Positions 1-40,854 of a DNA stretch of 40,854 nucleotides are shown piece after piece. The stretch is from positions 106,201 through 147,054 of the forward strand of contig JAICBP010000083.1 in the NCBI GenBank assembly GCA_021766785.1, read 5' to 3'. Under the pieces are notes generated by a model. The model made no database searches, was not told the DNA's origin, and saw only the letters and a program-made list of their open reading frames with translations. The first letter of the stretch is position 1, and every line of letters begins with the position of its first letter. A program made the translations under genes and the position numbers. The stretch is from Sulfurimonas sp. endosymbiont of Alviniconcha boucheti (GTDB taxonomy: Bacteria; Campylobacterota; Campylobacteria; Campylobacterales; Sulfurimonadaceae).

Positions 1-993
1 GATGTTTATATGGCAGGGACTATGTATGCTGAAGAAGCTACAGATAGCTCTGCTACATTTACTGCACATAAAAATGGTAAAGGCGTTGGTGGCACTGGTG
101 GTGGTTTACTTAACTATCTCTCTTATGGTGATTTCCGTCTTGATGATACTGGTTTTTATAAATCTGCACTTCTTTTCCCCTCTGGTGTTGTTTTAAATGG
201 TGATTTAAGTAAAGTCTATCCATTTGACCCTGAAAAAGTACAAGAGGATGTTACTCACGCTTGGTATGAGGCAGAAGGTCTGCAGCACCCTTATGAAGGA
301 ACTACAATTCCTAAATATACAGGTTTGCAGAAGAAGTCTGATGGTATGGCATATCTTAAAACAGATGAGAAATACTCTTGGATAAAATCTCCAATCTATG
401 ACGATAAAAGAATGGAAGTTGGACCTCTTGCTCGTATGGTCGTTGGTGTTGCTGCTGGGCATGAGCTAATAACGAAGTATGTAACAAACTTTTTAAAACG
501 TGGAAACTTGCCAACAACAGTTCTTTTTTCAACTATTGGTCGTACTGCTGCTCGTGCTATTGAGACTGAGCTTATGGCTGATGAAATGATGAAGTGGGTT
601 GATGAACTAGCAGCAAATGTTGCAGCTGGTGATGATAGTACATGGAGTGATTTTGACTTTGAAAAAGTAAGCAAAAAGACAAAAGGTGCAGGTCTTGCTG
701 AAGCTCCACGTGGTGGTTTAGGTCATTGGGTAAAAATTGAAAATGGGAAAATTTCTAACTATCAAGCAGTTGTACCATCTACATGGAATGCAGCGCCTAG
801 AGATTATAAAGGACGTTTAGGGGCTTATGAAGCAGCTCTTATTGGTACGAAAGTAGCAGATCCTGAACAACCATTAGAGATTATTCGTACAATACATAGT
901 TTTGATCCTTGTATTGCATGTGCTGTACATGTAGTGGATACAAAAGGTAAAGAGCTTGGTGTCTATAAAGTAGATACTCAATGTAACATCTAA
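1..993 (+). CDS. hydB: [NiFe]-hydrogenase large subunit, 5' end cut off
   Basis: This is the C-terminal 330 residues of the catalytic subunit of a membrane-bound uptake [NiFe]-hydrogenase, which oxidises H2 at the Ni-Fe centre. The frame is open to base 1, so the true start lies outside the window; the ATG at 10 is internal. Near the C-terminus is the L2 signature DPCIACAVH, whose two cysteines bind the Ni-Fe site. Maturation proteases of the HyaD family cut just after the His of this motif, so about 20 residues (VVDTKG to QCNI) should be removed. hydC follows after 11 bases with a strong AAAGGAG ribosome site, giving the hydABC order of Wolinella and Helicobacter; the small subunit gene presumably lies just upstream. 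The family assignment is secure. Group 1b is an inference from the layout. Confidence 0.97.
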   Translation, partial: DVYMAGTMYAEEATDSSATFTAHKNGKGVGGTGGGLLNYLSYGDFRLDDTGFYKSALLFPSGVVLNGDLSKVYPFDPEKVQEDVTHAWYEAEGLQHPYEGTTIPKYTGLQKKSDGMAYLKTDEKYSWIKSPIYDDKRMEVGPLARMVVGVAAGHELITKYVTNFLKRGNLPTTVLFSTIGRTAARAIETELMADEMMKWVDELAANVAAGDDSTWSDFDFEKVSKKTKGAGLAEAPRGGLGHWVKIENGKISNYQAVVPSTWNAAPRDYKGRLGAYEAALIGTKVADPEQPLEIIRTIHSFDPCIACAVHVVDTKGKELGVYKVDTQCNI

Positions 994-1004
994 AGGAGCT
1001 TATT

Positions 1005-1712
1005 ATGAAAGCTGGACATAAGCAAGTTAAACGTATGACTGGTATGATGAGAAGCATTCACTGGGTAAATGTTATCTCTATGATAGTAGCAGTTATTACA
1101 GGATTGTATATTGCAAATCCATATTATCAAGCTTTTATAGCTGATGATGCTGTTGATAAGTATGTGATGGCATGGAATAGATGGGGACACTTTATCGTTG
1201 CTATTATTTTTGATGTAACATCTATTATTGTTGCTTATTTATTTTTCTTTTCTCGTTTTGAAAAACCTATTTTTAAGGTAGTTCCAACTGGAAAAAATAT
1301 TAAAGAGTTTTTTGAAGTATTGTTAAACTTACTCACTTTAAATCGTCGTAAAAACTTTGATTCTACACATGCTGATAGTTTTAACAGTGTCTTTTTTGCA
1401 GTATTTCATATTCTTTTAGCATGGATGCTTTTTACTGGACTACAGTTATATGTTCATGGGTTGGCTTCTGGTTTGAGCTCTATAGGTACTTGGTGGCCTA
1501 CAATGCTACATATGGTAACTGATTGGACTATACAAGCCTCTGGTGGCACTTTGATGGATGTACGAGTATCACATCATACAGTAATGTGGTATATTCTTAC
1601 TTGGATAGCATTTCACATCTACTACCAAGTCTGGCGTACAATCTTCTGGGAAGAAGCTGACATTGCTATTGCTATTAGTGGATCTAAATTTGTTAAAGAG
1701 GATAAAGCTTAG
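1005..1712 (+). CDS. hydC: [NiFe]-hydrogenase cytochrome b subunit
   Basis: This 235-residue integral membrane protein is the dihaem cytochrome b that anchors the hydrogenase and passes electrons from H2 to menaquinone. It has about four to five hydrophobic segments, at roughly residues 20-38, 60-82, 125-148 and 190-210. Candidate haem-ligand histidines sit at the ends of helices (SIHWVNV near residue 24, AVFHILLAW near 130, LHMV near 168, SHHTVMW and AFHIYYQ near 195-210). The length fits the HydC/HyaC family. An AAAGGAG site lies 8 bases before the ATG. The gene follows hydB directly and is followed after 42 bases by a HypF-like gene. Confidence 0.93.
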   Translation: MKAGHKQVKRMTGMMRSIHWVNVISMIVAVITGLYIANPYYQAFIADDAVDKYVMAWNRWGHFIVAIIFDVTSIIVAYLFFFSRFEKPIFKVVPTGKNIKEFFEVLLNLLTLNRRKNFDSTHADSFNSVFFAVFHILLAWMLFTGLQLYVHGLASGLSSIGTWWPTMLHMVTDWTIQASGGTLMDVRVSHHTVMWYILTWIAFHIYYQVWRTIFWEEADIAIAISGSKFVKEDKA

Positions 1713-1754
1713 GCGATATCCTCTCTCTCCTCATTACATCAAAAAAGGCTTACC

Positions 1755-3680
1755 ATGGCGTTTATCTTAGAGATAGAAACTACTTTTACACAAAAATATA
1801 TTAGAAATTATATTGTTGGTATTATAAGAAAATATGGCATTAATGCTATAGTAAAACAGAATAACTCTAGCATAAAATGTACTTTTGCATCAAAACATGA
1901 AAAACTTCAAGAATCCCTTGAGACAATAGTACAAGAGTTGCCAGCATCACTTTTTTTAAAATCTTCTAAAAGTTACAAGATAGATGAAGAGCCAGAAACT
2001 TTGCCTGAGCTAGAGAATGATTATCCATTAAATCTAGGATTATGTCCATCTTGCCAAAAAGAGATGTTAGATGTAAGTTCTAGGCGTTATTACTATCCAT
2101 TTAGTTCATGTAGTTGTTGTGGAGGCAATCATAGTTTTCTCTTCTCTTACCCTTATAAACGCCATAATACTTCTTTTAAATTTGTAGTACCATGTAAGTA
2201 TTGTCAAGATGAACAGCAGAGTGTCGGATTAAGAGAGAAACATGAGATAAACTCTTGCCATGAATGTGGTGTACCTGTTCGTTTAATAAGTAAATCAAGT
2301 GAACGTTATGCAAATGATGCTGGAAGTTTTAGAACAATGTTTGAGGTGGCTGCAAAAGCTATAAATGATAACAAACGACTCCTTATTAAAACAACATTTG
2401 GATATAGAGTTTTTTACAAGGCCGATAAATTTAATAATGACTCTATTTTGTTAATGATAAATGCTTCAAAGATAACAGATCATCTCTCGCTCATTACAGA
2501 GGAGTATCAGGCACTTCTAAGTATTGAACGACCTCTTCTTAATGTAACAATCAAAAATGAGGAGCTTAAAAAGGTAGTAGGAGCAAACACTTCCTATGTA
2601 AAGTATCCTGATGATGGATTTTGCATTCTTTTAGGTGTAGAGTTACAAAAACTTGGTACTGATTATATCGCTTATGAGGAGTGTGATAATATGTGTGAAG
2701 CAGATATGCTTATGGATTATGATCTAGAAGTAAAACCCCAGAGTGATATGAGAGTTTTTCTTAATAAAGATGACCTTTTTATTGCTGAGGGAGAACGTGT
2801 CTCATTTCCTTCGCATAATTTTGAAGCAAAATCTTTAGTAACTATAGCACACGATTATGTAGCCCTTCCTCAAGGAAAGAAGATACTTTTTGATACTATG
2901 AAAAATTTTAATTCTATCTCTGTAAATAGTGCAAATGTTCTTGAAGGTATAGAAGATAAATATCATTCAAAACAAAAAACCTTCCTGCAAGATGAATCCT
3001 CTTTTATCTCAGTAATTGCAGAGCATAATATGTTTCATGAAAAATGTGTAGGTGTCTATTTTGATGAAGTAGCATCTTTTCTCTACTATGATAAAAAACA
3101 TGTATTACGAATTGTACCACCAAAAGAGTTTGATGGTACACATATTATAGAAGATATTAAAAATCTTCGTGAAGGTTCAGATAGACTCATAGAGAATCTA
3201 AAGAAAAAATTTCCTGAAATTTATATAAAACTAGAAACACTACAAAAACGTAACTCTGTAAAACTTTTTGAAGCAGTTGCCATTTTAATAGGGATAGAAG
3301 ATGAGTCTATGCGTGGTGTTACAAAAGAGGCGATGAAGTTTGTAGGTAAAGGTGGGATCCAAATAGATACAAATCTAAATGATAATCGCTTTGATAATAC
3401 TGCTCTCTTAGCTAGTATTATCTCTTATCAATTAGCTGGAGTTAAAGCATCTATACTCGCATACTCAATTTTTGAAAGTTTTGGGGACTATTTTTGTGAT
3501 ATACTTCAAGAGTTAAAAGCAAAAACAAAAGCTACAGAGATAGTGATATGTGGTACTCACTTTGCAAACCAATCACTCTTTTCAAGAATGCAGAGAAACC
3601 TGAAGATGACACCTCCCTTAATGAATATAAGTTATCCAATAGGTAAGGAGAATGCAGTTGTTGGCGGAGTCTTCCTCTAA
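1755..3680 (+). CDS. Divergent HypF paralogue (HydE-like hydrogenase accessory protein)
   Basis: This 641-residue protein appears to be a degenerate relative of HypF, which is encoded immediately downstream. The N-terminus (about 1-75) aligns with the HypF acylphosphatase domain but lacks the VQGVGFRP loop. Residues 97-180 keep both zinc fingers: CPSC, CSCC, CKYC and CHEC pairs, plus the RRYYYPF spacer seen as RRYNYPF in HypF. The middle corresponds to the YrdC-like region but lacks recognisable catalytic motifs. In the C-terminal Kae1/TobZ-like part an HxxxH metal motif survives (H424, H428) and the protein ends in VVGGVFL, like the GGVFQN motif of HypF. The FDGTGYG and DDGTLWGGE nucleotide-binding motifs are missing. 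Genes called hydE, downstream of hydABC in Helicobacter and Wolinella, are needed for hydrogenase activity. I think this is the same kind of protein but cannot confirm it. It overlaps hypF by 29 bases. A scaffold or Fe/metal carrier role is inference. Confidence 0.75.
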   Translation: MAFILEIETTFTQKYIRNYIVGIIRKYGINAIVKQNNSSIKCTFASKHEKLQESLETIVQELPASLFLKSSKSYKIDEEPETLPELENDYPLNLGLCPSCQKEMLDVSSRRYYYPFSSCSCCGGNHSFLFSYPYKRHNTSFKFVVPCKYCQDEQQSVGLREKHEINSCHECGVPVRLISKSSERYANDAGSFRTMFEVAAKAINDNKRLLIKTTFGYRVFYKADKFNNDSILLMINASKITDHLSLITEEYQALLSIERPLLNVTIKNEELKKVVGANTSYVKYPDDGFCILLGVELQKLGTDYIAYEECDNMCEADMLMDYDLEVKPQSDMRVFLNKDDLFIAEGERVSFPSHNFEAKSLVTIAHDYVALPQGKKILFDTMKNFNSISVNSANVLEGIEDKYHSKQKTFLQDESSFISVIAEHNMFHEKCVGVYFDEVASFLYYDKKHVLRIVPPKEFDGTHIIEDIKNLREGSDRLIENLKKKFPEIYIKLETLQKRNSVKLFEAVAILIGIEDESMRGVTKEAMKFVGKGGIQIDTNLNDNRFDNTALLASIISYQLAGVKASILAYSIFESFGDYFCDILQELKAKTKATEIVICGTHFANQSLFSRMQRNLKMTPPLMNISYPIGKENAVVGGVFL

Positions 3681-5904
3681 ACAGAGAATAAAACTTATCA
3701 TAAGAGGGATCGTCCAAGGTGTTGGATTTCGTCCCTTTATCTATCAATTAGCAACCAAATACAGCCTGAGTGGATTTGTAAGCAATAACGGTTTTGGTGT
3801 TGTTGTAGAGGTAGAGGGTGGGTTAGAGAGTTGTGAACTTTTTCTTAACAACATAACAAAAAGCACCCCTCCACTCTCTCGTATAGATAGTATCAACAAA
3901 GAGCAGATAGCACCTAAAGATACAACAACTTTTGAAATAGTAGCATCAAACGCCAATATGATAACAACACTTCTTAGTCCCGATATATCACTTTGTGATG
4001 AGTGTTTAGCAGAGATACAAGATAAGACCAATCGTAGATATAACTACCCCTTCATAAATTGCACAAATTGTGGACCAAGATATACTATTATAGAAAACCT
4101 CCCCTATGATAGAGCCAACACCACAATGCGAAAATTTACAATGTGTAAAGTATGTAAAATAGAGTATAATGACCCAAAAAACAGACGCTATCATGCACAA
4201 CCCATCTCCTGTTATGAATGTGGTCCACAACTTAACTACCTCTCTTTAGAAGGAGTAACAGAGAGTAAAAACCCCATTGAGAAGATTTGTTCTCTGATAC
4301 AAGAGGGAGAAGTGGTTGCTATAAAAGGAGTTGGTGGATTTCATATAGTGTGTGATGCCACCAACAACAGAGCCATCGCAACTCTACGTGAGAAAAAAGT
4401 ACGACCAACAAAACCTTTAGCCGTGATGTTTCCAAATATAGAAGCAATAAAAGAAGTTGCAACTCTTACAAAAGAGGATAAAAAGCTCATCCTCTCAAAA
4501 GAGCGACCTATTGTAATTGTTTCAAAAAAAGAGAACTCTTTTGTAAGCGAACTCATAGCTCCAAACATAAATAGAATAGGAGTCTTTTTAGCTTACTCCC
4601 CTCTGCATAAACTCATTTTAAAGAGATTAAATTTTCCTATAGTTGCAACGAGTGCAAACCTAAGTGGAGAGCCTATAATCTTAGATGAAAAAGAGATTTT
4701 CGCAAAACTTCCTCATCTCATTAAACACCTTTTAACTTACGATAGAGTAATTGTAAATGCTTGTGATGATAGTGTGCTTCAAACAACACCAGATAATACA
4801 ATAATGCTTAGAATGGCACGTGGATATGCACCATTTAGTTTACCTTTGCAACAAAAAACTACCAAAAAAATTTTAGCACTAGGGGCAAACCAAAAAGCAA
4901 CTATCACCTTAGCGTTTGGGCAAAATATTGTACTATCTCCCTACATTGGTGATCTTGGTTCTATCAACTCAACTGAACATTTTTTAAAGATGATAGAGAC
5001 ATTTAAAAGAGTCTATAACTTTGAACCAGATATCATAGTATGTGATAAACACCCTCACTATGAGAGTACAAAATTAGCTAAAAAGTATGTAGCAACAAAA
5101 GATAATCTTAAACTCATAGAGATCCAACACCACTATGCACACTCCCTTGCAACGATGGCTGAGTTCTCTTTAGATGAGAAAGTGTTGGCGTTTTGTTTTG
5201 ATGGGACTGGATATGGAGATGATGGGACTTTATGGGGTGGTGAAGTACTTCTTGCTTCTCCTCAAAACTATGAACGACTCTACCATTTTAAAACCTTTCC
5301 CCTCTTAGGCGGTGAAAAAGCGATAAAAGAGCCAAAAAGAGTTGCTCTTGCACTTCTATTTGAACAATATTCACTTGATGAAGTCTTAGCAATTCAAAAT
5401 GATTTTAATGCTAACGAGATAAAACTACTCCATCAACTCTATATTAAAGGTTTAAATACTCCACAATCTTCCTCTGTTGGAAGACTCTTTGATGGCGTTT
5501 ATGCTCTTTGTGGCTACACACAAAATCTTAATTACGAAGGTGAAAGTGGTTTAATACTAGAGAGTCTAAAGGCACAAACACAAGATAGTTATAGCTACAC
5601 CATAAAAAATGGCATAATTGATTATACAAAAATGATACCTCAAATACTCAAAGAAAAAGATAGAGCTACAATTGCAAAAAAGTTCATTCAAACACTCACA
5701 CAAATAGTGTTAGTTATAAGCAATAAACATCCAAATCTACCTGTGGTGCTTAGTGGTGGTGTTTTTCAGAATAAGACGTTAGTCATGCAAATAACACAAA
5801 TGCTTACAAAAGCAAAAAGAAGATATTATATTCAAAACAAGACACCACTCAATGATAGTGGAATCTCATTAGGGCAGATCTATTTTGCACTCAATAATTT
5901 ATAG
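3652..5904 (+). CDS. hypF: Carbamoyltransferase HypF, hydrogenase cyanide-ligand synthesis
   Basis: HypF converts carbamoyl phosphate and ATP to a carbamoyl adenylate and transfers the carbamoyl group to the C-terminal cysteine of HypE, the source of the two CN ligands on the active-site iron. All four domains are visible in 750 residues: acylphosphatase with VQGVGFRP (21-28), paired zinc fingers (CDEC, CTNC, CKVC, CYEC, about 120-195), a YrdC-like adenylation domain (about 210-395), and a Kae1-like carbamoyltransferase with HHYAH (493-497), FDGTGYGDDGT and LSGGVFQN. The length is typical. The start overlaps the preceding HypF-like gene by 29 bases, suggesting translational coupling. The acylphosphatase domain begins near residue 12, so a slightly later start would also fit. 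Confidence 0.97.
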   Translation: MQLLAESSSKQRIKLIIRGIVQGVGFRPFIYQLATKYSLSGFVSNNGFGVVVEVEGGLESCELFLNNITKSTPPLSRIDSINKEQIAPKDTTTFEIVASNANMITTLLSPDISLCDECLAEIQDKTNRRYNYPFINCTNCGPRYTIIENLPYDRANTTMRKFTMCKVCKIEYNDPKNRRYHAQPISCYECGPQLNYLSLEGVTESKNPIEKICSLIQEGEVVAIKGVGGFHIVCDATNNRAIATLREKKVRPTKPLAVMFPNIEAIKEVATLTKEDKKLILSKERPIVIVSKKENSFVSELIAPNINRIGVFLAYSPLHKLILKRLNFPIVATSANLSGEPIILDEKEIFAKLPHLIKHLLTYDRVIVNACDDSVLQTTPDNTIMLRMARGYAPFSLPLQQKTTKKILALGANQKATITLAFGQNIVLSPYIGDLGSINSTEHFLKMIETFKRVYNFEPDIIVCDKHPHYESTKLAKKYVATKDNLKLIEIQHHYAHSLATMAEFSLDEKVLAFCFDGTGYGDDGTLWGGEVLLASPQNYERLYHFKTFPLLGGEKAIKEPKRVALALLFEQYSLDEVLAIQNDFNANEIKLLHQLYIKGLNTPQSSSVGRLFDGVYALCGYTQNLNYEGESGLILESLKAQTQDSYSYTIKNGIIDYTKMIPQILKEKDRATIAKKFIQTLTQIVLVISNKHPNLPVVLSGGVFQNKTLVMQITQMLTKAKRRYYIQNKTPLNDSGISLGQIYFALNNL

Positions 5905-5944
5905 TTTCATTAAACTTAAAAAATAATTTATTAGGATAACTAAA

Positions 5945-6502
5945 GTGGAAAAAAAAGTAGCACTTATAGGGAGCGGAAATGTGTTCTTTAGAGATGAGGG
6001 TATTGGGCTTTATGGAGCTAAGTACCTCAAAGAGAACTATAACTTTACTCCTAAAATAGAGATAATTGATGGTGGAACATTAGGGTTTAAATTGATGCCA
6101 CTTCTACAAGAGTTTGATGAAGTCATCATCATAAATACTGCTTCTGATGATACTAAAGAGGTAGGCGAGATCACCATTAAAACAACTGAGGAGTTTTTAG
6201 GTGGAACATTAATAAAAAAAACAGCCAATGAGGTGGAGATAGCAGAAATGCTACAGATAAGCTCCTTGCTAGAGATAATGGCAGAGACTACTCTCATTAG
6301 TGTTGTACCAAAAGATATAATCTCTGTCAAGGTTGGTTTAACACAAGAGATTCAAAATGTTTGGGAAAAATATATTGATGTAATACTAAACCAACTAAAC
6401 AAAATAGGTATTATAAGTCTAAAAAAAGAGCAAGAATGTACTTTAGAAATGATACTTGATATTTTTGCAAATCCAAGTATAGAATATAGTAGAGGCTTTT
6501 AA
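5945..6502 (+). CDS. HyaD-family protease paralogue lacking two Ni-ligand residues
   Basis: This 185-residue protein aligns over its length with the hydrogenase maturation protease at 6575-7108 and with the HyaD/HybD/HycI family (GSGNVFFRDEGIG near the N-terminus, SVVPKDI near 120). In this family three residues, Glu16, Asp62 and His93 of E. coli HybD, recognise nickel in the precursor. Here the acidic residue is kept (E18), but the Asp position is N64 (IIINTAS against IIILDAI) and the His position is N95 (TANEVE against AAHEIG). It is therefore unlikely to bind nickel or cleave in the usual way. The start is GTG at 5945 with AGGA 8 bases upstream; no ATG fits the conserved N-terminus. It follows hypF by 40 bases, with hydrogenase genes all around. 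A non-catalytic or chaperone role is inference. Confidence 0.85.
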   Translation: MEKKVALIGSGNVFFRDEGIGLYGAKYLKENYNFTPKIEIIDGGTLGFKLMPLLQEFDEVIIINTASDDTKEVGEITIKTTEEFLGGTLIKKTANEVEIAEMLQISSLLEIMAETTLISVVPKDIISVKVGLTQEIQNVWEKYIDVILNQLNKIGIISLKKEQECTLEMILDIFANPSIEYSRGF

Positions 6503-6574
6503 AAGAGCAGCAGAATTTGATACTACTCTTCTAAGGAGTGATACTTCATATATATAAGTCAAGTCTATTTAATT

Positions 6575-7108
6575 TTATCTTTTAGGATCTCTAAACTCTT
6601 CTATTATATCAGACAATTTAATAATAGAAGAGTTTTTTTTAACAGTAATACTCTCTTTTTTTAAAATATTAAGCAGAGTCTCTATGTAAACATTAAATTT
6701 TTCATTTATAACATCACTTAAACCAATTTTTATAGTAATGCTCTTTGGAATTATGCCTAAAACACTTGACTTTGGAATCTCTTTTCCCATGAGCTCTAGT
6801 ATATCGAAGCATTGAAGTACACCTATTTCATGTGCCGCACTAGATTTGAGTCCATAACCAGTAAGTTCATGCGAGGGTATATGGTAAATACTTCCTGGCT
6901 CATCTTCTATCTCTATAGCATCTAAAATAATAATATGCTTGTATTGCATAAATATATTAAGAAGATTTATTCCCTCTACACCACCATTAATTATATCTAT
7001 TTGTGGTGTGAAAGTATAATTTATTTCAAGATATTTTGTTGCATAAATAGCAACTCCATCATCTTTTTCTAAAATATTTCCAACTCCAAGTATCGCTAAT
7101 TCTTTCAT
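6575..7108 (-). CDS. hydD: Hydrogenase maturation protease (HyaD/HydD family)
   Basis: This protease removes the short C-terminal tail of the HydB precursor after nickel insertion. The 177-residue protein has the family pattern GVGNILEKDDGVAIY, with D17 at the first nickel-recognition position, D63 in IIILDAI at the second and H93 in SSAAHEIGVLQ at the third, so the metal-sensing triad looks intact. IIPKSITIKIGLS matches the typical C-terminal half. It is the second gene of a minus-strand pair: its ATG overlaps the stop of the upstream transposase-like gene by 4 nt (7105-7108). It converges with the inactive-looking paralogue that ends at 6502. The symbol follows Campylobacterota usage; hyaD is equivalent. 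Confidence 0.92.
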   Translation of the reverse strand: MKELAILGVGNILEKDDGVAIYATKYLEINYTFTPQIDIINGGVEGINLLNIFMQYKHIIILDAIEIEDEPGSIYHIPSHELTGYGLKSSAAHEIGVLQCFDILELMGKEIPKSSVLGIIPKSITIKIGLSDVINEKFNVYIETLLNILKKESITVKKNSSIIKLSDIIEEFRDPKR

Positions 7109-7788
7109 TTATCATCCTTCAGATAGTGTTTTAGAAGAAGTTCTATCGCTTCCTCTTTTGTATGGTTATATTTAAATTCACACTCTTTTAAAAAATAGAT
7201 AAAAGAACTATTTTTTATTCCTTTATATTTTAAAATACTTCTTTCAAAATATTCCCAAAAAGTGACTATATTGTTAAAATGTTTTTCAACTTTTATAATT
7301 CTTGTCTTACGTTTAAAACTATTAAATTCATTCATAAAACCTCCAGCTACATCATCTTCTAAAAATTGCTTTTTATACTGCTGTAGTGATGGCATTAAAA
7401 CTGTATAAATATGTTGAGAATAATCAAAAGTGAGAAAGTTATGTGCATCAAAAATAGCTTCTTTCTTGTGCTTTTTGGAATGCTCTAAATAGTAATACTC
7501 TTCATATTCACACTGTTGCATTCTCACATATTCATACTCATTTTCACAAATTTTTGCACAAAGTATTCTAAAATGATGAAAATATTTTTGTACAGAACTG
7601 TAAGAGAGTTTTGTACGTTGTGAAAGACTCCATGCACTCTCATTATCAACAAATACATAAATTAACAACATAAGTTTGTTGATTTTTGCTAAGGATATTT
7701 TTTTTAAGCATTTAGAACATTTAACTCTTCCATCAGAAAGAGCATAGGCAAAACTATGACAAAATAGACACTCATCCATCCATAACAT
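7105..7788 (-). CDS. IS1595-type transposase-derived protein with zinc ribbon, catalytic residues lost
   Basis: This 227-residue protein looks like a full-length relative of small IS1595-family transposases. It has an N-terminal zinc ribbon (C7, C10, C24, C27), a helix-turn-helix region (about 50-75, SLSQRTKLSYSSVQKYF), and a C-terminal block (about 172-220: VTFWEYFERSILKYKGI, then FLKECEFKYNHT) very like the transposase pattern ESFWxxxKxRLxKFxG, then LKECEFRFNHR. The catalytic residues are gone: the first DE motif reads YEEYYY, the second Asp block (HSDGW in relatives) is absent, and the Glu of IESFW is Val (NNIVTFW). No flanking element is apparent. The reading frame is intact, has a ribosome site (AAAGG, 8-9 bases upstream) and is fused by a 4-nt overlap to the hydrogenase protease gene. 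DNA binding is plausible; regulation of the hyp genes is inference. Confidence 0.78.
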   Translation of the reverse strand: MLWMDECLFCHSFAYALSDGRVKCSKCLKKISLAKINKLMLLIYVFVDNESAWSLSQRTKLSYSSVQKYFHHFRILCAKICENEYEYVRMQQCEYEEYYYLEHSKKHKKEAIFDAHNFLTFDYSQHIYTVLMPSLQQYKKQFLEDDVAGGFMNEFNSFKRKTRIIKVEKHFNNIVTFWEYFERSILKYKGIKNSSFIYFLKECEFKYNHTKEEAIELLLKHYLKDDK

Positions 7789-7915
7789 ATTTACACCTTT
7801 GTATGATTAGTCCAAAATTCATATAAGAAAATCCTTCTTTTATCTCTCTTTTACATAATATAATATAAAATCTTTTAAAACTGAATAAACATTCACTTAT
7901 CTAAAGGTTTTTTTA
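7789..7915. promoter_or_regulatory. Divergent promoter region of the hydrogenase maturation genes
   Basis: This 127-base AT-rich stretch separates the minus-strand transposase-like/protease pair from the plus-strand permease-hyp operon. A TATAAT sequence at 7859-7864 is a candidate -10 box for the plus-strand operon. A clear -35 box is not visible, as is common in this phylum. CTAAAGG, about 7-10 bases before the ATG at 7916, is a ribosome site. If the transposase-like protein is a regulator, this is the most likely place for its operator. Confidence 0.5.
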
Positions 7916-8557
7916 ATGGAAATGGGTTATATAATTATATTTTGGTATGGTATTCTTCATGCATTTGGACCAGATCATTTAACTGCAATTACAGATTTCT
8001 CACTTGGTAAATCTATGAAAAAAACGATAATGATCACTTTTGCATTTGCTTTTGGACATGGTATCACACTTTTTACTTTTGCAAAGATTTTAGAGCATTA
8101 TAGTTTATCTGAAGATATAACTGCTTATGGAGATATTATCTCTTCTAGTGTTATAATAACTATGGGAGTGTATCTACTCTATATGGTTTTTGTAGATAAG
8201 ATCCATCTCAACAAACACTTTCATGAAGGTCAAGAACATATCCATATCTATTTTGGTAAAGAACACTCCCATAATGATAATATAGCGTCCACCTCAGCAT
8301 GGACTATTGGTGCATTTATGGGTATTGGAGGTGTACGTGGTATGCTTATCACTTTAGGAATGCTACAAGGAAATAGCATTGACTTTAGCATGGTGTTAGT
8401 ATTTATTGCTGGTGTTAGTTTAGTATTTGTTAGTTTTGGTGGGATTATTTTATATATCAACAGAGAGTTATTAACAAACAAAACAAATGTTAGACATGTT
8501 TTTACAACTGCTGGAGTAATATCTATAGTAGTTGGGACGAATATGATTTTTACATAA
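7916..8557 (+). CDS. Nickel permease of the NiCoT/NicO type
   Basis: This 213-residue membrane protein has about six hydrophobic segments and probably imports Ni2+ for the hydrogenase. Its first helix carries HAFGPDH (H15, D20, H21), the HX4DH metal-selectivity signature of nickel/cobalt permeases. A second helix has FGHGITL, also typical. A hydrophilic loop (about 97-121) is rich in His and acidic residues (HLNKHFHEGQEHIHIY, then KEHSHND) and may collect metal. It is the first gene of the hyp operon and lies 28 bases before hypB, which itself has a His-rich nickel-binding tail. The context points to nickel rather than cobalt; the exact subfamily (NicO, HupE-like or UreH-like) is uncertain. 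Confidence 0.85.
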   Translation: MEMGYIIIFWYGILHAFGPDHLTAITDFSLGKSMKKTIMITFAFAFGHGITLFTFAKILEHYSLSEDITAYGDIISSSVIITMGVYLLYMVFVDKIHLNKHFHEGQEHIHIYFGKEHSHNDNIASTSAWTIGAFMGIGGVRGMLITLGMLQGNSIDFSMVLVFIAGVSLVFVSFGGIILYINRELLTNKTNVRHVFTTAGVISIVVGTNMIFT

Positions 8558-8585
8558 AATAGAGATAATTTAAAGGAGATTTAAG

Positions 8586-9386
8586 ATGTGTATAGATTGC
8601 GGATGTAGTATAACAGGAACAACTTTAGGAGATGGTGGAGGGGAGCATCATCATGATCACGGTCATAAACATAGCCACTCTCATGAGCATCAAGCAGCAC
8701 ATGAAACACTTCACCATAATCCTCAACTAAATGATAGTAAAACAATTAGTGTCATCACAAAAATATTAGATAAAAATAATCATGAAGCAGAACATAACCG
8801 TGCTCATTTCGATAAAAATGGAGTACTTAGTATTAATCTTATGAGTAGTCCCGGAAGTGGAAAAACAACACTTCTTGAGCATTTTGCAGATACAGTTGAT
8901 TTTAAATTTGGTGTTATTGAGGGTGATTTAGAAACTTCTCGCGATGCTGATAGAATTAAGACTAAAGGTATTCCAGCATATCAAGTACAAACTGGTTCAG
9001 CATGTCATCTTGATGCTTTTATGGTGCATAAAGGTTTACACAATATGCCACTAACAGAGATTGATGTTTGTTTTATCGAAAATGTAGGAAATTTAGTATG
9101 TCCAGCCTCTTATGATGTTGGAAGTCACTTAAATATTGTGCTTGTCTCTGTTCCAGAAGGAAGCGATAAGATTGAGAAGTATCCTGTTATGTTCCGTCAA
9201 GCAGATTTAATTCTCATTACAAAGATAGATTTGATAGAACATTTTGATTATGATATAGAACATGAGAAAAAAGAGGCTAGAAAAATAAAACCTAGTGTAG
9301 ATATACTAGAAGTAAATATAAAAGATAAAACGTCTATCCAAAATGTTATTAATTGGATAGAGTTTAAAAGAAAGATGAGAGGGTAG
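8586..9386 (+). CDS. hypB: Hydrogenase nickel incorporation GTPase HypB
   Basis: HypB is a dimeric SIMIBI-class GTPase that, with HypA, delivers nickel to the hydrogenase large subunit. The 266-residue protein starts MCIDCGC, matching the high-affinity CxxCGC nickel site of E. coli HypB. It continues with a His-rich stretch (residues 21-44, 13 histidines) of the nickel-storage kind. The P-loop SSPGSGKTT is at about 87-95, followed by EGDLETSRDADRI with the metal- and nucleotide-linked region and QTGSACHLDA with the conserved CH pair of the G-domain metal site. ENVGNLVCPASYD and ITKIDL are further GTPase motifs. AAAGGAG precedes the start. Confidence 0.97.
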   Translation: MCIDCGCSITGTTLGDGGGEHHHDHGHKHSHSHEHQAAHETLHHNPQLNDSKTISVITKILDKNNHEAEHNRAHFDKNGVLSINLMSSPGSGKTTLLEHFADTVDFKFGVIEGDLETSRDADRIKTKGIPAYQVQTGSACHLDAFMVHKGLHNMPLTEIDVCFIENVGNLVCPASYDVGSHLNIVLVSVPEGSDKIEKYPVMFRQADLILITKIDLIEHFDYDIEHEKKEARKIKPSVDILEVNIKDKTSIQNVINWIEFKRKMRG

Positions 9387-9387
9387 T

Positions 9388-9678
9388 ATGTGCTTATCAA
9401 TTCCAAGTAAAGTGGTTAAGATAGATAAAGAGAGAAATGTTGCAATAGTTGATACTATGGGTGTGCAGAGGGAAGCTGGCTTAGAACTTATGGAAGAAGA
9501 TGATGTAAAAATTGGAGATTTTGTTCTTTTACATATCGGCTTTATAATGAATAAAATCGATGAAAAGGATGCTCTAGAATCACTAAAAGTTTATAATGAA
9601 ATTTTAGAAAAACTTGATGAAGAGGATAGGCAGCAGATGGTCATAGATGATGATAACTGCGAAAATAGAGGTGCTTAA
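9388..9678 (+). CDS. hypC: Hydrogenase maturation chaperone HypC
   Basis: HypC pairs with HypD to build the Fe(CN)2CO unit and then carries it to the large subunit. The 96-residue protein begins MCLSIPSKVV; Cys2, exposed after Met removal, is the essential iron-binding residue. VLLHIGFIMNKID includes the conserved His of the family. It is slightly longer than the usual 75-90 residues because of an acidic C-terminal tail (EEDRQQMVIDDDN). It starts one base after the hypB stop and ends one base before the hypD start, so the three are almost certainly co-translated. Confidence 0.96.
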   Translation: MCLSIPSKVVKIDKERNVAIVDTMGVQREAGLELMEEDDVKIGDFVLLHIGFIMNKIDEKDALESLKVYNEILEKLDEEDRQQMVIDDDNCENRGA

Positions 9679-9679
9679 T

Positions 9680-10828
9680 ATGAAAGAGTTACAACTAAAG
9701 GATCTCTATGATGGTTTTCGCGATCCAGAAGTTATAAAAGGATTTGCAAAGCTTATAGAAGAGGAAGCAAAAAAACTCTCTCATCCAATAAATATAATGG
9801 AAGTGTGCGGTGGACATACTCATTCCATAATGAAATTTGGTCTCCCTCAACTTCTTCCTGAAAATATTAACTTTATCCATGGTCCAGGTTGCCCAGTCTG
9901 TATCATGCCAAAAGAGCGAATAGATCATGCTTATATCTTAGCTGATCAAGAGGATACTATACTAGTTACTCTAGGTGATATGATAAAGGTGCCTGGTAGC
10001 AGAGGAAGTCTTCAAGATATCAGAGCAAAGGGTGCAGATGTGCGTTTTATCTACTCTCCACTTGATATATTAAAAATTGCAGAAGAGTATCCTGATAAAA
10101 AGATTATCTTTTTTGCCATAGGATTTGAGACAACCACTCCAATGACAACTGCACTTATTGATATAGTACTAAAACGCCAGATTAAAAATATCTTTTTTCA
10201 TATAAATCATGTTACAGTTCCAGAGGTAATGGTAGAGCTTATAGACTCTCGTGATGAACATATAGATAGTTATAACAATCGTATAGATGCTTTTTTAGGA
10301 CCAAGTCATGTGAGTGTTATAACAGGAAGCAAAATATATGAAAAGTTTCCTAAAGAGCATAATCGTCCAGTTGTTGTATCAGGGTTTGAACCTGTAGATG
10401 TTATGGAAGCTATTTTGATGATTGTTAAACAGTTTAACGAAGGAAGATGTGAATTGGAGATAGAGTATAAACGTCTAGTCACTTATGGTGGAAATCTAAA
10501 GGCACAAGCTCTCATTGAAAATTATTTTGAAAAAGCTTCACTTTTTAAATGGCGTGGGCTTGGGAATATACCAGATAGTGGGTACAAACTAAGACCTCAG
10601 TTTGCAGATATTGATGCAGAGAAAATATATGCTGATATCTTACCAAATGAGGAGATAGAAGATCATAAACTCTGTATCTGTGGCGATATACTTCGAGGTA
10701 TGGCTAAACCAGATGAGTGTACTATATTTGGTACAGCTTGTAAACCACAGAGCCCATTAGGAAGTTGTATGGTAAGTAGTGAAGGTGCTTGTGCAGCATA
10801 TTATAAATATGGAAATTTACTAAAATGA
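9680..10828 (+). CDS. hypD: Hydrogenase iron-centre assembly protein HypD
   Basis: HypD is a [4Fe-4S] scaffold on which, with HypC, the iron receives its CN and CO ligands. The 382-residue protein has CGGHTHSIMKFG near residue 43, GPGCPVCIMP near 70, and FAIGFETTTPMT near 150, all classic HypD signatures. The C-terminal cysteine cluster (CICGDILRG, ECTIFGTAC, GSCMVSSEGAC) supplies the cluster ligands. I chose the ATG at 9680, one base after hypC, because GAGG lies 8 bases upstream and the homologous N-terminus (LQLKDLYDGFRDP) follows. An in-frame ATG at 9647 inside hypC would add 11 unsupported residues. It overlaps hypE by 4 nt. Confidence 0.97.
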   Translation: MKELQLKDLYDGFRDPEVIKGFAKLIEEEAKKLSHPINIMEVCGGHTHSIMKFGLPQLLPENINFIHGPGCPVCIMPKERIDHAYILADQEDTILVTLGDMIKVPGSRGSLQDIRAKGADVRFIYSPLDILKIAEEYPDKKIIFFAIGFETTTPMTTALIDIVLKRQIKNIFFHINHVTVPEVMVELIDSRDEHIDSYNNRIDAFLGPSHVSVITGSKIYEKFPKEHNRPVVVSGFEPVDVMEAILMIVKQFNEGRCELEIEYKRLVTYGGNLKAQALIENYFEKASLFKWRGLGNIPDSGYKLRPQFADIDAEKIYADILPNEEIEDHKLCICGDILRGMAKPDECTIFGTACKPQSPLGSCMVSSEGACAAYYKYGNLLK

Positions 10829-11823
10829 ATAAACAGATAACCCTTGCCATGGGAAATGGTGGTGAAGAGAATAATGAGCTTATAAATAAGATTTTTTATA
10901 AAGCTTTTAAAAATGATATTTTAGAAAAGTCTGAAGATGCAGCAGTTATACATGATGGAGCATTGGCGTTTAGCACAGATAGCTTTACCGTGAGTCCTCT
11001 CTTTTTTCCTGGTGGAGACATAGGAAAACTTGCTATTTGTGGAACTTGTAACGACCTTGCTATGATGGGTGCAAAGCCAAAATATCTTACATGTAGTTTT
11101 ATTATCGAAGAGGGTTTTTCAATACATGAACTTGAAAAAATTGTTCGTAGTATGAAAAAAGAGTTAGCAAAAAATGGTGCAGTAATTGTAGGTGGTGACA
11201 CAAAAGTTGTCCCTAATGGATGTGTCGATAAAATATTTATAAATACTACAGGTATTGGAGAGATTCAAAAAAAAGGTATTAGTTCAAATACCATCTCCTC
11301 TGATGATGTGATACTTGTAAGTCGTGATTTAGGTCGGCATGGTGCAACTATTTTTGCCGCTCGTGAGGGAATAGAACTCTCTAGCAAGCTAGAGAGTGAT
11401 TGTGCATCACTTACTCATCATGTTCAAGCACTTATAGATGCAGGTGTAGAGATAACAGCTCTTAGAGATGCAACTCGTGGTGGTGTAAGTGCAGTACTTA
11501 ATGAGTGGGCAAAACAATCAAATATCTGTATAGAAGTACAAGAAGATAGTATCCCAGTATCGCAAGAGGTATATGGAGTCTGTGAATTACTAGGGTTTGA
11601 GGCGGTAAACTTAGCAAATGAAGGAACTTTTGTATTGGCTATCAAAAAAAGTTTTCTAAAAAAAGCTTTTGAAGTATTACATAGTTTTGAGAATTCTGAA
11701 AATGCTGTAAAAATAGCTGATGTTTCCTATGAGTATGTAGGTAAAGTTGTACTTCTTAGTTCCTATGGAACAAAAAGATTTTTAGATACACCAACTGGTG
11801 AACTTCTTCCTAGAATCTGCTAA
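10825..11823 (+). CDS. hypE: Hydrogenase maturation protein HypE
   Basis: HypE accepts a carbamoyl group from HypF on its C-terminal cysteine and dehydrates it with ATP to a thiocyanate, which is passed to HypCD. The 332-residue protein belongs to the PurM/SelD-like ATP-binding family: GDIGKLAICGTCNDLAMMG (about 67-85) and VGGDTKVVP (about 122-130) are the ATP/Mg elements, and ALRDATRGG (about 213) is typical. It ends exactly in PRIC, the conserved C-terminus whose Cys carries the ligand. Overlaps: 4 nt with hypD upstream, and the stop directly abuts the hypX ATG. A 10-base-pair palindrome lies inside the gene at 11376-11397. Confidence 0.97.
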   Translation: MNKQITLAMGNGGEENNELINKIFYKAFKNDILEKSEDAAVIHDGALAFSTDSFTVSPLFFPGGDIGKLAICGTCNDLAMMGAKPKYLTCSFIIEEGFSIHELEKIVRSMKKELAKNGAVIVGGDTKVVPNGCVDKIFINTTGIGEIQKKGISSNTISSDDVILVSRDLGRHGATIFAAREGIELSSKLESDCASLTHHVQALIDAGVEITALRDATRGGVSAVLNEWAKQSNICIEVQEDSIPVSQEVYGVCELLGFEAVNLANEGTFVLAIKKSFLKKAFEVLHSFENSENAVKIADVSYEYVGKVVLLSSYGTKRFLDTPTGELLPRIC

Positions 11824-13449
11824 ATGAAAATTCTTCTTCTTGTAAGCTCATTTAATTCTTTAACACAAGCTGTTTATACAAAGCTCAAAGATAGGGGAGA
11901 GATTGTAGCAGTTGCATTTGCAATACATGAAAAACAGATGCAAGAGGAGGTAGAAGCTTTCAATCCAGAACTTATTTTAGCACCATATTTAAAAGTTTTT
12001 ATTCCTGAAACAATCTATAAAGTTTATCCGACTTATATATTTCATCCTGGTCCTTTAGGTGATAGAGGTTCCTCTTCGTTAGAGTATGCACTTTTGAGTG
12101 ATACAAAAGAGTGGGGTGTGGTAATTTTACGAGCTAATGAGCTTTATGATGGTGGTAACATTGTAGCTCAAAAGAGTTTAAGTGTACGGAATACTTATAA
12201 AGCATCACTTTATCGGCAAGAGATCGCTAAACATTTCTTAATGGCATTGGATAGTTTTTTTCAAAAGCCTTTGGATTTGCCACAAATACTAAATCCTCTT
12301 CATAAACAGTTTAATCAGGAGACGCGCAAGATTGATTGGGAGAATGATCATACTGAAAAGATAATAGCTAAAATTCACCTCTCAGATAGTTTTCCAGGTG
12401 TATTAGACACTATTATGGGTGTTAAGTGCTATCTCTTTGGTGCTCATAAAGAGGAGAGATTAAGAGGTGGTATCAAAGACGTTTTAGCCAAACGTGATGG
12501 AGCGATCTGTATTGGCACAAAAGATGGGGCACTTTGGATAAGTCATCTTAAAGAGCCTCATAAATTTAAACTACCAGCTACTTATGTTCTAAAAGAGAGA
12601 ATAGTAGGAGTAAAAGAGCAGAGGTTGCCCCTACTATTTGATAAGAGCTATGAGACATTTTATGAGATGAGTGTAGAGAAGTGTGATAATGTCGCTTATC
12701 TCTCTTTTAATTTTCACAATGGTGCTATGAGTTCCAAACAGTGTATTCGTCTTAAATATGCATTTGAGTATCTTAAAGAAGAATACGAAGTTATAGTGCT
12801 TGTTGGTGGAATGGACTTTTTTAGTAACGGTATCCACCTTAATATCTTAGAAGACTCAAAAAAACAGGGTGAAGATGGATGGAGTAATATTAATGCTATG
12901 AATGATCTTATAAAGTCTATACTTGAAGCTAATGAAGTTGTAACCATTGCATCACTTACGAGAAATGCAGGTGCAGGTGGTGTTTTTTTAGCACTAGCTT
13001 GTGACTATATCATAGCAAAAGAGAGTGTAGTGTTAAATCCTCATTATAAGACCTTAGGTTTAAGTGGAAGTGAATATCATACTTATACATTGCCAAAAAG
13101 AGTGGGGGAAGAGATCTCAAATAAGATTCTTAATAAAGCATTACCTATCTCTGTAGAGTATGCAAAAAATGTAGGTATGATAGATGAGGTTTTTGCTGAA
13201 AATAACTATTATGAGAAGTTACATAACTTTTCATCTTCATGCTATGATGAAGATTTTATCTCGAAAAAACAAGATAAAATAGAAAAAGAACGAGAAAATA
13301 TGGAGCGGTGTAAACAAACAGAACTTAAAAAGATGTATGCAGAGTTTTGGGATGTGTCAAGTAATTTTCATACACTCAGACACAATTTTGTCTATAAAGT
13401 ATGTCCAACCAAGACACCAAAAAGATTACAAGGGGATAGCTATGCATGA
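11824..13449 (+). CDS. hypX: HypX/HoxX, CO-ligand synthesis for hydrogenase under oxic conditions
   Basis: HypX makes the CO ligand of the active-site iron from a formyl group, by way of formyl-CoA, which allows hydrogenase assembly in air. The 541-residue protein has the expected two halves. The N-terminal formyltransferase-like half (about 1-250) has FHPGPLGDRGSSSLEYAL at 73-90, the HypX version of the formyl-THF domain motif. The C-terminal enoyl-CoA hydratase/isomerase-like half (about 290-480) has GGMDFFSNGIHLN, RNAGAGGVFLALACDYI and NPHYKTLGLSGSEY. The length equals the usual approximately 540 residues. It starts directly at the hypE stop and overlaps hypA by 8 nt. It suggests the hydrogenase is made under microaerobic or oxic conditions. 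Confidence 0.94.
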   Translation: MKILLLVSSFNSLTQAVYTKLKDRGEIVAVAFAIHEKQMQEEVEAFNPELILAPYLKVFIPETIYKVYPTYIFHPGPLGDRGSSSLEYALLSDTKEWGVVILRANELYDGGNIVAQKSLSVRNTYKASLYRQEIAKHFLMALDSFFQKPLDLPQILNPLHKQFNQETRKIDWENDHTEKIIAKIHLSDSFPGVLDTIMGVKCYLFGAHKEERLRGGIKDVLAKRDGAICIGTKDGALWISHLKEPHKFKLPATYVLKERIVGVKEQRLPLLFDKSYETFYEMSVEKCDNVAYLSFNFHNGAMSSKQCIRLKYAFEYLKEEYEVIVLVGGMDFFSNGIHLNILEDSKKQGEDGWSNINAMNDLIKSILEANEVVTIASLTRNAGAGGVFLALACDYIIAKESVVLNPHYKTLGLSGSEYHTYTLPKRVGEEISNKILNKALPISVEYAKNVGMIDEVFAENNYYEKLHNFSSSCYDEDFISKKQDKIEKERENMERCKQTELKKMYAEFWDVSSNFHTLRHNFVYKVCPTKTPKRLQGDSYA

Positions 13450-13783
13450 ATATAGTGTGGTGCAAGCTCTATTAGAGCAGATAGAGGATGTAGCAAAAGA
13501 GAATGAAGCCACAAAAGTGACAAAAGTAGTAGTAAAGATAGGTGTAATGAGTGGAATTGAAGCTCATCTTCTCGAAATAGCATTTAATACTTTTAAAGAA
13601 AAAACTATCTGCCATAATGCTAGTTTTGTAATGAATATTCAACCTCTTTGCATAGAGTGTCAAGAGTGTAAGTCTGTTAGTGTATTAGAGAAGATTCACT
13701 ACTGTTGCCAAAAATGTAAATCTACAAATATAAAAGTAAATGATGGAGAAGATATGTTTCTCATGAGTCTAGAGATGGAGTAA
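13442..13783 (+). CDS. hypA: Hydrogenase nickel incorporation protein HypA
   Basis: HypA hands nickel to the hydrogenase precursor together with HypB. The 113-residue protein begins MHEYSVVQALL; the N-terminal Met-His-Glu forms the nickel site. The zinc domain has two cysteine pairs (CIECQEC near residue 71 and CCQKC near 89). DGEDMFLMSLEME is the usual C-terminal strand. The start at 13442, overlapping the hypX stop by 8 nt, is fixed by the invariant MHE; an in-frame upstream ATG at 13337 would bury the nickel-binding N-terminus and is rejected. Confidence 0.96.
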   Translation: MHEYSVVQALLEQIEDVAKENEATKVTKVVVKIGVMSGIEAHLLEIAFNTFKEKTICHNASFVMNIQPLCIECQECKSVSVLEKIHYCCQKCKSTNIKVNDGEDMFLMSLEME

Positions 13784-13786
13784 AAG

Positions 13787-14539
13787 ATGCAAGAGTATTG
13801 GGAAAGTTATGCTAAACCTATAGAGGGCAAAAAGGCAATAGTTTCATTTAATGCAGGTATGGCAGATAGTGTGCCAAATGCTGAATATATATATGCAGGA
13901 TTTGTAAAAGTAAAACTCAATAATCCAACAGAGGATGGATTAGTTACTCAGGAAGAGTCAGATGATGTCGGATTTATAGAAGATAGATTAGAGATGGAGT
14001 CACTTAGATGGAGGAGTGGAAAATATATAGGAAGAGTTATCTCTCAAGGTGAGGTACATTTTATATATTATTTAAAAATGGATTTTGAGTGGAGAAATAC
14101 TGTAGAGTCTGCTATGAACTATTTTAGTAACTATGAGTATGAATTTGGATCGCGTATTGATATAGAATGGGAGATCTATCAAAAACTACTTTTTCCAACT
14201 ACACGTGAGTGGCAAATCATAGCAAACCATCACTCTTGTGATAGTCTAAAAAAACAAGGTGATACTCTTAAAGTAGAACGAGCAATAGAACATAAAGTTT
14301 ATTTTGAAAATAAAATAAATCGAAAAAAATTTATTGCTCTTTTGGAGGAGAAAGGGTTTCACAAACAAAAGAGCATAGAAGTACCCTTTCAAGGTAAAAC
14401 AATGTATGGCATACAGTTTTATAAAAAAGGAAAGCCTCACTATTATGAGATAGATGCGCTTACTATCGAGATAATAGATATGAGTGAGTCTTTAGATGGT
14501 ATGTACGATGGGTGGGAATGTAGTCTGTTAAAAGAGTAA
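13787..14539 (+). CDS. DUF695 / RraB-like protein at the end of the hyp operon
   Basis: This 250-residue soluble protein has two parts. The N-terminal about 140 residues (WESYAKPIEGKKAIVSFNAG onward) resemble DUF695. The C-terminal part (TREWQIIANHHSCDSLKKQGD near 145-165, then HKVYFENKINRKKFIALLEEKGF) matches the RraB-like domain named after regulator of RNase E activity B. It starts 4 bases after the hypA stop, within the same apparent transcript, and ends the operon, converging on rluB. A direct role in hydrogenase maturation has no known basis; the gene may simply be the last of the transcript. The domain call is by motif recall and is moderately sure. Confidence 0.7.
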   Translation: MQEYWESYAKPIEGKKAIVSFNAGMADSVPNAEYIYAGFVKVKLNNPTEDGLVTQEESDDVGFIEDRLEMESLRWRSGKYIGRVISQGEVHFIYYLKMDFEWRNTVESAMNYFSNYEYEFGSRIDIEWEIYQKLLFPTTREWQIIANHHSCDSLKKQGDTLKVERAIEHKVYFENKINRKKFIALLEEKGFHKQKSIEVPFQGKTMYGIQFYKKGKPHYYEIDALTIEIIDMSESLDGMYDGWECSLLKE

Positions 14540-14571
14540 GAGCATACCAAAATTATTAAAAAAACTAACTA

Positions 14572-15375
14572 CTACTTTTTCTTATTTTTATTTCCAGCCA
14601 TCTCACGAGCGAGCTTTTCCTCTGCTTTTAAAAAGCTAAAAAGTGCCGAGTATTCACTACGAGAGAGGTATCTTGTCTTTCCAGTAGGTAGGTTATTAAG
14701 CTCTATCTCTGCAAAACTTATACGTTTTAAATCTGCTATCTCTGCATCAAAGTGAGCAAAAAAACGGCGAAGCTCACGATTTTTTCCCTCACTTATCGCC
14801 ACTTTTAAGATAGAGTAATTATGTGCATTTTTCTGGATTTTATATCCCAAGAATGGTTTAAACTCCATAGAAGTAATATTAGAGTGTGAGTGTCCACCAG
14901 CAGTTGCATCTTCTATATACATTCCCTCAAGCATAGCAGTTTCCATCTCTGAAGTAACTTCTCCCCTTATCTTTATCTTATAACGGCGTTCAAGATCTGA
15001 CTTCATAAGTGCTGTTGCAACATGCGAAGCATCTGTTAAGAGAAGAAGTCCCTCACTTGCAAAATCAAGTCGCCCTACAGGAATATAATGCTTAAACTCT
15101 TTACGTAATGAATCATAAATAGTGCGGCGACCTTTAGGGTCAGACTTTGTTACAAGCTCTCCTTTGGGTTTATTATATACTATCACCGTGTACTTCTCTT
15201 GGCGACTTATCTGTTTTCCACTTACATAAACAACATCACTCTTCTCATCTACCTGTGTTGCTGGATTCTCTTGTATCTCCCCATTTATACGGACATATCC
15301 ATCTTGTATAGCTTTATCAGCTTCACGTCTTGAATAGGTCGAGTAGTGTGCTATAAATTTGTTTAATCTCATCAT
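14572..15375 (-). CDS. rluB: 23S rRNA pseudouridine synthase, RluB/RsuA family
   Basis: This enzyme isomerises a specific uridine in rRNA to pseudouridine. The 267-residue protein has an N-terminal S4 RNA-binding domain (MRLNKFIAHYSTYSRREADK, residues 2-21), then the RsuA/RluB catalytic domain with GRLDFASEGLLLLT (about 100-113), whose Asp is the catalytic residue, and REGKNRELRRFF-type sequence (EGKNRELRRFF near 212). The C-terminal tail is short and basic (AGNKNKKK). It is last in a minus-strand run after purM and kdsD, 57 bases downstream of kdsD. RluB, RluE and RluF are not easily separated by eye; RluB is the commonest assignment in this phylum. Confidence 0.88.
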   Translation of the reverse strand: MMRLNKFIAHYSTYSRREADKAIQDGYVRINGEIQENPATQVDEKSDVVYVSGKQISRQEKYTVIVYNKPKGELVTKSDPKGRRTIYDSLRKEFKHYIPVGRLDFASEGLLLLTDASHVATALMKSDLERRYKIKIRGEVTSEMETAMLEGMYIEDATAGGHSHSNITSMEFKPFLGYKIQKNAHNYSILKVAISEGKNRELRRFFAHFDAEIADLKRISFAEIELNNLPTGKTRYLSRSEYSALFSFLKAEEKLAREMAGNKNKKK

Positions 15376-15432
15376 TGTACTATCTCTTTTAATGTTTGCA
15401 TATTTTCTCTAATCTATAAAGCTCATTATTTT

Positions 15433-16395
15433 TCATGAGATTCCTTTTTCTATCAGCATATGAATATGAAGAACACCTTGTATATTTTTCTTTTTATCTG
15501 TCACAACGAGCAGTTGTATTTTTTTTTCTTCTATGAAAACTAATGCATCACTTGCTAAGATATCTGCATTATCCAATGTCATAGGATTTAGTGTCGCATA
15601 CTTGAGTGCTTCATCCTCTAAAGAGAAATTTTTACTCAAGAGTGCACGCCTAATATCTCCATCACTCAAAAGTGCTAGAAGCTTTCCATCCTCATCTGTT
15701 ACAAGTGTAGTCCCTAAACATCCCTCACTAATGCTAATTATGGCATCCTTGATTTTTGCATCTTTACTTATGATAGGAAGATTTTTCTCTTGCATAAGAT
15801 TTGACACTTTCACAAAAAGTTTTTTACCAAGAGTACCACCTGGATGAAAAGAGGCAAAGTCACTCTTTTGAAAATCTTTAGCTCGCATCAAACAGACAGC
15901 AAGAGCATCACCAAGAGCAAGTGTTAGTGTTGTAGAGCTAGTCGGTGCAGTATCAATAGGACAAGCCTCTTTTTCTACATACACCTCTATAATCATATTA
16001 CTAGCTCTGCCTAATGTAGAGTCTCTCTTTTTTGTCATCCCAATAACTGGAACGCCAAAGCGTTTAATATGAGGGAGAATAGAGTTCAACTCTTCACTCT
16101 CACCACTATAACTTATCCCTATAACAACATCATTCTCATCTATCATACCAAGATCACCATGAAGTGCTTCAGTAGGATGAAGAAAAAAACTAGGTGTTCC
16201 AGTAGAAGCAAATGTCGCTGCCATTTTCGCACCGATAAGTCCACTCTTCCCTACACCAGTGATGATAAGTTTTCCCTTACACTTAAGTATCATATCGACC
16301 ACCCTCTCAAATACATCATCAATGAGTGTTGCTGCTTTTAATAAGGTTTGTGCCTCTATGTTTAAAGTCTCTTGTACTATCTCTTTATAATTCAT
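15433..16395 (-). CDS. kdsD: Arabinose-5-phosphate isomerase (KdsD/KpsF family)
   Basis: KdsD converts ribulose 5-phosphate to arabinose 5-phosphate, the first step of KDO synthesis for lipopolysaccharide. The protein has an N-terminal SIS domain (GVGKSGLIGAKMAATFASTGTPSFFLHPTE split across residues 49-78; GISYSGESEEL near 94) and two C-terminal CBS domains (about 205-320). At 320 residues it has the usual family length. I chose ATG at 16395; a GTG two codons upstream is possible. No ribosome site precedes either, and a TATAAT box lies 6 bases before the ATG (see the site entry), so the message may be leaderless. Confidence 0.93.
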   Translation of the reverse strand: MNYKEIVQETLNIEAQTLLKAATLIDDVFERVVDMILKCKGKLIITGVGKSGLIGAKMAATFASTGTPSFFLHPTEALHGDLGMIDENDVVIGISYSGESEELNSILPHIKRFGVPVIGMTKKRDSTLGRASNMIIEVYVEKEACPIDTAPTSSTTLTLALGDALAVCLMRAKDFQKSDFASFHPGGTLGKKLFVKVSNLMQEKNLPIISKDAKIKDAIISISEGCLGTTLVTDEDGKLLALLSDGDIRRALLSKNFSLEDEALKYATLNPMTLDNADILASDALVFIEEKKIQLLVVTDKKKNIQGVLHIHMLIEKGIS

Positions 16396-16401
16396 AAGCA
16401 C

Positions 16402-16407
16402 ATTATA
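16402..16407 (-). promoter_or_regulatory. Candidate -10 box of kdsD, unusually close to the start codon
   Basis: On the minus strand TATAAT is followed by GTGCTT and then the ATG of kdsD. Transcription starting 6-7 bases after a -10 box would begin at or next to the A of the ATG, giving a leaderless message. This fits the absence of a Shine-Dalgarno sequence. Only the sequence match is seen. Confidence 0.4.
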
Positions 16408-16511
16408 CTATAATTACTCTAATAGAAGTTTGCATGTATTATCAGCTGGTGCTATAAATGCATGCTCTAGAAATTTCTGCAGTCTTGTAACTCTCTAAAT
16501 TTAAATTAAAA

Positions 16512-17510
16512 CTAGATCAGTTTAGCTTCGCGTTTGCCTTCTTTAATCTCACCAATAAGATAAGAACCCTCTGCTTTTTCAAGAACTGTGGCAACACTCT
16601 TCTCTTCGACAACAAGTATCATTCCTACACCCATGTTAAATGCTCTAAACATCTCTGAACGCTCTACATACTCACTCATAAGCTCAAAGATAGGAAGAAC
16701 ACGAATAGTATCTTCATCTACTACAGCCATTAAATTCTCAGGAAGAACACGAGGAAGGTTTTCTACTATACCACCACCTGTAATATGTGCCATAGCTACT
16801 ATCTCATCTTTAAGAGTTTTAAAAGTTTTTACATAAATATTTGTTGGTGTCAGAAGTGTCTCTATAAGGCTTTTACCGCAAAACTCATCTTCAAATTTCA
16901 TACCCATCTTTTCAAAAAGAACTTTACGGGCTAATGAAAAGCCATTTGAGTGAAGTCCTGAAGATGGAAGTGCTATAAGTTTATGACCAGCACGAACAAG
17001 ACTTACTCTGTCCATCTCTGACTTCTCTGCTACACCTACTGCAAAACCAGCAAGATCATAATCATCCTCAGAGTACATACCAGGCATCTCAGCAGTCTCT
17101 CCACCGATAAGAGCACACTCAGATTGCTTACAGCCTTCGGCTATACCAGCTACTACATTTGTCGCATTTAAAACATCTAGCTTCCCAGTTGCATAGTAGT
17201 CAAGAAAGAAAGAGGGTGTCCCAAAATTACAAATAAGATCATTGACACACATAGCTACAAGATCAATACCTACAGTATTGTGTATCCCGCTATCTATAGC
17301 AAGCTTGAGCTTTGTCCCAACGCCATCAGTTGCTGCTAACATTACAGGTTCTTTAAAGCCAGTTGGCAGTTCAAATGCACCAGCGAATGAACCTATCCCT
17401 CCTATCACTCCTGGAATCTTTGTCGCTTTTACAAGTGGCTTAATATTTTCAACAAAATTATTTCCAGCATCAATATCTACACCAGCATCTTTATAACTAA
17501 TTTGACTCAT
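16512..17510 (-). CDS. purM: Phosphoribosylformylglycinamidine cyclo-ligase
   Basis: PurM closes the imidazole ring in purine synthesis (FGAM + ATP to AIR). The 332-residue protein has the expected N-terminal SYKDAGVDIDAGN, the GGIGSFAGAFE loop, MLAATDGVGTKLKLA, LVAMCVNDLICNFG, IGGETAEMPGMY and the C-terminal GGGIVENLPRVLP, all PurM signatures, and it is full length. GTGGAG lies just upstream of the ATG. It starts divergently from the SpeE-like/coaE/dapF group and is separated from kdsD downstream by 110 bases, which contain no other gene but include the kdsD promoter candidate. Confidence 0.96.
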   Translation of the reverse strand: MSQISYKDAGVDIDAGNNFVENIKPLVKATKIPGVIGGIGSFAGAFELPTGFKEPVMLAATDGVGTKLKLAIDSGIHNTVGIDLVAMCVNDLICNFGTPSFFLDYYATGKLDVLNATNVVAGIAEGCKQSECALIGGETAEMPGMYSEDDYDLAGFAVGVAEKSEMDRVSLVRAGHKLIALPSSGLHSNGFSLARKVLFEKMGMKFEDEFCGKSLIETLLTPTNIYVKTFKTLKDEIVAMAHITGGGIVENLPRVLPENLMAVVDEDTIRVLPIFELMSEYVERSEMFRAFNMGVGMILVVEEKSVATVLEKAEGSYLIGEIKEGKREAKLI

Positions 17511-17686
17511 TTTTTCTCCACATTAGAGGTATATCATACTTATTTGCAAAAAAAGAAGATAGGTAAGTTTTTTATAATCTACTCTTTTACCTTTAACTTT
17601 ATCATAAATATTATGTAATTATATCTTTATTAAGTAAAATTAATCCAAAAGTGGTTAAAATCGCACCAATAAAGAAGGAAATATTA

Positions 17687-18232
17687 ATGAAAGAGTTTAT
17701 ATATAATGAAATGATGGTTCATGTTGGCGTTTGTACAAATAAGAGCCCTAAAAATGTATTAGTAATCAGTGAAAATGCTACAGGTTTTGTTACCGAAATA
17801 CAGAAGCATGATGGCATCGGTTGTAATGTTATCTCTGAAAATATAGACTTATTACGTGATGTAAAAGATGCATCTTATGATGTAGTCATCACAGAGATGG
17901 ATGCTAATGCAGCTGTACTTGCTCACTACAATCGTGTACTAAAGGCTGATGGCCTTTTAGTAACAACTATCCCTCCACTTAGTGAGACACAAGCAAATAA
18001 GCAAATTATGGAAGTTCTTGGTAAATATACAAAAATAATTATGCCCTTTCATGTAGGTAACAACAATCTATCACTTTTAGCATCTAAAGAGTACCATCCA
18101 ACTGCTGATCTCATTTTACACCGTGCAGATATGCTTGATGGTTTACAATACTATAATTGTGATGTACATATTGGTGCATTTGCTATGGGTAACCACATTA
18201 GAAAAGAGTACCTAGGGATCATTAAAAACTAA
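17687..18232 (+). CDS. Short SpeE-like (spermidine synthase family) protein
   Basis: This 181-residue protein resembles the atypical spermidine synthase of Helicobacter: NEMMVHVGVCTNKSPKNVLVI near the N-terminus and YYNCDVHIGAFAM near the C-terminus correspond to the core Rossmann domain and terminal segment. It lacks the N-terminal beta-strand domain (about 60 residues), and the glycine-rich loop of classic SpeE (GGGDGG) reads ENATGF. The catalytic DxxDP-type motif after the sixth strand reads TEMDANAA. Either it is a very divergent aminopropyltransferase or it is inactive. I chose ATG at 17687 with AAGGA 7 bases upstream; a GTG at 17651 lacks support. Its stop is directly followed by the coaE ATG, so the two are co-translated. 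Confidence 0.7.
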   Translation: MKEFIYNEMMVHVGVCTNKSPKNVLVISENATGFVTEIQKHDGIGCNVISENIDLLRDVKDASYDVVITEMDANAAVLAHYNRVLKADGLLVTTIPPLSETQANKQIMEVLGKYTKIIMPFHVGNNNLSLLASKEYHPTADLILHRADMLDGLQYYNCDVHIGAFAMGNHIRKEYLGIIKN

Positions 18233-18829
18233 ATGGCTTATGAGTATGCTATTGCACTGACTGGGAGTATCGCTACTGGGAAAAGTACTGTTGCTTCACT
18301 TTTAATGCTCAATGGTATGCGCATTATTGATGCTGATACCATAAGTCATGAGATTCTCGATAATTCTGTATCTTGGGTTAAAAAGACTTATGGAAGTGAG
18401 TATTTAAGTTTAGGAAAGGTCGATCGCACAAAGCTTGGGACTTTTGTCTTCTCAAATAGAGAAGCAAAAAGAACTTTAGAAGAGTTTTTACACCCTAAAA
18501 TCCGTACTGAGATACTCAAACGTAGTGAGAAGCAGGACAAACTCAAGTTTCCCTACCTCATAGACATCCCACTCTTTTTTGAAAATAACTCTTATGATAT
18601 TAAGGAGAGTGTTGTCGTTTTTACTCCAGCAGATGTACAACTTGAACGTTTTATGAAACGAAATGGCTACTCTAAAGAGGAGTCATTAAATAGAATCGCT
18701 ACACAACTTCCTATACAGGAAAAAAGAGAGAGAGCAACTTGGGTAATAGACAACTCAAAAGATCTTAAACATCTTCAACAAGAGTGTGAGAATTTTGTAG
18801 CAATCATTAAAAAGAAGTATTTAAAGTAG
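18233..18829 (+). CDS. coaE: Dephospho-CoA kinase
   Basis: CoaE phosphorylates dephospho-CoA in the last step of CoA synthesis. The 198-residue protein has the P-loop TGSIATGKST (10-19), IIDADTISHEIL (about 31-42) with the DAD motif of the family, FLHPKIRTEI (about 84) and DIPLFFENN (about 105). The length is standard. The ATG starts immediately after the stop of the SpeE-like gene and dapF follows after 9 bases, so the three form one operon. Confidence 0.95.
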   Translation: MAYEYAIALTGSIATGKSTVASLLMLNGMRIIDADTISHEILDNSVSWVKKTYGSEYLSLGKVDRTKLGTFVFSNREAKRTLEEFLHPKIRTEILKRSEKQDKLKFPYLIDIPLFFENNSYDIKESVVVFTPADVQLERFMKRNGYSKEESLNRIATQLPIQEKRERATWVIDNSKDLKHLQQECENFVAIIKKKYLK

Positions 18830-18838
18830 GAGAGTGAG

Positions 18839-19594
18839 ATGCAGTTAGCAAAGTATAGTGCCAATGGAAATGATTTTGTTCTATTTTTTAATGAAGTCAA
18901 AGAGGATAGAACAGAGTTAGCAAAAGAGCTTTGCCATCGTCAAAATGGTGTGGGTGCTGATGGACTTATAGTTGTACTACCTCATGAAACTCTCGACTTT
19001 GAGTGGCAGTTTTACAATGCTGATGGCAGTCATGCAGATATGTGTGGTAATGGGTCTCGTGCCTGTGCACACTTCGCATTTACACAGGGACTTGCCAAAG
19101 AGAAAATGAGTTTTTTAACTGGTGCAGGTGTGATAAACGCCGAAGTGAGAAAGTGGACTCCTAAAAGTGCGATGGTAAAGAGTGAACTAACCTCACCAGA
19201 GATACTTGAGAAAGGTATCAAGCATAATGGTAATACATGGTGGCTTATCAACACTGGTGTACCTCATCTAGTTTGCATACAAGACAATGTCAGTAATTTT
19301 GATCTAAAAGAAGCAAATGAACTACGTTTTAAATACAATGCAAATGTAAATATCTGCTGTATTGTAGGTGAAAATATGCGGGTAAGAACCTATGAACGAG
19401 GAGTAGAGGATGAAACACTAGCATGTGGTACAGGGATGGCAGCTTGTTTTTACAGAGCTTTGCAAGAGGGTTTAATAAACCAGAGTATAGAAGTCTATCC
19501 AACAAGTGGTGAGACGCTTTACCTTGGTACGAATGAGAAAACAATTACTTTTGAAGGTCGAGTTGTCAATACTTTTAATACAGAGTGGGAGTAA
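18839..19594 (+). CDS. dapF: Diaminopimelate epimerase
   Basis: DapF interconverts LL- and meso-diaminopimelate for lysine and peptidoglycan synthesis. The 251-residue protein has the two catalytic cysteines in their classic settings: MCGNGSRACAHF (near 68) and LACGTGMAACF (near 198). KYSANGNDFVLF at the N-terminus and RTYERGVEDETLACG are also typical. It is slightly shorter than the approximately 275 residues common in other phyla, as in other Campylobacterota. TAGGAGAG lies before the start. Confidence 0.96.
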   Translation: MQLAKYSANGNDFVLFFNEVKEDRTELAKELCHRQNGVGADGLIVVLPHETLDFEWQFYNADGSHADMCGNGSRACAHFAFTQGLAKEKMSFLTGAGVINAEVRKWTPKSAMVKSELTSPEILEKGIKHNGNTWWLINTGVPHLVCIQDNVSNFDLKEANELRFKYNANVNICCIVGENMRVRTYERGVEDETLACGTGMAACFYRALQEGLINQSIEVYPTSGETLYLGTNEKTITFEGRVVNTFNTEWE

Positions 19595-19637
19595 ACCCAC
19601 ATATAGAAAAAAGAAGCGAAAATGACAAGTTCATCAC

Positions 19638-20705
19638 TTAGAGTCCAGCTGCCTCGACAATTTTTGCTTGATTATCAGCTATAAGTGGTTCGATAACTTC
19701 ATCAAGAAGTCCACCATTCATAATCTCATTTAAACGATAAAGAGTAAGGTTAATTCTATGATCACTCATACGGTTTTGTGGGTAGTTGTATGTGCGAATG
19801 CGTCCTGATCTATCTCCACTTCCTACTTGTGCTGCACGTTCTGCTGCATTTTCAGACTGTTTGGCTTGCATCTCTAAATCAAAAAGTCTTGCTTTAAGAA
19901 CTTTCATAGCTTTTTCACGGTTTTTGTGTTGTGATTTCTGATCTTGGTTTGTTACTACCAAACCGGTAGGCAAGTGAGTAATACGTACTGCTGAATCAGT
20001 AGTATTTACTGACTGACCACCACATCCAGAAGAGCGCATCACATCTATTTTTAAATCTTTATCTTCAATCGTCACTTCAACATCATCAACTTCTGGCATT
20101 ACTGCTACTGTTATTGCTGAAGTGTGAACACGACCTTGAGACTCTGTTTGAGGGACACGCTGTACACGGTGTGTCCCACCTTCATATTTCAACCGACTAT
20201 AGACCTGTTCACCCTTAATAAGAGCAGTGACTTCTTTATATCCACCTGCATCGGATGGAGAGCTAGATATGAGTTCTATCTTCCACTCTCTAAGGTCTGC
20301 ATAGCGAGTATAGGCATCAAAAAGATCACCTACAAAGATAGCCGCTTCATCACCACCAGCACCAGCACGAAGTTCCACAATAATATTTCTATCATCATTT
20401 GGATCTTTTGGAAGGAGTAGTACTTTTATCTCTTCTTCAAGTTCTTGTTTACGAGGTTCAAGTTCTTTCAGTTCCTCTTTTGCCATTTCACCCATTTCAG
20501 CATCACTAAGCATCTCTTTTGTATCAGCGATATCTACGATAAGAGTTTGATACTCTTTAGCTTTTTCTACTATTGGTAAAAGATTTGATTGTTCTCTTGA
20601 AAGGTCTGTCATACGTTTGATGTCAGAAGTGATGTCAGGAGAACTTAGCATCTCGCCAAGTTCATTATAACGGTTGATAAACGGTGTGAGTTTATCTGCG
20701 AGCAT
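19638..20705 (-). CDS. prfA: Peptide chain release factor 1
   Basis: RF1 ends translation at UAA and UAG. The 355-residue protein has the GGQ loop in [18 protein letters not shown] (near 228-245), whose Gln triggers peptide release, [14 protein letters not shown] (near 110) and [19 protein letters not shown] (near 182-200), the codon-recognition region with the PxT-type motif. It lies 14 bases downstream of rpsT and is probably co-transcribed. It converges with dapF, with no clear terminator between them. Confidence 0.97.
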
Positions 20706-20719
20706 AATTTATGCTCTAA

Positions 20720-20980
20720 TTATAGTGCGTTTACAGATTTATGTAGACGACTTACTTTTCGAGCGGCAGTCTCTTTTTTAAGAACACCTTTGCTTACAAA
20801 TTTGTGAATTTGTTGATTAGCAACTTTTAGTGCTATCGTCGCTTCTTCTTTGTTACCAGCTTCTACTGCCGAATTAACATCTTTAACGATATTTTTAAGA
20901 CGTGTTCTGTAAAAACGGTTACGTTCTGTACGAACGATTGTTTGACGAATTCTCTTAATTGATGACTTATGATTTGCCAT
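20720..20980 (-). CDS. rpsT: 30S ribosomal protein S20
   Basis: S20 binds 16S rRNA early in assembly of the small subunit. The 86-residue, strongly basic protein starts [13 protein letters not shown], and [21 protein letters not shown] matches the conserved C-terminal helix region. AAAAAGGAC precedes the start. It is followed by prfA. A TATTAT at 21011-21016 on the minus strand is a possible -10 box. Confidence 0.97.
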
Positions 20981-21124
20981 TTTTAGTCCTTTTTGGAATT
21001 TAAGTGCGCAATAATAGCTTAAAGATAATTAAAATTAAGTTAAAGGGTGGTAAAATACCCTAAATGTTAGTTGGACTGTTTCGTGACCATTTGCATTTTA
21101 CAGATAAAAGACAGGGAAATAGAG

Positions 21125-22465
21125 ATGGAACTATTTGGTACAGATGGTGTTAGAGGTAAAGCAGGTACTTTTTTAAGCGCTCAAGTAGCAATGAAAGTAG
21201 CAATGGCGGCTGGGATATACCTCAAAAAGAGTGCCAAGACAAATAAAATACTCGTAGGCAAAGATACACGCCGAAGTGGTTATATGATAGAAAATGCCAT
21301 AGTATGTGGGTTAACTGCTGTTGGATTTGATGTTATTCAGATAGGACCTATGCCTACTCCTGCCATTGCATTTATTACAGAAAATATGCGCTGTGATGCT
21401 GGAATAATGATCTCAGCTTCACACAACTCCTATGAAGATAATGGTATAAAATTCTTTGATGGAAAAGGAGATAAGTTTCCTTGTGAGGTTGAGGAGGAGA
21501 TAGAGAGGATCTATTTTGACAGTGATACAATTTATGCAGCTCAAGCAACTACAAAATCTATAGGAAAGGCAAAACGTATAGATGATGTCATAGGTCGTTA
21601 TATAGTTCAGCTCAAAAACTCTTTTCCACGTTGTCTTACTCTACAGGGGATGCGTATTGTCTTAGATACAGCTAATGGTGCTGCATATAAAGTGGGGCCG
21701 ACCATACTTGAAGAGTTAGGTGCTGATGTTATAGTAATGCATAACAAACCTAATGGTTTTAATATCAATGAAGGGTGTGGTGCACTATACCCTAAAAATG
21801 TAAGCGAAGCCGTTATTCAGTACAGAGCAGATTTAGGTATTGCTCTTGATGGAGATGCTGATAGACTTGTTGTGGTAGATGAAAGAGGTGAAGTGATTGA
21901 TGGTGACCAACTCCTCGGTGCTCTTGGTGTGCATCTTAATAAGCTTGGACTTCTCAAGGGTAGTGGTATTGTTACAACTGTGATGAGCAATCAAGGTCTC
22001 GATGATTATATGCAAGAGAATGGAATAAAACTCTGGCGTTCAAATGTTGGAGATAAACATGTTTTAGAGATTATGAAGAGAGAAGGCATTAATTTTGGTG
22101 GTGAACAGAGTGGGCATGTGATTATGCATGATTTTGCAAAAACAGGAGATGGACTTGTGAGTGCTTTACAAGTACTTGCCCTTCTTATAGATAAAAAACA
22201 ATTTGCCTCAGAAGCACTACGCCCTTTTCCTCTCTACCCACAAAAGTTGATAAATCTTCAAGTAAGAACAAAAAAACCTCTTAATGAAATAGAGAGTCTC
22301 GATGAAAGGCTCAAAGCTCTTGAAGAAGAGGGAATAAGACAACTTGTGCGATATTCAGGAACTGAAAATAAGCTTCGCATACTTCTTGAAGCTAAAGATG
22401 CAAAGCTTATAAATCAACGAATGAGAGAACTGAGTGACTTCTTTAGTAAAGCTCTCAATGCCTAG
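21125..22465 (+). CDS. glmM: Phosphoglucosamine mutase
   Basis: GlmM converts glucosamine 6-phosphate to glucosamine 1-phosphate for UDP-GlcNAc synthesis. The 446-residue protein begins [13 protein letters not shown], has the phosphoserine loop [17 protein letters not shown] (near 97-113, with Ser as the active-site residue), the Mg-binding DGDADR (near 240), the sugar loop GGEQSGH (near 325) and the phosphate loop [12 protein letters not shown] near the end. ATG at 21125 fits both the homologous N-terminus and an upstream AGGGA; longer in-frame starts at 21071 would add residues unrelated to the family. It overlaps lspA by 8 nt. Confidence 0.97.
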
Positions 22466-22940
22466 GTCAAATTATATGTTGCGTTTATTAACAGTTTTAC
22501 TTTTTATGCTTGTAGGTATTTTTATAATAGATCAAACTATTAAGTCACTCTTTTTAGATGGGTACAGATATTACAGTGAATATATGGATTTAATTCTTGT
22601 TTACAATAAAGGTGTTGCATTTTCAATGTTTAGTTTTCTTGCAGAATATTTAAAATATTTACAATTACTTCTCATTATAGGTGTACTTGCTTATGCTATT
22701 TATCTTCAAAAAATTTGCTATGCACTACCTATCGGTATTTTACTTGGTGGAGCATTTTCAAATGTTTATGATAGGTTTATTCATGAGGGTGTAGTAGATA
22801 TGTTTTATTATCATGCTTGGCCTTATCCTCTCTTTGGACAGGATGGTTTTGCTGTTTTTAACTTTGCAGATGTGATGATAGATTTTGCAATTATTTGGTT
22901 ACTCGTGCTAAATTATAAACCAAAACTTTGTAAAAGCTAG
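22458..22940 (+). CDS. lspA: Lipoprotein signal peptidase II
   Basis: LspA is the inner-membrane aspartyl protease that removes signal peptides from prolipoproteins. The 160-residue protein has four membrane segments and the family motifs [10 protein letters not shown] (near residue 26), NKGVAFSMF (near 52), [11 protein letters not shown] (near 98) and FNFADVMID (near 134); the catalytic aspartates are in YDR and FAD. ATG at 22458 overlaps the glmM stop by 8 nt; ATG at 22476 is an equally possible start and lacks only six residues. Neither has a strong ribosome site, so coupling to glmM translation is likely. Confidence 0.95.
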
Positions 22941-23014
22941 ATAAAAGCAGTTTTATGTTAAAATAAGCAAAATAAAATAGTCCAATTGGCTATCATTTAA
23001 TATAAAGGAAATTG

Positions 23015-24307
23015 ATGGAAATCAAATCAACAAAAATCAACACTGCAAATGCAGAGCTTACTGCAACGATCTCTATGGATGAAATAAACGCCAATATTGA
23101 CAAAATTGCTAAACAACTTAGTAAGACTGCAAATGTTCAAGGTTTTCGTAAAGGTAAAGTACCTATAGCTATTGTAAAGAAGCAATATGGTAAAAAATTA
23201 GTAGAAGATGCTGAATCCGAAGCACTCCGTGAGCTTCTTGCTAAAGGATTAAAAGAGTTAGAAATTGCAAATGAATCTTTACTTGGTGAACCCAATATTA
23301 CTAAATTTGACAAAAGTGATGACAAAATAGAAGTAGCTATAAAAGTTGCTATTCGTCCAACTATTGATCTAAGTGATGTTTCTTCATCTGTTCCTGACTT
23401 TACAAAACCAGAGAGTAGTGATGCAGATGTTGATGCTCGTATTAAGACTTTAGCAGAGTCTCAAGCTCCATTAGTAGATATTAAACGTAACCGAAAGATG
23501 AGACTTGGTGATACTGCTATTATTGACTTTGAAGGTTTTATTGATGGTGTGGCGTTTGATGGTGGTAAGGCAGAAGGTCATGCACTTGAACTTGGTTCAA
23601 ATCAGTTCATCCCAGGTTTTGAAGATCAACTTGTTGGTGTTAAACGTGATGAAGAGGTAACAATTAATGTTACTTTTCCTGAGAACTATGGTGGTGACTT
23701 AGCTGGTAAAGATGCTGAATTTAAAGTAAATGTAGTAGGTATAAAAGTAAAAGAAGAAGTAGAGATCAATGATGAATTAGCTGCTAAAATACTTCCAGGC
23801 GAAGAAAATGCCACTTTAGAAAAACTGAAAGAACAGGTAAAAACTCAATTAGAGAATGAAGCTCTTAGTAAGCTTTATAATGAAGATCTAAAACCAAAAC
23901 TTCTTGAGACATTAGTGAACTCTTTACATTTTGATCTTCCTGAGTCTATTGTTGAGCAAGAGATAGATATGGCTCTTAACAAGAAAGCCTCAACTATGAG
24001 TGAAGATGAGATCAACGAGCTTCGTGAGAACCAAGACAAAGTAAATGAACTCCGTGAGACTTTCCGTGAGGAAGCTGTAAAAAGTGTAAAAGCTACTTTC
24101 ATCATCGATACTATCGCACTTGAAAAAAATATAAAAATACAAGAGCAAGAAATTATGCAGACTATCTACTTCGAAGCTATGCAGATGGGTCAAGACCCTC
24201 AAAAAGCATATGAGCACTACAAAGATGCAGGGTACCTTCCAGCTATTCAAATGTCAATGCTAGAAGATAGAGTTCTCTCTACTCTTCTTAATGAAAAGTT
24301 AGCATAA
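23015..24307 (+). CDS. tig: Trigger factor chaperone
   Basis: Trigger factor binds the ribosome exit tunnel and helps nascent chains fold. The 430-residue protein has the ribosome-binding loop GFRKGKVPIAIV (near 43-54; canonical GFRxGKxP), an FKBP-type prolyl isomerase domain (about 150-230, GDTAIIDFEGFIDGVAFDGG) and the long helical C-terminal domain. ATG at 23015 has AGGA 5 bases upstream; a TTG one codon earlier is too close. It starts the tig-clpP-def order common in this phylum, with clpP 3 bases after its stop. Confidence 0.97.
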   Translation: MEIKSTKINTANAELTATISMDEINANIDKIAKQLSKTANVQGFRKGKVPIAIVKKQYGKKLVEDAESEALRELLAKGLKELEIANESLLGEPNITKFDKSDDKIEVAIKVAIRPTIDLSDVSSSVPDFTKPESSDADVDARIKTLAESQAPLVDIKRNRKMRLGDTAIIDFEGFIDGVAFDGGKAEGHALELGSNQFIPGFEDQLVGVKRDEEVTINVTFPENYGGDLAGKDAEFKVNVVGIKVKEEVEINDELAAKILPGEENATLEKLKEQVKTQLENEALSKLYNEDLKPKLLETLVNSLHFDLPESIVEQEIDMALNKKASTMSEDEINELRENQDKVNELRETFREEAVKSVKATFIIDTIALEKNIKIQEQEIMQTIYFEAMQMGQDPQKAYEHYKDAGYLPAIQMSMLEDRVLSTLLNEKLA

Positions 24308-24310
24308 ATC

Positions 24311-24901
24311 ATGTCGTATATTCCTTATGTAGTAGAGAAAACAGGGCGTGGTGAACGTTCTTATGATATCTATTCTCGTCTTCTTAAAGACAGAATTGTT
24401 ATGCTTAGTGGAGAGGTCAATGATGCTGTTGCCTCTACTATAGTGGCACAGTTTCTATTTCTTGAAGCAGAAGATCCAGAGAAAGATATCTATTTTTATA
24501 TTAACTCTCCAGGTGGTGTTGTTACTGCTGGTATGGCGATCTTTGATACCATGAATTATATCCGTCCTGCTGTTGCTACTATCTGCATCGGTCAAGCAGC
24601 TTCTATGGGTGCATTTCTTTTAAGTTCTGGTGAAAAGGGCAAGCGTTATGCCCTCCCTCATGCTCGCATTATGATTCACCAGCCTTTAGGTGGTGCTCAA
24701 GGTCAAGCAACAGATATTCAGATTCAAGCAGAAGAGATTCTTCGTATGAAAGCTGAGCTTAATAGTATCTTAGCAAAAAATACAGGTAAAACACTAAAAC
24801 AAGTTGAAAAAGATACAGATCGTGATAATTTTATGAGTGCAAATGAAGCAAAAAAATATGGTATGATTGATGAAGTACTACAAAAAAATGACAAAAAATA
24901 A
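24311..24901 (+). CDS. clpP: ATP-dependent Clp protease proteolytic subunit
   Basis: ClpP is the barrel-shaped serine protease that degrades proteins unfolded by ClpX or ClpA. The 196-residue protein has the catalytic Ser in [11 protein letters not shown] (near 97), His in [10 protein letters not shown] (near 122) and Asp in [10 protein letters not shown] (near 171), with the usual N-terminal [18 protein letters not shown]. It is 3 bases downstream of tig. def follows 72 bases later. Confidence 0.98.
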
Positions 24902-24973
24902 AGAAAAAAGAAAAGAATTTTCCAATGCTAAAAAAATATTGATTACTCTTTAGCGTCTAAGTAGAGAATTTAC

Positions 24974-25495
24974 ATGAAATTAAATATAATAGAGTACCCA
25001 GATAAAAGATTAAAACTTAAATCAAAAGAAGTAAAAAATTTTGACAAGAGACTCCATCTCTTACTCGATGATATGTATTCTATTATGATAAATACAAATG
25101 GTATAGGTCTTGCAGCTATTCAGGTAGCACACCCAATTCGTGCTTTTATTGTAAATATTCCAAATGAAGAGGATGAGCAAGATCAAAAAAATCTTTTGGA
25201 GATTATAAATCCAGTTATCATAAAAAGTGCTGGAGAAACTACTTACCAAGAGGGGTGTTTAAGTGTACCTAAATTTTATGAAGAGATCAAACGCCATAAA
25301 ACAGTTACACTTAACTACCAAGATAGAGAGGGTAATAGAAAAACCCTTGAGGCAGATGAACTTTTAGCTATTGCAATCCAACACGAGATAGATCATTTAG
25401 AAGGAATTCTTTTTATAGACAAACTCTCTTATGGACGTCGAAAAAAGTTTGAAAAAGAGTATAAGCGTATGAAAAAAGAGAAAAAATCCTCATAA
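24974..25495 (+). CDS. def: Peptide deformylase
   Basis: Def removes the formyl group from the N-terminal Met of new proteins using a bound Fe2+ or Zn2+. The 173-residue protein has all three family motifs: GIGLAAIQVA (near 44), EGCLSVP (near 92, Cys ligand) and QHEIDHLEG (near 135, two His ligands and catalytic Glu). The usual first motif GxGLAAxQ is matched. A palindrome and candidate terminator overlaps and follows its stop codon. Confidence 0.97.
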   Translation: MKLNIIEYPDKRLKLKSKEVKNFDKRLHLLLDDMYSIMINTNGIGLAAIQVAHPIRAFIVNIPNEEDEQDQKNLLEIINPVIIKSAGETTYQEGCLSVPKFYEEIKRHKTVTLNYQDREGNRKTLEADELLAIAIQHEIDHLEGILFIDKLSYGRRKKFEKEYKRMKKEKKSS

Positions 25496-25516
25496 ATATG
25501 ACAATTTGTCATATTT
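25494..25516 (+). terminator. Hairpin after def, candidate rho-independent terminator
   Basis: The arms AAATATGAC (25494-25502) and GTCATATTT (25508-25516) are perfect complements around a 5-base loop AATTT, and the right arm runs into a T-rich TCTTCT stretch. It begins within the def stop codon and lies between def and comM. The arms are AT-rich, so the stem is weak. The same sequence read as DNA is a near-perfect dyad (ATATGACAA-T-TTGTCATAT) that could be a protein-binding site. Confidence 0.5.
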
Positions 25517-25573
25517 TCTTCTACATCTAAAAAATCACGATACTATTCACTATCTCTAATAAAGGTAATTCTT

Positions 25574-27082
25574 ATGAAAAAGTTACTTTGTGCGACCTAT
25601 GAAGGTCTTGATGCTAAAGTCATAGAAGTAGAATCTACTCTTACCAAAGGACTTCCATCCTTTTCAATAGTAGGAAAACCTAGTATAGATGTCAGCGAAT
25701 CTAAAGAGAGAGTCAAATCTGCACTTTTGAGTAATGAGTTTTCATTTCCACCTAAACGGATTACTTTTTCACTTGCACCATCTGAACTCTCTAAATCTGG
25801 TTCACAATTTGATCTTTCTATGGCAATACTGATACTACTTCATGGTGATGAGTCTGATTTGACTGAGTGGTTTGTGTTTGGAGAGTTAGGGCTTGATGGA
25901 GTTGTCAAAGAGAATATTCAGCTCTATCCTCTCATTCTTTCTCTTGCAAATCAAAAACTTATACACAAAGCAATAGTTCCTTTTGAGTCCTTAGAAAAAC
26001 TTTCTAAAATTCCAGATGTGGAGTTTTATGGAGTCAAAACACTTAGAGAAGCAGTAGCTGCACTGAAAGATCAAGAGATCCTCTCCCCTAGTGTGGAGAG
26101 CAGTTGTATAGAAGCACCCTTTTATGAGATGGATGGGGAGAAATACTACTATACAAAAAAGTATGAAGAGGATTTTTTAGATGTAAAGGGACAAGAGATC
26201 GCCAAACGTGCAGCACTTATTGCTGCCGCTGGATTTCATAATATCATTCTTGAGGGAAGTCCTGGCTGTGGTAAGAGTATGATAGCTTCACGACTTCGTT
26301 ATATCCTCCCTCCCATGAGTAATTCTGATATTCTTGAAAAAGTAAAATTAGAGATACTCGATGGGGCAGAGCCAAATTTTCAACCTAGAAGAGCTATGCA
26401 AATAGTGCACCACACTTCTACAAGTGCTTCTGTCTTTGGTGGTGGAAGTTATAAAGCAAAAATTGGAGAAGTTGGTCTTGCTCATAATGGCATACTATTT
26501 TTTGATGAACTTCCACACTTTAGCAAAAACATATTAGAGTCTCTTCGTGAACCTATGCAGGATAAAAAGATTCGCATATCTCGTGTAAATTCTAAAGTCT
26601 CTTATCCTGCAAAATTTCTTTTTATAGGGGCTATGAACCCTTGTCCATGTGGTAATCTTTTAGATGAAAGTAAAGAGTGCAGATGTAATGAACTCGAAAT
26701 TCAAAAATATAAAAATAGACTTAGTGATCCCTTCTTAGATAGAATAGATCTAAATGTTGTAATGCAAAATGTTAGTAGTAGCGATACCCCTAGTTTGAGC
26801 TCATTAGAGATGCATGAAATGGTTGTCAAAGCACATATGCGAGCAAAAAAACGCGGGCAAAAAGAGTTCAATGCAAATTTAAGCGACAAAGAGATAGATA
26901 TGTATTGTGCTTTGAGTGAAGAGGTACAGAATGTTTTAGACATGGCCATTTCACGTTTTACTCTCTCTTTTCGCAGTATAAAAAAGGTACAAAAAGTTGC
27001 AAGGACTATTGCTGATTTGGCTAAGAGTGATACTATAAAGAAAGAGCATCTTTTAGAAGCACTCTCTTACCGTAGAAGATAA
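25574..27082 (+). CDS. comM: YifB/ComM family Mg-chelatase-like AAA+ ATPase
   Basis: ComM-type proteins are hexameric helicases that help branch migration during natural transformation. The 502-residue protein has an N-terminal Lon-protease-like fold (KGLPSFSIVGKP, then ESKERVKSAL), the Walker A EGSPGCGKSM (near 229-238), Walker B ILFFDELPHF (near 310), MNPCPCGN (near 356) with the conserved cysteines, and a C-terminal Mg-chelatase domain (about 400-500). It is full length. It lies at the end of the plus-strand run and converges with metH, separated by 35 bases that contain only a weak 6-bp hairpin (27084-27099). Confidence 0.93.
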   Translation: MKKLLCATYEGLDAKVIEVESTLTKGLPSFSIVGKPSIDVSESKERVKSALLSNEFSFPPKRITFSLAPSELSKSGSQFDLSMAILILLHGDESDLTEWFVFGELGLDGVVKENIQLYPLILSLANQKLIHKAIVPFESLEKLSKIPDVEFYGVKTLREAVAALKDQEILSPSVESSCIEAPFYEMDGEKYYYTKKYEEDFLDVKGQEIAKRAALIAAAGFHNIILEGSPGCGKSMIASRLRYILPPMSNSDILEKVKLEILDGAEPNFQPRRAMQIVHHTSTSASVFGGGSYKAKIGEVGLAHNGILFFDELPHFSKNILESLREPMQDKKIRISRVNSKVSYPAKFLFIGAMNPCPCGNLLDESKECRCNELEIQKYKNRLSDPFLDRIDLNVVMQNVSSSDTPSLSSLEMHEMVVKAHMRAKKRGQKEFNANLSDKEIDMYCALSEEVQNVLDMAISRFTLSFRSIKKVQKVARTIADLAKSDTIKKEHLLEALSYRRR

Positions 27083-27117
27083 ACTTTTAGTTATAAAAGA
27101 TTTATTATGCTCCCTCT

Positions 27118-30100
27118 TTAGACATTATAATAAGTAGCATTGGGATGATAAACTACTAATGCAGAAGTACTCTGCTCAGGGTGAATCTGAAAAGTCTCAC
27201 TCAGTTGTATACCAAACTCTTCAGGCTTTAAGAGATTAAAAAGTGGGCGGTTGAGTTCTAGGTTAGGACATGCTGCATAACCAAAACTGTAACGGCTACC
27301 TTGATACCTGTTCATCTGTACATCTGCTAAAGTCGGTTTCTCCCCCTCTGCGATGTTTAGATCAAGTCGTATTTGCTTATGTGCTATCTCTGCAAGAGCT
27401 TCAGCAAGTTCAACGCCAAGTCCATGAAATTGATAATACTCTGTGTAGTTACCTTTTTCATATATCTCTCGTTCTATTTCACTAAGTTTATTTCCAGCAC
27501 TTACACAAGTCAAAGCTATTACATCGTGTTTGTCTCTATGAAAGAAGTCACTGAGAGCACGGTGTGGCTGTTTTCTCTGCCTTGGAAAGAAGAACTTTTC
27601 TACACAATTTTCCTTTACCTCTTCTAAACTCTGATTATTTCTATCTTTTTCGCTAAAGTAGCCCTCTGACTCATCAAAAATGAGGAGTTCATTATCATCA
27701 CTTCTACATGGCCAATAACCATAAATAATAGTAGGATCAAAAAGCTTTTGCTCTATAAACTGTTTTTTTAATCTCTCATAAGCTGGCCAAACTACCTCAT
27801 CAAGTTGCTTTTGATACTCCTCCTTTTTCATTCCCTTTGAACTATATCCCCAACGCGATTTAAAAAGTATTTTGTGATTTATCCATTCAAACGCCATCTC
27901 TATTTGCTGTTGGGTTAGTTTTATCTCACGTCTTCCCCAAAATGGAGGAGTAGGGATAGTAATATCACGCTTAGGCATTTTAAGCTCTTCAAATGGAGGG
28001 ATAATGACCTCCTCCTTTGCAACTCTCTCGATTACAGGTGCATCAGGATGCAAATTTGTGTCAAGATTTCCTGCTTCTATACGGCTCATAGCTGTAACAC
28101 CATCAAAGGCATCTTTACAGTAAAAGATAGGACCACTATAGGCAGGACGACAAAAATCATCTATGAAGCTACGAGTAAGAGCTGCTCCACCAAGTAAGAT
28201 AGGAATTTTAATGCCTCTCTCTTCAAGTGTGTTAAGGTTTTCAAGCATAACTTGTGTGGACTTTACTAGCAGACCACTCATACCTAATGCAGATATATGC
28301 TCTTGCTCCATAGTCTCTAAAAAACTCTCAAGTTCTACTTTTATACCAAGGTTCTTAACTTTGTAACCATTATTAGAGAGGATAATATCTACAAGATTTT
28401 TTCCAACATCATGAACATCCCCCTTTACAGTTCCAAGAGCTAGAGTTGTATTTACCTCTTTTTCCACTTTTGGAAGATACGGATTGAGATAATCTACTGT
28501 CTTTTTCATAGTTTCAGCTGACTGGAGTACAAAAGGAAGTTGCATCTGTCCACTACCAAAAAGCTCACCAACTACTTTCATTGCATCTATGAGTATCTCG
28601 TTTACAATAACTTCAGGCTTTATCTTATGGCGTACTTCCTCAACAAGTGGGATCATTCGCTCTTTATCTCCATCCATAAGAAGTTTTGCAATTCTTTCTT
28701 CATCACTCATTGCAAGATATTCTTCATCTACTGCATCATTATCTACAGCCTCTTTAGTGCTAAAATGTTCTATAAAATTAAAGAGTGCTTCCCCATTTGG
28801 TTCTCTATTAAAGATAAGATCATCACATATTTTTTGATCCTCTTTTGTGATTTTATTAATAGGAATAATGTGTTTTACATTGATAATGACTGAAGTAAGT
28901 CCTGCTTTTATGCAGTGGTGTAAGAACATAGAGTTGAGATATGGGCGTGCATCTTTATCTAATCCAAATGAGATATTTGAGAGCCCTAGAGTCGCACTTA
29001 CTTCAGGGTGTTTTTTACGAAGTGCACGGATAGCCTCTATCGTGTTGATCCCAGCATCCCAATACTCCTCATCTCCACTTCCTAGTGTAAAGGTCAATAC
29101 ATCAAAAATCAAATCCTCTTTTTTTATACTATGTCTATTTGTAGCTAAGTTGATGATACGATCAGCTACCTTAAGCTTATCTTCTACAGTTTTTGCCATT
29201 CCTTTTTCATCAATAGTAAGACAAACCAGAGAGGTACCAAACTTTTTGGCGAGTTGACACACTGCATCAAATTTTTGCTCTCCATCTTCAAGGTTGACAG
29301 AGTTTAAAACTGGTTTTCCACCTATATGTTTGAGTGCAGTTTCAAGCCCTTTTGTAGAAGTTGAATCGGGCATGAGAGGTAGTGCAATTTTTTGATTGTA
29401 CATCCCGATTACTGCTGTCATATCTTTTGTCTCATCACGTCCTGCAAAACCTACATTGACATCTATCATATGTGCACCTGCTCGAACTTGCTGTTGTGCT
29501 ACAGAGAGAGTACCTTCATAATCTTCTGCTAAAAGAAGTTCACGGAAAGCTTTACTTCCTGTGGCGTTTGAGCGCTCCCCCATAAGGAGTGGAGCAGGTT
29601 CCTGCTTGAGTAATGTTGTATTAAAGAGTGAGGCTATGGATGTTTTATGTCTTCCTGTCGCTGCCTTTGGTCTTCTGTTTGTCACTGCATTGACTAGTGC
29701 ACGGATATGCTGTGGGGTTGTTCCACAACAGCCACCTAAAAAACTCACACCATCATAATTTAAAAACTTCTCTTGTTGTTCTACAAACTCATCTGGTCCC
29801 ATAGGATAGTAAGTATATCCTCCACGGTTTTGAGGAAGACCTGCATTAGCATGCACAGAGATAGGCTTATGCCAAAGTTCTGAAAGAGTTTTTACATGCT
29901 TAAGAACTTGTTCTGGACCTGTTCCACAGTTAAACCCAAGACTTAAGATATCAAAGGGCTCTAAAATAGTAGCAATAGTCGTAGTATCAGTACCAATAAG
30001 CATAGTCCCACTCAATTCAATAGTAACAGAGACCATAATAGGAAGTTCTGTTTGCATCTGGCGATTTGCCTCTTGAGCCGCGTGGAGTGCTGCTTTTATC

Positions 30101-30606
30101 TGGAGTGGATCTTGACAAGTCTCTAGTAGAAATATATCTGCACCACCCTCTATAAGTGCCTTACAAAACTCCGTATATCCTGAATACATCACATCATAAG
30201 CGATATGCCCTAAAGAGGGGAGTTTTGTTCCTGGTCCAACACTCCCAAGACAAAAACGTGGATGCTCTGGTGTAGAGAACTCTATACATTTTTGTTTAAC
30301 AAGCTCTGCCCCAGCTTTTGTAAGTTCATAAGCACGATCACCTATCTGATACTCATCTAAAACCCAAGAAAAAGAGCCAAAGGTATTTGTTGTGATAAGA
30401 TCAGCTCCAGCAGTAAGATAAGCATGAAAGATTTCGCTAAGTACTTCAGGAGCTGTAATATTTAAGAGCTCATTACATCCCTCATTTCCTACCCATGCTT
30501 CTTTAGATATCTGATCATCACGCTCTTGAAGCTGTGTACCCATAGCACCATCTATGATAAGTGGGCGTCTCTTTATTGTCTCTAAAATGTATTGTTCTGT
30601 GTTCAT
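27118..30606 (-). CDS. metH: Cobalamin-dependent methionine synthase
   Basis: MetH transfers a methyl group from methyltetrahydrofolate through cobalamin to homocysteine. All four modules are present in 1162 residues: homocysteine/zinc domain (about 1-315; LSLGFNCGTGPEQVL and FLGGCCGTTPQHI carry the zinc cysteines), folate-binding domain (about 335-600; MGERSNATGSKAF, then DVNVGFAGRDE), cobalamin domain with DVHDVGKN (near 742; this His is the lower cobalt ligand) and LGMSGLLVKST, and the C-terminal SAM-dependent reactivation domain (about 900-1160; RYSFGYAACPNL with the typical RxxxGYxxCP motif). This means the cell makes or imports B12. It is transcribed alone, divergent from the lipoprotein gene at 30714. 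Confidence 0.97.
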   Translation of the reverse strand: MNTEQYILETIKRRPLIIDGAMGTQLQERDDQISKEAWVGNEGCNELLNITAPEVLSEIFHAYLTAGADLITTNTFGSFSWVLDEYQIGDRAYELTKAGAELVKQKCIEFSTPEHPRFCLGSVGPGTKLPSLGHIAYDVMYSGYTEFCKALIEGGADIFLLETCQDPLQIKAALHAAQEANRQMQTELPIMVSVTIELSGTMLIGTDTTTIATILEPFDILSLGFNCGTGPEQVLKHVKTLSELWHKPISVHANAGLPQNRGGYTYYPMGPDEFVEQQEKFLNYDGVSFLGGCCGTTPQHIRALVNAVTNRRPKAATGRHKTSIASLFNTTLLKQEPAPLLMGERSNATGSKAFRELLLAEDYEGTLSVAQQQVRAGAHMIDVNVGFAGRDETKDMTAVIGMYNQKIALPLMPDSTSTKGLETALKHIGGKPVLNSVNLEDGEQKFDAVCQLAKKFGTSLVCLTIDEKGMAKTVEDKLKVADRIINLATNRHSIKKEDLIFDVLTFTLGSGDEEYWDAGINTIEAIRALRKKHPEVSATLGLSNISFGLDKDARPYLNSMFLHHCIKAGLTSVIINVKHIIPINKITKEDQKICDDLIFNREPNGEALFNFIEHFSTKEAVDNDAVDEEYLAMSDEERIAKLLMDGDKERMIPLVEEVRHKIKPEVIVNEILIDAMKVVGELFGSGQMQLPFVLQSAETMKKTVDYLNPYLPKVEKEVNTTLALGTVKGDVHDVGKNLVDIILSNNGYKVKNLGIKVELESFLETMEQEHISALGMSGLLVKSTQVMLENLNTLEERGIKIPILLGGAALTRSFIDDFCRPAYSGPIFYCKDAFDGVTAMSRIEAGNLDTNLHPDAPVIERVAKEEVIIPPFEELKMPKRDITIPTPPFWGRREIKLTQQQIEMAFEWINHKILFKSRWGYSSKGMKKEEYQKQLDEVVWPAYERLKKQFIEQKLFDPTIIYGYWPCRSDDNELLIFDESEGYFSEKDRNNQSLEEVKENCVEKFFFPRQRKQPHRALSDFFHRDKHDVIALTCVSAGNKLSEIEREIYEKGNYTEYYQFHGLGVELAEALAEIAHKQIRLDLNIAEGEKPTLADVQMNRYQGSRYSFGYAACPNLELNRPLFNLLKPEEFGIQLSETFQIHPEQSTSALVVYHPNATYYNV

Positions 30607-30683
30607 CTATTTTTAATCTTTCTTGAAAATATATTATTTTATTTTACCAAAAAAACACATAAAGAACTCTTTACTCATTTTTA

Positions 30684-30692
30684 TGCTATAAT
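30684..30692 (+). promoter_or_regulatory. Extended -10 promoter of the lipoprotein/outer-membrane pair
   Basis: TGCTATAAT is an extended -10 element (TGN before a consensus TATAAT), 21 bases before the ATG at 30714 and followed by AAGGAG (30702-30707) as ribosome site. No -35 box is evident. The match is strong for this AT-rich genome. Confidence 0.65.
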
Positions 30693-30713
30693 TCTTCATT
30701 CAAGGAGAACATA

Positions 30714-31772
30714 ATGTTAAAAAATACAATTATAGGTTTGTTAACCGTATTTACACTACTTATGAGTGGATGTGGTGATAATACTAGTAACAAAGGTGAA
30801 TTAAAACTGGAAGTACAACAGATGTTAGATAATGGAGATTTTCAAGGTGTCATAGATAAATTGAAGCCACTTGCAAGTAGCCACAATGATTATATACTTT
30901 TAGCATCTGCATATATGGGTAGAGCAGGATTAACATTAAAAAATCTTCTCTCAACTCTAACAAATACTGCTAATACTACTAGCAATGGTTTTTCTGACTT
31001 TACAACAAAACTCTCTTCAATGACATCTGCAACAGCTGTTGCAGACTTAAAAGAATCGGTTAGATACTTTAAAAAAGTGGTAAAAAATAAATGTAGTTCT
31101 GAAGATAAAAATATTACATCTTCTGAGAAAAGTATCTGTCTCTATATAGGCTTAGCAAGTACTAGTAGTGCTGCTTCTACTATTAAACTTCTTACTAATG
31201 ATATTACTACCTTTGGTCAAAATGGAAAAATAGATAATAAACTTCTAGCTTCTACTTGTGCCATGAAGTATGCATTTGATCGCAATATAAGTAGTATAAG
31301 CGATTGTAGTGTTACTGAAGATAACAATATAACATTTAAACAGAGTCAAAAAACATATACACTTCTTAGTGTAACTATTACAGATACTACTGGACCACAT
31401 CCATTTGAATACTTAATGACAGATGCAAATACAACGGCATTAACGAAAGAGTACTGTACACTTGATAATTTTTCTACACGCCAAGAGAATGAAGATATTG
31501 GATATTATGTCTGTCCTGTACAGGAAGCACCAGGAGATGATATAACATCAACAAGTGTTTTAGTAGATGCACTTAACAATGGTATAGATGCGACTAAAAA
31601 CGGTATCGGTACAGTTAGCGGTGCAACAGACATAGATGTAGGTGAAAAGTTACATAAGTATAAATGTGAGATTTTAGGTGGTAAATATGAGGATAATAAT
31701 TGTACGGTAAGCACAACAGACCCTATTAGTACATCAAATATTACAGATTATCTTTTAAAATTTAATCAATAA
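30714..31772 (+). CDS. Lipoprotein of unknown function with TPR-like N-terminus
   Basis: This 352-residue protein has a lipoprotein signal peptide with lipobox LMSGC (Cys20), so it should be lipid-anchored in the envelope. The mature N-terminus (QQMLDNGDFQGVIDKLKPLA and YILLASAYMGRAGL, about 33-75) looks like one or two helical TPR-like repeats; the rest is rich in Ser and Thr with scattered cysteines (near 131, 143, 184, 199, 249, 267, 322 and 335) that could form disulfides. I do not recognise a family. It is 13 bases before the TraF-like outer-membrane gene and shares its promoter, so the two probably act together at the outer membrane. Confidence 0.8.
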   Translation: MLKNTIIGLLTVFTLLMSGCGDNTSNKGELKLEVQQMLDNGDFQGVIDKLKPLASSHNDYILLASAYMGRAGLTLKNLLSTLTNTANTTSNGFSDFTTKLSSMTSATAVADLKESVRYFKKVVKNKCSSEDKNITSSEKSICLYIGLASTSSAASTIKLLTNDITTFGQNGKIDNKLLASTCAMKYAFDRNISSISDCSVTEDNNITFKQSQKTYTLLSVTITDTTGPHPFEYLMTDANTTALTKEYCTLDNFSTRQENEDIGYYVCPVQEAPGDDITSTSVLVDALNNGIDATKNGIGTVSGATDIDVGEKLHKYKCEILGGKYEDNNCTVSTTDPISTSNITDYLLKFNQ

Positions 31773-31785
31773 ATAAGGGATTAAG

Positions 31786-33000
31786 ATGAAAAGAAGCATA
31801 GTTCTATTACTTTTTACATGTGTAACCACTTCGCTTATGGCTTTAGGTGGAGAGTTCGCTTACCTCTATAAAGATTCACGTATTATGGGAATGGGTGGAG
31901 CTAATATCGCAGTAGGTGGCTACTCAACATCACTCTTTAGTAATCCTTCCGGACTTGCAAGTATTCAAAAAGATGAGGGATTTGTCGTTGAGGTATTAGG
32001 TTTGGGGCTAACAGGAAGCAACAACATATTAGAGTTTACTCAGGAGGTAACTAAGCTAGGGAATAGTACAACAAATGAAAAGCTTGCTATGGTAACAAAA
32101 TACAATGGAAGACATTTCCAAATAGATTCTAGCAACTATAGCTCTATCTCTAAAAATAGTGATCTTTTTGTATGGAGTGCTGGATTGCTTAGTGCGATGG
32201 ATCTCAACTTCGAAGCACATTCGAATCTTAATGGAGCAGCAGGTATTCTTGATACTTCATCAAGAGTTTATAATACTCTTCTTTTAGGAGCAGCAAAAGA
32301 GTATAAGACAGAGGCTGGTCTTGTAGATATTGGTGTTACTGTAAAGTATATTTGGCAAAAGTCTTATGAAGGAACATTTACCGCAACGGATCTTAAGGAT
32401 CTTGCATCTTTGACAGATCCTAGCGCGGTTTTCACTAACAGTAGTCTATCAAAAATGATACGGAAAGATTTTGAAAAGGATTCTTCTGGATTTGGAATTG
32501 ACCTAGGTGTGAACTACCACCCTTTTCAAAACAGTATCTTACATCCAAGTTTTGGACTGAGTATGATGAATATGGGCTCTATGGGAATGGGTAACAACTA
32601 TGGAAAACAACCATTTACTGTAAATATAGGTGCAGCAATTCAACCGGAAGTCTCTTATATAGATAGGCTAGTTTTAGCTGTTGATTATGTAGATATATTT
32701 AATGCAAATTCTATCCGCACATATACATATAGTGCTGATAATGCTATTAGCTTTACAGATGATACTGATAGTGACATTATGAAACGTCTACGTCTAGGTG
32801 CAGGTATTGGGCTTATTGATTCACATTTTTTTTCTACACAAGTTAACCTTGGAATGTATCAGAGTGACTATACAGCTGGATTAGATATGACTATTTTTGT
32901 TCTAAAGCTTAACTTAGCAACTTACAAAGAAGAGATTGGAACAGGAAGTGTAACGATACCAGATAGAAGATATATGGTTCAGTTAGGAATAGGTTGGTAA
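31786..33000 (+). CDS. TraF-like outer-membrane beta-barrel protein
   Basis: This 404-residue protein has a signal peptide (MKRSIVLLLFTCVTTSLMA) and then the segment SRIMGMGGANIAVGGYSTSL followed by FSNPSGLA, the pattern of the TraF_2/PorV-FadL-like group of outer-membrane proteins (mGMGGAgVA...NPA). The remainder alternates polar and hydrophobic strands, has repeated glycines and aromatics, and ends in GIGW with a C-terminal aromatic residue, as expected for a beta-barrel. Despite the family name it has no link here to conjugation: no other transfer gene is nearby. It is co-transcribed with the lipoprotein upstream. The ligand is unknown. Confidence 0.75.
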   Translation: MKRSIVLLLFTCVTTSLMALGGEFAYLYKDSRIMGMGGANIAVGGYSTSLFSNPSGLASIQKDEGFVVEVLGLGLTGSNNILEFTQEVTKLGNSTTNEKLAMVTKYNGRHFQIDSSNYSSISKNSDLFVWSAGLLSAMDLNFEAHSNLNGAAGILDTSSRVYNTLLLGAAKEYKTEAGLVDIGVTVKYIWQKSYEGTFTATDLKDLASLTDPSAVFTNSSLSKMIRKDFEKDSSGFGIDLGVNYHPFQNSILHPSFGLSMMNMGSMGMGNNYGKQPFTVNIGAAIQPEVSYIDRLVLAVDYVDIFNANSIRTYTYSADNAISFTDDTDSDIMKRLRLGAGIGLIDSHFFSTQVNLGMYQSDYTAGLDMTIFVLKLNLATYKEEIGTGSVTIPDRRYMVQLGIGW

Positions 33001-33008
33001 TCTATCAT

Positions 33009-33043
33009 ATTATAATCACATAAGTAAACAATATGATTATAAT
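33009..33043 (+). repeat. Inverted repeat after the outer-membrane gene
   Basis: Perfect 10-base arms ATTATAATCA (33009-33018) and TGATTATAAT (33034-33043) enclose 15 bases, starting 8 bases after the stop codon at 33000. It could end the upstream transcript or serve as an operator for ccoG. There is no T-tract, and the arms are AT-rich, so the function is uncertain. Confidence 0.4.
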
Positions 33044-33099
33044 TAGTATTATTTATAATAATTAGACTCATTTAAGGACTTATACTCTTTATTTAATGG

Positions 33100-33105
33100 T
33101 ATAAT
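33100..33105 (+). promoter_or_regulatory. Candidate -10 box of ccoG
   Basis: A consensus TATAAT lies 30 bases before the ATG chosen for ccoG (33135), followed by a GGAG ribosome site at 33124-33127. The distances fit a normal transcript with a short leader. No -35 box is clear. Confidence 0.5.
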
Positions 33106-33134
33106 ATCAAAAATTGATAGTATGGAGTATAAAT

Positions 33135-34577
33135 ATGAGTGAAAAGAAAAAAGATTTTAAGATACCATCACCGTGGAGACATAAGCGTTATGTTATGTAT
33201 GCTATTGCTACTGTAGTTTCCCTTATTCTTCCGTGGATTATCATAAATGGTAACCACTTTTTCCTTCTAAGTTTCGATAAAATGAAACTACACCTTGCAT
33301 TTGTACAGTTTGATATGCAAGAGCTTTACCTTATGCCTTTCCTTTTAATGTTACTTTTCCTTGGAATTTTCGGTATGACAGTAGTCGGTGGTCGTGTTTT
33401 TTGTGGATGGGTCTGTCCTCAAACTGTCTTTCGTGTTATTTATCGTGATCTTATCGAGACAAAGATTTTAAAACTTCGTAAACGTATTAAAAATAAGCAA
33501 CAAGAACCAGATATGTCCAAAGCTGAAAACAGGGTCAAAAAAGCGATTGCAGTCCTTATATGGAGTATTTTAGCTATTATTGCTGGAGCAGACTTTATCT
33601 GGTACTTTGTACCTCCTGAGGATTTCCTTACATATTTAGAAAACCCTATAGATCACCTTACTACTTTTGGTTTTGTTCTTGGTGTAGCACTCTTTCTTAT
33701 CTATGATATAGTATTTTTAAAAGAGAACTTCTGTATCTATGTATGTCCATATTCTCGTGTACAGTCTGTTCTTTATGATGATCATACTGTTATGGCACTT
33801 TATAATGAGCATAGAGGTGGACATATCTATGACGGTCATGAGAAAAAATTTACAAAACAAAAAGAGATCCAAGTAGAAGAACCACTAGCTGAATGTACTA
33901 CTTGTGAATCCTGTGTAACGGTTTGTCCTACTCACATCGATATTCGTCAAGGATTACAGCTTGAGTGCATCAACTGCTTAGAGTGTGTGGATGCCTGTAC
34001 AACTGTTATGGGCAAACTTGGAAAACCTTCTCTTATAACTTGGTCAAGTGATTATGAGATTGTAGATCAAAAAGGAAAAACAAAATATTTCCGTCCTAAG
34101 GTTCTTGCTTACATAGCATTACTTGTTGGTATTAGCCTCATTCTCGGTGTTATGGGAAGTAAGAAAGAGCATATGCTTCTCAATATCAATAAAGAGACTC
34201 GCCTCTACTCTATAAAATCTCTTCCAGATGGTAGCATTCGTGTAGATAACTCTTTTGTCTTTTTACTACAAAACACAGAGCATAAGAAGATGAAATTCTA
34301 CTTTGATATTATCCCTCCAAAAGGAATGGAAGGCAAAATAACAATAGCTAAACCTAGTAAACCTTTTATGGCAACACCAGGCGCAAAGAAAAAGAAGATT
34401 GTAACACTAAGAACAACTGAATTACTTGTAGATGAAGCAAGAAAGGATACAATTATCCCAATTACTATTCATGCTTATGCACTTGATGCAAATGGTAAAA
34501 AGAGTAAAAAGATCTCTGTTTACAGAAAATCTACTTTTACATACCCAAAACAGAGTGTTTTAAAAGCTATAAAATAG
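33135..34577 (+). CDS. ccoG: Cytochrome c oxidase accessory protein CcoG (RdxA/FixG)
   Basis: CcoG is a membrane cupric reductase with ferredoxin-type clusters needed to assemble cbb3 cytochrome oxidase. The 480-residue protein has several membrane segments in the first 200 residues and one near 320. VFCGWVCPQTVFR (near 94) and IYVCPYSRVQS (near 205) are family signatures. Two ferredoxin motifs, CTTCESCVTVCP and CINCLECVDAC (about 256-290), bind iron-sulfur clusters, and a FixG-type Ig-like domain ends the protein. ATG at 33135 has GGAG 7 bases upstream; an in-frame start at 33114 lies too close to the promoter. It is away from any cco operon here and converges with the histidine kinase gene. 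Confidence 0.94.
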   Translation: MSEKKKDFKIPSPWRHKRYVMYAIATVVSLILPWIIINGNHFFLLSFDKMKLHLAFVQFDMQELYLMPFLLMLLFLGIFGMTVVGGRVFCGWVCPQTVFRVIYRDLIETKILKLRKRIKNKQQEPDMSKAENRVKKAIAVLIWSILAIIAGADFIWYFVPPEDFLTYLENPIDHLTTFGFVLGVALFLIYDIVFLKENFCIYVCPYSRVQSVLYDDHTVMALYNEHRGGHIYDGHEKKFTKQKEIQVEEPLAECTTCESCVTVCPTHIDIRQGLQLECINCLECVDACTTVMGKLGKPSLITWSSDYEIVDQKGKTKYFRPKVLAYIALLVGISLILGVMGSKKEHMLLNINKETRLYSIKSLPDGSIRVDNSFVFLLQNTEHKKMKFYFDIIPPKGMEGKITIAKPSKPFMATPGAKKKKIVTLRTTELLVDEARKDTIIPITIHAYALDANGKKSKKISVYRKSTFTYPKQSVLKAIK

Positions 34578-34597
34578 ACTCAAAATCTTTAATTAGA

Positions 34598-34630
34598 GTC
34601 TCATTATGATTGCTATGACCATAATGAGAC
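34598..34630. terminator. Hairpin between convergent ccoG and histidine kinase genes
   Basis: The 11-base arms GTCTCATTATG (34598-34608) and CATAATGAGAC (34620-34630) are perfectly complementary around an 11-base loop. It lies 21 bases past the ccoG stop and 11 bases before the end of the kinase gene, so it could stop transcripts from both sides. Neither side has a strong T-run, so this is a structural rather than a canonical terminator call. Confidence 0.5.
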
Positions 34631-34640
34631 CACTTCCAAA

Positions 34641-35705
34641 TTAACTTCTACCCATTTCTGCTCTTTTCGACAATTCTAAAACAAAACTACTTCCAACCCC
34701 AACTTTACTGGTAATAGAGATTTTTATACCCATCTCATCACAAAGTTTCTTAACTATATGCAGTCCTATGCCTATACCACGCTCTTGTTCCTTATAAAAG
34801 CGTTCAAAAACTCTTTTTGGATTTTTTATCCCTTTTCCTGTATCTTGTATTGTGAGTCTATTAGCTCTATAGGATATATGTACTTCTCCATCTCTTCTGT
34901 TGTATTTACCGGCGTTTGAAAGGATATTGTCAACTACTCTTGTAAAAGAGTCTCGGTTAAGAGTAACTCTCTGACTTGAAACATCTACATGATATTTTAT
35001 ACTATGAAAGTTTTTTTCAATAAGTGCTACTCGATCTTCTATACATTCTTTAAGATCAAACTCATCTTTTTGATGTTTATGATTTGTGAGATAGGAGCGG
35101 AGATTTGACTGGAGATTTAGGATATTTTGTACTGCATTTTCTATTCGTTTGATTTGCTTAGACTCCCCTACTTGTGACTTTAACATTGAGAGATTTAACC
35201 GTAGCGTAGAAAGAGGTGTATTAAAATCATGAAGTATATCTTTTATAAACTCTTCTGTCATCTGTAAAGCATTTCTTAAAGGTGAAAGTGTATAAAAAGA
35301 AAAAACAATAGAAAAGAGAACAATAACCAAAAGTACAAATAAAAAATCTACTACTAAACTCCTCTGTAACTCAGCAATTTTTTTAACATATTTCTTATTC
35401 TTATAGTATATTTTAAGAGCATTTTTCTCTGATCCACCTATACTAAAGTAACCACTTAAACCCTCACTATCTTTATAGAGTCTATAGAGTTCAAACTTCT
35501 CTTTTGGAACAAAGTCTATACCAAATGCATCGCATTTAAGATCATAACTACAGACTCGCATCTCATTAAAAAGAGTATCATCAAGTACTTTTATCTCTTT
35601 GTTATATTCTAAAAAAAAGAGTGCTCCAACCAGAAGTGTTTGTGAGACAAAAAAGAGTAAAAAGCTCTTGCTAAGCGATTCTAACTCAACTTTTTTCAAG
35701 TACAT
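34641..35705 (-). CDS. Membrane sensor histidine kinase
   Basis: This 354-residue kinase has two membrane segments (about 14-33 and 115-137) with a short periplasmic sensor of about 80 residues between them that contains two cysteines (VCSYDLKC). The cytoplasmic part has the phospho-acceptor H-box DILHDFNTPLSTLRLNL (near 157), N-box DNILSNAGKYN (near 262), G1 box DTGKGI (near 293) and a GIGIGLHIVKKL box (near 312). It overlaps the response regulator gene by 20 nt, so they are a coupled pair. The signal is unknown; the genes upstream in the same cluster (a Met/His-rich secreted protein and a beta-barrel) suggest an envelope or metal signal. Confidence 0.9.
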   Translation of the reverse strand: MYLKKVELESLSKSFLLFFVSQTLLVGALFFLEYNKEIKVLDDTLFNEMRVCSYDLKCDAFGIDFVPKEKFELYRLYKDSEGLSGYFSIGGSEKNALKIYYKNKKYVKKIAELQRSLVVDFLFVLLVIVLFSIVFSFYTLSPLRNALQMTEEFIKDILHDFNTPLSTLRLNLSMLKSQVGESKQIKRIENAVQNILNLQSNLRSYLTNHKHQKDEFDLKECIEDRVALIEKNFHSIKYHVDVSSQRVTLNRDSFTRVVDNILSNAGKYNRRDGEVHISYRANRLTIQDTGKGIKNPKRVFERFYKEQERGIGIGLHIVKKLCDEMGIKISITSKVGVGSSFVLELSKRAEMGRS

Positions 35706-36324
35706 ACCCTATACCACGAACATTTTTTAGAGGTAACTTTGTTATCTGCTTAAGCTTATTGAGTGCTACACGCAGTGCACTTTCTGATGGATGAGTAAGA
35801 CAATCTAGCAATATGTTTTTATCTAAAATATTTCCAATATTTGTTAAAAAAATATCACAAAGGCATGTTTGTACCTCACCTAAAGAAACTATTTTTTCAT
35901 CGATATAGAGCTCTCTTCTCTCTACAACATAACGTAAATTACCCACTATCACATCTTTATTCTTCTGGGCAAGTTTTGCATTGACACGAATGAGTAGTTC
36001 TTCTGGGAAAAAAGGCTTTTTAAGGTAATCCTCTGCACCTATCTCAAATGCTTTTACAATAGAATTTAAATCTACTAATGCACTTATAAAAATAGCTGAA
36101 GTAGTATCATCAGCCATACGAAGTGACTCTAGGAGTTCAAGTCCATTCATATCTGGGACATTAATATCAAAGATATAAAGCTTATAGCTATTTTCATACG
36201 AAGCATCTATGGCATCATTACCATTATGCACCATATCAATACTATAGTTTTGCATCTCAAGTAGCTCTTTGAGTGTCTCAGCAAGCTCTATATCATCTTC
36301 AAGAAGAAGTATATCTTTCATCAT
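35686..36324 (-). CDS. OmpR-family response regulator
   Basis: This 212-residue protein has a receiver domain with the acidic pair LLEDD (8-12), phospho-acceptor Asp in IFDINVPDMNG (near 54) and the conserved Lys in YLKKPF (near 104). A winged-helix DNA-binding domain follows (about 125-212), with LRVALNKLKQI and KNVRGIGYVLE matching the OmpR/PhoB recognition helix and wing. It overlaps the kinase gene by 20 nt and follows the beta-barrel gene by 8 bases. The start could be either of two adjacent ATGs; both are near AAAGG. Confidence 0.93.
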   Translation of the reverse strand: MMKDILLLEDDIELAETLKELLEMQNYSIDMVHNGNDAIDASYENSYKLYIFDINVPDMNGLELLESLRMADDTTSAIFISALVDLNSIVKAFEIGAEDYLKKPFFPEELLIRVNAKLAQKNKDVIVGNLRYVVERRELYIDEKIVSLGEVQTCLCDIFLTNIGNILDKNILLDCLTHPSESALRVALNKLKQITKLPLKNVRGIGYVLEKS

Positions 36325-36332
36325 TTTTACCT

Positions 36333-37145
36333 TTAAAAGAAATATCCTAAACGCACACTCATATAGTTTTTGCTTGCACTACTGCTAAGTCCATAAGCAT
36401 ATGAGCAAGTAGAGAACAGATGTTCACTTATTGCATAATAACCGTATAGCGAAGCAGTCTGTATATTTTTTGTACCTTGATATATGCTATTGCTGTTATT
36501 GTATGCACCACTAAAGTAGAATTTATCTGTCATATAGTAGCCTGCACCTAAACTATAAGCATGAGTATTTTGGTACTCAGTAAACGCCACATTATCGTCG
36601 TTTATCTCTGTATAAGAGTAACCACCAAAGAGATTCAACTTTGAAATAGTATAGTTAAGATTAAGTGAACCTGTATAGTCTGTGTTGTTATTATTAAGTG
36701 CTGTGGTATAAGTCGGTAGGATTACACCTGCTCCTATAGATAGTGAAAGATTCTCTAATGGTTTTAACTGATAAGCGACACTTATCAAGAGATCATAAAG
36801 CCCTGTATCATTGGAGCTATTTCCATCTGTTATAAAGTAAGAAGCAGAGGCTTGTAGAGAGAATTTTTTATAGTAATAATCAGCTTGTAAAGTGCCTAAA
36901 AAAGTATCTGTTGTATTGAGTGTAAGATATTCTAATTCGGAGTAGGAGACCCCTGCAATGACATCAAAGTGATGAGGAGAGACTAAACTTTTTTTTGTAC
37001 AACCATTGCTATCTACTAAGTCACTAAAGAGTGTATTAGGGCATTGATCCACTGCATCCTCAACTCCATCCATATCGCTATCTACATAAGCATAGAGAGT
37101 GCTAGAAATAATTAATATTGCTAAAATTAATATACTTTTTTTTAT
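36333..37145 (-). CDS. Secreted beta-barrel protein with thrombospondin-type-3 motif, apparent ATA start
   Basis: This roughly 270-residue envelope protein has a clear signal peptide (KKSILILAILIISSTLYA), a calcium-binding type motif DSDMDGVEDAVDQCPNT like thrombospondin type 3 repeats, and a C-terminal domain of alternating beta-strands rich in Tyr, Asn and Ser ending in LGYFF, typical of an outer-membrane barrel. The first in-frame ATG is at 37073, but that cuts off the whole signal peptide and part of the calcium motif. Upstream, the frame is open to a TAG and contains no ATG, GTG or TTG. An AAGGGG ribosome site (37152-37157) sits 6 bases before the codon ATA at 37143-37145, which directly precedes the two lysines of the signal peptide. 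I therefore start it there. A point mutation or sequence error is the alternative. It lies in an operon-like run with the two-component genes. Confidence 0.72.
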   Translation of the reverse strand: MKKSILILAILIISSTLYAYVDSDMDGVEDAVDQCPNTLFSDLVDSNGCTKKSLVSPHHFDVIAGVSYSELEYLTLNTTDTFLGTLQADYYYKKFSLQASASYFITDGNSSNDTGLYDLLISVAYQLKPLENLSLSIGAGVILPTYTTALNNNNTDYTGSLNLNYTISKLNLFGGYSYTEINDDNVAFTEYQNTHAYSLGAGYYMTDKFYFSGAYNNSNSIYQGTKNIQTASLYGYYAISEHLFSTCSYAYGLSSSASKNYMSVRLGYFF

Positions 37146-37186
37146 ATGAAACCCCTTATTCGCTATTTATATATGTAATAAAAGGG

Positions 37187-37690
37187 CTATCTAGCACCTT
37201 TCTTACCTCTATTCTCTCGTTTATTATTATTCTCAACATATTTATTCATACCTTTATTTCGGTCTGATCGTATTTTATCTACATGCTCTTGTCTATACTT
37301 ATTTCCAGCTTGCTTTTGATGCATATTTTGTATATGGTTTATATTTTGCATATTATATGATTGCATTTGACCTATATGCTTTTGCATCTTGTTTTTGTGA
37401 CCCATTTCATGCATCTGCTTTGCTTGATAATTCATGCTTTTGTGTGAAGTAGTATGCTTTTGCATTTTTCTCTGCATCTGTGCTATTGCTGCTGATTTTT
37501 CTTTTGCATTCATATTCGCAATTTGTATTTTAAGCTGATTCATTAAAGTAACTCTCTCTTCTGGCCGTGCACTTTGTATAGTACTTATTTGAGCATCAAT
37601 ACTTAATGGTTTTGGACTATGCTCATTTCCAAATGCAGTAGTTACTGTTCCAACCACTAGTAATGATAATAAAATATTTTTCATGCTCAT
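37187..37690 (-). CDS. Secreted Met/His-rich protein, possible metal binder
   Basis: This 167-residue protein has a signal peptide (MKNILLSLLVVGTVTTAFG) and then a hydrophilic, helix-prone chain. The region about 80-125 has many Met, His, Gln and Lys residues in short repeated patterns (QMHEMGHKNKMQKH, IQNMHQKQ). By my count the mature part contains about 12 Met and 9 His. The tail is basic (KRENRGKKGAR). Such composition is found in periplasmic copper-binding proteins and in Spy/CpxP-like stress proteins; I cannot choose between them or exclude a simple low-complexity linker. AAGGAT lies 6 bases before the ATG at 37690. It is the first gene of the minus-strand run that leads to the two-component system. 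Confidence 0.75.
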   Translation of the reverse strand: MSMKNILLSLLVVGTVTTAFGNEHSPKPLSIDAQISTIQSARPEERVTLMNQLKIQIANMNAKEKSAAIAQMQRKMQKHTTSHKSMNYQAKQMHEMGHKNKMQKHIGQMQSYNMQNINHIQNMHQKQAGNKYRQEHVDKIRSDRNKGMNKYVENNNKRENRGKKGAR

Positions 37691-37919
37691 GTTTTATCCT
37701 TCACTTATTATGATAAGCATAGTATCTCACAAAAGTGTTAGCGAAATATTATCTTTAACTTCAATATCATAAACTACTATTTATAAATTATATCATTTAT
37801 TGTGTTATAGTTTTCATAAGCAAACTCTAAATCTACAGAAGTGTGTTATAACTCTTTACTCTATCAATATCGACAATCAGAGTTAAATATAAACCAATGT
37901 AGTACAAAAGGGAAAAATT
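37691..37919. other. Divergent intergenic region, candidate regulatory
   Basis: These 229 AT-rich bases separate the Met/His-rich gene (minus) from the small membrane protein gene (plus). I see no gene or tRNA. The 9-mer TGTGTTATA occurs twice, at 37801-37809 and 37842-37850, which could be response-regulator sites, though the 41-base spacing is wide. No strong promoter consensus is visible. Confidence 0.4.
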
Positions 37920-38129
37920 ATGTGTTTACTCATCGCAAGTGCAATTTTATTTGGAGCCTATAGTTTTTATATAGATGGTTATATACTGCAGGCTATTATC
38001 AGTGCTCTTTTAGCATTAATACTTTACAGTTTTTTTACCTACCGTATGATCAAAAATCGCAAATGTATTTTTGGTGATAAGTTTGACTGTAATAAAGAAG
38101 CAAACGACAAACTTCAAAAAAAATCTTAA
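37920..38129 (+). CDS. Small membrane protein of unknown function
   Basis: This 69-residue protein has two hydrophobic stretches (about 1-19 and 24-42), then a basic, Cys-containing cytoplasmic tail (KNRKCIFGDKFDCNKE). It is probably real: AAAAGGGA lies 7 bases before the ATG, and the composition fits a two-helix inner-membrane protein. I do not recognise a family. It is divergent from the Met/His-rich/two-component cluster and upstream of rpsU, which has its own promoter. Confidence 0.6.
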   Translation: MCLLIASAILFGAYSFYIDGYILQAIISALLALILYSFFTYRMIKNRKCIFGDKFDCNKEANDKLQKKS

Positions 38130-38155
38130 AGTTTCATACTTATAAAGAATTATTA

Positions 38156-38164
38156 TGCTATACT
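38156..38164 (+). promoter_or_regulatory. Extended -10 promoter of rpsU
   Basis: TGCTATACT at 38156-38164 is an extended -10 element with a near-consensus TATACT, 35 bases before the rpsU ATG at 38199. It lies just after the small membrane protein gene and implies that rpsU is transcribed independently. Confidence 0.6.
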
Positions 38165-38198
38165 TCTGGTCAATTTTAAAGAAAGTGGGTGATGTGAT

Positions 38199-38411
38199 AT
38201 GCCAGGTATTGTACTACGCCATGATGATAACTTTGATGCTTCTTACAGACGTTTCAAAAAGCAGACTGACCGTAACTTAATCGTTACTGAAGCTCGTGCT
38301 CGCCGTTTCCATGAAACGGAAACTGAAAAACGTAAAAAGTTCAAAATTGCTTCTCGCAAAAAAATGCTTAAACGTCTTTATATGATGAGACGTTACGAAT
38401 CACGCCTGTAA
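38199..38411 (+). CDS. rpsU: 30S ribosomal protein S21
   Basis: S21 is a small, very basic ribosomal protein that helps mRNA binding by the 30S subunit. The 70-residue protein starts [20 protein letters not shown] after Met and continues with [19 protein letters not shown], matching S21 of other Campylobacterota. It is transcribed alone and is followed immediately by a hairpin terminator. Confidence 0.96.
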
Positions 38412-38432
38412 TATAAGCCTTCGGGCTTATAT
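38411..38432 (+). terminator. TTCG hairpin after rpsU
   Basis: ATATAAGCC, a TTCG tetraloop and GGCTTATAT form a perfect 9-base-pair hairpin starting at the last base of the rpsU stop codon. The stable tetraloop is typical of terminators. No T-run follows directly. It also separates rpsU from the convergent dgt gene. Confidence 0.75.
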
Positions 38433-38460
38433 ACTCCTATAAAAAACTTCTAAACATACT

Positions 38461-39531
38461 TTATAGCTTCCCATACATCTCATTATAAAAGTTAAGTGCA
38501 TACCTATCACTCATACTTGCTATATAGTCTGCTATTACTCTATGCTTTTTTCTTGTTTGTAACTTCTTGTAGTAGAACTCTGGAAGCATCTTTTCATCCT
38601 CCATTAGTCCACTATAAAGCCCTTTTATCGCCTGTTTTCCAGCATACATTTTTCTAACAATATTTTTGTGCTGGTACATTTTAGTAAACATGATCTTTTT
38701 TAGTCTTTTTAGTTTTGTCTCTATCTCTGGAGCCATTCCTATTGGTATTGCATCACTTTTAACCTGTAATTTTGGTTGTGAATACTCTAGTACAGAGTAA
38801 ACAAGATAGTTGATAAGGTGTGAGCTAAATCGATAACGAAACATCTCATCATTCTCCTTGCCAACTCCCTCTGCTGCTACTTTTTCTAATATCTCACACA
38901 CAAGCTCACTCTCTTTAAGATCTTCAAAACTTATGAGTCTAGAGTTAATTCCATCATCAATATCGTGGCTAGTGTATGCTATCTCATCTGCATAATCAAC
39001 TATCATCGCCTCAAAAGATGGGTGTTTGTCTAAATCAAACTCTGTATCAATAGAATCTGGCAAAAAAGATTTACGATAGGGGTAAGAGTGTTTGAGTATT
39101 CCCTCTAATGTTGCAAAGGTAAGATTAAGTCCATCAAAACCTTTATAACGTTTTTCTAAGGTTGTCACAACACGAAAACTCTGAAAGTTATGCTCAAATC
39201 CATTAGAGAATCCATCTGCTTTGAGAGATTCATCTAGTGTATCACCACCAATATGCCCAAAAGGGGTATGACCTAAATCATGTGCAAGAGCTATCGCCTC
39301 AGCCAAAGACTCATTGAGTCCCAATTCAGCAGTAATAGAACGAGCTATCTGTGAGACTTCAAGAGAGTGAGTCAAACGTGTACGAAAGTAATCACCATCA
39401 TGATTGAGAAAAACCTGTGTTTTATACTCAAGTTTTCTAAAAGATCCTGAGTGGATAATTCTATCACGATCACGGGCAAAAGGATTACGAAAATCCTTAT
39501 CTATCTTATGAAATCTCTCTTGTGGTCGCAT
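38461..39531 (-). CDS. dgt: dNTP triphosphohydrolase (Dgt family, HD domain)
   Basis: This enzyme cleaves dNTPs to deoxynucleosides and triphosphate and so lowers the dNTP pool. The 356-residue protein has RDRDRIIHSGSFRKLEYKTQ (19-38), RTRLTHSLEVSQIARSI (with the first metal His), LAHDLGHTPFGHIG (near 86-99, the HD pair) and VDYADEIAYTSHDIDDGI (near 179, the last metal Asp). It is shorter than E. coli Dgt (505) and belongs to the shorter dGTPase-like type. phnA lies 25 bases upstream in the same direction. Confidence 0.93.
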   Translation of the reverse strand: MRPQERFHKIDKDFRNPFARDRDRIIHSGSFRKLEYKTQVFLNHDGDYFRTRLTHSLEVSQIARSITAELGLNESLAEAIALAHDLGHTPFGHIGGDTLDESLKADGFSNGFEHNFQSFRVVTTLEKRYKGFDGLNLTFATLEGILKHSYPYRKSFLPDSIDTEFDLDKHPSFEAMIVDYADEIAYTSHDIDDGINSRLISFEDLKESELVCEILEKVAAEGVGKENDEMFRYRFSSHLINYLVYSVLEYSQPKLQVKSDAIPIGMAPEIETKLKRLKKIMFTKMYQHKNIVRKMYAGKQAIKGLYSGLMEDEKMLPEFYYKKLQTRKKHRVIADYIASMSDRYALNFYNEMYGKL

Positions 39532-39556
39532 TTTAGCTACTCCTTATTAAAAAAAT

Positions 39557-40087
39557 TTAAACTTTTTTAATAAACTCTGTTTTTAGATAGATCTTTGTAC
39601 CGTTTACTCGACCCTCTACATGGTCATCCATATCGTGTGGTAGAGAGATACGTGTTACTGTTGTCCCACGTTTTGCAGTAAATCCTGCACCTTTTACATC
39701 AAGATCTTTGAGAATTACGATGCTATCACCTGCAAGAAGTTCAACCCCATTTGCATCACGGAAAGTCACTTTATTTGCTTCAGCATTTATTGCCTGCTGG
39801 GCTAATGCTAATTCATCTTCTTCTAGGTACATCATCTCTATCATATCTTGACGACCGAGTTTATTCCATAAAATATAAGATATTATTTTTACTGCTGCTA
39901 CTTCACTCCACATAGCATCATTGAGAGAGTTAAAGTGATTCTCATCAAGATCTCCACTCTCAATCTGAGTTTTACAGTTAGCACAAAGATAAACACTTTG
40001 ATCCTCACTGCCATCACTAATAGGCAACTCTACAACGCTTACACCATCACTACTCCCACATAGTTCACATACTTCACTTCTAGCCAT
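39557..40087 (-). CDS. phnA: PhnA family zinc-ribbon protein
   Basis: This 176-residue protein has an N-terminal zinc ribbon (CELC near 7-10 and CANC near 32-35) and a C-terminal PhnA domain (about 108-176: FRDANGVELLAGDSIVILKD, then KGAGFTAKRGTTVTRI), with the family pattern DANGxxLxxGDSVxxIKDLxVKG. Despite the name it is not part of a phosphonate pathway here; no phn genes are nearby and its function is not settled. At 176 residues it is longer than E. coli PhnA (about 111) because of a middle insert. It lies between a lipoprotein gene and dgt on the same strand. Confidence 0.92.
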   Translation of the reverse strand: MARSEVCELCGSSDGVSVVELPISDGSEDQSVYLCANCKTQIESGDLDENHFNSLNDAMWSEVAAVKIISYILWNKLGRQDMIEMMYLEEDELALAQQAINAEANKVTFRDANGVELLAGDSIVILKDLDVKGAGFTAKRGTTVTRISLPHDMDDHVEGRVNGTKIYLKTEFIKKV

Positions 40088-40111
40088 TTATTATTTCCTT
40101 ATTTAATTATA

Positions 40112-40336
40112 CTACTCTTCATCATCTCTATGAAATTCTATATCTTCATCTGATATTTTTTTCTTATTTACCACTTTATTAAAAGCTTTATCAGCCTTTT
40201 TCTTATCATAGTTTTGACACTTTTTTGGCATAATAACATTTGGATCACTTGCTATCTGCTCACACATTGTAGTATTAAAAGTAAAATAAGAGCAGCCACT
40301 CAAAACAAAGGCTACAATAAAAGATAATTTATACAT
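40112..40336 (-). CDS. Small lipoprotein of unknown function
   Basis: This 74-residue protein has a short lipoprotein signal with lipobox VLSGC (Cys15) and a charged mature part (KKKADKAFNKVVNKKK, then a tail of acidic residues DDEE). Two further cysteines (near 25 and 40) could pair. I do not recognise a family. Its start codon overlaps the end of thyX, so it is translationally coupled to it. Confidence 0.7.
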   Translation of the reverse strand: MYKLSFIVAFVLSGCSYFTFNTTMCEQIASDPNVIMPKKCQNYDKKKADKAFNKVVNKKKISDEDIEFHRDDEE

Positions 40337-40854
40337 TATTTCTTCTTTATTATAAGATTTAGATATTTTTTTGGAGTGACTTTCATCATCTCTTGAGCAA
40401 GCCAGCGTATCTGAAAAAAGGCCGCACCACTCTCACGAAGTGTAAAGTAGTTTTTAAGACTACGAAGATTAAAAGTAACTACCATATCCACTTTTACATT
40501 ATCAGTGATAATATGCTTAAAGGCATCACCAACATTGCGTTTTTTCTTTCCAGCTTGCAGTGCCTCATAAAGTGCTTCACTCTCTCCTGCATACTCTTCT
40601 AAAAATACAAGAGAGCTTTTTGCAACTGCAATGTTATAAAAATCTTCTAACATGTTATACTGAAAGTTCAATTTATCATAGATACCAGCTATCTCTACTC
40701 TGTTATAGGCTTCATCAACAGTAACAAACATATCAAAACCTAACACCTTTGTGATAAAAAACTCCTCTCCTGCTCCATGTTTAGAAGCGACAAAAGCATT
40801 GATAAGTGAGCTCATTGTATAACGCGTACTCCTAACACTTATGGCTTGTATGCG
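40336..40854 (-). CDS. thyX: Flavin-dependent thymidylate synthase ThyX, 5' end cut off
   Basis: ThyX makes dTMP from dUMP using FAD, NADPH and methylene-THF. The last 173 codons are in the window and the frame runs off the right edge. The ATG at 40815 is not the start: the 13 codons upstream read RIQAISVRSTRYT, the end of the ThyX signature (RHRxxSxNxxSxRY type; Helicobacter has RHRIASLSVKSSRYT). Downstream, FNLRSLKNYFTLRESGAAFFQIRWLAQ matches the second conserved region (residues counted across two short blocks) with the Arg/Leu pattern that binds dUMP and FAD. The cell probably relies on it instead of ThyA, although I cannot see the rest of the genome. Confidence 0.93.
   Translation of the reverse strand, partial: RIQAISVRSTRYTMSSLINAFVASKHGAGEEFFITKVLGFDMFVTVDEAYNRVEIAGIYDKLNFQYNMLEDFYNIAVAKSSLVFLEEYAGESEALYEALQAGKKKRNVGDAFKHIITDNVKVDMVVTFNLRSLKNYFTLRESGAAFFQIRWLAQEMMKVTPKKYLNLIIKKK

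Follow-up and report, generated by a model that had tools for sequence, protein, structure and literature searches.

A catalytically inactivated IS1595-type transposase as a putative regulator of hydrogenase and nickel genes in Campylobacterota

The genome of a Sulfurimonas endosymbiont of Alviniconcha boucheti is predicted to encode a domesticated zinc-ribbon DDE transposase of the IS1595 type, which no longer cuts DNA and now appears to act as a sequence-specific transcription factor of a hydrogenase and nickel regulon. We give this reading a probability of about 0.78. The gene lies in a 40,854-nucleotide stretch of that genome (the window, meaning the whole of the DNA analysed), next to the hydrogenase maturation protease gene hydD and divergent from an operon for a nickel transporter and the Hyp maturation proteins (Table 1). 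Its descent, loss of catalytic residues, selection, synteny and co-occurrence with a promoter element, E1, were computed. Campylobacterota are among the main oxidisers of hydrogen at vents and in sediments, and to our knowledge the regulation of their hydrogenases is poorly understood; the family of this gene supplies a candidate hydrogenase regulator together with a concrete DNA site. If the reading is correct, a bacterial DDE transposase has become a transcription factor and an ancestral transposon end may have been kept as its operator, a case parallel to, and distinct from, that of the TldR proteins. No description of the family was found in the published open-licence papers searched.

Table 1. 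Features around the focal gene, in window coordinates
Feature	Position	Strand	Evidence
hydB (hydrogenase large subunit), C-terminal part	10..993	+	
hydD, hydrogenase maturation protease; 4-nt overlap with focal gene	6575..7108	-	
Focal gene: IS1595-type protein of 227 aa, catalytically dead; putative transcription factor for hydrogenase/nickel genes	7105..7788	-	
Remnant RNase-H-like core, residues 94-218; second-Asp segment deleted, catalytic acids lost, C-terminal FW/YKG/LKE block kept	7135..7509	-	
Helical DNA-binding (HTH) region, residues 33-88	7525..7692	-	Model; IS1595 HTH by alignment
Zinc ribbon, residues 7-27; C7/C10/C24/C27 invariant	7708..7770	-	Family alignment
E1 element ATTAGTCCAAAATTCATATAAGAAA, TIR-like, presumed operator of focal protein	7806..7830	+	
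E2 palindrome TGAATAAACATTCA, presumed operator of TetR regulator	7882..7895	.	
NicO-like nickel transporter, first gene of divergent operon	7916..8557	+	Weak PF03824 match (E 0.0005, below cut-off); synteny
hypB	8586..9386	+	Translation; BLAST homologues
hypC	9388..9678	+	Translation; homologues
hypD	9647..10828	+	HypD profile PF01924 match at G000:C81:115931-117013
hypE	10825..11823	+	Translation; homologues
hypX-like (name presumed from sequence knowledge)	11824..13449	+	Translation; homologues
hypA	13337..13783	+	Translation; homologues

Domain structure and loss of catalytic residues

The first-pass annotation had described an open frame that overlaps hydD by four nucleotides and encodes a transposase-like protein with a retained zinc ribbon and C-terminal block and with lost catalytic acids, and all of this held up on closer analysis. 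The frame (7105-7788, reverse strand) is intact at 227 aa, and its stop codon lies over the start of hydD (7105-7108). The zinc ribbon and the C-terminal block, FW...YKG...F..LKE.EFK.N, are invariant or nearly so across the family alignment. Aligned to real IS1595 transposases, the window protein has EE in place of DE, a deletion of the YTD block that carries the second Asp, and Val for the Glu of HINGIE. None of 68 family members keeps all three acids of the D-D-E triad: 65 have lost the third Glu and 30 have Glu or Asn for the first Asp, yet the LKE.E block and the tryptophan of the FW motif are retained across the 68. Judged from its sequence, the focal protein is no longer capable of cutting DNA. 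Its HTH region comprises predicted helices at residues 33-47, 52-59 and 63-88, modelled with pLDDT above 85.

Relationship to IS1595 transposases

Descent from the IS1595 superfamily is indicated by profile matches within the family together with the invariant LKE.E block that it has in common with the transposases. The window protein alone matched no IS1595 or other transposase profile. Among 27 family members, NCBIfam transpos_IS1595 (NF033547) matched 25, with a best E value of 2e-7 that is below the curated cut-off, and the Pfam DDE_Tnp_IS1595 profile (PF12762) and the IS1595 zinc-ribbon profile matched 13 and 11, respectively, also under their curated cut-offs. Such sub-cut-off scores are what is expected of a diverged branch. 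An AlphaFold2 model of the focal protein has a mean pLDDT of 82.6 and is weaker at residues 141-170. A Foldseek search of the PDB with this model returned nothing at E<=0.001; in a second look (VIA), the Hermes transposase and retroviral integrases came out on top with Z of only 3.8-5.6, and nearly all rows were RNase-H-fold transposases or retroviral integrases at modest Z. The structure comparison is consistent with a reduced RNase-H fold in the modelled protein, and is not proof of it.

In a maximum-likelihood tree, the 68 sampled Campylobacterota proteins form one clade (support 100/99) apart from 45 transposase rows, the outgroup consisting of IS1595 relatives only (L073-L110 and L219-L255). 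The dN/dS values of the family, a check proposed with the first-pass annotation, are low and point to purifying selection: they are mostly 0.08-0.16, with one of ten pairs at 0.285, and are comparable to or somewhat higher than those of the neighbouring NicO transporter gene (0.06-0.14). Because the family is a single clade with low dN/dS and a wide distribution, we consider the gene to be old and kept by selection, most simply after one domestication.

A long-branched protein without clear catalytic residues is drawn beside the family clade, with unsure placement. It is encoded in a Candidatus Peregrinibacteria sequence (L092:5851-6762) and is IS1595-like, with a zinc ribbon and catalytic residues that are apparently lost; no hydrogenase context was seen around it.

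Genomic context and distribution

Hydrogenase-maturation, hydrogenase or nickel-transport genes adjoin the focal gene in 40 of 42 named loci, and the two exceptions are truncated contigs. Ordinary IS1595 genes recovered by the same search, which serve as controls, show no such placement. The gene is usually divergent from a nickel transporter (NicO-like, HupE, CbiM or NiCoT) followed by hypBCDE(X)A, or directly from hypB. Orthologues thus stand beside hyp or hydrogenase genes across the Campylobacterota, as the earlier annotation had proposed to check. Its proposed tie to hydD applies in the window's own clade and fails elsewhere, where the general partner is the nickel-transporter/hypBCDEA operon.

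In the endosymbiont genome the focal gene occurs in single copy, and PF12762 has no match there. Of 99 relatives, 37 have a homologue if two weak or fragmentary matches are counted, and a genome nearly always has just one. Homologues occur in many genera across the class, some of the weak matches being ordinary IS1595 copies; named carriers include Sulfurimonas, Sulfuricurvum, Sulfurovum, Nitratifractor and Nitratiruptor, as well as Sulfurospirillum, Arcobacter, Aliarcobacter and Poseidonibacter. Whole-locus scans for E1 (L031-L072) found no partner element downstream of the gene; real IS1595s in the same set have both ends, often with 8-bp duplications. The focal gene appears not to be a fresh insertion. 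We also weighed the possibility that it is an ordinary IS1595 remnant in decay that came to lie beside hydrogenase genes by chance. Such a remnant would have the same IS1595 descent, and a few family members do have a late or internal stop, but such decay is incompatible with the purifying selection on the family and with its conserved synteny. An ancient single clade that keeps its synteny over many genera, its low dN/dS and its nearly constant single copy, and zinc-ribbon and C-terminal residues that stayed invariant long after catalysis was lost make this explanation scarcely credible.

Among relatives at least about 90% complete, hypD is present in 29 of 30 carriers; in the remaining carrier (G015), hypB lies beside the focal gene on a short contig. 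In the same set, 26 genomes have hypD and no homologue of the focal gene. The hyp genes therefore occur with or without the focal gene, a pattern that fits a regulator and not a maturation enzyme. These 26 genomes also bear on a further alternative, in which the protein does not bind DNA and is an accessory of hydrogenase assembly, for example a zinc- or nickel-handling maturation helper cotranslated with hydD. The four-nucleotide overlap in the window's clade, the Cys4 ribbon and the almost constant proximity to maturation genes would fit such a role. We consider it very improbable, given also that the DNA-binding region of the transposase is kept, that the gene is usually divergent from the maturation operon instead of within it, and that a promoter element goes together with its presence.

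Promoter element E1

The divergent intergenic regions of the family loci have in common a 25-bp element, E1, with the consensus TTTAGTcCtAAAAaTAtATAAGAAA, which was derived from 60 non-identical loci. Scored by leave-one-out with similar sites also removed, E1 lies above the threshold, the 99% level of shuffled sequence, in 51 of the 60. A good match is missing in the other nine intergenic regions, in some since the chosen start codon cuts the site off, and several family loci have no E1 near the gene (e.g. L031, L038, L043, L046 and L058). At the hyp loci of non-carrier relatives E1 was found in 0/20, all scoring under 12 bits.

Scanned with patterns only, the endosymbiont genome has E1 with at most one mismatch only at the hyp promoter, at the hydA promoter and at one site next to masked sequence. 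The hydA copy (G000:C81:104057-104079) lies ~10 kb from the hyp promoter and just outside the window, in a promoter that has its own E1 and E2 (G000:C81:104057-104156). At two mismatches the loose pattern was no commoner than a control, and one such E1-like site, scoring 18 bits, falls within coding sequence. E1 also precedes hydA in G011, G097, G099, G193, G237 and G289, and in reversed orientation in G067; about half of the carrier loci have hydA without it. Four Aliarcobacter-type genomes carry E1 92-96 nt before a CbiM nickel operon that includes a periplasmic protein, which we take to be DUF4198-like. In G237 the focal gene has moved off the hyp promoter and this promoter still has a 33-bit E1, which fits a trans-acting factor. 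The earlier proposal that the protein regulates the adjacent divergent promoter region (7789-7915) gains support from, and is taken further by, an element that tracks the gene and neither NikR nor the TetR regulator described below, and that recurs at hydA and nickel-transport promoters.

Two opposed E1 elements were observed at L034:3623-3689, between hypB and an operon composed of CbiM-NikN-NikQ, the focal gene and hydD. This arrangement suggests control of both operons.

Promoter element E2 and other regulators

A second element, E2 (TGAAT-N4-ATTCA), lies nearer to the start codon than E1. An initial suspicion that the focal protein acts at E2 was rejected, as the palindrome occurs without the focal gene (L152) and tracks a TetR regulator, the gene for which lies just outside the window (G000:C81:101292-101882; L218:793-1386). 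Counting as TetR the regulator found next to hupSL-like genes, E2 is present at the hydA promoter in 15/15 genomes with TetR (the endosymbiont excluded) versus 0/13 loci from TetR-less genomes. Because of this co-occurrence E2 is most likely the TetR operator, and by the same logic E1 is assigned to the focal gene. NikR, also considered as the binder of E1, was ruled out since it is missing from 14 of 17 carriers; E1 is thus no NikR site. Scanning the intergenic region for promoters gave no useful information.

The TetR gene is followed by genes for a small and a large subunit of a cytoplasmic hydrogenase-like protein (L218:793-3548; G000:C81:101292-104047). This large subunit ends at CSVCTTH and has no C-terminal extension; the large subunit of sensor-type hydrogenases likewise has none.

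The assignment of E1 to the focal protein competes with one in which the focal protein is a regulator and E1 is bound by a different factor, for example an activator that escaped notice, inherited along with the hyp region in carriers. E1 lies in a short shared promoter and its binding by the focal protein is presumed, and a non-carrier (G042, L285) has a 17-bit E1-like site at hydA, at the same distance and with key positions changed; either loss of the gene, with this site left behind, or an assembly gap could account for it. The absence of E1 from every non-carrier hyp locus, its presence at the separate hydA and nickel-operon promoters, the rarity of NikR among carriers and the tracking of E2 by TetR make a different binder improbable.

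In Sulfurospirillum multivorans, no hydrogenase regulators were noted besides NikR, and a gene for a TetR-like repressor lies upstream of hupSL (PMC5357620). Its likely counterpart in the endosymbiont genome is the TetR gene described above, and the most likely binding site of its product is the E2 found in the same promoters; both protein and site differ from the focal protein and E1. Transcripts of the S. multivorans hydrogenase (MBH) were reported to be constitutive (PMC5357620), which counts against the reading of a regulated hydrogenase.

Proposed mode of action

For the focal protein as a transcription factor, we infer binding to E1, activation and the sensing of a signal. In the divergent promoter, the zinc ribbon and HTH region would most likely make the contact with E1, and the bound protein could control both the nickel-transporter-hypBCDEA operon and its own gene; through further copies of E1, control may extend to hydA and, in some Aliarcobacter, to a nickel-transport operon. 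The reduced core may serve in dimerisation or in contact with RNA polymerase, and the signal sensed could be nickel, hydrogen or redox. TetR would act as a repressor at E2.

E1 precedes the start codon by about 95-110 nt, and E2 follows it at a distance of 66-77 nt (87-88 nt at hydA). If E2 overlaps the transcription start, as repressor sites do, the promoter is downstream of E1, an arrangement that points to activation. The focal protein is probably an activator that works from a site upstream of the promoter, and repression is the less likely mode. Autorepression is plausible, as E1 is close to the focal gene's own start and many transposases act as repressors of their own gene; we nevertheless regard a repressor at E1 as rather unlikely, since at hyp and hydA both the presumed promoter and the TetR site are well downstream of the element.

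Origin of E1

In the nearest live zinc-ribbon IS1595s, which come from Pacearchaeota and Woesearchaeota, the ends resemble TTTAGTGCGG..N..CTAATCACC when read away from the gene. E1 opens with TTTAGTSC and runs to TAAG; its register and orientation are those of these ends, and its spacing from the gene is similar. Compared with the terminal repeats of four zinc-ribbon IS1595 ends, E1 gave shuffle p values of 0.003-0.007; the elements are few and related, and because the four ends are related to each other the match amounts to one suggestive observation and not four. The resemblance is thus tentative, and E1 probably goes back to a terminal inverted repeat that bounded the insertion sequence from which the gene arose. 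Other candidate sources were rejected: the ends of Campylobacterota IS1595 elements without a zinc ribbon (GGCTCAAGATAAGTTAA) do not match E1, and neither do IS1016-type ends (GGGGCTGTCCTAGATAAC). The ends of a Chlorobiales element (L076) showed no match to E1.

A fuller scenario can be proposed, to which we give slightly less than even odds. A DDE transposase would have been domesticated once, early in the Campylobacterota, together with one terminal inverted repeat that became the operator E1 and spread to hydA and nickel-transport promoters, so that the recognition of a terminal repeat by a transposase forms the core of the regulon in genomes that mostly have no NikR.

Comparison with known systems

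Among IS1595-family transposases (NF033547; PF12762/PF12760), the focal family is most usefully compared with the zinc-ribbon subgroup found on Pacearchaeota and Woesearchaeota contigs (L073, L074, L077 and L079). As in that subgroup, the proteins have a zinc ribbon, an HTH, apparent remnants of an RNase-H fold and a C-terminal FW...G...F..YLKE.EF/W.FN block, and the focal promoter element is similar to the subgroup's terminal inverted repeats. Unlike IS1595 transposases, they have lost the catalytic acids and the second-Asp segment, and their genes are nearly always single-copy and fixed beside hydrogenase or nickel genes, with no paired terminal repeats seen in the E1 scans.

TldR proteins are described in PMC13418256 (citing Wiegand 2024) as nuclease-dead, TnpB-derived, RNA-guided transcription factors; on that account, reuse of a transposon protein as a regulator is already known. 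Like TldR, the focal protein would be an inactivated transposon-encoded protein that was co-opted to regulate transcription and became associated with new genes. Unlike TldR, it descends from an IS1595-type DDE transposase and not from TnpB, and its recognition of DNA is presumably by protein instead of RNA-guided. What is new here is the DDE transposase, the possible use of a fossil end sequence as an operator, and the hydrogenase/nickel regulon. The focal protein resembles NikR in that it would control nickel transport and hydrogenase genes, and differs from it in being an unrelated protein.

Another IS1595-like gene with catalytic residues that are seemingly lost was observed in Solidesulfovibrio magneticus (L108:5887-6747). 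It directly precedes a gene with a Tat-signal start like that of a formate dehydrogenase, and is possibly an independent domestication.
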